This document shows, piece by piece, positions 1 to 64,000 of a DNA stretch of 64,000 nucleotides. The DNA is from Planctomycetales bacterium (GTDB lineage Bacteria > Planctomycetota > Planctomycetia > Isosphaerales > Isosphaeraceae). The first letter of the stretch is position 1, and each line of letters starts with the position of its first letter. Below the pieces are notes generated by a model. That model was given only the letters and a program-made list of their open reading frames with translations. It searched no databases and was not told the origin of the DNA. Position numbers and translations under genes: made by a program. The stretch covers positions 1 to 64,000 of the forward strand of contig DAIDKV010000014.1 of assembly GCA_027449865.1 (NCBI GenBank), given 5' to 3'.

Positions 1-229
1 AGAGGAATTCGCCGAGTCCGACGTGCGCCGTTGTAAAGAATTCGTAACTCTGCACACCAAGGACCAGGATGATCCCGATGGTGGTCAGTATCGTGATCAC
101 GGCCGAGAGGATCAGCCCGATGGTCACGGCCGCCTCGTAGATCATGGCCGCCCGGGAGTGGCCGCCCCAGAGTTCTACCTCGGTCAGGGAGCGCGACGGC
201 TCTGGCTTCGCCGCGGCGGGGGATCTCAT
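1..229 (-). CDS. pstC: Phosphate ABC transporter permease PstC, N-terminal fragment
   Basis: The reading frame starts with ATG at 229 and runs off the window edge, so only about 76 residues are visible. A hydrophilic N-terminus of about 30 residues is followed by one long hydrophobic helix (roughly residues 29-57) and then the FF...EFL stretch that follows helix 1 in PstC proteins. It begins only 10 bp after the pstS stop codon on the same strand, so it is probably co-transcribed with pstS. PstC with PstA would form the inner-membrane channel for phosphate delivered by PstS. The call rests on context and the first helix only; PstA would be the alternative, but gene order favours PstC. Confidence 0.75.
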   Translation of the reverse strand, partial: MRSPAAAKPEPSRSLTEVELWGGHSRAAMIYEAAVTIGLILSAVITILTTIGIILVLGVQSYEFFTTAHVGLGEFL

Positions 230-239
230 GGAAAACCTC

Positions 240-1238
240 TTACTTCGTCGACTCGGCGGAGGCAGGCTTCCTGGCGTCGCCGAGCAGCCCGGCCAGCGCC
301 TCGCTGTTCTGCGCTTTGTCCGCTGGAGTCGGGGGATTGTAGCCGCCCTCCTCGGCGAATTGGTCGATCTTCTCCAGGTAGAAGCGGAGGAACTTCGAGT
401 CGGCGGGCCGCCGGGCCGACTTGTTCTTCACGTAGAGAAAGAGCGGGCGCGAGAGCGGCGAGTAGGTTTTGTCCTTGATGGTCTCGGGACTCGGCAGGAT
501 GGCCGGGGCCTCCTTCGACTTGCGGACCCCAACCGCGCGGAGCTTGTCCTTGTTGGCCGCGTAATAGGCGTAGCCGAAGTAGCCGAGGCCGTCAGTGTCG
601 CCCGCGACCCCCTGGACGAGCGAGTTATCCGAGGAGTTCTGCTGCACATCGTCACGCTGGCTCTTCGCCTTGCCCACAATGGCCTCGGTGAAGAACTCAA
701 ACGTGCCCGAGTCGTTATCGGGCGAGTACAACACGATCGGACGAGCCGGCCAGCTCGGATCAAGGTCTTTCCAGGTCTTGACCTTGCTCTCGGGCTCCCA
801 GAGCGCCTTCAGTTGTTCGACCGTCATTTCCTTGACAAAGTCGTTCTTTGGATTCACGACGAGGGTAATTCCATCGTAACCAACCAGGAAGCGGGTCCAT
901 TCGATCCCCTGCTCCCGGGCCTTCGCCTCCTCGTCCTTCTTGGCGAGGCGCGAGGCATCGACGATATCGACCTCGTCCTGGAGATACCGGGCGAAGCCAC
1001 CGCCGGTCCCGTGCTCGTCCACCGTGATGGTCACCTCGGGCGCCACGGCCCGATACGCCTTCTGGGCGGCCTCGCTGATCCGGACGACCGTGCTCGACCC
1101 GTCGATCACGATCGTCGAGGCTGGCCCCGTCCCCACAGGCGCCGACCCGGAATGATCCGCCTCATCGCCACATCCGGAGAGCCCCAGGGCCGCGAAGCAC
1201 GCCCCAACGCCGAGCATCCACGCACGAATCTGTCTCAT
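240..1238 (-). CDS. pstS: Phosphate-binding lipoprotein PstS
   Basis: A 332-residue substrate-binding protein of the phosphate ABC transporter. It opens with a lipoprotein signal whose lipobox LSGC puts the modified cysteine at residue 23. The mature part carries the family's phosphate-binding signatures: IDGSSTV near residue 46, a GTGGGF loop and a DASR segment in the first lobe, and the SGTFEFF loop in the second. The length fits PstS proteins of the SphX type. It lies downstream of phoR and immediately upstream of pstC on the same strand. A PHO-box-like repeat lies 92-124 bp upstream of the start, so control by the PhoR partner regulator is likely. No phoB is visible in the window. Confidence 0.93.
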   Translation of the reverse strand: MRQIRAWMLGVGACFAALGLSGCGDEADHSGSAPVGTGPASTIVIDGSSTVVRISEAAQKAYRAVAPEVTITVDEHGTGGGFARYLQDEVDIVDASRLAKKDEEAKAREQGIEWTRFLVGYDGITLVVNPKNDFVKEMTVEQLKALWEPESKVKTWKDLDPSWPARPIVLYSPDNDSGTFEFFTEAIVGKAKSQRDDVQQNSSDNSLVQGVAGDTDGLGYFGYAYYAANKDKLRAVGVRKSKEAPAILPSPETIKDKTYSPLSRPLFLYVKNKSARRPADSKFLRFYLEKIDQFAEEGGYNPPTPADKAQNSEALAGLLGDARKPASAESTK

Positions 1239-1309
1239 CCGCTCTGTTCCCCGGAGAACACCCAGCCGCCGTCATCAAGGGATCGCCTCTTCGCGGCTGT
1301 TTGAACAAC

Positions 1310-1362
1310 AGTATCAGCTTACCGCCGTATCATGAAGATTGTGTGAGTTTCGCATGAGTTTC
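1310..1362 (-). promoter_or_regulatory. Candidate PHO box and -10 element for pstS
   Basis: On the minus strand three contiguous 11-bp units run through 1362-1330: GAAACTCATGC, GAAACTCACAC and the weaker AATCTTCATGA. PhoB-type regulators bind direct repeats of exactly 11-bp period, so the geometry fits. A -10-like GATACT (1315-1310) lies 14 bp downstream, and pstS starts about 72 bp further on. The array overlaps the last codons of phoR. Binding is inferred from period and context, not from a known planctomycete consensus. Confidence 0.5.
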
Positions 1363-2733
1363 ACCAGGCCCTCGGCTTTCGGTCTCGGTGCTGGAATTGG
1401 GGTGGTTCGATCCGGAAGGAGGAGAAGCGATGGATGGAGGGCGGAACGGCGGTAGGGTGATCGTGAATCGGGATCCGGTGCCAGGACGGCTGGAGACATC
1501 AATGCTCCCCCCAATGGAAAGGACGATATGCTTGACGATGGAAAGGCCGAGGCCGGTTCCGCCAAGCTCGCGGCTCCGAGCCTTGTCGACCCGGTAGAAT
1601 CGTTCGAAGATTCGAGGAAGATCTTCGCGGGGGATTCCGATCCCGGTGTCCGTGACCTCGATGATGACCTCATCGGACTCGAGGGTGCAGCGGACGTGAA
1701 CGGATCCTTGCTCGTGCGTGTACTTGATTGCGTTGTCGATCAGGTTATCGGCGACCTGTCGGATGGCTTCCTCGTCGGCGACGACGAGCGTACCATCGGG
1801 AAGACCGGAGACGTCGAAGGAAAGCTGGAGGTTTTTGGCCGAGGCGCGGTCGCGGTGAGATTCGATGCAGGATTCGAGGACGGGAGACAGATCGATCGGC
1901 TGGTGATCGAAGACACCCTGTCCGCTTTCGAGTCGGGCCAGGCTGAGGAGGTCGAGGATCAACTGGTTGAGTCGTTCGGCCTGCTCGTCGATCCGTTCGA
2001 GGAATCGGACGTTGACGGAATCGTCATGCAGGGCCCAGTCGAGGAGGGTTTCCGTGTAGGCCTTGATCGAGGCCAGGGGCGTTTTCAGCTCGTGCGAGGC
2101 GTTGGCGACAAAGTCCTGTCGCATCCGTTCGAGGCGTCGGAGGTCGGTCACGTCGTGAAAGACGAGGACGGCGCCCGAGGGGGGATGGCCTGGGAGCGGC
2201 GTTCCTCGGACAGCCAGGTGGCGCTCGGAGGTGGGACCAGGGCCGCGGATGGAGCTATCGCGGCCGGTCATCTGGAGTTCGGATCGATACGATTGCGAAC
2301 CGCGGAGGCGGAGGGTGGCCTCGACGGCCTCCTGAACGCGGGGGCTTCGGATCAGCTCGGGGACCATTCGTCCGACGGATGACGGATGCAGGCCAAAAAG
2401 TCGGTGTGCGCCGGCGTTGGCGAAGAGGAGCCGGTGGCGTGCATCGACGGCGATCACGGCCTCGGCCATCGCTTCGAGAACGACGAGAAGCTGCTGGCGA
2501 TCGCGTTCCAGCCGGCTGATCCGGGCCTCAATCTCAGTGGCGGCGAGATTGTAGGTCTCGACCAGCCGGCCGATGGACCCGCCGGGCCCGCCCCGGACAA
2601 ACTGGGACCGGGCGTTTCGCCGGAGTTCTTCAAGACCCCGCCGGAGGTCGCTGGCGGCGCGCGCCCATCGCCAGCCGATCAGGCCGACGATCGCGGTGAG
2701 TCCGACCGCCGCGCCAAGGATGATGAACCCCAT
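1330..2733 (-). CDS. phoR: PhoR-type sensor histidine kinase
   Basis: A 467-residue kinase. It has one N-terminal membrane helix (residues 2-24), a linker, a PAS domain (about 80-190), a HisKA domain with the phospho-acceptor in SHELKTPLASI (His near 213), and an ATPase domain with the N box DNAIKYT (about 332) and the G box GTGLGLSI (about 391). A single membrane helix followed directly by PAS is the PhoR layout, which senses through the Pst transporter rather than through a large periplasmic domain. It sits 92 bp upstream of pstS on the same strand. The partner regulator gene is not in the window, so the phosphate assignment rests on context. Confidence 0.85.
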   Translation of the reverse strand: MGFIILGAAVGLTAIVGLIGWRWARAASDLRRGLEELRRNARSQFVRGGPGGSIGRLVETYNLAATEIEARISRLERDRQQLLVVLEAMAEAVIAVDARHRLLFANAGAHRLFGLHPSSVGRMVPELIRSPRVQEAVEATLRLRGSQSYRSELQMTGRDSSIRGPGPTSERHLAVRGTPLPGHPPSGAVLVFHDVTDLRRLERMRQDFVANASHELKTPLASIKAYTETLLDWALHDDSVNVRFLERIDEQAERLNQLILDLLSLARLESGQGVFDHQPIDLSPVLESCIESHRDRASAKNLQLSFDVSGLPDGTLVVADEEAIRQVADNLIDNAIKYTHEQGSVHVRCTLESDEVIIEVTDTGIGIPREDLPRIFERFYRVDKARSRELGGTGLGLSIVKHIVLSIGGSIDVSSRPGTGSRFTITLPPFRPPSIASPPSGSNHPNSSTETESRGPGETHAKLTQSS

Positions 2734-2853
2734 GAGAACGGCCCAGCCGCCTGTCGAAGCTTCTCCCCGCCCCGAAGCCCGCCGGGGCGAGGTCCGATCG
2801 ATGGCAACAGTATCGGCGGACGGCCGGACCGGGTCAATCGAGCGGTGGAATGG

Positions 2854-4338
2854 TCAATCGCTCGACGACGAATCACCCTCGTCGGAAGCGGGCCGACCAC
2901 GGGAGTGGCCCGGGACACATCGAGAACAGGGTCGGAGATTGAGTTCGCGCGCCTCATCGAGCGAGGAGAGCTTCTCTCGTCTCGCCCGGCTCATGCCTTT
3001 CGCATATTGACACGAACCCAGATGGTAGAGCTTCATCTCAGCCGAGCTGTAGTAAAACTGGGTCGGGTCGAGCTCCTCGCGGTCCTCCTTGATTGGAGAT
3101 TTGCCGGGGACAGTGGCCACGTTCACCGGGATCAGCAGGCTGGATTCCCCCTGAGCGGGTGCCGGCAGGTGGCCGGCAACCTCGGGTAGCTCCCCTCGGT
3201 GGACCAGCCGTGGAATGGAAATCGCCGAGAGGGCCATGCCCACCAGCAAGATCAGTGTCGTGGCGCCGATGGCGAATCGGAGGCCCCGCAATCGCCGGCT
3301 CGCCTGCCAGGCGTCGATGTCCTCCATCAAAGCGCGGGCGGTCGGGTATCGGTCGGACGGCCGAGGCGACATGGCCCGAGCGCAGATCGCGGCGAGGCGA
3401 GAAGGCGTCCCTCGGCTCACGGTTCGGATGTCGGGTAGCGATTTCGGATGCCGGGACGGAGGGCCCTCGGAAGGGGTTGAGCTGTCGAGCTCGTGCGGGC
3501 GCCGTCCGCAAAGCAGTTCGAAGAAGAGGACGCCGAGGCTATAGACGTCGCTCCGCTCGTCGGCCTGTCGGCTCATCCCAATGGCCTGCTCGGGGCTCAT
3601 GTAGGCGGGAGTGCCGACGACCACGCCGTCGCGGGTCAGGTCCGACTCGACGTCCGACCTGCGGGCCAGACCGAAGTCAATCAGCCGGGGCCGGCCCTGA
3701 TCGTCGATCATCACGTTCCCGGGTTTGATGTCGCGGTGGACGACCCCCATCGCGTGGGCATGGCCAACCGCGTCGGCCAGATCCCGGATGATCCGCGCCG
3801 CGGTCGTCGCATCCATTCGCTGCCGGTCGCGATACCACCAGAGAGGGCGTCCGCTGACGAGCTGGTAGGCCACCCAGCATCGGCCGTGATCGACGCCCGC
3901 GTCATGAACGGCCACGATGTTGGGATGATCGAGCCGTGCCACGGCTCTCGCCTCCCGGAAGAATCGCTCCATGATGCGATCGTTCGGATCGGGCTGCTTC
4001 AGGACCTTCAGCGCGACGTCGCGGTCGAGCCGGGGATCGTAGGCCAGGAAGACCTGGCCGAATCCGCCGTCGCCGAGCCGTTCGCGAAGATGAAACCGCC
4101 CGAGTGATCCCAGTGTTCCCCGGCTCCAGGCCTGAGCCCAGTCGATCGTCTCGGGTGTTTCGTCGCCCCGCGACTCCTTCGACGGTGAGGGAATATGCGT
4201 TTCGTCCTCGCTCGGGACCGCCAGACCCGATCGGCTATCGATCGACTGCCCGCAGAACGGGCAGGCCACCTGCATGACCACCGGCCCGGCCTGCTCGATC
4301 TCCAGACTCCGCAGGCATCCCTCGCAAACGACGCGCAT
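2854..4338 (-). CDS. Membrane-anchored Ser/Thr protein kinase with zinc-ribbon head and Ada-like zinc tail
   Basis: The start at ATG 4338 follows an AAGGA ribosome site; a longer frame exists upstream but looks non-coding. The protein has 495 residues. A CxxC...CxxC zinc ribbon occupies residues 5-29. A PknB-type kinase spans about 80-345, with the glycine loop GDGGFGQV, HRDIKPGN (about 200), DFG (about 219) and GTPAYMSPEQ. One membrane helix lies at about 350-372. The outer part ends in a small domain with YHLGSC and PCSRC (about 430-475), which matches the pattern of the Ada metal-binding domain. The zinc tail on the far side of the membrane is unusual for a kinase and could act as a sensor. 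The target is unknown. It precedes phoR on the same strand with 120 bp between them. Confidence 0.88.
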   Translation of the reverse strand: MRVVCEGCLRSLEIEQAGPVVMQVACPFCGQSIDSRSGLAVPSEDETHIPSPSKESRGDETPETIDWAQAWSRGTLGSLGRFHLRERLGDGGFGQVFLAYDPRLDRDVALKVLKQPDPNDRIMERFFREARAVARLDHPNIVAVHDAGVDHGRCWVAYQLVSGRPLWWYRDRQRMDATTAARIIRDLADAVGHAHAMGVVHRDIKPGNVMIDDQGRPRLIDFGLARRSDVESDLTRDGVVVGTPAYMSPEQAIGMSRQADERSDVYSLGVLFFELLCGRRPHELDSSTPSEGPPSRHPKSLPDIRTVSRGTPSRLAAICARAMSPRPSDRYPTARALMEDIDAWQASRRLRGLRFAIGATTLILLVGMALSAISIPRLVHRGELPEVAGHLPAPAQGESSLLIPVNVATVPGKSPIKEDREELDPTQFYYSSAEMKLYHLGSCQYAKGMSRARREKLSSLDEARELNLRPCSRCVPGHSRGRPASDEGDSSSSD

Positions 4339-4676
4339 GGGAGAGTCCTTCAAAGAACACCTCCTCGTGTTGTCGGGGAAAAATCCTCGCCCAGCCTGCT
4401 CCGGGACGCTGGACCATCCAGGATCTCTACCCTCATTGATACCGTAGAATAAACCGGCGACGAGGCAACAAAATTCCTTTCGGGTCAAAGAATTCTCGGC
4501 CAGTTGCGATTGTCCCGCGGGCCCCGGTTTTGGTTGGCCGTCATCGACGCGATCGATCGGATCAATACCGCGAGAAGAACCGATGTCCTGCCGGCGCGTT
4601 GCGGGATGCGTCGTGATCCCCTACCCTGTTTCCAGCCAGGGTTTCTGTTGCCGTCGGCTCCGAAGAGGTTTTACCC
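4339..4676. other. Divergent intergenic region, no gene seen
   Basis: This 338-bp gap separates the kinase (minus strand) from the phospholipase B-like gene (plus strand), so it must hold two divergent promoters. No convincing -35/-10 pair, repeat or RNA structure was recognised. A GAAGAGG ribosome site precedes the plus-strand start. Confidence 0.5.
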
Positions 4677-6095
4677 ATGCCGTTGCGAGATTCCTGCCGG
4701 ATCGCCCTCGGGACCGCGATCGTCGCGGTCTGCTCGGGGCTCGCTTACCCGGCCCCACCCACCTCGGCGCCCGACTCGGCCCGGATGAGGGGTGCTTCCC
4801 GAACCGTTCAGGACGGGTGGATCCTCGTCCAACTGGAGGGAACGCCCGACGAGGTCGGATATCAGCATGGCCGGTTGCTGGCCGGGGAGATCGCCGATTT
4901 CCTTCGGGTCGCCTCATCGTACTTCCCGAAGACCACGGGACGCGACTGGTCCTTCTATCGGAAGGCGGCCGAGGAGATGCTCTGGCCTCGGGTCGACGAC
5001 GAATACCGTCGGGAGATCGACGGGATTGTCGCCGGTGCGTCGAGCCGGGGTGTCGCGGTCGACCGCTGGGACATTGTCGCGCTGAACGCCAGCGAGGAGT
5101 TGCCGTACTACTACGTTCCCTGGCTCGATCGCCGCGAGGGGAAGGCTCCGACGACCCACTCGCCCGGAAATTGCAGCGCCTTCATCGCGACCGGCTCCTA
5201 CACGAAGGACGGCCGGATCGTGATCGGCCACAATAACTGGACGAACTACGTCATCGGCTCGCGATGGAACATCGTCTTCGAGATCAAGCCCGAATCGGGG
5301 TCGCGTCTGATCATGGACGGCCTGCCGGGGGTGATCGTCAGCGACGATGATTTCTCGATCAATGCCGCCGGCATCCTGGTCACGGAGACGACGATCACGC
5401 AGTTCGAGGGGTGGGACCCGGCAGGCAAGCCCGAGTTCGTCCGGGCTCGCAAGGCGATGCAGTACAGCCGATCGATCGACGATTTCGTCCGGATCATGCT
5501 CGACGGCAATAACGGCGGATACGCCAACGACTGGCTCGTCGGTGATAACAAGACCGGGGAAATCGCCCGGTTCGAGTTGGGGTTGAAGAATCACACCGTC
5601 GAGAGAACGAAGGACGGCTGTTATTTCGGCTCCAACTTTCCTGTCCATCCAAAGCTGATCGGCGAGGAGACGAAGTTCGACGTCCAGAACCAGGCGTCAT
5701 CCCCCAACGCCCGAAAAACACGGTGGGAGCAGCTCATCGCCGAGCATCGCGGGAAGATCGATGTGGAGCTGGCAAAGAAGCTGGAGAACGACGATTTCGA
5801 CGTGATTCTCAAGGTTCGAGGCGCCGATGAGCGAACCCTCAACGGCCGAACCGAGGTCTCGCCCCGCGGCATCCCCGAATGGGACTGGGCCCCGTATTAT
5901 CCGGGCGGCACCGTCACCTCGAAGGTGGCCGATGCCGCGCTCGCCGAGAAGCTCGCCTTCTGGGGTCAGGTGGGTCACCAGGGGTCCGACTTTCTGGCCG
6001 AGCCCTTCCTGGAAGCCCATCCCGAATACCAGTGGATGCGGGGGCTTCTCAGGGATCTGAAGTGCGGCCCCTGGTCACTCTTTCGGGCCCGGTAG
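4677..6095 (+). CDS. Phospholipase B-like / C45-type Ntn hydrolase, secreted
   Basis: A 472-residue protein with an N-terminal signal peptide (about residues 1-26). The motif NCSAF places the likely N-terminal nucleophile at Cys166. After autocleavage this family (phospholipase B-like proteins and the related C45 acyltransferases) uses the cysteine to hydrolyse amide or ester bonds. Supporting segments are HNNW soon after the nucleophile, LPGVIVSDDDF, and the conserved VTETT strand. The substrate cannot be told from sequence; a lipid or N-acyl amide is possible. Its last 21 bp overlap the 3' end of the convergent prolyl oligopeptidase gene. Confidence 0.75.
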   Translation: MPLRDSCRIALGTAIVAVCSGLAYPAPPTSAPDSARMRGASRTVQDGWILVQLEGTPDEVGYQHGRLLAGEIADFLRVASSYFPKTTGRDWSFYRKAAEEMLWPRVDDEYRREIDGIVAGASSRGVAVDRWDIVALNASEELPYYYVPWLDRREGKAPTTHSPGNCSAFIATGSYTKDGRIVIGHNNWTNYVIGSRWNIVFEIKPESGSRLIMDGLPGVIVSDDDFSINAAGILVTETTITQFEGWDPAGKPEFVRARKAMQYSRSIDDFVRIMLDGNNGGYANDWLVGDNKTGEIARFELGLKNHTVERTKDGCYFGSNFPVHPKLIGEETKFDVQNQASSPNARKTRWEQLIAEHRGKIDVELAKKLENDDFDVILKVRGADERTLNGRTEVSPRGIPEWDWAPYYPGGTVTSKVADAALAEKLAFWGQVGHQGSDFLAEPFLEAHPEYQWMRGLLRDLKCGPWSLFRAR

Positions 6096-8237
6096 TCCAT
6101 TCGGCCGGGCCGCGATCGTTCTGACGAGGAAGCTCCAGCGATCCGCGGCCTCCTCAATCAGCTTGCTGGTCGGCTTGCCCGCGCCGTGGCCGGCGCGGGT
6201 CTCGATCCGGATCAAGACCGGACGGTCGCACGCCTGCGCCGCCTGGAGCGCGGCCGCGAACTTGAAACTGTGAGCCGGGACAACGCGGTCGTCGTGGTCG
6301 GCGGTGGTGATGAGTGTCGGCGGGTAGCAGGTTCCCGGTCGGACGTTGTGGAGCGGGCTATAGGCGAGCAAGGCGCGGAATTCGTCGGGGTCGTCCGACG
6401 AGCCGTAGTCGTCGATCCAGGCCCATCCGATCGTGAACCTGTGGAACCGCAGCATGTCGAGCACCCCAACGGCCGGGAGCGCCGCGCCGAAGAGGTCGGG
6501 ACGCTGAGTCAGGCAGGCGCCGACGAGCAGGCCGCCGTTCGACCCGCCCGAGATCGCCAGGTGCGGGGTGGAGGTGTAGTTGTTCGCGATCAGCCATTCG
6601 GCGGCGGCGATGAAGTCGTCGAAAACGTTCTGCTTTCGGAGCCTGGTCCCGGCCTGGTGCCATTGCTCGCCGTACTCGCCGCCGCCGCGGAGGTTCGGCA
6701 CGGCATAAAGGCCACCCATCTCCATCCAGGCCAGGACGGCCGGACTGAACGCCGGCTTGAGCGGGATGTTGAAGCCGCCGTAGCCGTAGAGAAGGGTTGG
6801 TGTCGTTCCGTCGCGCTTCAGCCCCTTTTTGTGGCTGAGGAACATGGGAATTCGCGTGCCGTCCTTGCTGGTGCAGAAGACCTGGTGCGTCTCGTAATCG
6901 GCCGGGTCGAAGGCCACCTTTGGCCGCTTCCAGACGGTGCTGGTCCCCTTCTCGACGTCGTACCGGTAAACGGTCGACGGCGTCGTGAACGAGGTGAACG
7001 AGTAGAACGTTTCGCGATCCGATCGCCGGCCGCCGAAACCGACCGCCGTTCCGATCCCGGGAAGCTCGACGTCCTGGAGGTGCTTGCCAGTCAGGTCGAA
7101 AACGCGGACCGCGGTCCGGGCGTCCTTGAGATAAACGGCGAAGAGTCGATCACCCACGACATTGGCGTATTCCAGCGTATCCGCCGCGTGCGGGATCAAT
7201 TCCCGCCAGCGTGAGGGATCCGGCTCGCGAAGATCGATCGCGACGACCCGGCCGCGCGGGGCATTCTTGTTGGTCTTGAACCAGAAGACCGGGCCGTCAT
7301 TGTCGATGAAATCGTATTCCGCCTCGAAGTTGCCGACGAGGTGAATCGGCTCGACATCGGGCCGGTCGAGCGGCCGATAGAGGACGCGATATTTCGCGTC
7401 GGTCCCTTTTTCGAGGGTGAGAATGAGGTACTTCCCGTCGTCGGTGACGCGGGGCATCGCCCGCCATTCCTTGTGAACCGGGTCTTCCCAGACGAGCTGG
7501 TCTTCGGACTGCGAGGTCCCCAGCTTGTGGTAATAGACTTTCTGGTAATAGTTGGCGCCCTTGAGATCCTCACCCGGCTTTGGCTCGGGGAACCGGCCGT
7601 AGTAGAAGCCCTTGCCATCGGGCGACCACTCCGCGCCCGAGAACTTGACCCATTTGATGAGGTCGGGGGCATCGGCCGCGGTGGCGACGTCGCGGACCTT
7701 CCACTCGTTCCAGTCAGACCCGGCCGCGGCGATTCCGTAGGCGACGAGCCGGCCGTCCTTGCTCACCGAGAGCCCCGAGAGCGCCACGGTGCCATCGGCG
7801 GAAAGTGTGTTCGGATCGAGGAGGACGGAGCCCGGGCCCTCGACACTCGTGGCCGAGTGGAGGACGCTCTGGTTCTGGAGCCCGGTGTTGTACGAGTAAA
7901 AGTAGCGACCGCCCTCGAGTTCCGGCGGACTGTATTTCTCGTAATCCCAGAGGGTGGTCAGCCGCTGCTTGATCGACTCACGCTCGGGGATCGAGGCGAG
8001 GTACTGGAACGTGACCCGGTTCTCGGCGTCGACCCAGGCACGGGTCTCGGGTGAGTCGGGGTCTTCGAGGGGCCGATAGGGATCGGCGATCTTCTGGCCG
8101 TGGTAGACGTCGACTGTCTCCGAGCGCGGGGGCTCGGGATACTTGAAACGTGCGGACGGCTCGTCCGCCCCCGTCTTTCCATCCGTCATGATCGCGATCG
8201 CTCCGAGAACGGCGGTCCATAGACCTCGACGAACCAT
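6075..8237 (-). CDS. Prolyl oligopeptidase family serine peptidase (S9A), secreted
   Basis: A 720-residue protein with a signal peptide (about 1-24), a beta-propeller domain (about 100-430) and a C-terminal alpha/beta-hydrolase domain. The catalytic triad is visible: Ser in GGSNGG (about 567), Asp in TADHDDRV (about 650) and His in RAGHGAGKP (about 683). The N-terminal [15 protein letters not shown] segment is typical of prolyl endopeptidases, which cut short peptides after proline. Length matches the family. It would act outside the cytoplasm. It is convergent with the phospholipase B-like gene and overlaps it by 21 bp; 25 bp separate it from the acyl-CoA dehydrogenase upstream on the same strand. 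Confidence 0.93.
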
Positions 8238-8262
8238 GGATGTCGGCCCCTCGCTTGGAATC

Positions 8263-10077
8263 TCAAGGCAAGGCCGGCCGATCGCCCCAGGTTCGAAGGG
8301 CCGCGTCGGCGGCCTCGGTGGTCAGCCGGTCCTCGTTCGAATGCAGGGCGCGGAGGGAATCGTCGAACCGGCGATTCGCCATCCGTAGGTACAACTCGGC
8401 CGCCGACCGCTCGGAGGTCGATGCCTGGCCGAGCGATTCGGAACGGTCCCAGCGGGAGAGGGTGCAGGCCGATGTTACCAGCGCGATGGCCGCGTCGGCG
8501 AGACGTTCCTGATGATACTGGCGATCGAGCATGGCCTCGCGATGAGTGATCAGCATCCGCTCGACGGTCCTTCCGAACCGCGAGACCCTGCGCCCGAGGG
8601 CCCCCGCCATCGGTCGAAGCATCGGCGAGGCCACCGGAACGACCGGCACGCCCGCCATCTTGCTGATGTGGTCGCGGGTATAGTCCCAGAAGGTCGGCAG
8701 AAAGGTCGAGGGCCGTTTGAGACCGTCGAGCGTCGCCTTCAATCCCTCGCCGATTTCGCGCATGCCGACCAGTGCGATGAACGCCTTGAGGACCTCGTTG
8801 GCGCCCTCGCCGATGGTGTTGATCCGGGCGTCTCGCATCATGCGCTCGTAGGGTTCATCGGTGAAATAGCCCTGCCCGCCGTGGACCTGCAAGGTCTCGT
8901 AGACGCCCTGCCAGAGGGCCTCGGTCGAGAAGACCTTGAGAATGGCGGTTTCGAGCATGTAATCCTCGGCACCCCGGTCGATGAGGGCGGCCGTCTGGTA
9001 GGTGGTGGCCTCCATCGCGTAGGCGGTCGCGGCGAGGTAGGCGATCTTCTTCTTGATCAGTTCAAGCTGGGCGAGAGGTCGGCCGAACTGCACGCGACGA
9101 CTCGCGTGCCGGGCCGCCGCCGCGAGGCAGACCTTCGCCAGCCCGGTGCAGCTCGCGCCGAAGGTGGTCCGGCCGAAGTCGAGAACCGTGAGCGCGACCT
9201 TCAGTCCCTTCCCCGGAGCGCCGAGGATGTTCGAGGCGGGAACGCGCATGTCGTGGAAGGCGAGCCGAGCAGTCGCGGTCCCTCGAATTCCGACCTTCGG
9301 CATCCGCGCCTCGACAACCTCGAAGCCAGGCATCTCGGGCGTAACGAGGAACGCCGTGACCTTCGACTCCCCACCACGAGGGTCGGGCGTTCGAGCCATC
9401 ACGGTCAGTACGCCGGCGATCGCGCCGTTGGTGATGTATCGCTTTGAGCCATTGAGGATGTACGCCTGGCCGTCCTCGGTGGGTCTGGCGACGGTCTGGA
9501 CGTTGCTGGCGTCGGAGCCGGCCTGCTCCTCGGTCAGCGCAAAGGCGGCGAGGGTCTCGCCGCGGACCAGCGGCGGGAGCCATCGGGCCTTCTGCTCGGG
9601 TGTCCCGAAGAGGACCAGCGCCCGAAGGCCGATGGAGTGGTGCGCGTTGACGAAGACAGCCGTCGAGGCATCGTGACCGCCGATCACTTCCATGATCCGG
9701 CAGTATCCCATTTGCGAGATCCCGCGCCCGCCCCACTCGACAGGTGCGGCCATCCCCAGGACACCGAGGTCGGCCAGGCCCTTGATGACCGAGTCGGGAA
9801 TCTCGGCCTCTCGATCGATCGCGGAAGCGTCGATCTGGCGATCGGCGAATTCGCGGACCTCGCGGACGGATTTCTCGACGAGGGACCGTTCGGCCTCGGC
9901 GAGTTCAGGATACGGGAACATCGCTCCCGCGCGGAACTCGCCTCGAAACAGGGCCTTGGCGAATCCCGACGCATCACTTGGGCCGAGCAGTTCCTCGGCC
10001 TCTCGCATCTGACGGGCCCGCAAGGCCTCGTCACTCTCGATCGGGGTCCGGGTCTCGGGCGTCGAGGTCGTCGCCAT
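8263..10077 (-). CDS. Acyl-CoA dehydrogenase, very-long-chain (VLCAD/ACAD9) type
   Basis: A 604-residue FAD enzyme for the first step of fatty-acid beta-oxidation. The N-terminal helical domain is followed by the FAD-binding beta domain with FALTEEQAGSDAS and ITNG, and the C-terminal helical domain with QFGRPL and QVHGGQGY. The catalytic glutamate is in GEGANEVL, at the VLCAD-like position. The extra C-terminal domain of about 150 residues gives the VLCAD-like length rather than the 380 residues of short- and medium-chain enzymes. VLCAD proteins bind the membrane through this extension. It may share a transcript with the downstream peptidase gene, but no functional link is evident. Confidence 0.92.
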   Translation of the reverse strand: MATTSTPETRTPIESDEALRARQMREAEELLGPSDASGFAKALFRGEFRAGAMFPYPELAEAERSLVEKSVREVREFADRQIDASAIDREAEIPDSVIKGLADLGVLGMAAPVEWGGRGISQMGYCRIMEVIGGHDASTAVFVNAHHSIGLRALVLFGTPEQKARWLPPLVRGETLAAFALTEEQAGSDASNVQTVARPTEDGQAYILNGSKRYITNGAIAGVLTVMARTPDPRGGESKVTAFLVTPEMPGFEVVEARMPKVGIRGTATARLAFHDMRVPASNILGAPGKGLKVALTVLDFGRTTFGASCTGLAKVCLAAAARHASRRVQFGRPLAQLELIKKKIAYLAATAYAMEATTYQTAALIDRGAEDYMLETAILKVFSTEALWQGVYETLQVHGGQGYFTDEPYERMMRDARINTIGEGANEVLKAFIALVGMREIGEGLKATLDGLKRPSTFLPTFWDYTRDHISKMAGVPVVPVASPMLRPMAGALGRRVSRFGRTVERMLITHREAMLDRQYHQERLADAAIALVTSACTLSRWDRSESLGQASTSERSAAELYLRMANRRFDDSLRALHSNEDRLTTEAADAALRTWGDRPALP

Positions 10078-10195
10078 GGCCGCAGCCTCCTCTCTCGCAC
10101 TGGGGATCGCGGAGATGGATTCCTGACGAGCACACCAGTCATTCTACGCCGCGTGGCCACGAAAGGTAGGATCACCGTCCGCCGATCGACGCGGC

Positions 10196-10636
10196 TTATC
10201 CGTCCATCTCCCCTGGCCGAACTTCCTCGGACCTGGCCGGCAAGTTTGGAGGGAGCAGCCGAATCCCGGCGTCCTGACCCGTCCAGAAGGCAACGAACAT
10301 CGCGATCGCCATCATCAAGAGCGTGACCGGACTGAGCTGGTGAAGATGGGTGACCATGAAGGTCAGACCGCGAGGCCGACCGTCCTCGTCGATGAACGGA
10401 AAGAACTTCCCCTCAATTAAGATCGAGAGCCCCAGCGCCGCGATCGCGCAGACGATGCCTCGCACCCGCGACCGATCCTGGGCCAACCATCCGCACCCCA
10501 ACCCGAGCAGGGCACCCGGGATCGCGAGCCCGTAAAATCCGCGCGAGACCAGCCATCCGAAGGCCAGATAGCCGATCACGCCCCCGGCGACCGCCCCCAC
10601 AAGCGCCAGAAGTTGACCAAGCACAACCCGTTTCAT
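10196..10636 (-). CDS. Small four-helix membrane protein of unknown function
   Basis: A 146-residue protein with four predicted membrane helices: about residues 5-30, 36-52, 60-76 and 102-121. A short charged C-terminal tail follows. The N-terminal part is rich in small residues (GAVAGGVIGYLAFG). I do not recognise a family. It sits alone, 118 bp upstream of the acyl-CoA dehydrogenase start, on the same strand. Nothing else in the neighbourhood suggests its role. Confidence 0.7.
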   Translation of the reverse strand: MKRVVLGQLLALVGAVAGGVIGYLAFGWLVSRGFYGLAIPGALLGLGCGWLAQDRSRVRGIVCAIAALGLSILIEGKFFPFIDEDGRPRGLTFMVTHLHQLSPVTLLMMAIAMFVAFWTGQDAGIRLLPPNLPARSEEVRPGEMDG

Positions 10637-10797
10637 GCGAAGGATCCTCGGTTGGTGTCGTCGCCGGACCCGTCGCCCCGAATCCTAACATACGGATCAG
10701 GCGGGCCGTCAATCTTCGCGTGAACGAGCCGCCCCGAGGATCAGTGCCTGGATCTCCGGGCGAGTCCGACATTGGGTCGTCGCGGCCTGTGCGTCGG

Positions 10798-11475
10798 CTA
10801 TCGTTCGTAGGTGCCCTGAAGTTCGGCGACGCCCAGGACGTGACCATGGATGGCCCGGGCCAATGCGTTGGCGTCGAGGCCCGGCTTCAGATCCAGCGAC
10901 TTGTCGAGCGCGTAGAGACGAAACCGGTAATGGTGGACGCCGTGCCCTCTTGGCGGCGCGGGTCCTCGATAACCGATACCACCCCAGGAGTTCTTGCCCT
11001 GAACGGCGCCCGGTGGCTTCGCCGGCTTTTCAACGGGCGGAACGCCCTCGGAAAGTCCCGACACGTCTGTCTTCAGATTATAGAAAACCCAGTGAATCCA
11101 GGGCTCGGGAGTCGGCGCGTCGGGGTCGTCGACGATCAGGGCGAGTGTCAAGCTGCCGGCCGGAAGCTCGCCCCAGGCGAGCGGCGGCGAGAGGTCCTCG
11201 CCATCGCCAGTATGCCGGCGCGGGATCTTCGACCCTTTTGTGAATGCCGAGCTTGTCAGATCAAAGTTCATGATGGTCCTCTCCGTGGGTCCCGCGAGAC
11301 CGGAATGCGCATCCCCCTGGACCGTCCCGGATTTTGCCGAGGTCCCTTGGCGTTCCGGCAAGCGATCGGTCGCGGGTCGATCGCCACCGCATCCAGAGAG
11401 CAGGCCCGAGCCGAGAATCCAGGCAATGCCGATCCGCATCCTCCCTCGCATCGACGAAGACGTCGTTTCGATCAT
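10798..11475 (-). CDS. YbhB/YbcL-type PEBP (Raf kinase inhibitor-like) lipoprotein
   Basis: A 225-residue protein. ATG at 11475 is chosen because GGAGG lies 8 bp before it; an in-frame GTG lies 15 bp upstream. A lipoprotein signal ends in LLSGC, so the protein is probably membrane-anchored outside the cytoplasm. The PEBP domain follows, with FTKGSKIPRRHTGDGEDLSP, the ligand-pocket strand DDPDAP, WIHWV, and the GYRGPAPPRGHGVHHY loop. Bacterial members bind small anions or lipids, but their role is mostly unknown. It is divergent from egtB, with about 110 bp between the two starts and a strong inverted repeat in the gap. Confidence 0.9.
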   Translation of the reverse strand: MIETTSSSMRGRMRIGIAWILGSGLLSGCGGDRPATDRLPERQGTSAKSGTVQGDAHSGLAGPTERTIMNFDLTSSAFTKGSKIPRRHTGDGEDLSPPLAWGELPAGSLTLALIVDDPDAPTPEPWIHWVFYNLKTDVSGLSEGVPPVEKPAKPPGAVQGKNSWGGIGYRGPAPPRGHGVHHYRFRLYALDKSLDLKPGLDANALARAIHGHVLGVAELQGTYER

Positions 11476-11535
11476 GATGCTGGCCTCCACGTCTTAGCTC
11501 GATGCTTCTGCTGATCCACGATCTGGCCGCCCGGA

Positions 11536-11576
11536 TAAAATGACAACACTCTGGCAAGATTTCTGCTAGAGTGTTG
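11536..11576 (+). promoter_or_regulatory. Inverted repeat upstream of egtB, next to a -10-like TAAAAT
   Basis: CAACACTCT (11544-11552) and AGAGTGTTG (11568-11576) are perfect inverted repeats. Inside them GCA (11554-11556) pairs with TGC (11564-11566), giving a 13-position stem with one G-T step around a 7-nt loop. TAAAAT at 11536-11541 directly precedes it, so the repeat would overlap the transcription start of egtB. It may be an operator for a dimeric repressor or a 5' RNA hairpin. No convincing -35 was found. Confidence 0.45.
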
Positions 11577-11581
11577 CGGCC

Positions 11582-12886
11582 TTGACCTCGACTCCAGAAG
11601 CGGGAATCCGGGCGATGCGAGAATCTCTCAGAACGACGGTGGCCGAGGAATCCGCGACGATCGATCGCTATCGATCGATCCGCGGCTGGACCCTCCGTCT
11701 CGCCGAACCGCTCAGCCCCGAGGATTGCCAGGTTCAGCCGATGCCCGATGCGAGCCCGACGAAGTGGCACCTCGCGCACACCACCTGGTTCTTCGAGACG
11801 TTCCTGCTCACGCCTCACGTTCCTGGATATCGCCCCTACCATCCTGCCTTCAGCTTCCTCTTCAATTCGTACTACAACGCTGTGGGCCCTCGGGTAGCTC
11901 GAGCGGATCGCGGGCTGATCACGAGGCCCAGGCTCGAAGAGGTTCTCGCCTATCGCACAGCGGTGGACAGCGAGGTCGTGCATCTGCTGGAAGAGGTGGG
12001 CGAGGGTCGATCGCCCGAGATCGACGCCGTTCTCGAACTGGGTCTCAACCACGAGCAGCAGCATCAGGAATTGATCGTCACCGACATCAAGGCCACCCTC
12101 GCGCGGAACCCGCTTCGTCCCGCGTATCGCGACGATCTCGAGGTCGTCGAATCGCCCTCGCCGCCGATGGCCTGGCAAGACTTCCCCGGTGGACTCGCAC
12201 AGATCGGAGAGAACGGAAACGGATTCGCCTTCGACAACGAGGGGCCCCGTCACACGGTTCACGTCGATGCGTTCGAGCTGGCCTCGCGACCGGTAACGGT
12301 CGGCGAGTACCGGGCGTTCATGGAGGACGGCGGTTATCAGTGCGCCGAACACTGGCTCTCGGACGGATGGGCCTGTATTCACTCCCAGGGCTGGGAGGCC
12401 CCGCTCTACTGGGAGAAGATCCGAGGCGAGTGGCGGGCGTTCACGATGGGCGGGATGCGCCCGCTTGTCGACTCCGAACCGGTCGTTCACCTGAGCTATT
12501 ATGAGGCCGATGCCTTCGCTCGATGGGCTGGTGCCCGGCTTCCGACCGAGGCGGAATGGGAGATTGCCGCACGAGATCAGCCGATCGCCGGAAACTTCCT
12601 CGAAAACGAGGCGTTCCATCCGCGTCCGGCCGTGCCGGGTACGAGACTTGCTCAGTGTTTCGGCGATGTCTGGGAGTGGACCCAAAGCCCGTACATGGCC
12701 TATCCAGGGATGAGACCCGCGGCCGGGGCGCTTGGTGAATACAACGCCAAGTTCATGTGCAATCAGATCGTGTTGCGGGGCGGGTCGTGCGCGACCCCCG
12801 CGTCGCACATCCGTCCGTCGTACCGGAATTTTTTCCCGCCCGAGGCCCGCTGGCAATTCTCGGGCATCCGCCTCGCGAGGAGTTGA
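11582..12886 (+). CDS. egtB: Ergothioneine biosynthesis protein EgtB (non-haem iron sulfoxide synthase)
   Basis: Up to 434 residues, from TTG 11582 or, 11 codons later, ATG 11615; neither has a clear ribosome site. The N-terminal DinB-like half carries the iron ligands in KWHLAHTTW (His63/66 region) and NHEQQHQEL (His158/162). The C-terminal half is a formylglycine-generating-enzyme-like fold (about 195-434), ending in the conserved LRGGSCAT...RPSYRNFF segment. EgtB joins a sulfur donor (cysteine or gamma-glutamylcysteine) to trimethylhistidine using oxygen. The stop overlaps the egtD start by one base (TGATG), so the two are translationally coupled. egtA and egtC are not nearby, which fits the cysteine-using type but does not prove it. 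Confidence 0.95.
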   Translation: MTSTPEAGIRAMRESLRTTVAEESATIDRYRSIRGWTLRLAEPLSPEDCQVQPMPDASPTKWHLAHTTWFFETFLLTPHVPGYRPYHPAFSFLFNSYYNAVGPRVARADRGLITRPRLEEVLAYRTAVDSEVVHLLEEVGEGRSPEIDAVLELGLNHEQQHQELIVTDIKATLARNPLRPAYRDDLEVVESPSPPMAWQDFPGGLAQIGENGNGFAFDNEGPRHTVHVDAFELASRPVTVGEYRAFMEDGGYQCAEHWLSDGWACIHSQGWEAPLYWEKIRGEWRAFTMGGMRPLVDSEPVVHLSYYEADAFARWAGARLPTEAEWEIAARDQPIAGNFLENEAFHPRPAVPGTRLAQCFGDVWEWTQSPYMAYPGMRPAAGALGEYNAKFMCNQIVLRGGSCATPASHIRPSYRNFFPPEARWQFSGIRLARS

Positions 12887-13857
12887 TGATCGGCACCCAG
12901 ACGACGATCGAGCGCCCACCGGCGCAACTCTGCGGCCACGCCGCGTTCCGCCACGACGTCCTCAACGGCCTTGGCCTGCCGAAGAAGCGAATCCCCTGCA
13001 AGTATCTCTACGACGACCGGGGATCGGCCCTCTTCGACCGGATTTGCGAGCTGGACGAGTATTATCTCACGCGTGCCGAGCTGGCGATCCTCGAACGCCA
13101 CGTCGACGAGATGGCCGAGGCCATCGGTCCCGAGTCGGAGGTCGTGGAACTCGGGAGCGGAAGCGGGCTCAAGACGCGGCTGCTGCTGGGCCATCTCGTC
13201 GAGCCTCGCGCGTATTATCCGGTGGAGATTTCGGTCGAGACCCTGCTCCGCTCGGCCGCCGAGCTTTCCGAGCAATTCCCCGACCTGACAATCCTGCCGG
13301 TCTGCGACGACTTCACCGCCGACTTCGACCTGCCGCCTGCCGAGGGTCCCGGGCGCAGGGTCTTCTATTTTCCAGGTTCGACGATCGGCAACTTCCGCCC
13401 GAATGCGGCACTCCGGCTGCTCCGATCGATCGCCCGGCTTGCCGGATCCGGCGGCGGCCTACTCATTGGTTTCGACATCGACAAGGATCCGGCGATCGTC
13501 GAGCCCGCTTACAACGATCGCCTCGGCGTCAGTGCCGCGTTCAATCTGAACCTGCTTGCCCGAATTAATCGCGAGCTGGATGGCGACTTCGATCTCGACG
13601 CGTTCGAGCATCGCGCGGAATATCGTCGCGACGAGAAACGGGTCGAACTATCGCTCGTCAGCCGGCGCGACCAGCGCGTCTGTGTCGCCGGCCGCGTCTT
13701 CGACTTCGATGACGGCGAGCCGATCCACACCGAGGATTCGTATAAGTACACGCTGGAGCATTTCGGCCGCCTGATCGCACGCGCGGGCTTCGCGGTCGAG
13801 CGGCAGTGGTTCGACCCCGACCGGCTCTTCTGCGTGCAGTTCCTAGGCGTGGCCTGA
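12886..13857 (+). CDS. egtD: L-histidine N-alpha-methyltransferase EgtD
   Basis: 323 residues from ATG 12886, with GAGGAG just upstream inside the egtB end. EgtD trimethylates histidine with S-adenosylmethionine to give hercynine, the substrate of EgtB. Visible family marks are the N-terminal PCKYLYDDRGSALFD, the histidine-pocket helix DEYYLTRAE, the SAM loop VELGSGSGLKT, and YFPGSTIGNF. The C-terminus with FCVQFL is family-like. Its stop TGA abuts the stop of the convergent transporter gene: together the two stop codons form the palindrome TGATCA. Confidence 0.96.
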   Translation: MIGTQTTIERPPAQLCGHAAFRHDVLNGLGLPKKRIPCKYLYDDRGSALFDRICELDEYYLTRAELAILERHVDEMAEAIGPESEVVELGSGSGLKTRLLLGHLVEPRAYYPVEISVETLLRSAAELSEQFPDLTILPVCDDFTADFDLPPAEGPGRRVFYFPGSTIGNFRPNAALRLLRSIARLAGSGGGLLIGFDIDKDPAIVEPAYNDRLGVSAAFNLNLLARINRELDGDFDLDAFEHRAEYRRDEKRVELSLVSRRDQRVCVAGRVFDFDDGEPIHTEDSYKYTLEHFGRLIARAGFAVERQWFDPDRLFCVQFLGVA

Positions 13858-15333
13858 TCAGGCCCGAAGCCCGCGCGGGACGAGGAACCGCTCGGCGAGG
13901 TCGAAAAGTCCCTGAACGGCCAGTGCCAGCACGGCGGCGGGGATGGCGCCCTCGAAGAAGATCGTGGCGATGTCGTCGCGACGGATTCCGGTGAGGATCG
14001 GCTGGCCGAACCCGCCGGCGCCGATCAGGGCGCCGATCGTCGCGGTGCCGACGTTGATCACGGCGGCCGTCTTGATCCCGGCGAGGATCGAGCGTGAGGC
14101 CATCGGTAGCTCGATCTGGACGAGCCGCGTCCCGGGAGGCAGGCCGATCGCCTCGGCCGATTCGCGGAGCGTCGGTGGGATGCCGAGAAGTCCGGTCGCC
14201 GTGTTTCGGATGATCGGCAAGAGGCTGTAGAGGAAGAGCGCCACCATCGCCGGCCCGGCCCCGATGCCCAGCCAGGGGATCATGAAGACGAGCAGGGCCA
14301 GCGACGGGATCGTCTGGATGATCCCGGCCGTCGCAAGGATCATCGAGCCGATCCTCGGCCTCCGCGCCGCGACGATACCCAGCGGGATGGCTGCCAGGAT
14401 GGCCGCGCCAAGGGAGATTCCGACCAGCGTCAGGTGCTCGACCAGCCGACGCCCGAGCCGATGCGCCCGCCCCTCCACGACCACCTTCGACTTGATCCCG
14501 AACTCCCGCGTTAGGAAGTCGGCCGCAACCCGAGCTTCGCTCACCCGGTCGAGTTTGGCGCTCGCGTTCATCGCGGCCATGGTCGGGGCGTCGATTCGAC
14601 CGACCAGCCGACCGATCGCCCTCATCGCGGCCGGCGATCGTTTCGAGAGATCGGAACGATAGAGCCAGACGCATTCATACGAGGGGAAGAAATTTCGGTC
14701 GTCGACCAGCACACGAAGCTTGTAGGCCCGGATCTCGGCGTCGGTCGAGTAGAGGTCGGTGGCCTCGATCTCACCCGACTGGATGGCACGATACGCGAGG
14801 TCGTGGTCGAGCCCTCGAACATCGCGCTGGGGGAGACCGTAGCGGTCGCGGAGCCCAGGCCATCCGTCGGCCCGCTCCATGAATTCGTTGCTGAAGCCAA
14901 TCCGGATCGAGGGATGGTTCTTCAGGTCGCTGAGTGTCCGGATGCCGAGCCGATCGGCGAACTCCGCTGGCATCCCGATGGCGTAGGTATTGTTGAAACC
15001 CAGGGAACGGCTCATGCCGATTCCTCGATTGGCGAGGGCCTGGCGCAATCCGGCCTCGTCGGTGATCGCCTGGCCCGAGAGGATCTCGCCCCGGATCGTG
15101 CCGGTGTACTCGGGGTAGATGTCCAGCTCGTCCGACTGGATCGCGTGAAAAAGCACCTGCGTTCCGCCCAGCTCGCGGCGGTGGATCGCTGGGATGCCCG
15201 CGTCGTCCAGCCATTGCCGCGCGATCTCACCGAGGATGACCGACTCGGTGAACGTCTTCGACCCGACTCGAAGAGGCTCGGAGCTGGCCTGGGCGGGCAA
15301 CATCATGGCGAGAAGAGCAACCCAGGCCGTCAT
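13858..15333 (-). CDS. EgtU-like fused substrate-binding protein and permease (OpuB/OsmU family)
   Basis: 491 residues. A signal sequence (about 1-18) is followed by a complete OpuAC-type binding domain (about 20-275), with GSKTFTESVILGEI and YPEYTGTIRGEIL. Then comes a five- to six-helix permease (about 290-491) with the GTATIGALIGAGGFG loop. This family imports quaternary amines such as glycine betaine and choline. In EgtU, the ergothioneine importer of pneumococcus and Helicobacter, the same two parts are fused in the order permease then binding domain; here the order is reversed. The position next to egtBD makes ergothioneine or hercynine a plausible substrate; glycine betaine remains possible. 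Confidence 0.88.
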   Translation of the reverse strand: MTAWVALLAMMLPAQASSEPLRVGSKTFTESVILGEIARQWLDDAGIPAIHRRELGGTQVLFHAIQSDELDIYPEYTGTIRGEILSGQAITDEAGLRQALANRGIGMSRSLGFNNTYAIGMPAEFADRLGIRTLSDLKNHPSIRIGFSNEFMERADGWPGLRDRYGLPQRDVRGLDHDLAYRAIQSGEIEATDLYSTDAEIRAYKLRVLVDDRNFFPSYECVWLYRSDLSKRSPAAMRAIGRLVGRIDAPTMAAMNASAKLDRVSEARVAADFLTREFGIKSKVVVEGRAHRLGRRLVEHLTLVGISLGAAILAAIPLGIVAARRPRIGSMILATAGIIQTIPSLALLVFMIPWLGIGAGPAMVALFLYSLLPIIRNTATGLLGIPPTLRESAEAIGLPPGTRLVQIELPMASRSILAGIKTAAVINVGTATIGALIGAGGFGQPILTGIRRDDIATIFFEGAIPAAVLALAVQGLFDLAERFLVPRGLRA

Positions 15334-16082
15334 GAAATCACCTCGGCGTTGAAGCCTTCGAGTTGCCGATGCGCCCGGACGAATCGCGTGACGAAGGGAT
15401 CGGCCGGCTCCTCGACGAGCTGTTTCAAAGTTCCGCGCTGGACGATCAAGCCATCGCGCATCAGGAGGATCTCGTCGGCGAACCAGCCGGCCTCGGCGAG
15501 GTCGTGCGTGACGAGGACGACCGTTTTCCTAAGCTCCCGGAAGATCGTGCGGAGGTCGTTCTGGAGGTCGGCCCGAACCATTGGGTCGAGGGCGCCCATC
15601 GGCTCGTCGAGCAGGATGACGGGCGGGTCGAGCATCAGGGCGCGCATCAGGCTGGCGCGCTGCTTCTGTCCGCCCGAGAGCCCCGAGGGGAACCGGTCGA
15701 GCGCCTCGTGCGGGAGCCGTGTGAGTGCGGCCAGTTCCTCGATCCGATCGGCGATCCGGCGGCGATCCCAGCCGAGGAATCGGGCGACCAGTTCAATGTT
15801 TCGCCGGGCGGAGAGGTGTGGGAACAGTCCGCCGTCCTGCGTGACGTAACCGACCCCTCGGCGCACCTGCAGGATCGTCTGGCGCGTGAGCATCTCGCCG
15901 CCGATCGAGACCGTGCCCGAGTCGGGCTCGATCAGGCCGATCATGATTCGGAGGAGCGTCGACTTCCCGCATCCGCTCGGGCCGATCAGCACGGTTGTTC
16001 GGCCGGGGGCGATGGCGAGGTCGAGCCTCGACAGCACGACCTGACCGCCATACGATTTCGAAACCCCGGCCAGCTCGATCAT
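15330..16082 (-). CDS. EgtV/OpuBA-like ABC transporter ATPase
   Basis: 250 residues from ATG 16082; the frame extends upstream but without ATPase homology. Walker A is GPSGCGKST, the Q-loop region is YVTQDGGLF, the signature is LSGGQKQR, Walker B is ILLDEPMGALD, and the H-loop is VTHD. No CBS domains follow, as in EgtV and short OpuBA proteins. The stop overlaps the start of the fused permease gene (ATGA), so they form a two-gene operon that supplies the complete transporter. It is divergent from the deacetylase gene, with a 115-bp shared promoter region. Confidence 0.92.
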   Translation of the reverse strand: MIELAGVSKSYGGQVVLSRLDLAIAPGRTTVLIGPSGCGKSTLLRIMIGLIEPDSGTVSIGGEMLTRQTILQVRRGVGYVTQDGGLFPHLSARRNIELVARFLGWDRRRIADRIEELAALTRLPHEALDRFPSGLSGGQKQRASLMRALMLDPPVILLDEPMGALDPMVRADLQNDLRTIFRELRKTVVLVTHDLAEAGWFADEILLMRDGLIVQRGTLKQLVEEPADPFVTRFVRAHRQLEGFNAEVIS

Positions 16083-16197
16083 GCTTGCGCCCTGCCCTGC
16101 CCTTGTTGCGTTCCCGCCTGGCTTCATCGATGATGATGAAATCATGAGGATCGCGGCGACCCTGCCGCGTCTGCTTCCGACATCGTGCGGGCTTGCC

Positions 16198-17160
16198 ATG
16201 ATCCCGATCATCTACCACCCTCGTTATAACATTACGGTCCTCGGGATGGAGCGGCTGCACCCGTTCGACGGACGCAAATACAGGCGAATCCATGAGGCTC
16301 TGATCGCTCGCGGTCTGCGAAAGCCTTCCGACTTCATCCGGCCGAGGCCGGTCGGTCGGGCGGAGCTGGAGCGTGTCCACACGCCTGGCTATTTGAAATC
16401 GCTGCGCCGATCGCGGGTGCTCGCCGAGATCCTGAACGTCCCGCTGATCGCGCGGTTGCCGGCCTGGTTCACCGACTGGCGGGTCCTTGCGCCGATGCGA
16501 TACGCGACGGGCGGGACCGTCCTCGCCTGCCGGCTGGCGCTCGATTCGGGGGTGGCGATCAACCTGGCTGGCGGTTATCACCACGCCGCATCCGACCACG
16601 GCGAGGGCTTTTGCCCCTACGCGGATATCCCACTCGCCGCGGCCACGCTCCACGCCGAGGGACGGGTGGGGCGTGTCCTCGTCGTCGACCTTGATGCCCA
16701 CCAGGGGAACGGGATTGCGGCCACGATCCGCCCGTGGCCCTGGGCCTCGATCCTCGACGTCTACGAGGACGACCTCTATCCGAACCCGAAGGAGCCTGAG
16801 GATTACCCGATCCCGATCGCCTGGGACATCACCGGCCCGGAGTACCTGGAAACGATCGACGTCTCGCTCCCGAATGTGCTCGAAGCGGTTCGGCCCGACC
16901 TGGTCATCTACAACGCCGGCTCGGACCCGTACATCGAGGACCCGCTCACCCGCCTCGGCCTCTCTCGCAACGACCTGGCCGACCGCGACCTGATGGTGGC
17001 CACCCACGTCCGCGAGCGCGGGATTCCCCTGGCGATGGTCCTTTCGGGCGGCTACGCCCGGGATTCCTGGCGAATCCACGCCGACGGGATCGAGGCGATC
17101 CTGGCGAGGTTCGACCGGGCCGCGCCGCTCCCGGCCGTCGATGAGTCGACGGCGCCTTGA
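16198..17160 (+). CDS. Histone deacetylase-like protein, class IV (HDAC11-like)
   Basis: 320 residues from ATG 16198. The N-terminus PIIYHPRYNITVLGMERLHP is closely similar to HDAC11. The active site is complete: GGYHHAASDHGEGFC (about 125-140), the zinc ligands in VDLDAHQGNG (about 162-171), the Asp of NAGSDP, and the C-terminal LSGGY. HDAC11 removes long fatty-acyl groups from lysine, so the substrate here could be an acyl-lysine or another N-acyl amine. Its head-to-head placement with the transporter operon may be chance. Confidence 0.92.
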   Translation: MIPIIYHPRYNITVLGMERLHPFDGRKYRRIHEALIARGLRKPSDFIRPRPVGRAELERVHTPGYLKSLRRSRVLAEILNVPLIARLPAWFTDWRVLAPMRYATGGTVLACRLALDSGVAINLAGGYHHAASDHGEGFCPYADIPLAAATLHAEGRVGRVLVVDLDAHQGNGIAATIRPWPWASILDVYEDDLYPNPKEPEDYPIPIAWDITGPEYLETIDVSLPNVLEAVRPDLVIYNAGSDPYIEDPLTRLGLSRNDLADRDLMVATHVRERGIPLAMVLSGGYARDSWRIHADGIEAILARFDRAAPLPAVDESTAP

Positions 17161-17236
17161 ATCCACCTCTGCTTACGGCGAGAAACTCGAATTCGTCGCG
17201 TTTTTTACCGCGAGACACCACCAGAGGATAATGCTA

Positions 17237-17827
17237 ATGGATTATTACTTGTTCCGTCCGGACAGACAGGACAGAACGGCCCGAGGTCGAATTCGGGCCA
17301 ACCTGGCCCGTAGCTATTCTCTGCCGGGTGTCGAATGTCCTGTCTGCGGCGAGACATGGTCTACGACCGGTGTTCAGTACCCGGCTATTGACCTCTTGTC
17401 GCTTGAGAACCATACGGCGTATTCGAAATCACGCGCCGTGGATTTGCGAGAGTTCGAGAAGCTCCGGCAAATTGTCCGGCCTCTCGTCACTGATGGCTGG
17501 GATCTTCCGCCTGGTACTGGGTTCGGAGCTCTATCGGGGAGCATTGGGGGCGAATATGGGCCCTGTTGTTGGGTCAATCTCTGGACTCCGCTCTTCAGCG
17601 AACAGAGGGTGTCCGTGCTGAATTCCAGGGAGATCGGGATTGTGCCCGCCAGGGTGCATTTCGCACATAGGCCTCCACACGGAGACCTTTACGAGCCTCA
17701 AATCCTCATGGGCGCTTACCTGACCTCTGGCATTCGGGAGATGGAACCCTGCGCGGGCAGTGGTCGTCGGGGATTCTCACGGCCGAAGGACCGGCTTTTG
17801 ATCCTGGATGAAGCGTCAGGGCCATGA
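17237..17827 (+). pseudogene. Double-CXXCG (SitI6-like) protein, truncated
   Basis: 196 residues from ATG 17237, which has AGAGGA 8 bp upstream. The first zinc motif CPVCG and the family stretches FEKLRQIVRPL, LPPGTGFG and the late RPKDRLLILDEAS are present. In the myxobacterial SitI6 immunity family a second CxxCG precedes that stretch, and about 40 more residues follow it. Here the second motif is CAGSG, with the second cysteine lost, and the frame stops two codons after DEAS. I infer a decayed, 3'-truncated copy cut at about 17815-17820. No SitA-like toxin gene is nearby. Confidence 0.6.
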
Positions 17828-17993
17828 CCCGTTTGTGTAGCTGCGCGACGTGCTCGGGCGATTGCCCGGCCTTCCGAAGGATCGCCTGGCGGGGCTCCTC
17901 CCGGACCGTTGGTCGGCACCGCCGGCAGGCGAAGCGGCGGCGGTCCCCGTCGAGTCGGCCCCGCTCCTCGGCTGAATGGTCGTCGGTCGTCAT
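17706..17993 (-). CDS. Possible cysteine-containing small protein fragment at a rearrangement junction
   Basis: A minus-strand frame from ATG 17993. The first 60 residues look protein-like: an acidic start, then a CRRC motif and a helix-like ILRKAGQSPEHVAQLHKRV. After about residue 58 it runs antisense through the truncated double-CXXCG gene and loses coding character. This suggests the 3' end of this gene was replaced at the same junction. I do not recognise the family. The rest of the 17828-18218 gap holds no other convincing gene. Confidence 0.3.
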   Translation of the reverse strand: MTTDDHSAEERGRLDGDRRRFACRRCRPTVREEPRQAILRKAGQSPEHVAQLHKRVMALTLHPGSKAGPSAVRIPDDHCPRRVPSPECQRSGKRP

Positions 17994-18218
17994 GTCGGCG
18001 GTGTGGCCCTGGTGATGTGCGACGACGAGCGAGTCCTGGGGCCAGCGTCACTTCCGGGCAGACGGGCGACGCATAGGTCCGAGCACCTGATGACTGGCGG
18101 AAGTCGGCCCGCCATCCCCAAGGCGGCGGGCGGAGCCGGGCCGCCGAGGGGACCGGGGTTCAGCGGACACACACGTCAGCCCCTCGACTCGAGTCAGCTC
18201 ATGTCGGATGCTGGTGGT

Positions 18219-20774
18219 ATGGAAACACCCCGCAACCGGCCCTGGTGGCGTGACCTGCGTCTCAGTGTGAGGGGACTGATGCTCGTGGTCCTGGCGGTCG
18301 CGAGCTGCCTGGGCTGGTGGCTGCATCGTGCACGCGTCCAGCGGCAGGCGGTGGCGGCCATCCGGGCGGCGGGGGGCTGGACCACCTACGAGTGGGATGT
18401 TCCCGGCGATCCCCAAACGCCCGGGTGGCGCCGATGGGTGGCGGAGCATGTCGACGTCGATCTCACCAGCTACGTCAGTCAGGTGTCGCTCCGTCCGAGC
18501 TGCGGCGACTCGGAACTGGCCCTGGTCGCCCTGTTCGACCGTCTGGAGTCTCTGGATGTTGGCGGAGCGAACGTGACCGCCGCCGGCATGGCGTCACTGA
18601 GGAAGCTGACCCGGCTCCGGAGCCTGAACCTGGAGTGTAGCCCAATCACGGATGCCGCGCTGGTTCACCTCGAAACGCTGACCGACCTCGAGAGACTGTC
18701 GCTGAATGGCACGCCGGTGACTGATGCGGGGCTGGTCCACCTGAAGGGTATGGCCAGGCTCCGAATGCTGGAACTCGCGAGTACGCAGGTTGGCGACGCG
18801 GGCATGGCCTCTCTCGGGGGGCTCCCGAGGCTGGGGTCGCTGTGGCTGCATCGCACGAAGGTCGGCGACGCCGGCCTGGCGCACCTGAGTCGCCTACCTC
18901 GGCTCGTGCAGCTCGAGCTCGACAGTACGTGGGTCACCGATGCCGGACTCGCTCACGTGGGAAGGATGACGAACCTGAGGGTGCTGAATCTCTCCCACAC
19001 CCAGGTCAAGGGTCCGGGACTCGCCCACCTGCGTTCCCTGGTCCGGCTTACTAGCCTGGACCTGACACGGGCGCCCGTGACCGACGACGGACTCGCGCAC
19101 CTGCCGCGCTTGACCGGGCTGAGCAGTCTGTATGTCGGCAAGACCCGGATCACCGACGCGGGTCTGGCCCACCTGGCGGGTTTGATCGGCCTGAAAGAAC
19201 TGTATATCGACGGTACTAACGTCAGCGATGCCGGTCTGCCGCACCTCGAGGGACTCTCACGGCTCAGCCAGGTGGTGGCCCACCATACCAGGGTCACCGA
19301 TGCGGGCAAGTCGCGGATCCTCAAGGCGCTGCCGAACCTCAACATCTACATCCCCTCTCCTGACGAGGCGGACGCCGCGGCGAAGGCGGAGAAGCCGCCG
19401 GAGGCCGGGCGTGACGGCGGCGTCGGGAGCGGGCGCCGGCTCTTCACGCCGGACGGCAAGCTGGTTTATGTGAACGTCTACTCGACTGCCCCCGGCGCCG
19501 ACCGGAACGACGTCGTCAAGTTCGCGAACGACGTCGTCATGCCCCGCCTCGGGCGTATCAAGGGCTTCGATTTGCCCAGGGAGCTCGCCAACCGCCACCC
19601 CGCCCTGCGGGTCCGACTGAACCCCGACCAGATGAGGGCCCACAACCTGTCGTCCGGGGACATCATCGAGGAACTCGACGTCCCGTCGTCGGGAGAGGTC
19701 CACCCGGGCGACGAGCTCGACGAGGCCATGGGGAAGGTGTATTCGGGGCAGGTGTTTCCGCTCAAGGCGTACGAGCTGATTGTGATCTGGCCATCCAGGC
19801 AGACCAACCAGATGGAAAGCTATGCATTCATGCCTTTGGGGTCGAGTCCCGACGGCAAGCTCGTGCAACTCAAGGACGTCGGCCGGGTGGAGCTGGCGCC
19901 TCCGTTCCTGGATATTTCCTCGGAGGTCGACGGGCATCCCGCAACGTCGATCGTCCTGAAGTCCCTCCCGGGCTGGAGCGCCGCCATCGCCATCGAAGCG
20001 ATTGAGAAGGACCTCGAGGAGCTGAAGGCGGCGGCGTTCCCTCCCGGCATGAGCGTCGAGGTCATTCCGCTCGATAGCCAGGACCTGATCTATGCGGTGA
20101 TCGAGTCTCCTCCGCGCTCGAAGCTTGAGTCCACGAGCGCCCGGTGCCGCGAGCTGGGTTCGATCGCCAGGGGCATCGATGGGATCACCTCGGTCTCCTC
20201 GCTGGCGGGTTACCAGATCCGGACGGAGGGCCACGGCCTGGCCGTGGGAACGTGCCTCATCCGCTTGAAGGACCGGTCGGGCCGCAAACTAACTTCGCGC
20301 CAGATCATCGAGACGCTCGAGGGAAAAAGCCGAACGTTGAAGGCCCATCTCGAGTTCTTCGAGCCGCCCGCGGTTTCGGTCTTCGTCGCGGCCGGGGGTT
20401 TCTCCGTACGCGTCCTGGACAGGACGCACTCGCACGATGACGGGCGGCCCGGAAGTGGGGCCGAGACGTTCATGGACGACCTGTTGAAACGCAAGAGCCT
20501 GGAAGGCTTGCTCAACTACCTGGCCGGCCACTACCCGCGACATGAGCTAACCATCAACAACGACGTCGCCAGGCAGAGAGGGTTGTCGATCGCGGATGCG
20601 CTGGAGAGCCTGGTTGTCATGATGGGCGACGATGTCCAGGCCGATGGGACATTCGAGAGGGTTGTTGAGGACTACTGGAATCGGTTCGCCAGGAACGGCC
20701 GCGGGGAGATGGTGCCATACCGCTCGTTCCTGCTGCTCAGGATGAAGCAACGATTGAAGGAGAGCGACCGCTAG
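18219..20774 (+). CDS. Membrane-anchored LRR protein fused to a transmembrane-less RND porter domain
   Basis: 851 residues from ATG 18219 (ATG 18201 is an alternative). Residues about 10-33 form one membrane helix, followed by a planctomycete-type linker. Eleven leucine-rich repeats of about 24 residues span about 118-377, each with a [VI]TDAGL-like core. Residues about 414-844 then follow an AcrB/HAE1-type RND pump: LRVRLNPDQMRAHNLSSGDI (PN2), VQLKDVGRVEL and KSLPGW. At ESPPRSKLEST the sequence jumps directly to the PC1 part, then continues through GGFSVRVLDRT and ends at GEMVPYRSF. No RND transmembrane helices remain, neither between the two halves nor at the end, and no proton-relay Asp pair. 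It cannot be a pump by itself; a binding or adaptor role is inference. Confidence 0.82.
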   Translation: METPRNRPWWRDLRLSVRGLMLVVLAVASCLGWWLHRARVQRQAVAAIRAAGGWTTYEWDVPGDPQTPGWRRWVAEHVDVDLTSYVSQVSLRPSCGDSELALVALFDRLESLDVGGANVTAAGMASLRKLTRLRSLNLECSPITDAALVHLETLTDLERLSLNGTPVTDAGLVHLKGMARLRMLELASTQVGDAGMASLGGLPRLGSLWLHRTKVGDAGLAHLSRLPRLVQLELDSTWVTDAGLAHVGRMTNLRVLNLSHTQVKGPGLAHLRSLVRLTSLDLTRAPVTDDGLAHLPRLTGLSSLYVGKTRITDAGLAHLAGLIGLKELYIDGTNVSDAGLPHLEGLSRLSQVVAHHTRVTDAGKSRILKALPNLNIYIPSPDEADAAAKAEKPPEAGRDGGVGSGRRLFTPDGKLVYVNVYSTAPGADRNDVVKFANDVVMPRLGRIKGFDLPRELANRHPALRVRLNPDQMRAHNLSSGDIIEELDVPSSGEVHPGDELDEAMGKVYSGQVFPLKAYELIVIWPSRQTNQMESYAFMPLGSSPDGKLVQLKDVGRVELAPPFLDISSEVDGHPATSIVLKSLPGWSAAIAIEAIEKDLEELKAAAFPPGMSVEVIPLDSQDLIYAVIESPPRSKLESTSARCRELGSIARGIDGITSVSSLAGYQIRTEGHGLAVGTCLIRLKDRSGRKLTSRQIIETLEGKSRTLKAHLEFFEPPAVSVFVAAGGFSVRVLDRTHSHDDGRPGSGAETFMDDLLKRKSLEGLLNYLAGHYPRHELTINNDVARQRGLSIADALESLVVMMGDDVQADGTFERVVEDYWNRFARNGRGEMVPYRSFLLLRMKQRLKESDR

Positions 20775-21287
20775 AACCCATTTCCCTCCACCGCCATTCA
20801 AGGTATGCCGGGTCGCCCCCCGAGGCCAGCCCGAACCTCCGAATGGGGTTGGCCGGACGCACACCGAATTCTCAGCCAGTCTCCCTGGCGAAGGCCTTCT
20901 TTTCCAGCAGCTCCTCGATGCATCGCGCCTGAACTTTTCTCCACCCCTGCGCCAAATGCTCGGTCTCGGTCCAATCGATCGAGGGCGACTTACGAAACGG
21001 CATTAGATGTCCTTCCCCGGACTTCGGGCGCAGAGCAACATGGAAAACCTCGATGTAATTCCTCGAGCAGCAACCCCACCGCGCGAACCGCGTCTGACTC
21101 CCCCTGCGTCTCGTCGACCTTCACCACCCTTTACGCCCCTCTGCCCCTGTCGTAGTCTGGGGCATCGCCCGATCGGGCCGCGCCGCGCGGGTTGGGCGAG
21201 GAACGGCGGTTCCGACCTCTCCCGTCCGGAGCCGGCCCGGTGAGCGAGGGCGCCCCGCGCCGACGTGCCAGGACAGGGGGAAACCGG
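20775..21287. other. 513-bp gap with only weak small frames
   Basis: No gene of clear family was found between the LRR-RND gene and the amino acid permease. Two short overlapping minus-strand frames stand out slightly: GTG 21124 to 20990 (44 residues, with AVGLLLEELHRG) and ATG 21003 to 20872. They may be remnants of one frameshifted gene. Confidence 0.4.
20872..21003 (-). CDS. Possible 43-residue protein
   Basis: ATG at 21003 is preceded by GGAAGGA at good spacing. The product begins MPFRKSPSIDW and then has a helix-like charged stretch (VQARCIEELLEKKAF). I do not recognise it. The frame is also open upstream of the ATG for about 40 codons, so it may be the tail of a degraded larger gene. 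Confidence 0.3.
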   Translation of the reverse strand: MPFRKSPSIDWTETEHLAQGWRKVQARCIEELLEKKAFARETG

Positions 21288-22784
21288 ATGCGGTCGTTCT
21301 TTGCCAGCTTCTTCCGCCGCAAGGAGATCGAGCAACTCCTCGGCGAGATGGAGGGCGCCGATCGTCTCAATCGGCGGCTCGGCCCCGTCCAGTTAACGGC
21401 GCTCGGCATCGGCGCGACGATCGGGACGGGCCTCTACGTCCAGACCGGCCGGGTCGCGAACGAGCTGGCCGGGCCGTCGATCATCCTCTCGTTCCTGGTC
21501 GCGGCGGTCGGCTGCGGATTCGCTGCGCTCTGCTATTCTGAGCTTTCGAGCATGGTCCCCGTCGCGGGGAGCGCGTACACCTTCGCCTATGCGACCCTCG
21601 GCGAACTGATCGCCTGGATCATCGGCTGGGACCTGATCCTCGAATATGCGATCGGGTCGAGCGCTGTTGCGGCGGCCTGGTCGAACTACTTCGATGCTCT
21701 GATGCGTAATGTCGTCGGCTGGTCGATCGATCCGAGATTGCAGTCGGCGCCCTGGGATTACAGCGTCAGCGAGGGGACGTTCTACCTCAAACAGGTGACG
21801 CTTGCCGACGGCCGGCTGGTGCAGGCCTGGATGAACGTTCCGGCGGTCGCGATCACGGCGATCGTCACGGTGATCCTGGTGATCGGCATTCGCGAGAGCG
21901 CGGGCTTCAACGCGGCGATGGTTCTGCTCAACGTGGCCGTGATCCTGACCATCATCGGCATCGGCGCCGCGTACGTCGATCCGGAGAACTGGCGGCCGTT
22001 CCTGCACCGCGAGCACGGCTGGCACGGCGTGGCGACGGGGGCGGGGCGAGTCTTCTTCGCCTACATCGGGTTTGACTCGATCTCGACCAACGCCGAGGAA
22101 GCGCGCCGGCCCGGCCGCGACCTGCCAATCGGGATCATGTCGGCGCTCGCAATCTGCACGGCGCTTTATGTCGCGGTCGCGGCCGTTTTGACGGGGATGA
22201 TGCCGTACTCGCAGATTGATGTGAGGGCTCCTCTGGCCGCGGCGCTTCAGGACCGCGGCCTGACCTTCGCCGGCGGCCTGGTGACGCTCGGCATTCTGAC
22301 CGGGATGACCAGCTCGCTGCTGGTCGGGAATCTGTGCCAGCCGAGGATCCTGATGGCGATGGCCCGAGATGGGCTCCTCCCTCGTGGTTTTTTTGCCGCG
22401 GTCCACGGGCGGTTTCGGACGCCCTGGAAGTCGACGATACTGGTGGGGGTCTTCGTCGCGACCGGCGCCGCGCTCGCTCCTCTGGAGTTTCTCGCTGACC
22501 TGGTGAGCATCGGGACGCTCTTCGCGTTCGTGATTGTCTCGGCGGCGGTTCTGGTGATGCGCGTGATCGAGCCGGGAGCGAGCCGGCCGTTTCGGACGCC
22601 GATGGTCGGCCTCGTCTCGACGATGGGGATATTGGTCAACGGCGCGATGATGTTCTTCCTTGGCCCCGAGAACTGGGGCCGGCTGTTTGTCTGGCTGGTG
22701 CTGGGTTTGATGATTTACTTCGGCTACTCGCGACGGCACTCCGCGCTTCGGTCTCGACCGGCCGAGCTGTCGACGGACCGATGA
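21288..22784 (+). CDS. Amino acid permease, APC superfamily (cationic amino acid transporter-like)
   Basis: 498 residues from ATG 21288, behind a GGGGGA ribosome site. Twelve or more membrane helices are evident. The first contains the substrate-binding signature GIGATIGTGLYVQTG, and FAYIGFDSISTNAEEARRP is the conserved motif of the CAT (SLC7A1-like) branch. These proteins exchange or import amino acids through the inner membrane. The N-terminal amphipathic segment (FFASFFRRKEIEQ) is typical for this branch. The MFS gene follows after 22 bp, so the two are likely co-transcribed. Confidence 0.9.
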   Translation: MRSFFASFFRRKEIEQLLGEMEGADRLNRRLGPVQLTALGIGATIGTGLYVQTGRVANELAGPSIILSFLVAAVGCGFAALCYSELSSMVPVAGSAYTFAYATLGELIAWIIGWDLILEYAIGSSAVAAAWSNYFDALMRNVVGWSIDPRLQSAPWDYSVSEGTFYLKQVTLADGRLVQAWMNVPAVAITAIVTVILVIGIRESAGFNAAMVLLNVAVILTIIGIGAAYVDPENWRPFLHREHGWHGVATGAGRVFFAYIGFDSISTNAEEARRPGRDLPIGIMSALAICTALYVAVAAVLTGMMPYSQIDVRAPLAAALQDRGLTFAGGLVTLGILTGMTSSLLVGNLCQPRILMAMARDGLLPRGFFAAVHGRFRTPWKSTILVGVFVATGAALAPLEFLADLVSIGTLFAFVIVSAAVLVMRVIEPGASRPFRTPMVGLVSTMGILVNGAMMFFLGPENWGRLFVWLVLGLMIYFGYSRRHSALRSRPAELSTDR

Positions 22785-22806
22785 TCCCGCGAAGCGGAAA
22801 GGACCG

Positions 22807-24090
22807 ATGATGGAGCCCTCCGGACGCCCTGCCCGATGGTACGAGGGCCTGACCGCGAGCCACTGGATCTTCCTGGCCGTCGCCTCGGCGGGCTGGATCT
22901 TCGATGTCTACGAGGGACAGCTCTTCACGATCTTCAAGACGCCGATGCTGACCGAACTGACCGGTAGCAAGGCGGCGGTCGACTTTCAGGCGAACATCGG
23001 ATTCGCGGCGTTTCTCCTCGGCGGTGCGCTCGGCGGGCTGGTCTTCGGCCATCTGGGCGACCGCTTCGGGCGGCTGAGGATCATGTCGGCGACCATCCTG
23101 GTCTACTCCGTCTTCTCGGCCCTCACGTACTTTGTCCAGGAAGTCTGGCAGGTCCACGCGCTCCGGTTCCTGGTCGCGCTCGGGACCGGCGGCGAATGGG
23201 CCGTTGCGGCGGCTCTCGTCGCCGAGACCTTCCCGACCCGAGCCCGCGCGGCGGCCTCAGGGATCTTCCACGCGTCGAGTGTGATCGGCGTCGGCCTCGC
23301 CGCCGTGACGGACCTCGTCTTCGTCGGACGGGCCGATTCATGGCGCGTTGGGTTCCTCGTCGGCCTGCTGCCGGCGCTTCTGGTGCTCTGGATTCGGATG
23401 AGCCTGCGAGAGCCCGAGCGAACGACCCCGAAGCCCGAGACAACCGAAAGCCGCGGCGGCGTCTCCGAGCTATTGTGGAATCCGACCTGGCGCTCGCGGG
23501 CACTCTTCGGGCTCGGTCTGGCGGCGGTCGGGCTGGGGACGTACTGGGGCATCTTCGCCTGGGGACCCGAACTGGCGAAGGCCGCGTATGCGGCGGGGCC
23601 CTCGCACGCCAGCGATCGATCGGCACAGTCGGCCGGCAGCATGGCCTACCTGCTGATGAACTTCACCGGAGGTGCGCTCGGGCTGCTCAGCTTCGCGCCG
23701 CTCGCCAATCGCCTCGGACGCCGAGGCGCCTTTGCGTTCTATCACGTCGGCGCCGGTATCCTGGCGCCGATCACTTACCTCGGCGGCTTCCCGTACGCAA
23801 CGACCCTGGCGCTGCTCTCGCTGATGGCCTTCTTCGTCCTGGGGATGCACGCCGGATACGCGATTTACTTCCCCGAGCTTTTCCCAACCCGGCTCCGCGC
23901 GACGGGTGCGAGCGTCTGCTTCAACCTGGGCCGGGTCCTGAGCGCGATCATCATGGTGATCCGCGGGACGCTCTACGACTGGCTCGGCGGGATGCCGCAG
24001 GCCGCCGCGCTGATCTCGTGTCTCTTCTGGGTCGGGCTGGTGATCCTCTGGTTCATGCCCGAGACCGCCGGGCGCGAGTTGCCGGAGTAA
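22807..24090 (+). CDS. MFS transporter (metabolite:H+ symporter-like)
   Basis: 427 residues with twelve predicted helices. The loop motif between helices 2 and 3 is GHLGDRFGRLRI, the A-motif of the major facilitator superfamily. The acidic pair at the start of helix 1 (FDVYEG), GTGGEWAVAAALVAE in helix 4, and the second-half PELFPTRLRATGASV repeat place it near the sugar/aromatic-acid/metabolite symporter groups. The substrate is not clear. Its last 38 bp overlap the 3' end of convergent uvsE. Confidence 0.88.
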   Translation: MMEPSGRPARWYEGLTASHWIFLAVASAGWIFDVYEGQLFTIFKTPMLTELTGSKAAVDFQANIGFAAFLLGGALGGLVFGHLGDRFGRLRIMSATILVYSVFSALTYFVQEVWQVHALRFLVALGTGGEWAVAAALVAETFPTRARAAASGIFHASSVIGVGLAAVTDLVFVGRADSWRVGFLVGLLPALLVLWIRMSLREPERTTPKPETTESRGGVSELLWNPTWRSRALFGLGLAAVGLGTYWGIFAWGPELAKAAYAAGPSHASDRSAQSAGSMAYLLMNFTGGALGLLSFAPLANRLGRRGAFAFYHVGAGILAPITYLGGFPYATTLALLSLMAFFVLGMHAGYAIYFPELFPTRLRATGASVCFNLGRVLSAIIMVIRGTLYDWLGGMPQAAALISCLFWVGLVILWFMPETAGRELPE

Positions 24091-24985
24091 CGCTCGCTTT
24101 CAGGTCCGACAGGAGCTGCAGCACGGCCACTTCCTTGGCCTTGGCCTCGACCTCGACGGTGAGGTCGAGCGGCTTCCAGCATTCGGGGAAGTCGGCCGGG
24201 TCGATGAAGTCGTGGTGCCGATGCGGCCTGGGACCGTCCCATCCCTCGATCGGGCTGGAGAGGTGGAACATCGGCTCGCGGTTCCAGGTCGCGACGGCCC
24301 GACGTGTCGCTTCGTCGACGTCGAGCCCGTCGGGCAGGCATCGATGGTGATGGACGTCGTAGACGAGTGGCAGGCCGGTCGCCTCGCAGATCGGGAGCAA
24401 ATCGGCCGGCGTGTAGGTCGTGTCGTCGTTCTCGACCGTCAGCCGCGAGCGGGCCGAGCTTGAGAGCCGATCGAGCGTTTTCGCAAAGGCGGCGAGAGCC
24501 TCGGACTTGTCGCCGAACGAGCCGCCGGCGTGGATGTTCAGGACGTCGGCACCAATCCACTCGGCGACCTCGGCCTGATATTCCAGCTCGCGAATCGAGG
24601 CGTCGACGACCTCGGGACGCCGAGAGTTCAGCACGACGAACTGGTCGGGATGGAAACAGGTTCGCAGGCCCTTCTCCGAGGAGACCGAATGGCAACGCTC
24701 GAACCGGCGGATGATCTCGTCGCCGTCGGGAAGATCGCCGATCGCGTATCCATACCGCGGATGCGTCTTCAGGGGGAGGATCTGGCTGTTCACCCGGAAG
24801 CAGCCGATCCCGACCCGGGCGCAGTAGCTCAGGGCTTCGAGGAGGGCGTCGGCATTGGCGAGGGCCAGCTCATTCACCTTCCGAAGCGCGGCCGAGCGAT
24901 CGAGCCGTCCGACGGCGGCGGCCGTTGTGTTTCGAAACCTGATCGGCTGATCGCGGAAGACGCAGCAGAGACCGAGGCGGAGCAT
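24053..24985 (-). CDS. uvsE: UV damage repair endonuclease UvsE (UvdE)
   Basis: 310 residues from ATG 24985. UvsE nicks DNA 5' of UV photoproducts and some other lesions, starting an excision pathway separate from UvrABC. The TIM-barrel metal site is visible: the N-terminal RLGLCC strand, RVNSQILP, CFHPDQFV, LNIHAGG, TVENDD and VYDVHHHRC. Length fits bacterial UvsE. It overlaps the end of the convergent MFS gene by 38 bp. It is divergent from the large secreted haem-type protein. A light-exposed aerobic habitat would fit, but that is inference. Confidence 0.94.
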   Translation of the reverse strand: MLRLGLCCVFRDQPIRFRNTTAAAVGRLDRSAALRKVNELALANADALLEALSYCARVGIGCFRVNSQILPLKTHPRYGYAIGDLPDGDEIIRRFERCHSVSSEKGLRTCFHPDQFVVLNSRRPEVVDASIRELEYQAEVAEWIGADVLNIHAGGSFGDKSEALAAFAKTLDRLSSSARSRLTVENDDTTYTPADLLPICEATGLPLVYDVHHHRCLPDGLDVDEATRRAVATWNREPMFHLSSPIEGWDGPRPHRHHDFIDPADFPECWKPLDLTVEVEAKAKEVAVLQLLSDLKASVTPATRARRSRA

Positions 24986-25104
24986 GCGATTCTCTCTTTC
25001 CGAAAGCCATACGGTTATTCTAGCAACACGGAAAGAGGCGTCCCGATTTCGAGGAAGACCTGGCCGTCGATACAATGTACGAGGAACGCCCAGGGAGCCT
25101 GCCC

Positions 25105-28100
25105 ATGTCGACCTTCCCCTATCGAGCTGTCCTCCTCCTCCTCGCGATCGGGTTTCCGACCATCGCCACGGCCGATGAGCGATCGTTGAAGCCGGGTGAA
25201 GCCCGGTCGATGGCGCTCGGCGAGCTCCACTCAGGTCGGACTTACCGGCTCCTGGTCGCGATTGTCGGAGAACCCGCCGCGACCGGGGATCGCGTCCGCG
25301 TCGAGCTGGAGGGCGCCGGTGTCGATCGGTTCGCGAAGGAATTGCACGGCGGCGATCCCGATTTCTATTTGTCCTATCGACCGGCCTGCGATGGTTCGGC
25401 GGCGCTTCGGCTCTCGCGATCGAACGGTCGCAACGCCCATGAACTGGCGCTTCGCGTGGAATGGGCCGAAATCCCGATCCGGGCCGACGACCAGCCGGCA
25501 CTCGAGGCCGAGCCGAATGACTCCTGGTCGACCGCGAATCGCCTGGTCCTCGGGCGCGACGTCCACGGAACGGCCGACGATGTGGATTATCTCGAAAACC
25601 GCGATGAAGGCCAGCGCGGGCTGGACTGGTTCCGATTCGAGGTCGATCAGGACAGGCCGATGCTCGTCTACTTCCAGCTCGACCTGCTGGATCGCGACGT
25701 TTCGGCGAATCTCCGGGTTTTCCGGCTCAATCCCAGGACCGGCCGGCCCGAGTCCGACACCCGCGGCAAGGATCCGATGGAGATCGTTCACGATCGCGAG
25801 CGGGTTCGGTACTCGAAACATCTGAGTCGGGTCCTCGATCGCGGGACCTATTTCGTCGAGGTCAACGCCAACCATCCGGATTATCTCCTCCGGACTCGAT
25901 CGTTTCCGGTCCCGCCGTACGACGACCCCGCGCAGGCGGTCGAGGCGGGAATGCACTACATCCTCAACGCCGGCGATGCCTGGTTCGCACAGATTCCGCG
26001 TGAGGGGAACCGATTCGTCCGATCGAAGAACCTCCACGAGACCGCGACCCGATGCACGGCCTGCCACGCGTCGAGCTTCTCGACCGAGGCCAACCTCGTC
26101 GCCCACAAAAACGGCTACCCGATCCGGTCGAAGGCGGCGATGCAGTACCTGATGGACCGCCTCGCGAACTCGCCGACCCCGCTCTATGGCGAAACCGGTT
26201 TGTACTGGCAACGGTTCATCGCGATCCCGCTTCAATCGCAGGGGCTGCAAGGAGGGCTGCTCCTCGATTTTGAGGACCGCGTCTCGGGCCAGCCAGCCCA
26301 CGCCACCGAGCGGTTCGGACCCTTCCTGAAAGCAGCCTGGGAAGACCGGACGACCCTTCCCGACGACGAGCACAACGGCGTGATCCCCCTCGATAGCAAA
26401 TTCGAGTTCGCCTGGCGAGATCGCGAGGTCCTTCGAGCACTCGCACGTCGGACCGGTCGCGACGACTACGCCCGCGCCGCCGACCGGATCGCCGGCATCC
26501 TCAGCCAGCGAGCCGCCGATCGACGCGCGGAATCGCTCCAGGATCGAATCCACCGTCTCCATGCCTGGTGGCTGATCGATCCCCAGAAATTCGCCGGTAA
26601 AATCCGACGCGAGACCGGCGCCCTGATCGCCCTTCAAAACAACGACGGGGGCTGGAACGAGGTCGACACCGGACCCGGCCCGAGCGCTCTCTACACAACG
26701 GGTCAGCTCGCCTGGACCCTCCTGCGAATCGGACTCCCTCGCGATCACCCGGCCGTGGCGAAGGCCCTTCGATACATCCTGACGCAGCAGCAGGATTTCG
26801 GCGGATGGATCCAGACCACAACCCACGAGAACTTCCGAACGCCGATGCGAGAGACCCGATACGCCGTGATGGCCCTCTCAGAAGCCTTCCCTCGCCCTGG
26901 CGCTCCACTCCAGGGCTGGGATAACCACAACCTGGACCCAGCGAGACTCCACGGGACTTTTTCGATCCTCGAAATCCTCGAAAATCTCGAAAATCTCTGG
27001 GAAATTCCCAAATCCGACCCCGCCCAATACACCCAGACCGTCCAATCATTACTCGATCATACCGAGCCTCTCGTCCGCGCCTCGGCCGCCGCCTGCCTCG
27101 GACGAATTGGCGATTCCAGGCATATAGCTCCGCTGATTCATTGCCTCGGAGATCCCAGCAAGATCGTCTGGCGAGCCTCGGCGTGGGCCCTTCGACATCT
27201 CGGCAACCGCGGGATCGGCCACGCCGAAATCGCAAGAGCCCTCCGATCGCCCGAGCCCGCCATTCGTCGCGGCGCCGCTCGTATCTTCGCCTATCAGTTT
27301 TATGGAATGGATCAAGAAGAACATTTACGTGATTCTTTTTTCACTCTTCTCGCCGATCCCGACCTGCTGACCCGGTTGCAGGCCGTTCAGACCCTCCGGC
27401 AGTGGTTCTATCGAAGCATGGATTTCCATGTTTGCACCACCATTGTTCGCGCGTTCATCAAGCGAATGTCGGCCGCCGACGATCCGGCCGTCCGCCAATG
27501 TCTCGTCGAGAATCTCTATATCATGATGGATGAGAACCTTGGCGGCGGTGTGAGTCTTCAGAAGAATGTGGGCGAGTTGCCTGGCGCGATGCGAGGGGGG
27601 ATTCTCATGGGTCGCGAGCGATTGGAGCGAGAGGTGCTGCTCGGTCCGATTCTCGAAGCGCTTCGCACGGGGACTGTCGATCAGCGGCGGGGGATTCTTT
27701 CGGCGTTCGACGGCTCGTTTTTTCGGGGGCGAGGCTACGCGCGTCGGCCGGCGGGGATGATCGATGTCGGCAACGATCGAGAGTTTGGGTTTTTGTCGAC
27801 GATGGCGCTCGCGGAGCGTGAATTGGCGTTTCTTCCCCTGCTCCGAGCCGATCTGCCGGCGGTATCGCGAGGTCAGGCGGTCCGGCTCGCCGGGTTCTTC
27901 CGTCTTCCTGAAGAGTCGAACGATCCTCGGATCCTCCAGGCAGTTCGTGACCGCTTGAACGATCCGGATGAGGGTGTCCGCCTCGCGGCCCGAGAGGTTC
28001 TACGCGCGCCGGATGGTCCCACGCGGAAGCCTCAACGTCCGATACCCGAGAGCAACCGGCCCCGGACTCCGATCGACCCGGCCCGGCGGCCGAGCTTCGC

Positions 28101-28431
28101 CGTTTTTCGGGATCGGGTCAATCCCTGGCTCTATCGAAACGGCGAGGACGGCTACGCCTGCTCCGACTGCCATGACAGTCACGCGATCCTCCGGATCGCG
28201 CCGGCCTCGGACGAGAATGCGGCCACCGTGAACTATCAATCGGCGCTCGCCGCGATCGAGATCGATCGACCGGAGTCGAGCCCCCTTCTGGTCAAGCCCA
28301 TGAGCCCGCTCGGCCAGGGCGATCCCGACCCGGAAAGCCCGACCGGGTTCACCCACGTCGGCGGCCCTCGGTGGCATGGCCCCGACCACCCAGCCTATCG
28401 CGCGATCCTTGAATGGATCCAAGGAAACTGA
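25105..28431 (+). CDS. Large secreted protein with two CxxCH motifs, cyclase-like repeats and HEAT repeats
   Basis: 1108 residues from ATG 25105, with a signal peptide (about 1-24, cleavage after a TATA-D-like site). A pre-peptidase-type beta domain follows (about 140-280). The first CxxCH (CTACH, residue 317) lies in a cytochrome-like segment. The middle part (about 500-640) has LIALQNNDGGWNEV and QQDFGGWIQ, the GGW-type repeats of alpha/alpha-barrel cyclases. HEAT-like repeats run over about 650-980 (LVRASAAACLGRIGD; GVRLAAREVL). A second CxxCH (CSDCH, residue 1019) sits near the C-terminus. Covalent haem at both sites is probable if exported. Function is unknown; electron transfer or oxidative handling of a polymer is conceivable. 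Confidence 0.8.
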   Translation: MSTFPYRAVLLLLAIGFPTIATADERSLKPGEARSMALGELHSGRTYRLLVAIVGEPAATGDRVRVELEGAGVDRFAKELHGGDPDFYLSYRPACDGSAALRLSRSNGRNAHELALRVEWAEIPIRADDQPALEAEPNDSWSTANRLVLGRDVHGTADDVDYLENRDEGQRGLDWFRFEVDQDRPMLVYFQLDLLDRDVSANLRVFRLNPRTGRPESDTRGKDPMEIVHDRERVRYSKHLSRVLDRGTYFVEVNANHPDYLLRTRSFPVPPYDDPAQAVEAGMHYILNAGDAWFAQIPREGNRFVRSKNLHETATRCTACHASSFSTEANLVAHKNGYPIRSKAAMQYLMDRLANSPTPLYGETGLYWQRFIAIPLQSQGLQGGLLLDFEDRVSGQPAHATERFGPFLKAAWEDRTTLPDDEHNGVIPLDSKFEFAWRDREVLRALARRTGRDDYARAADRIAGILSQRAADRRAESLQDRIHRLHAWWLIDPQKFAGKIRRETGALIALQNNDGGWNEVDTGPGPSALYTTGQLAWTLLRIGLPRDHPAVAKALRYILTQQQDFGGWIQTTTHENFRTPMRETRYAVMALSEAFPRPGAPLQGWDNHNLDPARLHGTFSILEILENLENLWEIPKSDPAQYTQTVQSLLDHTEPLVRASAAACLGRIGDSRHIAPLIHCLGDPSKIVWRASAWALRHLGNRGIGHAEIARALRSPEPAIRRGAARIFAYQFYGMDQEEHLRDSFFTLLADPDLLTRLQAVQTLRQWFYRSMDFHVCTTIVRAFIKRMSAADDPAVRQCLVENLYIMMDENLGGGVSLQKNVGELPGAMRGGILMGRERLEREVLLGPILEALRTGTVDQRRGILSAFDGSFFRGRGYARRPAGMIDVGNDREFGFLSTMALAERELAFLPLLRADLPAVSRGQAVRLAGFFRLPEESNDPRILQAVRDRLNDPDEGVRLAAREVLRAPDGPTRKPQRPIPESNRPRTPIDPARRPSFAVFRDRVNPWLYRNGEDGYACSDCHDSHAILRIAPASDENAATVNYQSALAAIEIDRPESSPLLVKPMSPLGQGDPDPESPTGFTHVGGPRWHGPDHPAYRAILEWIQGN

Positions 28432-29611
28432 CCGAGAGGGCGGAATTCAACGACCGAAGTGCCGATCGGTCGGAGGTCAGGCTTCGATTCACAGCATCTA
28501 CGATCACGGTTTGATGAAGTCGTGTCGCCAGGTGAGCGAGCGATAGCGCCTTGATTTGATCAAGGCAGAAAGCGTTGAAACCTGCCAGCACTCCCGGGTG
28601 TGCCCAGGAAAAAATCCATCCCTTGTGCAACAGGTCATCTCCGGATATCCTCCAAGCGGAGACGCGAGCGGCCATGTCCTCGCTGCTCGAAGATACCATC
28701 GTTTCCGTTGACAAATCTCCAAGCGATCTGGTATGTGGTTTCCAATTGAATCGCGTTTTGATCTCTGTGTGATGCGATCCCGGCCGCAACGGACACCCGA
28801 TCGGGTGGGGAGATCGAGCGGCCAGGATCAAGGCAAGGTCCCCGATCAATCAGCGCGGCGTCGGCTCAGCCAGGGAAGGACGTCATGATATCCCACAGGA
28901 ATTCATTCAACGCTGCTTGATTGCAAAACTGTCTTGATGGGTACGTTCCTCACGGTCGCAAGGCCGATGGGGGCGAACCTCCCGCCGCGGACCACCACGA
29001 TGCCGTGGTCGGGCGAAACCGCGCAGGAGGCGTCTGCCGCTCGGGTTGAGGCATGGCGGCCTGAGACTCGTGCGAATGTGGTGAATGTCGCGATACGACA
29101 CGTTGGCCACGAGCCATTCGGACCGCCGCGGTCCGGATTTGGTTGTACGCGCACGCCTGGCAAGCCGCAGGCGGGCCTCCTGAGGGAGCGGATGGGGGTC
29201 TCGGGTGTCTGGCCCGGGCCCCGGGTATTCCGTGGATCGATGGGAATCGGCCTATCTCTCGACTCGAGCAAGGTCGAAGGCCGAACGCAACCGTGCGCCC
29301 GCCGACCACGGCGATCGTAGCAGGAAACGGGCGGGATGCCCTCTTGGAGGATCCGGTCGGGACGGCGAGGGGCTCTGATCCCACGATACTCCCGCGCGCC
29401 CCAGTAGGGATTTTCCCGAGATCGCCCGCATGTGGGTGCGCGAGATCCGGGAGAGCGACCGGACGCGAAAGGATAATGGTGAGATTCGAGGGAGTGCCGG
29501 CGGCATCCGCCGGAGGGGAGTCGGAAGTTGTCCTGGAGCTTGATCTTCGGACGACCCGGCTGGCAAGAAAACCCAGCGATGGAGAGGAGGCTCGACTTGA
29601 GCTCCGCGACC
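28432..29611. other. 1.2-kb gene-poor region
   Basis: Several open frames exist on both strands, but none shows a recognisable domain, signal peptide or convincing start. I see no tRNA, CRISPR or transposase. It lies between the large secreted protein and the ECF-type sigma factor, and should contain the sigma factor promoter. It may hold decayed genes or untranslated RNA. Confidence 0.45.
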
Positions 29612-30283
29612 ATGGCACGCGATCTTGAACGCCCCCGCGAGACAGGCGAAAGGACCAACGAGCCGACCGTCAGGCCCTGGGAAGATACCGAGACGATTCG
29701 GAGTGACCCCGATGGCGAAGAGGGGATCCCACCAACCGCCGATCGCTCGCAGGATGAGCAGGAACTGATCGAAGGCTGCTTGCGATGTGACCCAAATGCC
29801 TGGCAGGCACTCTTTCAATCCTACCACCCTCGGTTACTGCTGCTCATCAAGCTGATGCTGGGCACGAGAAGCGATACGGAACAGGCCGAGGAGATTGCGT
29901 CGGCCGTCTGGCTGGCGCTTTGCGGCGAGGGATATTCAAGACTCCGACAATACGAGTCACGTACCGGTCGGCTTTTGACCTATCTGGCGGTCCTGGCTCG
30001 CCGCGAGATCTGGAGGGCGAGGCGAGCGGAACGGAGTCGGATGCTTCGCGAGTCTCAGGTCGCCCGTAACGAGGCCACTCGCGATGAGGTCAGCCGCGGA
30101 CTGGACCTCAGCGAATTTCTGACCACACTGACTCGCCGGGAACGCGAGTTCTGCCTGTACGAACTGCTGGAACCGCACCGTTCCAGGGATGTCCCATCCT
30201 TCTCGGCCACCAACGGATGGCAGCTCCGCTGCCGGATCCTGAAGAAGTTCCGAGCGTACTTCCTGCGGGAGAAGCTCGTCTGA
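29612..30283 (+). CDS. RNA polymerase sigma factor, ECF-like
   Basis: About 223 residues from ATG 29612; in-frame ATG 29579 is an alternative. After an acidic N-terminal stretch of about 50 residues comes a sigma-70 region 2 (about 55-155): ELIEGCLRCDPNAWQALF, the AEEIASAVWLALC helix and RLLTYLAVLARREIWRARR. The C-terminal part resembles a region 4 but is weak, with ELLEPHRSRDVPSFSATNGW instead of a clear helix-turn-helix. No anti-sigma gene is adjacent. It is 368 bp upstream of the first of two surface-type repeat proteins, which it might control. Confidence 0.75.
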   Translation: MARDLERPRETGERTNEPTVRPWEDTETIRSDPDGEEGIPPTADRSQDEQELIEGCLRCDPNAWQALFQSYHPRLLLLIKLMLGTRSDTEQAEEIASAVWLALCGEGYSRLRQYESRTGRLLTYLAVLARREIWRARRAERSRMLRESQVARNEATRDEVSRGLDLSEFLTTLTRREREFCLYELLEPHRSRDVPSFSATNGWQLRCRILKKFRAYFLREKLV

Positions 30284-30650
30284 TCCACGAAAAGTCCCTC
30301 GGAATCGTGATCCAGGGCTGGATCTCTCCAGATCCGTCCTCCTGTCGGGGCGTCGCCATTCTCGGGAAGCCCCCCGCGGACGAGCATCCGGAAATGGAAA
30401 GGTCCGATTCGTCAGGAATGGCACTTTCGTGGGGCTAATATCCATGAACAGTGCAACATGGCACAAGTGGCGGATGGCATGACGGGTACGCAATGTGACG
30501 GTTGCGCGCCGCCTTCGCCTCCATCGACTTGCAATGTTCGCGTGCGACGTCGTCCGCGATCGCCCGCCCCTGCCTACCTGCTCCTCGCCGATTCGAGGAG
30601 ACCGGTGGTTCGTCGGTCTGGCAAGGTCACCTCAACCAGGAGAAAGCACC
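30284..30650. other. Leader region between sigma factor and first repeat protein
   Basis: No gene is seen in these 367 bp. The last bases hold a clear AGGAG ribosome site 9 bp before the ATG at 30651. No confident promoter or terminator was found. Confidence 0.4.
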
Positions 30651-32825
30651 ATGATCTGGCTCTCTCGCACCCGCACCAAGGATCGCTCCTCCTCCCACCG
30701 CGTTGCCACTCGCCGCCGCCGCCTGGCAAGCCTGGAGGCTCTCGAGCACCGCCTCGTCCTGAGCGGTACCGTGACGACGAACGTCCAGCAACTCATGCCG
30801 AGCGGAGCCTACGTCCTGAACATCCTGGGCGATGTCGGCAACGATCACATCACCATCACCGAGAACACCAACGGCACGGTCACGGTTGCTGGGGTCGCCT
30901 TCGGACCCAATGCGACGACGGTGAACGGAAGCACCTCGACAACGACCCCGGTCGGACAGACCATCTCGGCGATCAACGTTTCCTTGCCGGGCGTCAACAA
31001 CTACGACAGCGTGACCATCAACGGGGCCGGGAAGAACGTTTCGACAGGCGTCGATTCCATCTCGATCGCGCCGTACGCGACCTCGCCAACAGACCTTTCG
31101 CAGGGTCCAAACCTTACTCTCAGCATTCAGAACTCGGATAATCCCGGCAACGTCACCGTCACAACCCACGCGAGCTCGACGGCGCCTCACCTGGGCGGCG
31201 GCCTTACCGCCAACATCGACAACAGCACTTTCGGCAGCCTGAACATCAATCAGACGGGCTGCTGCCCTGCGCACGTCGAGCTGGGGAATGACACCGTCGC
31301 CGGCAATGTCAGGGTAAGCGAGGGAGCCGCCAACGGCGACACGATCGTTCTGGATGCACCGGCCGTCGGGACGGGCGCGGGGCCCGGCGATTTCTTCGGG
31401 CCGACCTTGCTCATCCAGGGCAATGATCCGCTTGGATACGGCGGCGGCAGCTCCTGCGTCGGGGCAAACGACAGTATCACCGTCTCCACCGCATCGGTCG
31501 TGAACCTGACCGCGAACCAGAACGTGAGCGCCACGACGAAGAACGGGACGAACAACAAGATCACCGTGAACGGACTCCAGGTGGCCCTGACCAGCTTCGG
31601 CGTGAGGACCTCGCAGGGCGACGGTGGACTCACAGGGAACGGCACCGCGGGTGACGTGACCTCGATCAACAACGTCACGTCCCCCATCCCGGGCAGTGGA
31701 TCCCCCAACAACCTGAATCCGTACAACCTGCCGAGTATCTACGTCGTCCAGGGCAACGGAAACAACGATTCCGCCTCGGTGACGAACTCGACCCTGCCGG
31801 GTAATGTCACCATCATTCAGGGCTCCAGCACCACCGGCGGCAGCAACGACACGGCCCTGGTGTCCGGAGGCACTTACGGCATCACCACCTCGTCTCCCAG
31901 CATGCCGGCCGTCGGCGGCAACATCAACGTCAGCCAGGGCACGGGGAACAAGAACGAGGCCGCCGTGGCCAATCTGACGGCCTTCGGCAACATCAATATT
32001 ACCCAGCACGATGTATGCGGCAACACGATCGGTGATCTCGCCCAGGTGATCAACGTCACCGACAATCTCACCATTCCTGCCAGCCCGTTCACCATCGACG
32101 TCAACGGCACGGTGACGGTCGTGCAGGGTGATGCTTACGCCGATACCACGGTGATGTATGGCGATGCGGTCAACAACATCATCGCCAAGCAGGGTGAGAA
32201 CTGCACGACCCCAGCATGCCAGCCGGGCTTCTCCAACGTCGTTGAGATCAACAAGACGACGGTCACTAGCGATATCAGCATCACCCAGGGCAACTGGCTC
32301 GACGCGACCAACAACGGGAACTACGTCGCGGCCATCGGCTACGACTACATCGGCAACCAGGAGTCGGGTCTCTACGCCGTCTATCCGGCCCCGACCCCGC
32401 TCTCAACGTCGTCCTCCACACCGCCGGGCCCGGGGACCGGCCTGGCCACGACACCGTCGGGCACGGTTACCGCTGGTGGTTCCACCTCGATCTACCAGCA
32501 CTACGGCAACAATCAGGTCTACCTGGGTGACGGTACGGGATTCGGGGCGAACGATCCCACCTCGAATTTCAACACCGGCTACCTCGACATCTGGACCGGT
32601 AGCTTCGGAGACTCGTTTGTCGCGGCGACGAACACCCACGTCTCCTACGGCTCGAACGGGTACTACGATGTGTACGGTGTGGGCCTGGTGGCCAGCAGCG
32701 GCTACATGATCGACGGCGGTACTTTCGGCTCGTTCAACACCTACTTCGACGGCGGTGGAAACACCATCCTGGGCATCGGGACGATCCTACCCGCCAACCC
32801 GTCTACGTATAACACCAATCCGTGA
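30651..32825 (+). CDS. LEPR-motif surface protein with Gln-Gly (curlin-like) repeats, paralogue 1
   Basis: 724 residues. The N-terminus is basic (RRRRLASLEALEHRLVLSG) and matches the LEPR-XLL-type motif that heads many planctomycete surface or exported proteins. The rest is Asn/Thr/Ser/Gly-rich beta repeats with recurring units such as SIYVVQGNGNNDSASV, NINVSQGTGNKNEAAV and DISITQGNWLDATNN. The spacing of Q-G-x-x-N/D-x-A recalls curlin repeats and suggests a beta-solenoid or amyloid-like fold; this is inference. Lysine is rare and one CC pair occurs near residue 201. It is a clear paralogue of the protein at 34539, sharing segments such as VTNSTLPGN and SFGSL.N..Q, but lacks that protein's C-terminal tail. 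Confidence 0.72.
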   Translation: MIWLSRTRTKDRSSSHRVATRRRRLASLEALEHRLVLSGTVTTNVQQLMPSGAYVLNILGDVGNDHITITENTNGTVTVAGVAFGPNATTVNGSTSTTTPVGQTISAINVSLPGVNNYDSVTINGAGKNVSTGVDSISIAPYATSPTDLSQGPNLTLSIQNSDNPGNVTVTTHASSTAPHLGGGLTANIDNSTFGSLNINQTGCCPAHVELGNDTVAGNVRVSEGAANGDTIVLDAPAVGTGAGPGDFFGPTLLIQGNDPLGYGGGSSCVGANDSITVSTASVVNLTANQNVSATTKNGTNNKITVNGLQVALTSFGVRTSQGDGGLTGNGTAGDVTSINNVTSPIPGSGSPNNLNPYNLPSIYVVQGNGNNDSASVTNSTLPGNVTIIQGSSTTGGSNDTALVSGGTYGITTSSPSMPAVGGNINVSQGTGNKNEAAVANLTAFGNINITQHDVCGNTIGDLAQVINVTDNLTIPASPFTIDVNGTVTVVQGDAYADTTVMYGDAVNNIIAKQGENCTTPACQPGFSNVVEINKTTVTSDISITQGNWLDATNNGNYVAAIGYDYIGNQESGLYAVYPAPTPLSTSSSTPPGPGTGLATTPSGTVTAGGSTSIYQHYGNNQVYLGDGTGFGANDPTSNFNTGYLDIWTGSFGDSFVAATNTHVSYGSNGYYDVYGVGLVASSGYMIDGGTFGSFNTYFDGGGNTILGIGTILPANPSTYNTNP

Positions 32826-34538
32826 TCCCGCCCGTCAAGCCGGGCATTGGAGCACCGTGTCCTCCTCCGGGATACAGCGAAACCGCGATACACTTTGCCG
32901 TGGGGGCGGAGTGAGGCAGGCAGGTCGGGACAAGTCCCGGCCTGTCTGTCCTTCGAAGCTCGCCACGCTCCAGATTCCCTAGGGTCAGACGCCTGGCTTC
33001 GCAGGCCAGGGGCCTGTGACTTCATTTCGTCTCACGCGTGCCTCGCCGGTCGATCCGGTCGGTCGGAACACGGGCGGCGAAGAATTTCGGGTCATGTCGG
33101 TGTTCGAGACCGGCAAGTGAGGTTCCCTCCTTTCTGAAGCACATCCTCGCCATTCTCCCCTCTCCTTCCTTGAAGTTTACCATTCGTGAGGTCTCATCCT
33201 GCCACCTGAATGCATCGGGCCTTCACCCGCGGATGCCGCTTCCCTGGGTCATCCGGAAGCCCGGCCAGGGGTTTCATCCTTCGAGCCTCTTTCGAATCCG
33301 TCTGGCCGTCGATGACCGATGGCGAGGCTGGATCTCCGACCACGGAAACGGTCGATCATTGCCGCTCGGGACCGCGAAGCCGCGGCGAATCCCAGCGCCC
33401 GCTGACGACCCCGCCAAAGCCCATGGTCTCACGATGATCGCCGGCTGGAGCCGGCTCCTACAAAAGAATCACTCATACATATTACGACTACCTGAGAGTT
33501 TAAAGCTTTCACTTTATGTTATTCGCTCACAACTCCTTCACGCCGGCCGGCCTCTATCGATGGGCCTCCGCAAGATCCGGCAAGCCCTCCACAGCCAGCG
33601 CAAGCCACGGCGCCCATCGCCCGTCCACACCCCGCGTCGGAAAGGTTCAGACTCCTCCGGCAGACTCAACGCGCGTTTCGAAAGACATCACCCCTCCAGA
33701 ATCTGGCGTCGATTTCCTGCAGGACGATTGTTTTATGCATCCTACTGTTGATTTTTTGCAACACGCGTGGCCTCAGTTCAACCAATTGGGGAGATCCTTT
33801 GTCAGGTTATCTCTTGCAGGAGCGAGGTTGGGCTGGCTATGATCAAAACCTGATATTGAGAGTTAGGTGAGCAAAGGTTCCGATAGTGTTCAGGATTGCA
33901 TCGGTGCTCCGTGAAGGGAATCCGAGCGCATCCTGATACTGTGGAATCGTGTCTTTCCGCTCTCCGTCGAGCGATGGAGGCGTCCGGCCAGGGACGGACT
34001 GCCCTCCGATCGGGGTGGCCATCGATTCCTGACTTTCAAATCGGCCGATTCCCCCGAGTTTTTGCGCCCCTGTTGCGGCGCGTCGTGTTTTCGCGACCTT
34101 GTTAATGTCGCCTTCTCGTTCGTCGCGATCCTGAGTTTTCCTGTTCGCGTTCGCGGCGGGAGTGGGGTTCGCGAGCCGGCGATTGGGATCCAAACAAGGT
34201 CCATTCCGCCCCCATTTCATACGGCGGCCAGGAAGAAGCTCGGTTTGGTCGGGCCTTGCAGCTTGACCATTTCGAGCGGGTCAGGCTGGAAAGTCTGACC
34301 GACTTCGTTGCCGCCGGAAGATGAGACCGTCCCGCGGGCCGAGGGTTCGTTCCGCGCTGACCTGAGTCTGATCTCAACCCGATCCGGCCATGCAGGAAGG
34401 CCGGATCGATGCGGCAAGAAAGTGATAAGACCTGATTTCCCTTGGACGGTTCCCCCGCCGGTCCGGGCTGCGCCCCCACGAGGCGATGCGGCAACGGATG
34501 AGTCCGCCGGCGGGTCGATCCAGATCAGGAGCATCATC
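32826..34538. other. 1.7-kb gene-poor region between the two repeat proteins
   Basis: No recognisable gene. A hairpin GCCCG/CGGGC (32830-32845) directly follows the stop of paralogue 1 and may be a weak terminator without a T tract. A longer palindrome lies at 32921-32944. A local AT-rich stretch lies near 33470-33530. Open frames on both strands show no domains. An AGGAG site precedes the next gene. Confidence 0.45.
32921..32944. repeat. 24-bp near-perfect palindrome
   Basis: CAGGTCGGGAC and GTCCCGGCCTG form an 11-bp stem with one G-T step around AA. It is flanked by GGCAGG...TGTC extensions. Such GC-rich palindromes are often dispersed intergenic repeats or bidirectional terminators. Copy number in the genome cannot be judged here. 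Confidence 0.45.
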
Positions 34539-37178
34539 ATGAACCGGCTTGCGCACGTCCCGATGGGGGACCGCGGTCCGATTCGGGGATCGAGTCGGCG
34601 CCATCGACTTCGACCGGTTGTCGAGCGAGTCGAGGACCGAATCGTACCGAGCAATGTGGTTGTTACCTACACGCAGGCGCCGTTCCCAGCGATTTCGATC
34701 ACGGGAGATATCGGCAATGCCAACTTCCATATCCTTGAGAACACTGATGGCACGATCACGGTCTCTCAGGGAGATTTTCGGACCACGATCGATGGGTCCA
34801 CCTCGTTCACCTCGCCGGTCGGGAGCACAGTCCTCTCGATCTCCGCGGTTCTGAACGGGACGACAAACACCGACATCGTCTCTCTGTCCGGACCGGGGAA
34901 GTCGGTGATGGCGGGCTTGAAGAGCGTTGCCATCTCCGCGCCGGGCGGGGCCAACTTGAACCTGAGCGTGAGCAACCTCCAGTGCCCCGGCAGCTTCACG
35001 CTGACCCAGACCGCGACGCCAGGGATCCTCGACGGCGCCCTCCATGCCACGCTCGACAACAGCTCGTTCGGATCGTTGACGATCGCACAGTCCGGCGCCA
35101 GTCCGGCCCTTGTCGAACTGGGGAATGTCATCGTGCCAGGCCCCGTCTCGATCTCCGAGGGGGTTGGTCATGGTAGCCAGATCCTCGCCGATGCACCCGT
35201 CGTCGGGGGACAGCCAGGGAGCGGTGATGCCTTCGGGCCGACCACTCTGGTGCAAGGGGCGGGCGCCGCGGTGACGGGCTCCGATGGGTCGAACGACGTG
35301 GTCAGCCTGACCGGTGCCTCGGTCGCCAGCCTCACCATCACCCAGGACGCCGCCTCGCCATCGTCGGGCGGATCGAACGAGTCCATCAGCGTGAATGGCC
35401 TCAAGCTAGGCTTGACCAGTCTGGGACTGACGACCACTCAGGGAGACGGGGCGAACGACACCATCACCATCGATTCGGTCGTGGCGTACGGTTCTCCGAG
35501 TTCCGGTTCGTTGCTCCTGGCCGCACCGACCGGGATTTCGGTCACCCAGGGCCAGGGAATGGGGGATGCCGCTCGTGTGACGAACTCCACCCTGCCGGGC
35601 AACATGTCGATTGTGCAGGGAGATGGGGATGGCGATTCGGCACTGTTTTCCAAGGTCCAGATTGGTTACACCGTTTCGGTCGGTGGTGCCATTCTTCAGG
35701 GCTTTCCGGCCGATCTGTCGATTCGCCAGGGTGGTGGCACAGGGGATACCGCGAACGTGACGGACTCGACGACCGTTGGTCAAATCGCGATCGCCCAGCT
35801 CGACGGGGCCGGCGACGTGGCACTGATTCTAGGTAGCACGGCCGGATATACGCTCTCCGCCGGTCCCTATGTTCTCCCGCAATTTGGCGATGCGAGCATC
35901 TCGCAGGGGAATGGCTACGCGGATCAGGCTGTCTTCCATCAGGACACCGTCAACCAGGTTTCGATCACTCAGGGAAACAACCTCTTCACGCCGTCCAGCA
36001 CCCCGCCCAATCCCGGGGTGGCCCAGTTGACCGGCACCGCGGTTGCGGGAGACATCAACATTACTCAAGGCGATCAAAACGCCGTGGGGTATTATGTGGC
36101 GTCGCTTGGGTATGATGCCCTTGGCTCCTACGGCTCTTCCCCCGTTAAGGCCGGCGGTGCGACCTCGATCGTTCAGAACGGCGGCAACAACTCGGTAAAT
36201 CTTGGTGATCCCGCGGCCACCGCCTCTTCGTTCTCCAGCACTTACCTGGATGTGAATACAGGTCAGGGCGGCGAGGGATTGGTCTCTGCCCGAGAAGTCT
36301 CCATCAGTTACGGTTCCAGTACAGGGAAGGATTTCGTGATTGACGGGGGCGGGACCGGCAACACGCTGGTGGACTATCTCGGAAACGTCGGCCTGACCTT
36401 CTCCGCAAACTACAATGACATTCAGGCGCCCCCTCCGACGCCTCCCGCCAACGTGGGCACCGGTCCTTCGAGTGGTACAAACCCAGGAGGTACCGGCTCG
36501 GGCGGAACGTCTTCCGGAGGCACGGGCTCGGGCGGAACGTCTTCCGGAGGCACGGGCTCGGGTGGAACGTCTTCCGGAGGCACGGGCTCGGGTGGAACGT
36601 CTTCCGGAGGCACGGGCTCGGGTGGAACGTCTTCCGGAGGCACGGGCTCGGGCGGGACGTCTTCCGGAGGCACGGGCTCGGGCGGGACGTCTTCCGGAGG
36701 CACGGGCTCGGGTGGAACGTCTTCCGGAGGCACGGGCTCGGGTGGAACGTCTTCTGGAGGTACCGGCTCGGGCGGGACGTCTTCCGGAGGTACCGGCTCG
36801 GGGCTTTCCTCAGGGGGTTCGGCTTCGACCCAGGGCACCTCACCTGGCAGCAACGGCCAGAGTGACTTGACTCCCATACCGCTCGTCGTCCGAGTCGTCC
36901 GGATTCACCGCCGGAGTCAGATCCGGGTTTTCAATGCGACTACGGGGGCGCTGCGGTTCTCGATCCTTCCCTTCGGCAAGATGTACAAGGGCCGTGTCAA
37001 CGCCCATTTGTCGTATTCCCAGGGCAGCAATCTTCCCTTGATCGTCGCCCAGACGCATCCCGGGCCCCGACGCTACGTGACACGTGTCTTCAGCGCCCTG
37101 AATGGTACCGTGATTCCTGGAAAACGTCTCGTATCCGTCTCACCATCGCATTACCCATTCCTCAAGCGACATCGGTGA
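34539..37178 (+). CDS. LEPR-motif surface protein with Gln-Gly repeats, Gly/Ser/Thr linker and C-terminal FG-GAP-like module, paralogue 2
   Basis: 879 residues from ATG 34539, 8 bp after AGGAG. The N-terminus LRPVVERVEDRIVPSNVV is a LEPR-like motif. Residues about 45-625 parallel paralogue 1, with units such as GISVTQGQGMGDAARV, NMSIVQGDGDGDSALF and DINITQGDQNAV. A low-complexity linker (about 645-757) is encoded by eleven 30-bp repeats, each giving GTSSGGTGSG. The C-terminal 110 residues contain two units like the VRVFDAxTG strand of FG-GAP or integrin-type propellers (RSQIRVFNATTGALRFS; RYVTRVFSALNG). Cell-surface location and adhesion are inferred. The linker would present the propeller-like end away from the repeat body. 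Confidence 0.74.
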   Translation: MNRLAHVPMGDRGPIRGSSRRHRLRPVVERVEDRIVPSNVVVTYTQAPFPAISITGDIGNANFHILENTDGTITVSQGDFRTTIDGSTSFTSPVGSTVLSISAVLNGTTNTDIVSLSGPGKSVMAGLKSVAISAPGGANLNLSVSNLQCPGSFTLTQTATPGILDGALHATLDNSSFGSLTIAQSGASPALVELGNVIVPGPVSISEGVGHGSQILADAPVVGGQPGSGDAFGPTTLVQGAGAAVTGSDGSNDVVSLTGASVASLTITQDAASPSSGGSNESISVNGLKLGLTSLGLTTTQGDGANDTITIDSVVAYGSPSSGSLLLAAPTGISVTQGQGMGDAARVTNSTLPGNMSIVQGDGDGDSALFSKVQIGYTVSVGGAILQGFPADLSIRQGGGTGDTANVTDSTTVGQIAIAQLDGAGDVALILGSTAGYTLSAGPYVLPQFGDASISQGNGYADQAVFHQDTVNQVSITQGNNLFTPSSTPPNPGVAQLTGTAVAGDINITQGDQNAVGYYVASLGYDALGSYGSSPVKAGGATSIVQNGGNNSVNLGDPAATASSFSSTYLDVNTGQGGEGLVSAREVSISYGSSTGKDFVIDGGGTGNTLVDYLGNVGLTFSANYNDIQAPPPTPPANVGTGPSSGTNPGGTGSGGTSSGGTGSGGTSSGGTGSGGTSSGGTGSGGTSSGGTGSGGTSSGGTGSGGTSSGGTGSGGTSSGGTGSGGTSSGGTGSGGTSSGGTGSGGTSSGGTGSGLSSGGSASTQGTSPGSNGQSDLTPIPLVVRVVRIHRRSQIRVFNATTGALRFSILPFGKMYKGRVNAHLSYSQGSNLPLIVAQTHPGPRRYVTRVFSALNGTVIPGKRLVSVSPSHYPFLKRHR
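36481..36810 (+). repeat. Coding minisatellite, about eleven 30-bp units
   Basis: Units start every 30 bp at 36481, 36511, ... 36781. The core is CTTCCGGAGGCACGGGCTCG followed by GGYGGRACGT. Central copies are nearly identical and differ at two synonymous third-position sites; the outer copies diverge (GGTACC for GGCACG). The unit is a multiple of three, so copy-number change keeps the frame. Confidence 0.95.
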
Positions 37179-37492
37179 AGCAGAGCAAACGCGACGTTGC
37201 CCGATTCGAAAACAGGACGCCATGGATTGGCCCACCGAGGAGAGCCATCGACCGCGTGGGGGCGAGAAGGGGGACTTAACCCCTTGTTGACGCTTGCATC
37301 CTATAAGGTGTCAGATACCTTAAGCTAAGGCTATAAGGTGTCTGATCCCTTCAGGCCAGGCCAAGCTGGGCGAGATCCTGATGCGTGCGCGGGAAGTGCT
37401 TGCATGCGAGTGATCAGGGATCAGTGATCGGAGCGGCGGGCGTGGTTTCCGGCTCGGTAGGATCGATGGGGGCTGCCGACGTTCGATCGGGG
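37179..37492. other. Intergenic region with a 30-bp-spaced direct repeat
   Basis: Two copies of CTATAAGGTGTC(A/T)GAT followed by A/C-rich CC sit at 37301-37320 and 37331-37351. AAGGTGTCTGATCCCTT resembles the GTCAGACACC-type repeats seen scattered between genes in many bacteria, some tied to REP-associated transposases; none is visible here. Otherwise no gene is seen. Confidence 0.45.
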
Positions 37493-37678
37493 CTAGCTTC
37501 GCTCGCCCGTCGGGTCGGTGATGACCACAGCCTGTTTCTTCGGTCTCGGCGGGTCGGATTGCCGTACGGCACACTGCGGGTGGATTCCCGCACGAGAGTA
37601 GACCTCTTGATGGCAGACCGGGCAGCGCCCCCTGGTCGAGACAGGCTTGGGCAACGTGTGATAATAACTACCTGGCAT
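37493..37678 (-). CDS. Small zinc-ribbon-like protein
   Basis: 61 residues from ATG 37678, which has AAGGGGA 6 bp upstream. It contains CPVCH and, after a short spacer, a HPQC motif; together these could bind one zinc ion. The C-terminal half is basic and proline-rich (SDPPRPKKQA). I know of no function. Its strong ribosome site and balanced composition favour a real gene. It is tandem with the next minus-strand gene upstream, 71 bp apart. Confidence 0.55.
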   Translation of the reverse strand: MPGSYYHTLPKPVSTRGRCPVCHQEVYSRAGIHPQCAVRQSDPPRPKKQAVVITDPTGERS

Positions 37679-37749
37679 GGGTGTCCCCTTCCGTGTAGGG
37701 TCAACGCTGGCTGAGGATTCACGAAACGGTGTGGCGCGGTCAGCCTCGC

Positions 37750-38076
37750 TCACGAGCGCCGGGGTCTCACGGCACGCCTGGCGACAGAGGCGGGGGCATC
37801 GCTCTGTCCGAGCGGCTTCCATTCCAGTTGGACGAGGGGATGGCCTGAGGCGGGATCGATCTGTCCAAGGTCGGTGACGTCGGTGAGGCAGACGAGCACC
37901 GAATCGCCCCCCTGGACGTAGGCGGGAGGCTGACCCGGACGGGCTTGCGAGAGGGCGAACAGCACACTATCACCGGCTGAGATGGCCTCGCCATGCGGCA
38001 AGGGCACGACCGCCCGGCAACTGCGGCCACGTTCGACCTCCGAGATCCTCAGGTCGTTCGCGGGGAACGTCTTCAT
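37750..38076 (-). CDS. Hypothetical 108-residue protein, possibly PUA/ASCH-like
   Basis: The start at ATG 38076 is preceded by a GGGAC site. The sequence alternates short strands (RSCRAVVPLPHGEAISAGDS; YVQGGDSVLVCLTDVTDL; PLVQLEW), suggesting a small beta barrel. The pattern recalls ASCH or PUA folds, which bind RNA or nucleotides, but this is a guess. The C-terminus is basic. Confidence 0.5.
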   Translation of the reverse strand: MKTFPANDLRISEVERGRSCRAVVPLPHGEAISAGDSVLFALSQARPGQPPAYVQGGDSVLVCLTDVTDLGQIDPASGHPLVQLEWKPLGQSDAPASVARRAVRPRRS

Positions 38077-38250
38077 GGAGAAGTCCCATAGCATGTAGAG
38101 GTGAGGATATCAGCGATTGTGGCAGCAGTCGGGCTGGGGAGGGGCGTCCGCGCCACGACGAGATCGCCAAAACGCTGACCGACCGGCAAAATTCGGCCTG
38201 ATCCGGCTCGACGGCGCAGGAAATTCGCACGGTCGGCCATGGAAACCGCT

Positions 38251-38270
38251 GGGGCGAGGTATCTCGCCCC
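38251..38270 (-). terminator. Candidate terminator hairpin of the RRM gene
   Basis: GGGGCGAG and CTCGCCCC form a perfect 8-bp stem with a 4-nt loop, 39 bp downstream of the RRM gene stop. No clear T tract follows on the minus strand, so termination may be weak or Rho-dependent. Confidence 0.45.
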
Positions 38271-38308
38271 CGAGGATCACCCTCTCTGGCAGTCCCTTTG
38301 CCGGGCGA

Positions 38309-38632
38309 TTAATAGCGACCGCCGCCGTAGCCGCCGCCGCCGCCACGACCGCCGTAGCCGCCGCCGCCGCCGCCCGAGCGGGCCTCACGGGGCTTGGCCT
38401 CGTTCACCGTCAGGTTGCGGCCATCGTGGTTACGACCGTTGAGGCCCTCGATGGCGGCATGCGCCTCGGCCTCGGTGCTCATTTCCACGAAGGCGAATCC
38501 CTTCGAGCGATTCGAGTCCCGATCGACGATGACCTGGGCACTTTCCACCGTCCCGAACGGCGAGAACAACGCCTCCAGGTCGGACTCATTGACGTTGTAG
38601 GTGAGGTTGCCGACGTACAGCTTCCTGGACAA
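38309..38632 (-). CDS. RRM-type RNA-binding protein with glycine-rich tail
   Basis: 107 residues. The frame opens with TTG 38632 (GGAG upstream), giving MSRKLYVGNL. One RNA recognition motif spans residues 3-80, with RNP2 LYVGNL and RNP1 KGFAFVEM. The tail of about 25 residues is almost only Gly, Tyr and Arg. Such small RRM proteins of cyanobacteria and planctomycetes bind single-stranded RNA and are often cold-induced; that regulation is not visible here. A stable hairpin lies downstream. Confidence 0.92.
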   Translation of the reverse strand: MSRKLYVGNLTYNVNESDLEALFSPFGTVESAQVIVDRDSNRSKGFAFVEMSTEAEAHAAIEGLNGRNHDGRNLTVNEAKPREARSGGGGGGYGGRGGGGGYGGGRY

Positions 38633-39064
38633 GGATCGACTCCGCGAGCGAGAAGACGGCGGCCCGCGGCGTGCTTTCCGGGCCGAGGAGAAAGGCGGGC
38701 TCGGGGCGAGCCCGGCGGGCGGGAAGGGCGAGGGAGGGGAGCAGAGACCGGCTCGTTGAGGGCCGGAGGTGCCTCTCGGTCGTCAGACCAACCACCTCGA
38801 CTATAACCTCACGCAACGAAAAAAGGAATATAAAATTCAGCGAAACCTTTTCTTTTCTGATATCGGGCGGAACCGGATCACCTCTGGGAGGCAGAAAAGG
38901 TGCCAGAAACCGTTTCTGATCGCCAGGTCAGCGACCCTTTATCACGACGTGTGGATATGTCATCGTGGCAAGGGGAGCCCTTTGCCGCTCCCACCACCGA
39001 GGACAGCCCTCGATCGTCTGGGGATTTTCCTGTTCGCTCGGTGGGCCGAGCTCATCCTGCATGG
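38633..39064. other. Upstream region of the RRM gene, no gene seen
   Basis: About 430 bp between the RRM gene and the phosphoesterase gene, both on the minus strand. An AT-rich stretch (about 38800-38860) with a TATAGT element at about 38800 on the minus strand may belong to the RRM promoter. The transcript would then have a leader of roughly 160 nt. No gene was recognised. Confidence 0.4.
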
Positions 39065-39808
39065 CTACAGGGCTTCGCTCTCGGCGTTTCGGAGTTTCGC
39101 GGGGTGATGATTTCGACGTCCGCGGAACGGGTCGAACTGCCCGCGCTCGATCTTGAGCCGCTCGAAAGCTTCCAGCCTGGGCCGCACCCGGTCCAGAATC
39201 TCATTCATCGACCAGACCTGATAATCGTGGCCGTCGAAGCCGACGTCGAGCGCCGGCCAGGCCGCGGCGTCCTTCACCGGACAACGGCTCGGGTCACGCT
39301 CGTAGATTCCATGAACGTGACCGTAGAGATGGATATTGGGCGCATCCACGGTCGCATGATGTTGACTGTTCCAGGTGACCATGGGGTAATGGTTCAGGGT
39401 GAGTTTGACCCCCTGGACCTGGATTTCCACCTGGTCGTGGGTCGATGAGAAGAGGTCGCGGATTCGACGATCGTCGTGGTTTCCCCAGACCAGATGGACG
39501 GTCCGGCAGCGGATCTGGTCTCGGAACCAGCGAGCCCGGGAGAGGAGATCCCTCCCGCCGAAGACCCAGTCGCCAAGGCACCAGAGAACGTCGGACGGCT
39601 TGACTCTCGCGTTGATGTTCTCGGCGAGTCGGCGATTCATGATCGCCACCGACTCCTCGCCGACATGGAAGGCGCTCAGGTCACCCCCATCGGCCTCGAT
39701 CGCCTGGAGTTGATCGCGATCGGCCGGCGAGAGAAACGCGAAGCGTCGACAATGTTTGATGATGTTCGCGTGGAAGGCGTGCGGATCGCTGCAAAAAAAA
39801 GTCGCCAT
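39065..39808 (-). CDS. Calcineurin-like metallophosphoesterase
   Basis: 247 residues. The metal-binding motifs appear in order: SDPHAFHANI (in place of the usual D-x-H), CLGDWVFGG, WGNHDD, LNHYP and LYGHVHG. The set is complete, so a two-metal phosphodiesterase or phosphatase is expected. This short soluble type is common in bacteria and phages; substrates vary from nucleotides to phosphoproteins. No neighbour suggests a pathway. Confidence 0.9.
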   Translation of the reverse strand: MATFFCSDPHAFHANIIKHCRRFAFLSPADRDQLQAIEADGGDLSAFHVGEESVAIMNRRLAENINARVKPSDVLWCLGDWVFGGRDLLSRARWFRDQIRCRTVHLVWGNHDDRRIRDLFSSTHDQVEIQVQGVKLTLNHYPMVTWNSQHHATVDAPNIHLYGHVHGIYERDPSRCPVKDAAAWPALDVGFDGHDYQVWSMNEILDRVRPRLEAFERLKIERGQFDPFRGRRNHHPAKLRNAESEAL

Positions 39809-39982
39809 CGACTCGACTCCCGGCCTCCTGGCCGCTCAGGCTCTTTTCCATGTCGTCTGGCAATGTAGACGCCGCGATCGCTCCCAAAGTTCATCCGAGC
39901 GCGCGGAGAAAAGCCCGGATCGAGACCGCGGGCCTCAGGATCCAGGCTCCGATTTCCCGGTCCGCCCCGATCGAGCGAACAA

Positions 39983-40354
39983 TCAGTACGGGAATCCGCC
40001 CGAATAGTAACCCGTCAACGGCGACCCGCCGAGGATCATCGAGCCGCCATACGCGCCCGGATAACCCAGGCCAAAGCCCGAAAATCCATAATTTCCATAG
40101 ACACCCGGATATCCGCCGTATCCCAGACCATAGGGGCTGAACGCTGGGTTGACTGTCCGATAGGCGGGTCGGAAGGCGTAAGGTCGATCGAGGCGGTAAC
40201 CCCAGGCAGCGCGGGGGTAAGGGTAGGGACGTCCCCATCCGAATCCGCCTCGCCATCCTCGACGAATGGGGCCGGCCTCGGCCGAGGGGGCCAGGTGGGC
40301 GAGGCTGGTCGCGATCACGGCGAGGACCAGCATTCGACGCAGGGTACGTTTCAT
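39983..40354 (-). CDS. Secreted Gly/Tyr/Pro-rich small protein
   Basis: 123 residues from ATG 40354, with GGGAGGA upstream. A signal peptide (about 1-27, ending SAEA-G) is followed by a low-complexity chain rich in Gly, Tyr, Pro and Arg, with motifs such as GYGGYPGVYGNYG. Similar proteins are frequent in planctomycetes and are thought to be envelope components, but no function is known. It lies 175 bp downstream of the sigma factor gene on the same strand. Confidence 0.7.
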   Translation of the reverse strand: MKRTLRRMLVLAVIATSLAHLAPSAEAGPIRRGWRGGFGWGRPYPYPRAAWGYRLDRPYAFRPAYRTVNPAFSPYGLGYGGYPGVYGNYGFSGFGLGYPGAYGGSMILGGSPLTGYYSGGFPY

Positions 40355-40529
40355 GGATGACTCCTCCCGGTTGAGCGTTGTGTCGATCCGAGGAGCGCCG
40401 ACCGAGACAGGAGCGGACGGTGGCGTTCCAGTCCTGGAGTGAGTTCTCTTGCAAGAGAGGCGCCGGGACATCGAGGACGATCCCGATCGGATGAAGGACC
40501 AGGGGTGTCGAGTTCCGGCCGCCGGTCGG

Positions 40530-41390
40530 TCAGCCGACCCGACAGTGGTAACTGGTCGCGGGGTTATCCGCGCGGACGTGCTGGGGATGTCCGAGCTTCC
40601 GAATCGCGACGGCCGCCGCGCGCTGGACGCGGATTGAGGAGAGGCCGAGTCGGTCGCCGATCTGCTGGAAAGACATGGGCGGCTCGCCGGAAAGCCCGTA
40701 TCGGAGGGTGAGGATCGCGCGATCGATACGCCCGAGCTGGTCGAGGCGATGGAGGATGGCCTCGCGTTCGTCGCGATCCTCGAAGAGTTCGGCCGGGGTG
40801 GAACCTGAGTCGGCCATGGAGATGGATCGCCAGGGGCATTCCCCCAGGCGGAAGACCTGGGCCTGAATTCGGGAGACGCGGATGGCTCTCGCGACCGCGT
40901 CGCGGGTCGTCCTGTCGAGGTTGAGGGCCTCGGCGACCTCGTGGAAGTTGGGGGCGTGGCCCCTCTCCTGTTTGAGCGCCCGACGGGTGCGTTCCCATCG
41001 AGCCATCAGCCGGGCGATGTTCATCGGCACCCGGATGGTGGCTCCCGTATTCGCGAGGGCCGACTGGATGGCCTCCCGAATCCAGAAATAGGCGCAGGTG
41101 CTGAACCGAGTTCCCCGTTTCGGATCGTACTCCTGCGCGGCCCGGATCAGGCCGAGATTCCCCTCGCCCACGAGGTCCTCGAACGAGAGGCCCCGGTTTT
41201 GAAACTGCCTGGCGATGCGGAAAACCAGCCCCAGGTTGGCCTGGACGACCTGGTTCCTCGCCTCGATATCGGTCCGAATCCCACGGGCCCCGGGGCGATG
41301 TTCCTGGGGCGAATCCGCAACGTCCTCCAGCCTTCCTCCAGAGCCTTCCCGTTCCTTCAACAGCCAATCACCGTCGTTCGGCGTACTCAT
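40530..41390 (-). CDS. Sigma-70 family RNA polymerase sigma factor (group 2/3)
   Basis: 286 residues. Region 2 has ARNQVVQANLGLVFRIARQF and FEDLVGEGNLGLIRAAQEYDP (core binding), then RFSTCAYFWIREAI (-10 recognition). Region 3 follows, and region 4 has LTLRYGL...SFQQIGDRLGLSSIRVQRA for -35 binding. Region 1.1 is missing, so it is an alternative sigma factor. The near-consensus promoter 270 bp upstream and the absence of an anti-sigma gene suggest steady expression. Confidence 0.92.
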   Translation of the reverse strand: MSTPNDGDWLLKEREGSGGRLEDVADSPQEHRPGARGIRTDIEARNQVVQANLGLVFRIARQFQNRGLSFEDLVGEGNLGLIRAAQEYDPKRGTRFSTCAYFWIREAIQSALANTGATIRVPMNIARLMARWERTRRALKQERGHAPNFHEVAEALNLDRTTRDAVARAIRVSRIQAQVFRLGECPWRSISMADSGSTPAELFEDRDEREAILHRLDQLGRIDRAILTLRYGLSGEPPMSFQQIGDRLGLSSIRVQRAAAVAIRKLGHPQHVRADNPATSYHCRVG

Positions 41391-41784
41391 GGAGCTCGAC
41401 TCCGGATGTGTGCCTGACCAATAGACCGATCACCTCAACATCGGCCGCCCTGACCGATCCCGCACACAAATCCACGATTCGTCTACAGCGAATCCAGGGC
41501 GCTTCGTCTCTGCAAAAAGCTTCCGCGCCCCCAGGGTCCGACCATCGCGGTCCGACCCCGACCTTGTCCCGGATTTGCGTTCGCTCGCTCATCTCAGAGG
41601 TCGTTCTCTGACCCTTCGCAAGGTGCATTTGCGTCTACGCAATATGCTGACGGTTCCATTTTAAGCGCAAGAACGGCGATTGTCAAAAGAGAACGGGAAA
41701 TCCGAGGAGAAAAAAAGGGGTCGCCGGCTTATTCAGGCCGAATTCTTGGTCTGAGGCGCGAAGTGGAGAGGCTGGGGGCTGGGC
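41391..41784. other. Leader region of the sigma factor gene
   Basis: No gene is seen in this 394-bp stretch. It contains the promoter at 41658-41686 and about 260 nt of presumed leader before the sigma factor start. The leader could hold a regulatory RNA structure, but none was recognised. Confidence 0.5.
41658..41686 (-). promoter_or_regulatory. Near-consensus sigma-70 promoter for the sigma factor gene
   Basis: On the minus strand TTGACA (41686-41681) and TAAAAT (41663-41658) are separated by exactly 17 bp. The -35 is perfect and the -10 matches five of six positions. Transcription would start near 41650 and run into the sigma factor gene at 41390. Confidence 0.75.
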
Positions 41785-42795
41785 TCATCCGTTGCCGGAG
41801 GCCAGACGGATGGAACGGAGATAGCCGTCGTGATGAGCGGTGGCGATTCGGAGGCCGTCGGGATGGATATGTAAGTCGCGAACGGGGTTAGGGAGGGCGA
41901 GCCGGTGATGGGACTTGTCGGTCCCAGGCTTCCAGAAGAGGAGGAATCCGCCGCTGGTCCCGCTGGAGGCGGCGACGATCGAGCCATCGGCGAGGAACCC
42001 GAGGTTCCAGACGACTCCGCTGGTAATTCCGTCCGCGGTCAGGGTGCGGACGAGTTTGCGATTTCGGGAATCAAAGACAAGGACGAGCGGCTCGCTGACG
42101 GCGCCCAGGGGATTGGAGGCCTTGTGCAGTCCGCCGGCGGCGATGAGCGAGCCGTCGACCGAGGTTGCGAGGCCGCGGACGCCTCCGAACTCGACGAGCT
42201 GGCTGGCGTCGTGATGGTGGAGGGCCTTCGCGTCGAAGGTGCCGGCCTCGCGGCCGGTCGCGACGTCCCAGCGTCGGAGCGAGCCGAGCAGGTCTCCGGA
42301 GAGGAGCGTCTTGCCGTCGGGCTCAAAAGCGAGGGAGTAGACCTGTCCCTCGTGGCCGGTCAGGTCGTGGAGGCGACGGCCGGTGGCCGTCTCCCAGATT
42401 CGGACGGAGCGGTCGTTGCCGCCGCTGGCGACGAGACGGCCGTCGGGCGAGGCCGCGAGGGCCCGAATCCATCCCTGGTGCGCCTCGGTTTTGCGGAGGA
42501 GCCGGGGCGCCTCGCCGCCGACCTCCCAGGCGACCAGCCGGCCATCACCGCCGCCCGAGAAGAGCGTCCCGCTGTTGGGCGTGGTCGCGAGGGCGAAGAC
42601 CCAGGAATCGTGCCCGCCCGTCAGCGGAACGTTTTTGCCGTCGGCCAGGGCGATTCGATGGATCGTCGGGCCCTGTACGCCACAATACACGAACCGACCC
42701 TTCGGCTCGACCCGGCAGCAGACCATTGAGGTTCCGACATTCCACTGCGCGGCGATGTGCGCCTTCCCCGGATCGAAGCCGGTGGGGATGCCCAT
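41785..42795 (-). CDS. WD40-repeat protein
   Basis: 336 residues forming an expected seven-bladed propeller. Typical blades read GHDSWVFALATTPNSGTLFS, VRIWETATGRRLHDLTGHEG and LRRWDVATGRE. No signal peptide is evident, so it may be cytoplasmic or exported by another route. It is the third gene of a planctomycete-type cluster with a DUF1549/DUF1553 protein and a DUF1501 protein on the same strand (63 bp from the DUF1501 gene). A scaffold role is inferred. Confidence 0.9.
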   Translation of the reverse strand: MGIPTGFDPGKAHIAAQWNVGTSMVCCRVEPKGRFVYCGVQGPTIHRIALADGKNVPLTGGHDSWVFALATTPNSGTLFSGGGDGRLVAWEVGGEAPRLLRKTEAHQGWIRALAASPDGRLVASGGNDRSVRIWETATGRRLHDLTGHEGQVYSLAFEPDGKTLLSGDLLGSLRRWDVATGREAGTFDAKALHHHDASQLVEFGGVRGLATSVDGSLIAAGGLHKASNPLGAVSEPLVLVFDSRNRKLVRTLTADGITSGVVWNLGFLADGSIVAASSGTSGGFLLFWKPGTDKSHHRLALPNPVRDLHIHPDGLRIATAHHDGYLRSIRLASGNG

Positions 42796-42858
42796 GTGTG
42801 GCCTCGTTTTCCTTTGGAGGTTGTAAAGGAGTCGAGTGGGGGGGTCACGATTTCGGAT

Positions 42859-44151
42859 TCAAGCGAGAACAGCCTGGATCGCCCTGGCGGCGGGGTCGGC
42901 GATCGGCATTTCCCGGCCCTCGATGTCGAAGGAATCCGTCGAATCCACACCGACGGCCTGGAGATACGTGTGGAATAGAGCCGCCGAGCTGACCTGGCCG
43001 TCGACCACCTCGGTTCCCCGGGCGTTGGTCTTGCCGTAGGCCGCGCCTCGCTGGATCTTGCCGCCAGCCAGGACGACACTCCAGGCGTGCGACCAGTGAT
43101 CGCGTCCGTAAAGGTGGTTGATCCCGGGCGTTCGGCCGAACTCCGAATTGACCACGATCAGCGTGCTGTCGAGCATTCCCCGGTCGTGAAGATCGGCGAC
43201 AAAGGCCGCGAACGCCCGGTCGAACTCGCCCAGCTGCTCGATGTGGAAGTTGAAGTTCTCGTTGTGCGTGTCGTAGTTCGCGTGCCAGACCTGCACGAAC
43301 GTGGCCCCCTGCTCCAGCAGGCGGCGGGTCATCAGGCAATGCCGGCCGAAAGACGTCTTGCCGTATCGGTCGAAATCGCGGGGCGGCTCCTTGCTGACGT
43401 CGAAGACGTCCTTCTTTCGCATCAGCCCCAGGGCCTGCTCGTAAGAATAAGTGTACGCCTCGGTCACCGCCGTTCGCCTGCGCCTGAGGAATCGCTCGTT
43501 GACCTGGCGGCGGAAGTCCTGGCGAGCCGCGTCCATCGCCTCGCTCACCTGGCCGGGTCGGTCGGTGTACTGAGGCGGCTTACCCTCGGCGAGATGGACA
43601 CTCGAATACCGGGGGCCCAGATAGGCGGCGTCGCTCCCGCGCCCGCCACCACCCCAGGGAAGCAGGACGATATGCCCCGGAATCGCCGAGCCCTCGGGTG
43701 ACATCGTTCGGGCACAGACCGCACCGAGCGCGGGGTAGTCGGCCGCGGGCGACTGGCGACGCCCGGTCTGCATCAGGTACTGGCCCTTCCCGTGATCGTC
43801 CTCGCTCGTGTTAACCCCGCGGACCAGGCAAAGATGGTGCATCTGCCGGGCGACCTCGGGAAGAAGCTCCGAGATCCGGATTCCAGGAACCGAGGTTTCG
43901 ATCGAACGGAACGGGCCGCCGGTCTCGGTTCCGGGCTTCGGGTCCCAGCTTTCCAGTTGGCTGAGACCGCCATGCATGTAGAAAACCACGACCCGCTTCT
44001 GGTCCTTCGCCAGCATTCCGGCCGCGGCCGGGCGGGAGAAGATCCCAAGTCCGTTGGCCATCGTTCCGGCGGCCGTGCCGACCATCCCGGCCAGGAACTT
44101 TCGACGAGCGATCGCGTGATCCGACGATCGACAAGCGTAGGTGCATTCCAT
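42859..44151 (-). CDS. DUF1501 protein, Tat-exported
   Basis: 430 residues. The N-terminus has a twin-arginine signal (ARRKFLAGMVGTAAG). The body follows the DUF1501 pattern, a sulfatase/alkaline-phosphatase-like fold: VVVFYMHGGLSQLESWDPKP near the start, SEDDHGKGQYLM, and NSEFGRTPGINHLYGRDHW near the end. Family members are paired with DUF1549/DUF1553 cytochromes in many planctomycetes; their reaction is unknown. It lies 55 bp downstream of that gene here. Confidence 0.93.
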   Translation of the reverse strand: MECTYACRSSDHAIARRKFLAGMVGTAAGTMANGLGIFSRPAAAGMLAKDQKRVVVFYMHGGLSQLESWDPKPGTETGGPFRSIETSVPGIRISELLPEVARQMHHLCLVRGVNTSEDDHGKGQYLMQTGRRQSPAADYPALGAVCARTMSPEGSAIPGHIVLLPWGGGGRGSDAAYLGPRYSSVHLAEGKPPQYTDRPGQVSEAMDAARQDFRRQVNERFLRRRRTAVTEAYTYSYEQALGLMRKKDVFDVSKEPPRDFDRYGKTSFGRHCLMTRRLLEQGATFVQVWHANYDTHNENFNFHIEQLGEFDRAFAAFVADLHDRGMLDSTLIVVNSEFGRTPGINHLYGRDHWSHAWSVVLAGGKIQRGAAYGKTNARGTEVVDGQVSSAALFHTYLQAVGVDSTDSFDIEGREMPIADPAARAIQAVLA

Positions 44152-44206
44152 CGGACGGGCCCTCCTGGAGATCGGGTGTCGAAAGGGGTACGATCGCCTG
44201 GAATTT

Positions 44207-47125
44207 TTAGTGGTTGAATCGGAATTCGGCCGAGGTCAGGAGTCCCCAGACCAGCTCCTGCGCGACCACTGTCTTTTGCGGACCAGGGATGGCGAGCAGG
44301 CGGGCCACCTCATCGGTCTCGGGCGCGGTCGGCGGACGGCTCAAAATGGTCTGATAGAGGTGGCCGGCGGCTTTTCGGGCGTCGGCCTCGGCGATCATTC
44401 GCTGGACGACGTTCCCTGCCGCCGGTGCGATCCATTGATTGATGGGACCGCCATTGGAGGTGAAGAGGGCCTGTTCGGCGGTGGCGAAGAAGTCGCCCTG
44501 GGGTTGTCCCGGCCCCGCGCCGTAGATCTGGATGAAGGACGAGAGGCCCGACTTCAATTGCGCGTGGGTTTGTTGCTCGATCTGGAGGGCTCGATCGCGG
44601 AGGCCCTCCTGCGTTCTCGACGCGTCTTCATCGATCAGGGCGACCGCCGCGCCGGCGATGGCCGCGAAGCGGGGCCGGACCTCGGCCATCTGGGCCGCCA
44701 CGGCGGCTCGTGTGCGTGGGTAAACACCGGTGACCTGCAAGACGCTCCAGTAGAGTTGCTCGGGCGTGAGCGGCCGGAGGGCCGCCATCGCGAATCGGTT
44801 CGCCAGGAGGGTCGAGAGTTCCTCGGAGGCGGCGGCCAGCTCGTTCTGGAGGGCGTCGATTCTGGCCCGTTCCGCCTCGATCTTGCGGCGAGTGGCGAGG
44901 ACCTCCTGTTCGGCGGACCGGGCGGCCGATTCGGCGGTTTGCAGGGCCTCGCTCGCGGACCGTTCGAATCCCGCCGCGCGATCCCGGCTCGATCGTGCCT
45001 GATCGACCCGATCGGCGAGCGCCGCGAGCGAGGCCCGAATCTGTTTGGTCTTGGTTTCGAGCGTTCGGGCGGTGGCCTTCAGCTCGGGATCGTCGGGGAG
45101 CCGTTCCATCGCCGATCGGATGGCCGAGAGGGCCTCCTCGATTTTGGACGAGGCCGACTTCCGGCGGTCGAGATCGGCGAGGGCCTGGACGTGGTCGGCC
45201 TCGGCTCGGGTTCGAGACTCGGCCGCCTTGCGAAGTTCCTCGCGCCGGGGACCGATGAACGCCTTTTGGTCCTCGGCTCGCCGCGTCGCCTTCGCCAGGC
45301 TGGTCGCGCGTTCCTCTCGTTCTCGGCGAAGGCGATCGAGTCGGTTGCGCAGCTCGTCCCACTTGCCCGAGGCCTCCAGGGTCGCGAGGCGTCGACGATG
45401 ATTTTCCAGATTTGATCGGGCCTCGGCCCGATGGCGACGGACCTCGTTGAAATGGGCCTCGGCGGCACGGACGGTGGCGCGGACCTCCCGGATGCGAGCC
45501 CGGAGCGATTCGATTCGGGCGGCGGCGGCGGTGACGTCCTCGGCGGACTTCTTCGCGGCGGCCGACTTCTCCAGGCGTGCTTTCTCCAGCGCCGATTGTT
45601 CGGTCGAATAGGCCGCGGATCGTTTGTGGAAGAGCTCGGCGGCGTCGGTGATCGCTTTTTCCTTCGGGAGTTTTTTGGCGGCCTCGGCGGCTCTCGCGGC
45701 GGCCTCGGTGAGGACGCGCCCGGTTTCGCGTCCGGAGACGGCCGCCGATTCGGCGGTGGCGGCGGCGGTCCGGGCCTCATCGGCCTTCTTCAGGGCCGAC
45801 TCGTGAGCGGCGAGGGCCTTCTCGTGCTCGCCGACGACCGGGACGAGCGCGGACTCGGCATGATGCCAGTCCTTCTCGGCCGATCGGAAGGCCTGGTCGG
45901 CGCGGTCGGCGGCGGCTTCCCATTCGGCGGTCCGCGACCGCGCCAAGGTGAGCGCGGCGGTGAACTCGGAGGAGAGCGCGGGGACCGACTCGGGCAGGAG
46001 GCTCGTCCGTTGATAGGCGCGCGTCCTCGCCAGTTCGTGAAGGAACTGCTTCGTATCGAAGTTCATCGCGGCGAGCTCGCGTCCGAGCATCGCCATCAAC
46101 TCGGGGTGGATCGGCGGGTTCGCGGGGTGGTTCATGTCCAGCGGATGGACGAGGCCACGTCCCATCATCATCGCCCAGAGCCGATTGGCGAGATTCTGGT
46201 TGAACGCCTCGAGCTTTCCGCTCGCGATGAGACGGGCGAGCATCGCGCGCCGGCTGTGCCTGGGGACGGGCATCGTCAGCCCGGCGGGCTTCACCCGGTA
46301 CTCGTCTCCCGGTGGGAAGGCGGGCTCGTCCAGCTCGACGCCGCCCGGCAGTCGAGGGCCGGTCACGTGGTGGTCGTTCTTGACGAAGACCGAGTCGAAC
46401 GTCAGATCCCTGGCGGCCGACTCGGGGAAGAAGGTCGTTTTCTTCGTTCCCTCCATGTGAACCAGCTCGGCTCCGGGGCTGAAGAAGGCGAGCAATCCCT
46501 GGTAATCCGACTGCCGGTAATCGTCGACGAGCGGGTGGTTGTGGCACTGGGCACACTGCATGTCGCGGCCGAGGAACAACCGGCCGACATCCCGTGCGAT
46601 TCGATTCGGCTCCGAGTTCCGATCGAGGTAGAACCGGGCGGGGGTTCGGCGCGAGGGGTCGCCGCCGCCGTCGGTTTGCAGGATCTCGGCGACCAGCTCG
46701 GGGATCGGCCGGTTCCGTCGGGCGGCCTCGTAGAGGAACGCCTCCCACTTTTCCGACGGAACCTGTTCGAACGGTAGGCGCTCCATCCACATCACATCGA
46801 GGGTCGTCGCCCATTGCCGGACGAAGAGCGGACCATCGAGCAGACGATCGATGGCCTTCGCCCGTTTCTCCGGGTCGCGATCGTCGAGGAATTGCGAGAG
46901 TTCCTGGGGCGTCGGCGGCATCCCGCTCAGGTCGATCGAGACCCGGCGGAGGAACTCGGCGTCGCTCGCGATCTCAACCGGCGGACCGACCGGGTCCTTC
47001 TCCAGAAGCTGGTCGATCCGAAGATGCAGCGGGAGCTGTGGAGGCTCCGCGGCACCGACGAGCCAACCCAGTCCCAGCATCACCGCGCAGGACAGCGCCG
47101 CGGTTCGGACTCGATGCTCGATCAT
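44207..47125 (-). CDS. DUF1549/DUF1553 protein with one CxxCH motif and a long inserted coiled coil
   Basis: 972 residues from ATG 47125, with a signal peptide (about 1-25). DUF1549 (about 35-240) includes FLRRVSIDLSGMPPTPQEL and the haem-type motif CAQCHNHP (about 189). DUF1553 starts at about 280 with FNQNLANRLWAMMMGRGLV and resumes near the end with LRPLTPEQLYWSVLQVTG. Between them, after RAYQRTS, lies an Ala/Glu/Arg-rich stretch of about 390 residues (385-775) with strong coiled-coil character. This insertion is longer than usual for the family. The gene heads the operon with the DUF1501 and WD40 genes. Confidence 0.92.
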   Translation of the reverse strand: MIEHRVRTAALSCAVMLGLGWLVGAAEPPQLPLHLRIDQLLEKDPVGPPVEIASDAEFLRRVSIDLSGMPPTPQELSQFLDDRDPEKRAKAIDRLLDGPLFVRQWATTLDVMWMERLPFEQVPSEKWEAFLYEAARRNRPIPELVAEILQTDGGGDPSRRTPARFYLDRNSEPNRIARDVGRLFLGRDMQCAQCHNHPLVDDYRQSDYQGLLAFFSPGAELVHMEGTKKTTFFPESAARDLTFDSVFVKNDHHVTGPRLPGGVELDEPAFPPGDEYRVKPAGLTMPVPRHSRRAMLARLIASGKLEAFNQNLANRLWAMMMGRGLVHPLDMNHPANPPIHPELMAMLGRELAAMNFDTKQFLHELARTRAYQRTSLLPESVPALSSEFTAALTLARSRTAEWEAAADRADQAFRSAEKDWHHAESALVPVVGEHEKALAAHESALKKADEARTAAATAESAAVSGRETGRVLTEAAARAAEAAKKLPKEKAITDAAELFHKRSAAYSTEQSALEKARLEKSAAAKKSAEDVTAAAARIESLRARIREVRATVRAAEAHFNEVRRHRAEARSNLENHRRRLATLEASGKWDELRNRLDRLRREREERATSLAKATRRAEDQKAFIGPRREELRKAAESRTRAEADHVQALADLDRRKSASSKIEEALSAIRSAMERLPDDPELKATARTLETKTKQIRASLAALADRVDQARSSRDRAAGFERSASEALQTAESAARSAEQEVLATRRKIEAERARIDALQNELAAASEELSTLLANRFAMAALRPLTPEQLYWSVLQVTGVYPRTRAAVAAQMAEVRPRFAAIAGAAVALIDEDASRTQEGLRDRALQIEQQTHAQLKSGLSSFIQIYGAGPGQPQGDFFATAEQALFTSNGGPINQWIAPAAGNVVQRMIAEADARKAAGHLYQTILSRPPTAPETDEVARLLAIPGPQKTVVAQELVWGLLTSAEFRFNH

Positions 47126-47294
47126 GATGCAGTCCCTCGGGCGAGGTCCAGGCGGGGCGGAGAACGATCGCTCGTCGATCCTGCTTCGGGACACGTCGCC
47201 CCTCGGGTCTCCTCAACGTGTCCAACAAGAGTATAACAAATAACGAACGCCGGAGTGAAGTCTGAACAGGTGTGCCGGATGTGAGGGAGGGATG

Positions 47295-47319
47295 GGCCGG
47301 GGCGCGAGCGGCCCCGGCC
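47295..47319. terminator. Strong GC hairpin between the hydrolase gene and the DUF1549 operon
   Basis: GGCCGGGGC (47295-47303) and GCCCCGGCC (47311-47319) form a perfect 9-bp stem with a 7-nt loop, 35 bp downstream of the dienelactone hydrolase stop. There is no T tract. It may end that transcript before the next operon. Confidence 0.5.
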
Positions 47320-47354
47320 GCGAGGCGAGGGTGAGGGTGGGTCGTGGCGAGTGG

Positions 47355-48212
<858 letters not shown>

Positions 48213-48396
48213 GGCGGTTGTACCTCTGCTGGGGCCCGAGGATCCGGCGATCGCCCACGACCAAGAGCCGGGGCCACCGGACAGCGAGCGGACATCATAA
48301 CCCGCCACATCGGCCACTTCGAGACCCGAACGATCCCTGCCGACGCCCGTCCACTGGAGGAAGGCATCGGCTCATGGAAAGACTTCGAGATGCGGC

Positions 48397-48424
48397 TTGA
48401 CATCGACGATTGTTGCGTATACAA
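48397..48424 (+). promoter_or_regulatory. marR promoter with overlapping operator
   Basis: TTGACA (48397-48402) and TATACA (48418-48423) form a -35/-10 pair with a 15-bp spacer. TTGCGTATACAA (48413-48424) overlaps the -10 and matches the perfect palindrome downstream of marR at 10 of 12 positions. Autorepression is the natural reading. Confidence 0.55.
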
Positions 48425-48444
48425 ATTTCGTGAGAGGTGAGATC

Positions 48445-48891
48445 ATGAAGAAACCGGCCACGACCGTCGAGACGATCGCCACGACCTGCATTGCCGGTCG
48501 GATCCGGGTGCTGAACCGGGTCATCACGAACCTGTACGACAACGCACTCCGCCCCTTCGGGATGAAACTGAGCCAGGGCAACGTCCTGGCGGTCACGGCG
48601 AAGCTTGGAGTGGCACGACCCGCCCAGGTCTGCGAGATCTTGAAACTCGATACGTCCACCCTGAGTCGCACCGTGGACCGGATGGTCGACAACGGCTGGC
48701 TCGAAGTCGTGCCCGACGACGACGGGCGGTCCCACCCCTTCCGACTCACGGATCAGGGCCGGCAGCTCATGGAGCGGATCATCCCAGCCTGGGAGAAGGC
48801 CCAGGTCGAGGCCGCTCGGCTCCTGGGGGAAGACACGCTCCGGATGCTTGATGCCGCGATCCTTCGGATCAACATGCTGGACGAACACTGA
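48445..48891 (+). CDS. MarR family transcriptional regulator
   Basis: 148 residues from ATG 48445, with GAGAGGTGAG upstream. The winged helix spans about 45-115: LSQGNVLAVTAKLGVARPAQ, the recognition helix LDTSTLSRTVDRMVDNGWLE and the wing DDDGRSHPFRLT. MarR dimers usually repress neighbouring genes until a phenolic or oxidant ligand binds. It is followed by an SDR and an NmrA-type gene on the same strand, and is divergent from the hydrolase. Confidence 0.92.
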   Translation: MKKPATTVETIATTCIAGRIRVLNRVITNLYDNALRPFGMKLSQGNVLAVTAKLGVARPAQVCEILKLDTSTLSRTVDRMVDNGWLEVVPDDDGRSHPFRLTDQGRQLMERIIPAWEKAQVEAARLLGEDTLRMLDAAILRINMLDEH

Positions 48892-48905
48892 TTTTTTTGG
48901 GCAAT

Positions 48906-48923
48906 AACTTGCATATGCAAGTT
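48906..48923. promoter_or_regulatory. Perfect 18-bp palindrome, likely MarR operator
   Basis: AACTTGCATATGCAAGTT lies 15 bp after the marR stop and 85 bp before the SDR start. Its core TTGCATATGCAA matches the site over the marR promoter at 10 of 12 positions. Length and symmetry fit MarR family operators. Confidence 0.65.
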
Positions 48924-49007
48924 TCGCGGCGAGGGATCGCCGAGGTGGCTACCGGCCTTCGCGAGGTGTTTGCCGACGTGATTTCCACGCTGCTTCGGGA
49001 GAAAGAC

Positions 49008-49859
49008 ATGAAGGAATTTGCGGATCAATATGGTCCCTGGGCGATCGTCACGGGTGCGACGTCGGGAATCGGCGAGGCGTTTGCCCGCCGCCTCGCCACT
49101 TCGCGATTGAACCTCGTCCTGGTCGCCAGGCGCGAGGACCGCCTGGTGGGAATCGCGAGCGAACTTGAAGGACGGCACGGCATCGAGACACGCATCGTCC
49201 CGGTCGACCTGGCGTCGGAAGACTTCCTGCCGGTGGTCGCAAGAGCCACGCACGACCTCGACATCGGGCTGGTGGTCAACAACGCGGGCGTCCTGAAGGC
49301 CGGGACGTTCCTCGACCACGAACTGGCCGACGAGTTGTACCAGTTGGATCTCAATGTCCGTGCGATGATGATCGTGGCCCACCACTTTGGGCGGCGGCTG
49401 CGGGAGCGGCGGCGAGGCGGCATGATTTTCCTGGCCTCGACGGTGGCCTTCGCCGGGGTTCCGGGGGTGAGCGCCTATGCCGCCTCGAAGGCGCATGTTC
49501 TGAGCTTCGCCGAGGGCTTCGCGCCGGAAGCCGCCAGGGACGGGATCGCCGTCATGGCCCTATGCCCGGGTCCGACGAGTACCGAGATCTGGCCGGGCGG
49601 AGCCACACCCACGCGACCGATGCGCCCGGAGGCGGTCGCCGAGATCGCCCTCCGCAACCTGGGGAAGCGAACGACGGTGGTGGCCGGGCTCATCAACGGA
49701 ATGACGGCCCTTTCCACCCGGTTCGCCCCGCGCCGGGTCAATTCGATGATCTTCGCCCGTGTCATCGGTGGAATGCTCAGGAACGCCGTCACCAGTTCGG
49801 GGACGGCCGTACCCAGCCCGACCACTTCTTCTCCTTCGAATCATCGAGCGAACGTTTAG
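49008..49859 (+). CDS. Short-chain dehydrogenase/reductase
   Basis: 283 residues from ATG 49008, after GGGAG. The cofactor loop is TGATSGIGEAF, NNAG follows, and the active site is ...S-TVAFAGVPGVSAYAASK. The arginines after the first strand (VARREDR) favour NADPH. The family is close to DltE-like reductases; the substrate is unknown. The palindrome upstream suggests MarR control. Confidence 0.9.
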   Translation: MKEFADQYGPWAIVTGATSGIGEAFARRLATSRLNLVLVARREDRLVGIASELEGRHGIETRIVPVDLASEDFLPVVARATHDLDIGLVVNNAGVLKAGTFLDHELADELYQLDLNVRAMMIVAHHFGRRLRERRRGGMIFLASTVAFAGVPGVSAYAASKAHVLSFAEGFAPEAARDGIAVMALCPGPTSTEIWPGGATPTRPMRPEAVAEIALRNLGKRTTVVAGLINGMTALSTRFAPRRVNSMIFARVIGGMLRNAVTSSGTAVPSPTTSSPSNHRANV

Positions 49860-50006
49860 ACAGCAAGACCCTTCCGACAACGCGAAGGAGCTGGCGGCGG
49901 GAGACGCGCCCGTGGGCGGGAGGGCGATCCGTACGCTTGCTCAAGCCACGACGAAGGGCCTTTTTGATGTGGATTGAGGAATCCTTCACCCTTGAGGAGC
50001 ATTTTG

Positions 50007-51191
50007 ATGAGCAACGGCAAGATCCTGATTACGGGAGCGACGGGCGATACGGGCGGCTACGCGATCGATCGCCTTCTGGAACTGGGGCGAGAGATCCGGG
50101 CGCTGGCCCACACCCGAGACGAGAGATCGGAAAGGCTCCGCGAGCGCGGGGTCGAGGTCGTGTACGGTGACCTGCTCGACTTCGGGCAGGTTCGAGCCGC
50201 CCTCGACGGGGTCAAGCGGGCCTACTTCGTCTATCCGATTCGTCCCGGCATTTTGCAGGCGACGGCGTACTTCGCGCAGGCGGCGATCGAGGCCGGTGTC
50301 GACAGGATCGTCAACATGTCGCAGAAATCGGCCCGAGAGGACGCCCGGAGCCACGCCGCGACCGACCACTGGCTCTCGGAGCGGGTCTTCGACTGGTCGG
50401 GACTCAACGTCGCCCACATTCGGCCGACCTACTTCGCCGAATGGCTCCTCTACGCCGCCCCGATGATCCGGGCCGGGGTGCTCCACGTGCCGTTTGGAAC
50501 GGGCAAGCACGCCCCGATCACAGCCGAGGATCAGGGCCGTGTCATCGCCGGGATTCTCGTAGACCCGGCCTCGCACAAGGGGGCCGTCTACCCCCTCTAC
50601 GGGCCCGTGGAATACACCTACGAGGAAACGGCCGCGATCCTGAGCCGGGTGCTCGGGAGGCCCGTGGAATACCGGCAGGTCCCCTTCGATGACTTCCTGG
50701 CGATGATGAAGTCGGTGCGACAAGCCCCGAGCGAGGGGGCGTCTTCCCGGAACATGTACGGCGAGCTGAGCGGGAAGTCGGCGGCGACCGGGGAGTCCTT
50801 CACGGTTCAGCACCTGCGGGAAGTGGTCATCGACCACCAGAACGGGATTTTTTCGGGGACCAACGACCTGGTGGAGAAGCTCGGCGGCCGGCCTCCGATG
50901 AAGCTTGAGGCGTTCATCGAGAAGCATCGCGCGGCGTTCGAAATAATCTCCGGTCGTCCTTCTGAAGCTCAACCCCGCCCGGGAAGCTCGCGGATGCGGG
51001 CTCCCGGGACCAGGATGTGGTTGATCGTTGGGGCGGGCTCGGGACGATCCACCCCGCGCCGGGTGTACCAGCGCATCGCGAGGCCGCCGAGCAGGAGCAT
51101 CACGCTGATGTTCTGCGCCCACGACATTCCCAGGAACGCCGATGGCTCGTCGCCCCGGAGCGCCTCGATCGGCCATCGGGTGGCTGGATAG
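50007..51191 (+). CDS. NmrA-like NAD(P)-binding protein with read-through C-terminus
   Basis: 394 residues from ATG 50007, after GAGGAG. The Rossmann loop is ITGATGDTGG; MSQKSA and the HIRPTYFAEW segment fit the NmrA/QOR2-type atypical SDRs that bind NAD(P) and act as quinone reductases or redox sensors. Family homology ends near residue 312 (FIEKHRAAF, about 50942). The frame then runs on for about 80 codons, of which the last 74 are antisense to the convergent lgt gene. That tail is Arg/Ser/Pro-rich and likely an accidental extension after loss of the original stop. Confidence 0.85.
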   Translation: MSNGKILITGATGDTGGYAIDRLLELGREIRALAHTRDERSERLRERGVEVVYGDLLDFGQVRAALDGVKRAYFVYPIRPGILQATAYFAQAAIEAGVDRIVNMSQKSAREDARSHAATDHWLSERVFDWSGLNVAHIRPTYFAEWLLYAAPMIRAGVLHVPFGTGKHAPITAEDQGRVIAGILVDPASHKGAVYPLYGPVEYTYEETAAILSRVLGRPVEYRQVPFDDFLAMMKSVRQAPSEGASSRNMYGELSGKSAATGESFTVQHLREVVIDHQNGIFSGTNDLVEKLGGRPPMKLEAFIEKHRAAFEIISGRPSEAQPRPGSSRMRAPGTRMWLIVGAGSGRSTPRRVYQRIARPPSRSITLMFCAHDIPRNADGSSPRSASIGHRVAG

Positions 51192-51844
51192 AGGATCATC
51201 AGCCAGGCCATGACCTCACCGGGGCGTCGATTGCGGCGTCGGGCGAAGGTCAGAAGCGCCGACATCACCAGGAGCGCGGCGGCCAGTGAGTAGAGCTGGG
51301 TCGGATGGACGGGGAGCGAGAACGGCTCGGAAGCACCGATCTTCCCGGCGAGGAACTGCCGGGCCCAGGCGTGGCTTCCGGCGGGGAACCGGACCGCCCA
51401 GGGAAGGTCGCAGGCTGATCCGTCGCAGCATCCGTTGAGGAAGCAGCCGATCCGTCCGACCGCCGCGCCGATCGCGACGGCGGGAGCCGTCGCGTCGCAC
51501 ATTCCGAGGAACGGGAAAGGCCGGCGATACCAGTAGAGGAGCGATCCGGCCACCCCGCCGGCGATGCAGCCGTAGAAGACGTTTCCGCCCTGCCAGGTTT
51601 TGAAGAAGTCGGCCGGCTCGTGGAACGCCTCGGGGTGTTGCAGGAAGAAGAAGAGCCGGGCGCCGATCACTCCGCCGAGGAAGAGCCAGGAGGCCAGCTC
51701 GTAAACGGCGTCGGGACGGACGCCCTCGCGGCGCGCCCTCCAGACCGCCATCAGGAGCGCCGAGGCACAGGCCGCGAAGATGAAGACGCCGTAGCTATGG
51801 ACCTGAACCCCCAGGCCGGGGATCACGAAAAGGATCGGCCGCAT
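50969..51844 (-). CDS. lgt: Prolipoprotein diacylglyceryl transferase
   Basis: 291 residues with about seven membrane helices. Lgt transfers diacylglycerol from phosphatidylglycerol to the lipobox cysteine of prolipoproteins, here for example the PstS and PEBP lipoproteins. Conserved parts: PGLGVQVHSYGV at the N-terminus, YGCIAGG, the Lgt signature GRIGCFLNGCC, HPTQLY, and the late RWPIEALRGDEP. The last 223 bp overlap the NmrA-type frame on the other strand. Confidence 0.95.
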   Translation of the reverse strand: MRPILFVIPGLGVQVHSYGVFIFAACASALLMAVWRARREGVRPDAVYELASWLFLGGVIGARLFFFLQHPEAFHEPADFFKTWQGGNVFYGCIAGGVAGSLLYWYRRPFPFLGMCDATAPAVAIGAAVGRIGCFLNGCCDGSACDLPWAVRFPAGSHAWARQFLAGKIGASEPFSLPVHPTQLYSLAAALLVMSALLTFARRRNRRPGEVMAWLMILYPATRWPIEALRGDEPSAFLGMSWAQNISVMLLLGGLAMRWYTRRGVDRPEPAPTINHILVPGARIRELPGRG

Positions 51845-51913
51845 CGTTCCGCCCTCCCTGCCGGCGAAGAGACCCGTCGCGCGGCGGCAGGATGACAGGG
51901 ACGGCCGATTCCA

Positions 51914-52912
51914 TCAAGGCCGACCGTGCGGGAGCGCTTCGATCCACTCGGGCGTCACGACCCAGGGCTGGCGCCGGAGCCTGACCAGGTCGACCCGGCC
52001 GATCCATTCCCGAGGCCAGGCTGGTTGCGCCCCATCACTCCAGCCGCAAGTTTGAATGAGTGCGCCGACGAGCCCTCGCGGATCGACGCCCAACTCGCGC
52101 AAAGCTCCGAGCTTGAGCGATTCGTCCCGCTTCGCCAGCCGACGGCCGCCCGGGTCGACGGCCAGTGGGACGTGCCCGAAGTCCGGCGGTTGCAGGCCGA
52201 GCGATTGGTACAGGAGAAGCTGCCGGGGCGTGCTGGTGGCCAGGTCATCGCCGCGGATCACCTGATTGATCCCCATCGCGGCGTCATCCACCACGACGGC
52301 CAGTTGATACGACGGCCCGACTCCGTTTCGCGCGACGAGAAAATCGCCACCGATTTGCCTGGGATGGCCGCTCGACGGACCGAGGACGGCATCGTCCCAC
52401 GCGAGGAGGCCCTCGGGAACGCGGAATCGCCAGGCGAACGATCGATCACCGAGCAGACGGGCCTCTCCGGCGGATCGACCCGAGCAGGTTCCGGGATAGC
52501 TGGGTCCCTCGTCCTCGGGATGAGGGGCGCTGGCGGCCCGGGCGATCTCGGCGCGGGTGCAGGTACAGGGATAGACCCGCTCGTCAGCCCGGAGCCGATC
52601 GAGGGCCGCCGCGTACCGCTCCAGTCGTTCCGATTGCACATAAGGCCCCTGATCGCCGCCGATGTCCGGGCCCTCGTCCCAGTCGAGGCCGAGCCATCGG
52701 AGGTCGTCGAGGATCCCTCGACGCGCCTCGTCGCGGACCCGGGTGGAATCCAGGTCCTCGATCCGGAGGATCATCCGGCCGCGCTCCGACCGCGCGACGA
52801 GCCAGGCGATGAGGAACGTGCGAGCATGCCCCAGGTGCAGCCCGCCGGTCGGCGAGGGCGCCAGCCGGCCGATGGTCCTTCGCGATGGTGAATCGTCTGA
52901 TCTCATCGGCAT
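51914..52912 (-). CDS. gluQ: Glutamyl-Q tRNA(Asp) synthetase
   Basis: 332 residues: a GluRS catalytic core without the anticodon-binding domain. HIGH appears as GGLHLGHAR, and the KMSKS loop as LAKRDESL. A zinc site is suggested by CTCTRAEI and the later YPGTC. GluQ attaches glutamate to the queuosine of tRNA(Asp). The length is slightly above average. It lies 69 bp upstream of lgt on the same strand and is divergent from prfB. Confidence 0.93.
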   Translation of the reverse strand: MPMRSDDSPSRRTIGRLAPSPTGGLHLGHARTFLIAWLVARSERGRMILRIEDLDSTRVRDEARRGILDDLRWLGLDWDEGPDIGGDQGPYVQSERLERYAAALDRLRADERVYPCTCTRAEIARAASAPHPEDEGPSYPGTCSGRSAGEARLLGDRSFAWRFRVPEGLLAWDDAVLGPSSGHPRQIGGDFLVARNGVGPSYQLAVVVDDAAMGINQVIRGDDLATSTPRQLLLYQSLGLQPPDFGHVPLAVDPGGRRLAKRDESLKLGALRELGVDPRGLVGALIQTCGWSDGAQPAWPREWIGRVDLVRLRRQPWVVTPEWIEALPHGRP

Positions 52913-53064
52913 CCCCCGCCGGTTCCCCTGGCCCGCCCTTGACGTATCCTGTTTAATAGAGGGGACGCGGCGAACCGATCTCGACGTCCGCGCATCATCC
53001 TATCACGGCGGGCCGGATGTCCCGTCGCGAAGTCTGTACCTACCGCGAGCGAGGAGCCTTTCCC

Positions 53065-54184
53065 TTGGATGCCGACCTGAAACGCACCGCGCGGGGCGTG
53101 ATCGACCAGATCCTCCATTTACGAGACTCTCTTTGACCTCGGCGACAAGCTTTTGAGGCGAGACGAGCTCGAGCAGGAGATGAACGCCTCGAACTTCTGG
53201 AACGACCAGGAGAAGGCCAAGGCGACGATCGCCGAGGTGAAAAACCTGAACGCGCTGCTGAAGCCGTTTGAGGACCTGGTCAGCCAGGCCGAGAACCTTC
53301 AGGCGACGATCGAACTGGCCGACGAGGCGGAAACCGACGAGTTCGACGACGAGATCCGCTCGGCCTCCGACCGGGCGCAGAAGGATTTCGTCTCGTTCGA
53401 GTTCCGGTCGATGCTGGGCGGTCCGAACGATCACTGCAACGCCTTCGTCAAGATCCACGCCGGAGCCGGCGGCACCGAGGCCTGCGACTGGGCCGAGATG
53501 CTGATGCGAATGTACCTGATGTGGGCCGAGTCGAAGGGGTTCAAGGCCGAGATCACCGACCGTGAAGACGGCGGAGCGGCCGGCATCCAGGAGGCGAGCC
53601 TCTACATCAAGGGAGAGTACGCCTACGGCTACCTCCGTGGCGAGTCGGGCGTGCATCGGCTCGTCCGGATCAGTCCGTACGACGCCGCGGCGCGTCGGCA
53701 GACCTCGTTCGCCTCGGTGGATATTCTCCCCGAAGTCGATGATACGATCGACATCGTCCTGAAAGACGACGACCTGAAGCGCGACGTCTTCCGATCGGGC
53801 GGTCCGGGCGGTCAGCACCAGAACAAGACCGAGTCGGGCGTTCGATACACCCACCTTCCGACCGGCGTGGCCGCCGAGTCACGCAGCGAACGGTCGCAAC
53901 ACAAGAACGATGCGAACGCGCTGGCGCTGCTCAAGGCCAAGCTGATCCGGATGGAGGAAGAAAAGCGCGAGGCGGAGTACGCCAAGAAGTACGACGAAAA
54001 GGGGGACGTCAGCTTCGGCAACCAGATTCGATCGTACGTTCTGCAACCGTACCAGCTCGTCAAGGACGCCCGAACCGGCCATGAAGTCGGCAACCCGCGT
54101 GCGGTCCTCGACGGCGAGATCGACGGATTCATCGAGTCGTACCTGCGGAACAAGCTCTCGAGCGCGACCGCATCGAAAGACTGA
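53065..54184 (+). CDS. prfB: Peptide chain release factor 2, with programmed +1 frameshift
   Basis: Frame 0 begins at TTG 53065, 8 bp after GAGGAG, and codes 23 residues (MDADLKR...RDSL) up to TGA at 53134. A +1 shift at CTT TGA C continues in the second frame (DLGDKLLRRDEL...), giving 372 residues in all, the normal RF2 length. The GGQ loop is GGPGGQHQNKTESG. The stop-codon recognition tripeptide reads SPY (in RISPYDAAARRQTSF) where E. coli RF2 has SPF. RF2 ends translation at UGA and UAA and controls its own synthesis through this frameshift. A conventional gene call would miss the first 30 residues. Confidence 0.95.
53131..53137 (+). other. prfB programmed frameshift site CTTTGAC
   Basis: The in-frame CTT TGA C is the conserved RF2 slippery site. 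The Shine-Dalgarno-like stimulator that lies just upstream in E. coli (AGGGGG) is weak here (CGAGAC). Confidence 0.9.
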
Positions 54185-54201
54185 GCCAATCGTCGAACAT
54201 C

Positions 54202-54819
54202 ATGCCGACCGAATTCCAGTCGTTCCGCTCTGATGCCGAGGATCTTCTCCGCGTGGAGGGCCCGGGGTTCACCCTGGCCTTCCACAAGGAGGGGGACCGC
54301 TGGATCGAATCGATTCGCGGCGACTCGGGAGAGCTGGTTCGCGCCCTGATTGGCGAGCCCAACGATCCCGCGCGGGTTCCTCATCCGGTCTACCAGGAAT
54401 GGCAGCTCCACGGCCCGGAGTCGGGGGCCTCGCTCTGCCTCCTCCTGACCGGCCTCTCATTCACGCACCACTTCTCGGCCGCTCTCACGATCGCCGCCGA
54501 CCCGGTCGATCCGGCTGCCGTCCGGCTCGATTTCGACGTGGCCGATCGGTGTCGATCGCCGGTCGAGAGCCTGGCCGCGACCTATCTTCTCGACCTGGGC
54601 TCGAATGCCCTGGCCTCGGCTGATCCCGAGCGCATCGCCTGGGAGGTTCCGAACGGCCGCCTCGAACTGCTCGCCGGACCGGGCGCCTCGCTCGCGATGG
54701 CCGAGGCCGGACGCCGGGCGACGCGCGCCCAGATCGTCGCCACGATCGAGCCGGGCGCCTTTACCCACCGCCTCCGCTACGGCTGGCGATGGACGATCGC
54801 CTCGGATCGCACGCGATAG
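54202..54819 (+). CDS. Hypothetical protein, 205 residues
   Basis: A soluble-looking protein starting 18 bp after the prfB stop, probably co-transcribed with it. It alternates beta strands (GPGFTLAFHKEGDRWIESI; ASLCLLLTGLSFTHHFSA) and has no signal peptide or membrane helix. I do not recognise a family. The 3' end overlaps the convergent membrane protein gene by 43 bp. Confidence 0.65.
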   Translation: MPTEFQSFRSDAEDLLRVEGPGFTLAFHKEGDRWIESIRGDSGELVRALIGEPNDPARVPHPVYQEWQLHGPESGASLCLLLTGLSFTHHFSAALTIAADPVDPAAVRLDFDVADRCRSPVESLAATYLLDLGSNALASADPERIAWEVPNGRLELLAGPGASLAMAEAGRRATRAQIVATIEPGAFTHRLRYGWRWTIASDRTR

Positions 54820-56717
54820 ACGGCGTATCGCCCCTCGACGTGCAATAGCTCGATCGGCCCCGTCCTCGCGAGCCGATCCTTCCGAGGGGCTCTCGCGACG
54901 AGGTAATCGGCACCCTGACGCGCCGCGAGGCCAGCGCGCGCCTCGTCGCTCATCGCCTCGTATCGCGCCTCGACCTCGTGCCGATGCTCGCGATACGCCT
55001 GGATGAACGCCTCGGGCGAGCCCCGAAGGCCGACGTGGTCCTGAAAGCGTGCGAACCAGTCGGCCAGCCCCGCGCCATGGTAGGGGCTTCCCGCCCGGTT
55101 GAACGCCAGGCTCCGATGCGACCAGAGGCGGAACGTCTTGGGACCAGGCGGCCCGATGAACCGCGCGGAAGGCGGCGTGTTCCGGCGACACCAGAGGGCC
55201 AACCGCTCGAAATCGTCCCGAGGGACCGCCGCGAACCGGCAGCGCTCGATCAGCCTCCGGACCATCTCCAGCCGCGCTGAGGGATGGTCGAGCGGGATCA
55301 TCCCCGCAAGTATCGCCGCCAGTGGCACCGCCCACGCCACAGCCAGCGCGACGCGCCATCGTCGGGCCTCTCGCCTGGGGTCCGTCGCCGATTGAACGCG
55401 ATCCCAGCGCCTCGCGGCGAGACCGCCGACAATCAGGGCGACGATCAGCAGGCGGTGGCCGTATTCAGTGTCGTGATGGCCGAGGAAGTGGATCGCGAGC
55501 CCCATCATCCCGGCATAAACAACCGCCGGCAGTACCTTCCGTCCGCCGATCGCCAGGGCCGCCGAAACGGCGAGCTCGGCCAGGGTCACGACGACGAGGA
55601 GCCAGTCGCCGAGGAAACCGGCCGCGAGCGCCGATGCCCGGATTCGTCCGAGTCCTCCTTCGTTCCAGAGTCGGACGAGCCTTCCGGCGACGAGCACGAG
55701 AGCGAGCCCTCGGGCGACGGTGCTCATCCGAAACGGCTGGAAGACGGTCGCCCGAAGCCCATGCACGACCTCGATGGCATACCAGGCGGCGAACAGCCCG
55801 ACCCCGAGCACGACCATCATGCTCGCCAGCCGCGATCGCGGGCCGTTGGAATCACGCCCCCCCACGCGTCGGTCGAAGGAGAGGACGGCCAGGATCACGT
55901 AGCTGAACCAGGCGAGCCATTGCGGCATCCGCCAGAGGTGCGGAAGCATGTGCTGCGGACTCTGAAGCTCGACGCTCAGCATCCAGAAGAGGCCGTCGGG
56001 CAATTCGCCCTGAAGGGTGGACCGCTGCCACAGGTTGATCGCAAGCCCCGGTACCACGGCCACCCCAAGCGAGGCCGCGACCACCAGCGCTCCGCGAATC
56101 CCTGGCCCCTGATCGCTCGACAGAATCCCCCAGACGACCCACGATGCGGCGAGGGTCATGGCAAGCTGGAGCCCGACCGCCGGATGAACAACGGCCGCCA
56201 TCGCGATCCAGCCCGAAGATTTCCATCGATCGACCGAGGGCCTCTCGATCGCATCGGCGATCGCCTGCCAACCCATCGCCAGCGCGACGAGCCGATCCAG
56301 GACCATCGGCTCGAAGAGGTGATTGGTCCCGATGTTCCCAGCCCGCGCGGCGAGGAAGAGTCCGACCGCGACCCACCCGGCGCCCGGGCGGGAATCGCCC
56401 CAGACCGACGATCCCATCCGCGCCACGGCCCGGCCGGTGCCGAGGAAGGTCGCCACGAAGACCCCGAAGAGGGCCGCCGAGAGCCCCAAGGGTCGAGCGA
56501 GGAAATCCAGGAGCGCGATCGAGCCTCGATGCGGGTTGAACGCGTCGAAAGCCCGGACGAACGGATCAGCCTCGAAGACGCTCGGATCCTGGTGATGGAT
56601 CAGCAGCGGAAGTCGATAAGCCTGATCGCCTTCGAGGCTTCGATAGCCTCGAATGGAGAGATAGATCCCGAGCAGGAGCAAGAGCCCCAGCCATCGCTCG
56701 ATCCCTCGGCGCTCCAT
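54777..56717 (-). CDS. Large polytopic membrane protein (DUF6798-like)
   Basis: 646 residues from ATG 56717. About 10-12 membrane helices fill residues 10-490, followed by a soluble C-terminal part of about 150 residues with IGPPGPKTFRLWSHRS and AFNRAGSPYHGAGLADWFAR. The layout (membrane core plus outer domain) resembles DUF6798 and glycosyltransferase-like membrane proteins; no catalytic Asp motif is certain. It is 108 bp downstream of the CvpA-like gene on the same strand. Confidence 0.75.
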   Translation of the reverse strand: MERRGIERWLGLLLLLGIYLSIRGYRSLEGDQAYRLPLLIHHQDPSVFEADPFVRAFDAFNPHRGSIALLDFLARPLGLSAALFGVFVATFLGTGRAVARMGSSVWGDSRPGAGWVAVGLFLAARAGNIGTNHLFEPMVLDRLVALAMGWQAIADAIERPSVDRWKSSGWIAMAAVVHPAVGLQLAMTLAASWVVWGILSSDQGPGIRGALVVAASLGVAVVPGLAINLWQRSTLQGELPDGLFWMLSVELQSPQHMLPHLWRMPQWLAWFSYVILAVLSFDRRVGGRDSNGPRSRLASMMVVLGVGLFAAWYAIEVVHGLRATVFQPFRMSTVARGLALVLVAGRLVRLWNEGGLGRIRASALAAGFLGDWLLVVVTLAELAVSAALAIGGRKVLPAVVYAGMMGLAIHFLGHHDTEYGHRLLIVALIVGGLAARRWDRVQSATDPRREARRWRVALAVAWAVPLAAILAGMIPLDHPSARLEMVRRLIERCRFAAVPRDDFERLALWCRRNTPPSARFIGPPGPKTFRLWSHRSLAFNRAGSPYHGAGLADWFARFQDHVGLRGSPEAFIQAYREHRHEVEARYEAMSDEARAGLAARQGADYLVARAPRKDRLARTGPIELLHVEGRYAVYRVRSEAIVHRQP

Positions 56718-56825
56718 CGCTTCGGGCCCCCGCGTCGCTCCATCCGCCGGGATCCGAGGACACGACGGAATCCGCCGGGAAGGGAACGTGTGGGAGTGTG
56801 CCCGGGCCACGCCCTGGGGTCAACC

Positions 56826-57521
56826 TCACTTCGGGGGCGGCTCGGCGATGACGGGTGGCCTCGCGGAACTGCCACGATCGAGGCGAGGGTCGGCGGCGGG
56901 CTTGCGGGCGGTCTGGGCGACGGGGAGGGCAGGCTCGGCCGGCTGATCCTCGGTCGCGGGCGCGGGCCCCTTCAGACCGTTCTGATAAATCTGACCGGCC
57001 AGATGCTGCACCGGCACCGATCGCCAGATCCGGACAGCCGGCCGATACTGATTGTTCCAGACGATCGCCTGCGAGGTCTTCACCTGCTCCTTCGCCCATG
57101 GGATCGTTTCCACCTGATCGAGCCCGTAACGGACCAGCCCCGCGACCAGGAACGCGGCGACAAACGCCCCCTTCGTGAGGCCCAGGAGGAAGCCCGCGAA
57201 CTGGTCGTTGCGGCTCCGCTGCGCCGGCATCCCGGGGACCTCGGGGCGCCGGGTCATCTTCACGAAGAGGGTGCAGAAACCGACGATCACGAGATCGGTC
57301 ACGCTCACGGCGAGCCACCAGAGGATGCGATCGCCCCACTCGGCGGGGATCGCGGCGAGGTACTCGCGGATGTGCGGCTTGACCTCGTCGCGCACGGGGG
57401 CCGCGAGGTAAAAGGCGGCGATCAGGCCGCCGAGTCGAATGAACTGGTGGGTGAATCCCTGAATCCAGCCGCGGATCGCGGCGATCAGGATGAAGATGCC
57501 CAACGCCACGTCCAGACCCAT
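56826..57521 (-). CDS. CvpA-like membrane protein
   Basis: 231 residues from ATG 57521, after GAGGGGG. Four helices fit the CvpA/colicin V production family: LDVALGIFILIAAIRGWIQG with a following GLIAAFYLA, then a third at about 76-95 and a fourth at about 110-135 (FAGFLLGLTKGAFVAAFLV). The C-terminal 75 residues are proline-rich and probably disordered. CvpA has been linked to envelope homeostasis; its exact role is not known. Confidence 0.82.
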   Translation of the reverse strand: MGLDVALGIFILIAAIRGWIQGFTHQFIRLGGLIAAFYLAAPVRDEVKPHIREYLAAIPAEWGDRILWWLAVSVTDLVIVGFCTLFVKMTRRPEVPGMPAQRSRNDQFAGFLLGLTKGAFVAAFLVAGLVRYGLDQVETIPWAKEQVKTSQAIVWNNQYRPAVRIWRSVPVQHLAGQIYQNGLKGPAPATEDQPAEPALPVAQTARKPAADPRLDRGSSARPPVIAEPPPK

Positions 57522-57716
57522 CGTATGCCCCCTCACGCGGCCCGGATTGCCCGGATCTCGTCGGATGTCTATTCGCTGGCCGGCCTGAGTTCTTCTCGGG
57601 AAACGTCGCGCCGTATCCTGAGAAATCGGCCGCCGGGGCGTTGAAACTTGAGCGGGAGCCGGCCACGATTAAGGGAACGTGATTCCGCCGACGCCCGGAC
57701 CCGCCGAGGAGCCGCC

Positions 57717-58934
57717 GTGTCTTCCTTGACCCGACCGAGAGAGCTTCGCTCGCTCGCCTGGATTGTACTGTCGACGGCTCTTCTCGCAACGCTCGCGTTC
57801 AGACCCGCGCGGGCCGACGAATTCAGCCGCCTGGTCGGACCCTCGCTTTTTGAGATCCCTCGACGCCCCGATGGGAAAGGTGTACCGGCCCTCTCGATCC
57901 GTGCGATCGAGGCGATGCCGGAGGTTCTCTCCGGCGAGCGATCGGCGTTCCTCGTGGTGGAGACCGACGAGGGGAACGTGGCGAAGCTTCTGGTCTCGCC
58001 GGCGCTCCGGCCGCGTCCGGCCGTGGAGGGACAATCCGAGCGGCAGGTGGTCCCGATCCTCAGCCTGGATCGGTTCGAGACGATCGACCGCGGCGATCGC
58101 GTGGCGCGGAAGGCTCGCGGTCGGGACGTCGTGCTCTTTGACGGCTTCGACTTCGACCTGGACAGCGGCCAGGTGGTTCCGCCGGGTTTCGGCGGCGATA
58201 TCCGGTTCGAGAGCAAGGCGAAGGGCGGACCCGCGCTGGTTGGTCTCGGCGCGAGCCGGCTTTACCCGATCGACCGTCTGATCAAGATGGCGGGCGTCGA
58301 GACAGGTCGGCCATCGACGGGCCTGAAGGTGCTCCCGACCGACTTCAACGGTCGATATACCCTCGTCGCCAATGGCCAGCTCGCCGGCGCGCTGGAACTC
58401 TCGATCGGGGAGGATGGGACGGTCTCGGGCCAGTTCCGCTCCGACCGGAACGGCGGTCAATACCCGGTCACCGGCAAGATCGCCGCCGATCGAGCGCGTC
58501 GGATTGAATTTGAGATCCGGTTCCCGAGGTCCCGCCAGTCGTTCGACGGCCTGCTCTGGACCGAGGAGCGCAACGTCTTCGCGGGGACGACCCGACTCCT
58601 GGAGCACGAGTACAGCTTCCTCGCGGTCCGCGAGGGTTTCCCGATCTATCCCGAACCGATCGAGGGAACGGCGCCGCCTCGCGCCCCTTCGGTCGCGAAG
58701 ACGACCACTCTGGTGGTCGGCCTCGCGGGCGATCGTTACACGCTGGACGGCGCGGAGAAATCGGCCGACGAGATGAGCCGGGCTCTTTCGGCGGCGATTT
58801 CCTCTCGATCGGCGTCCGAGGCGCTGATCCGGGTTCCGCCCTCGACCCCTTTTGAGAAGGTGCAAGCCCTCGTCCGGCTGGTCCGCCGATCCGGGATCGA
58901 AACGATCCGGCTCGGCGAGGTGAAGGAGCCCTGA
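57717..58934 (+). CDS. Secreted protein with C-terminal ExbD-like domain
   Basis: 405 residues from GTG 57717, with GAGGAG 6 bp upstream. A signal peptide or anchor (about 12-34) precedes the mature part. The middle (about 215-310) resembles a beta-sandwich with NGRYTLVANGQLAGALELSI. The last 75 residues follow the periplasmic ExbD/TolR pattern: TLVVGLAGDRYTLDGAEKSA, then ...LIRVPPSTPFEKVQALVRLV. No ExbB is nearby. The tRNA-Sec gene begins 8 bp after the stop. Confidence 0.65.
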   Translation: MSSLTRPRELRSLAWIVLSTALLATLAFRPARADEFSRLVGPSLFEIPRRPDGKGVPALSIRAIEAMPEVLSGERSAFLVVETDEGNVAKLLVSPALRPRPAVEGQSERQVVPILSLDRFETIDRGDRVARKARGRDVVLFDGFDFDLDSGQVVPPGFGGDIRFESKAKGGPALVGLGASRLYPIDRLIKMAGVETGRPSTGLKVLPTDFNGRYTLVANGQLAGALELSIGEDGTVSGQFRSDRNGGQYPVTGKIAADRARRIEFEIRFPRSRQSFDGLLWTEERNVFAGTTRLLEHEYSFLAVREGFPIYPEPIEGTAPPRAPSVAKTTTLVVGLAGDRYTLDGAEKSADEMSRALSAAISSRSASEALIRVPPSTPFEKVQALVRLVRRSGIETIRLGEVKEP

Positions 58935-58941
58935 AATCTCG

Positions 58942-59037
58942 GGGAGCGTTTCCGCGGCTGGTGCCCGGCACGGTCTTCAAAACCGTTGTGGGGCCTGGAG
59001 ACAGGTCCCAGGTGGGTTCGATTCCCATCCGCTCCCG
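58942..59037 (+). tRNA. selC: tRNA-Sec (anticodon TCA)
   Basis: A 96-nt tRNA with the features of bacterial selenocysteine tRNA. The acceptor GGGAGCG pairs with CGCTCCC. The long D stem pairs CCG/CGG and GGC/GCC around a 4-nt loop. The anticodon loop CTTCAAA (58975-58981) has TCA at 58977-58979. The variable arm is 8 bp (GGGGCCTG/CAGGTCCC with loop GAGA). The T loop is TTCGATT. The CTTCAAA loop also occurs in E. coli selC. CCA is not encoded. It implies a selenocysteine system (SelA, SelB, SelD) elsewhere in the genome. Confidence 0.93.
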
Positions 59038-59098
59038 TTTTTGAAACGCCCTGGTATCCTTCCTCACGTCTCGGCAAGTGACGTCGGTCTCAGGATGG

Positions 59099-59947
59099 TC
59101 ATAACGGATCGAAATACCCGCACGCCCGGAGATGCTCGACGCTCCGCGCGACCCGATCGTGGCGGGCCTCGAGTCCCGGCTCGGGCTCGCCGCCGATCCC
59201 CTCGATCTCGATCGTGAACGGCCCTGAGAAGCCCACTCCATCGAGAATCTCACGGACCCGGACGAAATCGACGCCGCCCGCCTCGCCGACCGCGGGGAAG
59301 TACCAGTCCTCGAAGCCGCCCCGGTTGTCCTTCAGGTGGACGTTCCGGACCAGGTGCTTCACGCGCTCCAGTTCGTTGCAGGGATCGACGCCCTGGTTGT
59401 AGTAGGCGATGTTCCCGGTGTCGAAATTGAGCCGGACGTTCGGATGATCGACCTCGTCCATCAGCGCGAGCATCGCCGAGGCATTTTGAGTCGGTCCCTT
59501 GTGGGTCTCGAGCGCCAGCGTGACCCCGGAGCTTGCCGCCGTATCTCCCAGTCGCCGGAGATGCTGGATCACCGTCGCTCTCTCGGCCGCGTCCGATGGC
59601 TGGCCCGCACCGGTCACGCAGACCGAGACCCGGAACCATCGCGCCGCGAATCGAATCCTGCGCTCGGTGAGCTCGACCCCTTCGATCGTTCGGATATCCG
59701 CCCCGCCGACGTTGCAGCCGCTGATCGCGACCTCGTGGCGATGGAGGAGCGCCAGGAACTCCTCGACCGTCGCGTCGTCGGCCTTTTCGGTAATGACGGC
59801 CGACTCGGGGATCACCAGGCCGCCGAAGTTGTGCCCGCGAAGGGCGAGCTCCAGGTGGCCGATTCCGGCCGACCGAATCCGCTCGACGGCCGCCCGAACG
59901 CCCGACGGGCCATAACAGTTGGTGAAGCAGCTTATGATCCGATTCAA
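59099..59947 (-). CDS. Sugar phosphate isomerase/epimerase family protein (TIM barrel)
   Basis: 282 residues from TTG 59947, which has GGAGA upstream and begins 19 bp after the rnd stop; an upstream ATG would overlap rnd by about 90 bp. The AP-endonuclease-2-type barrel has SCFTNCYG, ALETHKGPTQ, LNFDTGNIAYY, HLKDNRGG and TIEIEG, with metal ligands Glu, Asp, His and Glu in order. Family members act on sugars such as xylose or inositol derivatives; the substrate is not clear. Confidence 0.85.
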   Translation of the reverse strand: MNRIISCFTNCYGPSGVRAAVERIRSAGIGHLELALRGHNFGGLVIPESAVITEKADDATVEEFLALLHRHEVAISGCNVGGADIRTIEGVELTERRIRFAARWFRVSVCVTGAGQPSDAAERATVIQHLRRLGDTAASSGVTLALETHKGPTQNASAMLALMDEVDHPNVRLNFDTGNIAYYNQGVDPCNELERVKHLVRNVHLKDNRGGFEDWYFPAVGEAGGVDFVRVREILDGVGFSGPFTIEIEGIGGEPEPGLEARHDRVARSVEHLRACGYFDPL

Positions 59948-59966
59948 GGATTTGTCTCCGTGGAAA

Positions 59967-61172
59967 TCAATCGGCCTCACCGCCGACCGGCTCAAGCGTG
60001 ACCGGGAACTCGCTTCCGGGGTTGGAGACCCGGAGCGCGACACGACCATTGAGGACATCGAGCAGAACCTTGCCGAAAAGCTCGGCTCGCCAGCCCTGAA
60101 GCAGTTGCGGGAGACGGTTGTCGGGTTGGCCGTCGAGGTGCCAGCGGATCAGGTACTTGAGGTCGGAGACGGTCGCCACGAGCGATCCGGCGATTCGGTG
60201 CTGAGCGCAGCACTGGGCCATCGCGGCGGAGAGCAGGTTGGAGACGGTCGAAAGACCTGGCGGCTCCTCGAACCGAGCGGAGAGGTCGGGCAGGTGGTCG
60301 TCGGGGACGGACCGCGCCTCGTCGAGCGCGTCGAGGATTTCGTCGGCCCGGTTCATCAGGCCGGGACGGTTGAAATCACGGAGTGCTTCCAGGCCCTTGC
60401 GGTTGCTGGGCTGTCGTTTGGCGATCGCGACGAGAAGGTCGTCACGCATCACCTGGCGGAGCGGACGGTTCTGTCGTCGGGCCTCGTCCTCGCGCCAGAG
60501 CGAGAGCCGGCGCGCCATTTCGAGACCTCTTCGCCCGAGCTGGTTCAAACCGGGCAATCGCCGCCACCGCTCGTCGTCGGCCCGGCTCGCGATCTCACCG
60601 ATGAAGTCGCGCAATTCCTGCTCCACCCATTCGATCCGGCCGAGGTTGGTCAGGGCCTCGGCGAAGAAGTCGGCGAGGTCGAGCAGGTGGCGGACGTCAT
60701 CGAGCGCGTAATCGACCTGGGCGGCCGTGAGGGGGCGCTTCCGCCAGTCGGTCCGGGTCTCGCCGCCCGCGAGCGAGACACCGAGCACCTGGCCGACCAG
60801 GTTTCCGAGCGAGAGCGGGTAGCTGTACCCGGCCAGACCGGCCGCCAACTGGACGTCGAAGACCCGCTCGGGTAGCCGACCCGTCCGGATCTGGCAGATC
60901 CGCAGGTCCTCGCCCGCGGCGTGCATCACCACGTCGAGCCCGGGGTCGCAGACCACATCCCAGAACGCCGAGAGATCGCGCACCGCGAGCGGGTCGATCA
61001 GCGCCAGGCGATCACGAGTCGCGACCTGAACCAGGCAGAGGACCGGCTCGAAGGTATCCTCCGAAACAAACTCGGTGTCGAAGGCGAACCGCCCCGTGGA
61101 CCGGAGATGATCGACCAGCGATTGAAGCTGCGCCGCCGTGGCGACCAGCGAGGCACCCGATGAGGCGCTCAT
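59967..61172 (-). CDS. rnd: Ribonuclease D
   Basis: 401 residues from ATG 61172. The DEDD exonuclease domain holds FDTEFV (Asp, Glu), HAAGEDL (Asp) and YALDDVRHL (Asp/Tyr type). HRDC-type helical domains follow (about 195-380), as in RNase D, which trims tRNA 3' ends. It is probably co-transcribed with the isomerase gene 19 bp downstream. Confidence 0.92.
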   Translation of the reverse strand: MSASSGASLVATAAQLQSLVDHLRSTGRFAFDTEFVSEDTFEPVLCLVQVATRDRLALIDPLAVRDLSAFWDVVCDPGLDVVMHAAGEDLRICQIRTGRLPERVFDVQLAAGLAGYSYPLSLGNLVGQVLGVSLAGGETRTDWRKRPLTAAQVDYALDDVRHLLDLADFFAEALTNLGRIEWVEQELRDFIGEIASRADDERWRRLPGLNQLGRRGLEMARRLSLWREDEARRQNRPLRQVMRDDLLVAIAKRQPSNRKGLEALRDFNRPGLMNRADEILDALDEARSVPDDHLPDLSARFEEPPGLSTVSNLLSAAMAQCCAQHRIAGSLVATVSDLKYLIRWHLDGQPDNRLPQLLQGWRAELFGKVLLDVLNGRVALRVSNPGSEFPVTLEPVGGEAD

Positions 61173-61294
61173 GTCCGGATGGTGTCCCCACGATGGGGCT
61201 CCGCGCTCTCCCCATCGCCCTGCCAAACCGCCACAAGGCTCGATCCGGTCCCCGCGCGGGACGGCGCCGGATCGCGACCCCCGACCACCGATCG

Positions 61295-62074
61295 TCAGGG
61301 TTCGAGTTCTTCGAGAAACCGCAGGATCACGCCGTTGGCCACCGTCGGGTTTTCATAAGGAGCCAGATGCCCGGCCGCCGGGATCACCTCGAGTCGGGCG
61401 CCCGGGATGGCGTCGGCCATCGCCATGGAATCCTCGGGGGGCGTGATCGCGTCGTGCTCGCCCACCAGCACCAGCGTCGGGACCCGGATCGATCCCAGGA
61501 ACTCCCTTCGATCGGGCCGGCTCGCCAGCGCATGGAGCGTGCCGACCACCCCTCGGGCGGAGTTTCGTTCCATCATTCGTCGCATTCCGACGACCAGGTC
61601 AGGCCGAAATTCCTCGGTGGATTTCGCGAAGAATCGAGGAAGCATCACCTGGATCGCCGGTCCCGGATCTCCGGCCCGCGCGACCAGCTCGGCCAGCTCT
61701 CCGCGCTTCGCCGCGGCCTCGGGCGTGTCGGCCGCCGCTCGCGTGTCCATCAGCATCAGCGCCCGGACACGCTCCGGATACCGGGCGATCATCGAGAGAG
61801 CCACATATCCACCCATCGAGAGGCCGCCAACCACCACCGGCTCGGCCAGCCCCAGAGTGTCGAGCAGCTCGATCACGTCGTCGGCCATCCCGTCGATCGA
61901 ATACTGGCCGTCAGGAGCCGGCGAATCACCGTGGCCAAGCAGGTCGGGCGCAATCACCCGATACATCGCTCCAATCGCGGAGAATTGATCCTTCCACATC
62001 ATCCGGCCGATCGGGAAACCGTGGAGCAGGACCACAACCGGGCCCGGCCCCTCGTCGCTGAATGCCAGCCGCAT
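61295..62074 (-). CDS. Alpha/beta hydrolase
   Basis: 259 residues from ATG 62074, after GAGGAGAAG. LLHGFPIG holds the oxyanion-hole region, GGLSMGGY the serine nucleophile, VGEHDAIT the Asp and AAGHLAPYE the His. No signal peptide. The typical fold fits an esterase, lactonase or haloperoxidase-like enzyme; the substrate is not predictable. Confidence 0.9.
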   Translation of the reverse strand: MRLAFSDEGPGPVVVLLHGFPIGRMMWKDQFSAIGAMYRVIAPDLLGHGDSPAPDGQYSIDGMADDVIELLDTLGLAEPVVVGGLSMGGYVALSMIARYPERVRALMLMDTRAAADTPEAAAKRGELAELVARAGDPGPAIQVMLPRFFAKSTEEFRPDLVVGMRRMMERNSARGVVGTLHALASRPDRREFLGSIRVPTLVLVGEHDAITPPEDSMAMADAIPGARLEVIPAAGHLAPYENPTVANGVILRFLEELEP

Positions 62075-62445
62075 CAGGCTTCTCCTCGCGAGTCGGAGTC
62101 GAAACAACGTCCCCATTCTATCAGGCTCCGACCCGGCTCGGCGACGATTCCCCAAATCACGGATGGACTCGGGACTTACGGATATAGCGTTTCCTCCCCG
62201 CGACGCCCGCGCGTCGAATTCTCCTGCGCTCCAACGAATGGTTCGCTTTCATCTCGGCGCGCGAAAGGGCCTGCTGGAAGATATGAGGCGACCCGGATTG
62301 AGGAAGTCTTGGTCCGATGGCCGGCGGGCCGTGTCGAACCCTTCCAGGGTCGGGAGGCCGATCGAGCCTACCGCCTTCGCGAGGGGAAATCGAAGGCTGT
62401 TCCCTGGTCGGCTGAGACCGGGCGAGGAGATCCCCCAGGCTGCGG
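62075..62445. other. Intergenic region, no gene seen
   Basis: 371 bp between the hydrolase start and the end of a small membrane protein gene, both on the minus strand. It must hold the hydrolase promoter. No motif was recognised. Confidence 0.4.
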
Positions 62446-62640
62446 TCAGACCTGGGTGTTGATGAGCAAAAGGATCGCGGTGGCCATCATCAGCAGGCCC
62501 ATGATCCAGACGCAGAGGCGGGCCGAATGCCACCAGATCCGCCGCCACGATTCGTGGCGCGAGGCGGAATAGACCAGGCTGATCGCGATCACCAGCGGCA
62601 GGATCAGCCAGTAAACTTCCACCGAGGCCGAGGGATTCAT
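62446..62640 (-). CDS. Small two-helix membrane protein
   Basis: 64 residues from ATG 62640. Two helices (about 8-26 and 42-61) flank a short basic loop (ASRHESWRRIWW). The start overlaps the stop of the upstream gene (ATGA), so translation is coupled and the two proteins may work together. No family is recognised. Confidence 0.75.
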   Translation of the reverse strand: MNPSASVEVYWLILPLVIAISLVYSASRHESWRRIWWHSARLCVWIMGLLMMATAILLLINTQV

Positions 62641-63173
62641 ACCGAGCCTCCCGCCGGGATGCCCCCGGCACTGGCGGGAACCGCCTGGGCTTCGGGAGAT
62701 GTCTCGTCGTGGTAGGCGGGGCCGTCGAAGGCGTCGTAGATCGCCAGAATGTTGAGCAGACCGGCGACGCAGGTATAAATCGATCCGATCTCGACGAGCT
62801 TGCCGAGCCGATTCTGAAGGGCATTGAGCGTGTTCTGAGAGGGCTCGGCCATGAATCCCCCGAGGATCGGGCCATGCCCGTATCGCTCCAGAAGACTCTG
62901 CACCAGCGCGGGAAGCGAGGGAAGGCCAACGAAGAACTGCCCGAGATAGTAGAGCGGGAACTTCTCCGGGTTCTGGAGCGGGTTCACCCATCTCCAGTAA
63001 ACGATCTTCCCCTCCCCCATGATCAGGCCGATGAAAAACAGCCCGAGGATGCAGATCGCGTAGAGAATTCCCTTGCCGATCCGCCCCTGATAGATATGGC
63101 CCGCCCCTGGAATCAACCAGGCCAGCAACGCCGCGAGGGCGGGGTTGCGCAGATTCACGCTCGGCTCGGTCAT
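62637..63173 (-). CDS. TM2/DUF6677-like membrane protein
   Basis: 178 residues. The first half has LAALLAWLIPGAGHIYQGRI, the TM2-like signature (proline-glycine turn and GHxYxG), then a second helix IGLIMGEG. A third helix lies at about 135-150. TM2-like proteins are small envelope proteins of unknown job. It is coupled to the following gene by a 4-bp overlap. Confidence 0.8.
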   Translation of the reverse strand: MTEPSVNLRNPALAALLAWLIPGAGHIYQGRIGKGILYAICILGLFFIGLIMGEGKIVYWRWVNPLQNPEKFPLYYLGQFFVGLPSLPALVQSLLERYGHGPILGGFMAEPSQNTLNALQNRLGKLVEIGSIYTCVAGLLNILAIYDAFDGPAYHDETSPEAQAVPASAGGIPAGGSV

Positions 63174-63408
63174 CGCGACGCATCAACCTCCCTGGGCCGG
63201 GGAATCGTCCGGACGCCATTCCCGGCGCACGCCCCTGCTTCCTGATCGATCGTATCAGAACCTGGGATCGTGATCCAGCCCCAGGACTCTTCGATATCGA
63301 TGGAGGGGCTGCGAGCCGGCTCGACGTTCGACGATCCCCCTTATTATGATCTCGGGGGAGCGGGCCGCTCATCTTCGGGCGCCCGGAGCATCCGACGGGA
63401 GACGACGA

Positions 63409-64000
63409 GTGTCAACGGGAACGCAACTGGATCGGGGCCGCGCCGAGGTCCCCGGGAGTTTTTCCCGTTATCGTCGGCTTCGCTGGGCCATCGCCTCGGG
63501 AACGATTGTCGGACTGGCCGTTCTTCTGACTCTGGACGGCCCCGGCCTGACCGTCGACGAGCCGCTCGACGTTCGGCCCGGCCGGAAGTACGTTCAGACT
63601 CTCTTCGAACAGGGATGGCGGTTTCTGACGCCCGAGGTCGTCGATCAGGTCTTCCGCGACAACGCCGAACACCCACCGCTCGGTCGATGGCTGCTCGGGA
63701 TCGCCTCGGAGCTTGGCCAGCCGTTCGAGACGCTGGTGAAGGGGCCCGACCCGACCGATTCGTACGTTCTCGCCGGTCGGATCGCTCCGGCGATCACCTT
63801 CGGTGCGATGGCGGGACTGATCGCGTTCGTGGCGATCGGTCGATGGGGGAAAGCCGCCGGACTCTCGGCCGCCTTCGCCCTGGTTGCCATGCCGAGGGTC
63901 TTCGCGCACGCGCATCTCGGCGCCCTGGATACGTTCCTGGCCTTCACATGGACGGCCGCGCTGCTCGCCGGAGAACGAGCCCTCCGCTCGTCGAGGCCGG
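63409..64000 (+). CDS. Membrane glycosyltransferase (PMT/ArnT-like), N-terminal fragment
   Basis: The frame starts at GTG 63409 after GGGAGA and is cut by the window end, leaving 197 codons. It has a first helix (about 27-45), LTVDEPLDV with an Asp-Glu pair in the first outer loop, AEHPPLGRWLLG, and a second helix. These marks match the GT39/GT83 families, which transfer sugars from a polyprenyl carrier to lipids or proteins; the DE pair is the likely catalytic base. Confidence 0.8.
   Translation, partial: MSTGTQLDRGRAEVPGSFSRYRRLRWAIASGTIVGLAVLLTLDGPGLTVDEPLDVRPGRKYVQTLFEQGWRFLTPEVVDQVFRDNAEHPPLGRWLLGIASELGQPFETLVKGPDPTDSYVLAGRIAPAITFGAMAGLIAFVAIGRWGKAAGLSAAFALVAMPRVFAHAHLGALDTFLAFTWTAALLAGERALRSSRP

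Follow-up and report, generated by a model that had tools for sequence, protein, structure and literature searches.

Can the porter of an RND pump persist in nature as a protein of its own, detached from the membrane motor, and what might such a protein do? The question is raised by one gene in the window, a 64,000-nucleotide stretch of DNA from a planctomycete of the Isosphaeraceae. An RND pump is regarded as a single machine, its porter functional only through coupling with the membrane motor. A natural porter that is conserved without the motor, cut down to the drug-binding unit of AcrB, would demonstrate that such a unit is able to exist as an independent protein. It would also offer a natural counterpart of AcrBper (PDB 5EN5, 7B8R), the engineered soluble fusion of both AcrB periplasmic loops, for testing binding separately from transport.

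Architecture of the fusion protein

The gene occupies positions 18219–20774 of the forward strand, on which all window features given below also lie, as a single intact open reading frame of 851 amino acids and a stop codon (P0001). Upstream, the frame continues without a stop as far as 17976, but METPR... at 18219 matches the beginning of LRR relatives that stand alone. From there the protein runs through an N-terminal helix, eleven LRRs and a disordered linker into a 440-residue HAE1-type RND porter that holds no RND membrane helix. The frame, its coordinates, the domain order, the eleven repeats and the single helix had all been described in a first-pass annotation, and our ORF, Pfam, PDB and hydropathy analyses agree with it.

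The only hydrophobic helix lies near residues 13–35 (18255–18323), as supported by hydropathy, a stand-alone relative (L014) and the full-length model, which has a long helix at residues 9–50; basic residues flank it on both sides. Scanning with 19-residue windows at a cut-off of 1.6 finds no further helix beyond residue 60, where the best window reaches 1.28, whereas three full-length relatives each have 17–20 windows above the cut-off. The twelve membrane helices of HAE-1 pumps are thus replaced by a single N-terminal one. The LRR region, comprising eleven 24-residue repeats and an end cap (residues about 106–380, 18534–19358), is recognized by several Pfam LRR models (LRR_4/LRR_8), with Pfam and NCBIfam matches together spanning residues about 100–380. 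Nine of the repeats fit the 24-residue pattern between residues 130 and 346, and two more, at 106 and 250, were placed by eye in the same register. In the full-length model the solenoid is well predicted (pLDDT mostly 80–96), and pLDDT falls below 50 in the linker at residues 383–412 (19365–19454), where LRR protein and porter are fused. L014, a stand-alone planctomycete LRR membrane protein that ends near this point, is 43% identical over residues 7–374. Proteins of its type share with the fusion the start region, the single helix and the 24-residue LRRs, but stop after the LRRs without a porter; because these relatives of the first 380 residues end there, the gene is two existing proteins joined through the linker.

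The remainder of the protein aligns with HAE-1 pumps (AcrB, MexB, CmeB, OqxB; PF00873) and matches Pfam ACR_tran over residues 410–628 (E=1.7e-22, 79.5 bits against a cut-off of 28); with further NCBIfam RND matches, the RND permease assignments together span residues 410–837. A PDB sequence search aligns CmeB, BpeF, OqxB, MexB and AcrB in two blocks, AcrB-type 137–340 and 560–812, which correspond to PN2-DN-PN2 followed by PC1-PC2-DC, with the membrane segment between them missing. On AcrB numbering, the protein retains 134–325, 564–757 and 773–818. PN2 with the inserted DN docking domain comprises residues 412–615 (19452–20063; AcrB 134–325, from PDB alignment and model). It is followed by a joint at 20063/20064, where pumps have TM2 onward and where about AcrB 326–563 is absent from the alignment. 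PC1 occupies residues 616–722 (20064–20384; AcrB 564–673, from alignment and model) and is the part with the best prediction and the best conservation. The first half of PC2, with a trimmed DC, covers residues 723–851 (20385–20771; AcrB 674–757 and 773–818, from the alignment) and ends where pumps go on into the remaining PC2 and TM8. The earlier claim that PN2, PC1 and PC2 follow in order without RND helices therefore stands, but PN1 is also absent, PC2 is present only in its first half and the DC hairpin is reduced.

Structure prediction gives the same picture. An AlphaFold2 model of residues 401–851, for which 67 sequences were used, reaches pLDDT values above 90 across much of PN2 and PC1 and falls to low values in DN (pTM 0.58). 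The sixteen best Foldseek matches are all AcrBper chains (E about 1e-20), and VIA gives Z of 23–25 to many RND pumps, including CmeB, OqxB and AcrB, with rmsd values of 5.5–7.3 over 261–285 residues that point to common domains in shifted relative placement. As modelled, the C-terminal part is an RND porter fold, strongly so in PN2 and PC1 and weakly in DN and DC, and a non-RND fold, named beforehand as the outcome that would overturn the assignment, was not obtained.

The likeness to HAE-1 pumps thus extends to the sequence, fold and order of PN2-DN and PC1-PC2a-DC, with planctomycete pumps 45–54% identical to the porter over the PC half. In contrast to these pumps, the fusion lacks the membrane helices, PN1, half of PC2, the DC hairpin and an adaptor/OMF operon, and carries the LRRs in addition. 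With the membrane domain go the segments that hold the proton relay (D407, D408 and K940 in AcrB), so that pumping is excluded on the anatomy predicted from the sequence, in agreement with the earlier view that this is not a proton-coupled pump.

A small family of porters without membrane helices

The complete fusion is also found on two short MAG contigs, JAKAHU010000225.1 (L076) and JAKAFH010000096.1 (L077), which are nearly identical to each other and show 96.5% DNA identity to window positions 17812–20868; labelled Chloroflexi and Actinomycetes, they are probably misbinned. The first-pass annotation had proposed searching other planctomycetes for the same domain pair and inspecting its neighbours. 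In our searches the pair recurred only on these two contigs; what that proposal had not anticipated is that the porter free of membrane helices (TM-free) also exists by itself. One Isosphaeraceae genome (G042) encodes two such stand-alone porters, 493 and 456 amino acids long, and a more distant planctomycete from another family of the same class (G122) encodes one of 474 amino acids. These three proteins (L024, L040 and L073) can be aligned to the window protein over their full length, with 44–50% identity. Searches covering roughly 930 genomes, almost all from this phylum, and one scan of the GTDB genome collection yielded no TM-free members beyond the window protein, these three and the two MAG copies, under strict thresholds that distant members could escape; the matches listed from plasmid records were just ordinary two-piece pump matches.

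The stand-alone porters share the cuts and the diagnostic residues of the fusion and differ from it in lacking LRRs and in having a short, signal-peptide-like start (K..VVLL.SC.IAS), unlike pump TM1. This start contains a lipobox-like LxSC (LTSC, LSSC or LVSC) inside the first hydrophobic stretch, with hydrophobic residues running on past the Cys. The cuts are identical across the family, with small shifts in the G122 copy, and the joint after PN2 is the same in all five sequences. PN2 and PC1 are whole throughout; in every member the DC hairpin lacks about 15 residues, and the DN hairpin is eroded. At nine positions all members share a residue that 79 pumps lack or have only rarely (at most 6%). 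Given these shared cuts and residues, the TM-free porters are a real, rare and small family in Planctomycetia, to which the LRR fusion is an addition in one lineage. An ordinary truncated pump fragment was also considered as an identity for the gene and rejected on account of the LRR module upstream of the porter and the cuts common to all members.

The history of the porter may be composite. In the PC half, the TM-free members form one clade with support of 100. In the PN-half tree, the window protein lies near pump group b and two other members near group a; an AU test of a single PN-half clade gives p=0.19 with all members and p=0.027 without the fastest member. The trees only suggest that the porter (19452–20771) could be a mosaic of two pump lineages, with a PN half resembling group b and a PC half resembling group a. 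Branches within the family are long, at 0.9–3.6 changes per column.

The architecture and the family are new, whereas the RND porter fold itself is known. Our searches of open-licence papers found neither a natural TM-free RND porter nor an LRR-RND fusion, in line with the initial impression that no natural protein of this architecture had been described.

Possible function and competing explanations

We tentatively favour a membrane-anchored, non-transporting envelope binding protein that uses its LRRs as a partner-binding arm, a reading to which we give close to an even chance. According to sequence and model, one helix would anchor the protein, with the LRR solenoid and the linker leading to the reduced HAE1 porter; by analogy with pumps, the porter would be periplasmic. 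The AcrB porter consists of two repeats, of which PN1/PC2 is rigid and PN2/PC1 shifts conformation on substrate binding in its core (PMC4359379, PMC8277102). On that analogy, small molecules might be bound, without being moved, in the PN2/PC1 cleft, which in AcrB is the drug-binding pocket, while the LRRs might sense a partner protein or draw it in, so that a former pump part would now serve as a receptor or scavenger. That the PN2/PC1 unit was domesticated as an envelope receptor, to which one lineage attached an LRR arm, yielding a membrane-anchored chemical receptor or scavenger, is plausible but falls somewhat short of even chances.

Support for a binding protein comes from the RND match and fold, the family with identical boundaries, selection on the RND part, the retention of PN2/PC1 and the loss of the hairpins. 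Against it stand the basic residues on both sides of the helix, the pocket residues and the comparison with AcrBper. Pocket-wall positions are kept at 68% versus 57% elsewhere (p=0.25), that is, without enrichment, although at positions 139, 178, 573, 612 and 615 the four members all retain the residue found in pumps; binding of pump ligands, one of the functions first proposed, is thus not established. AcrBper resembles the natural protein in having its porter halves joined without membrane helices, and shows that a motor-less porter fusion folds and binds drugs, but it does so as a trimer, and none of the four porter subdomains is missing from it (PMC8617272). It is man-made and retains both hairpins, whereas the natural protein appears more reduced and is predicted to be membrane-anchored.

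An unlikely alternative is that the porter piece acts as a partner, modulator or decoy, binding an RND pump, adaptor or outer-membrane channel of the same cell and tuning or blocking its assembly. The homology to pump surfaces would suit such a role, and potential targets exist: the window genome has a complete adaptor-RND-OMF operon on another contig (C22), and G042 and G122 likewise hold full-length pumps. However, erosion is strongest in the inter-protomer hairpins, with 29% of pump-conserved cells kept compared with 60% elsewhere (p=3e-11, for interrelated sequences and regions picked after viewing the alignment), which suggests that the porter may act outside an AcrB-type trimer. Moreover, the neighbours of the members examined are unrelated and include no pump, adaptor or OMF gene adjoining any member, and the nearest full pump in the window genome shares only about 45% identity and falls, by its PC half, in the other pump group. 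The earlier suggestion of a partner or decoy subunit is weakened accordingly.

Similarly improbable is a structural or adhesion protein in which the alpha/beta modules of the porter serve only as a stable scaffold, with the LRRs as the working part and no small-molecule ligand. The long branches and the background level of pocket retention would fit the loss of an old ligand, but members without LRRs exist, and the LRR part is less constrained than the porter. Between the window and L076, dN/dS is 0.34 in the RND part (p=0.004) and 0.24 in its PC half, compared with 0.78 in the LRR part and 1.4 in the N-terminus, where there are few changes. Because constraint on the LRR and N-terminal parts is weak, the role of the LRRs as a partner-binding arm is itself weakly supported.

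The same comparison makes it highly doubtful that the gene is a decaying, functionless pump remnant whose frame is open by chance. Decay would be compatible with strong divergence, a scattered distribution, the presence of IS elements at the locus and a whole-gene dN/dS of 0.62. However, the frames are open in five sequences despite deep divergence, diagnostic residues are held in common and all indels between the window and L076 are in frame; the substitution ratios indicate that the RND part is under purifying selection. An assembly or sequencing artefact that removed the helices in this one genome, the error envisaged at the outset, can be practically dismissed, as we found no point in its favour and the same gene occurs in two other assemblies, while relatives in two more genomes are cut at identical places.

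Genomic surroundings

In the window, the gene is surrounded by a Gmx_para_CXXCG gene, an HDAC-like gene, an amino-acid permease and an MFS transporter. Directly upstream lies a relic of an IS66 transposase C-terminus (17802–17972; 89% over 57 amino acids, with one in-frame TAG stop); a full IS66 transposase at the same place in L076 and L077 shows that the locus is plastic. The Gmx_para_CXXCG gene (17141–17827; PF09535, E 9.9e-34), which directly precedes the relic, is not there in L076 and L077. This family was first named after Myxococcus paralogues. Past 20868, L077 diverges from the window, and to the right of the conserved block it carries a stretch (L077:5675–5795) that looks transposase-like by eye, HMAVDTLGHLLALHVTPADEQE..., and is missing from the window.

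Two further loci in the window merit mention. At 11582–13857, a DinB_2/FGE-sulfatase gene adjoins a histidine-specific methyltransferase gene, which looks like an EgtB-EgtD ergothioneine pair. At 25108–28428, a large protein combines HEAT repeats with a weak squalene-hopene-cyclase-like stretch.
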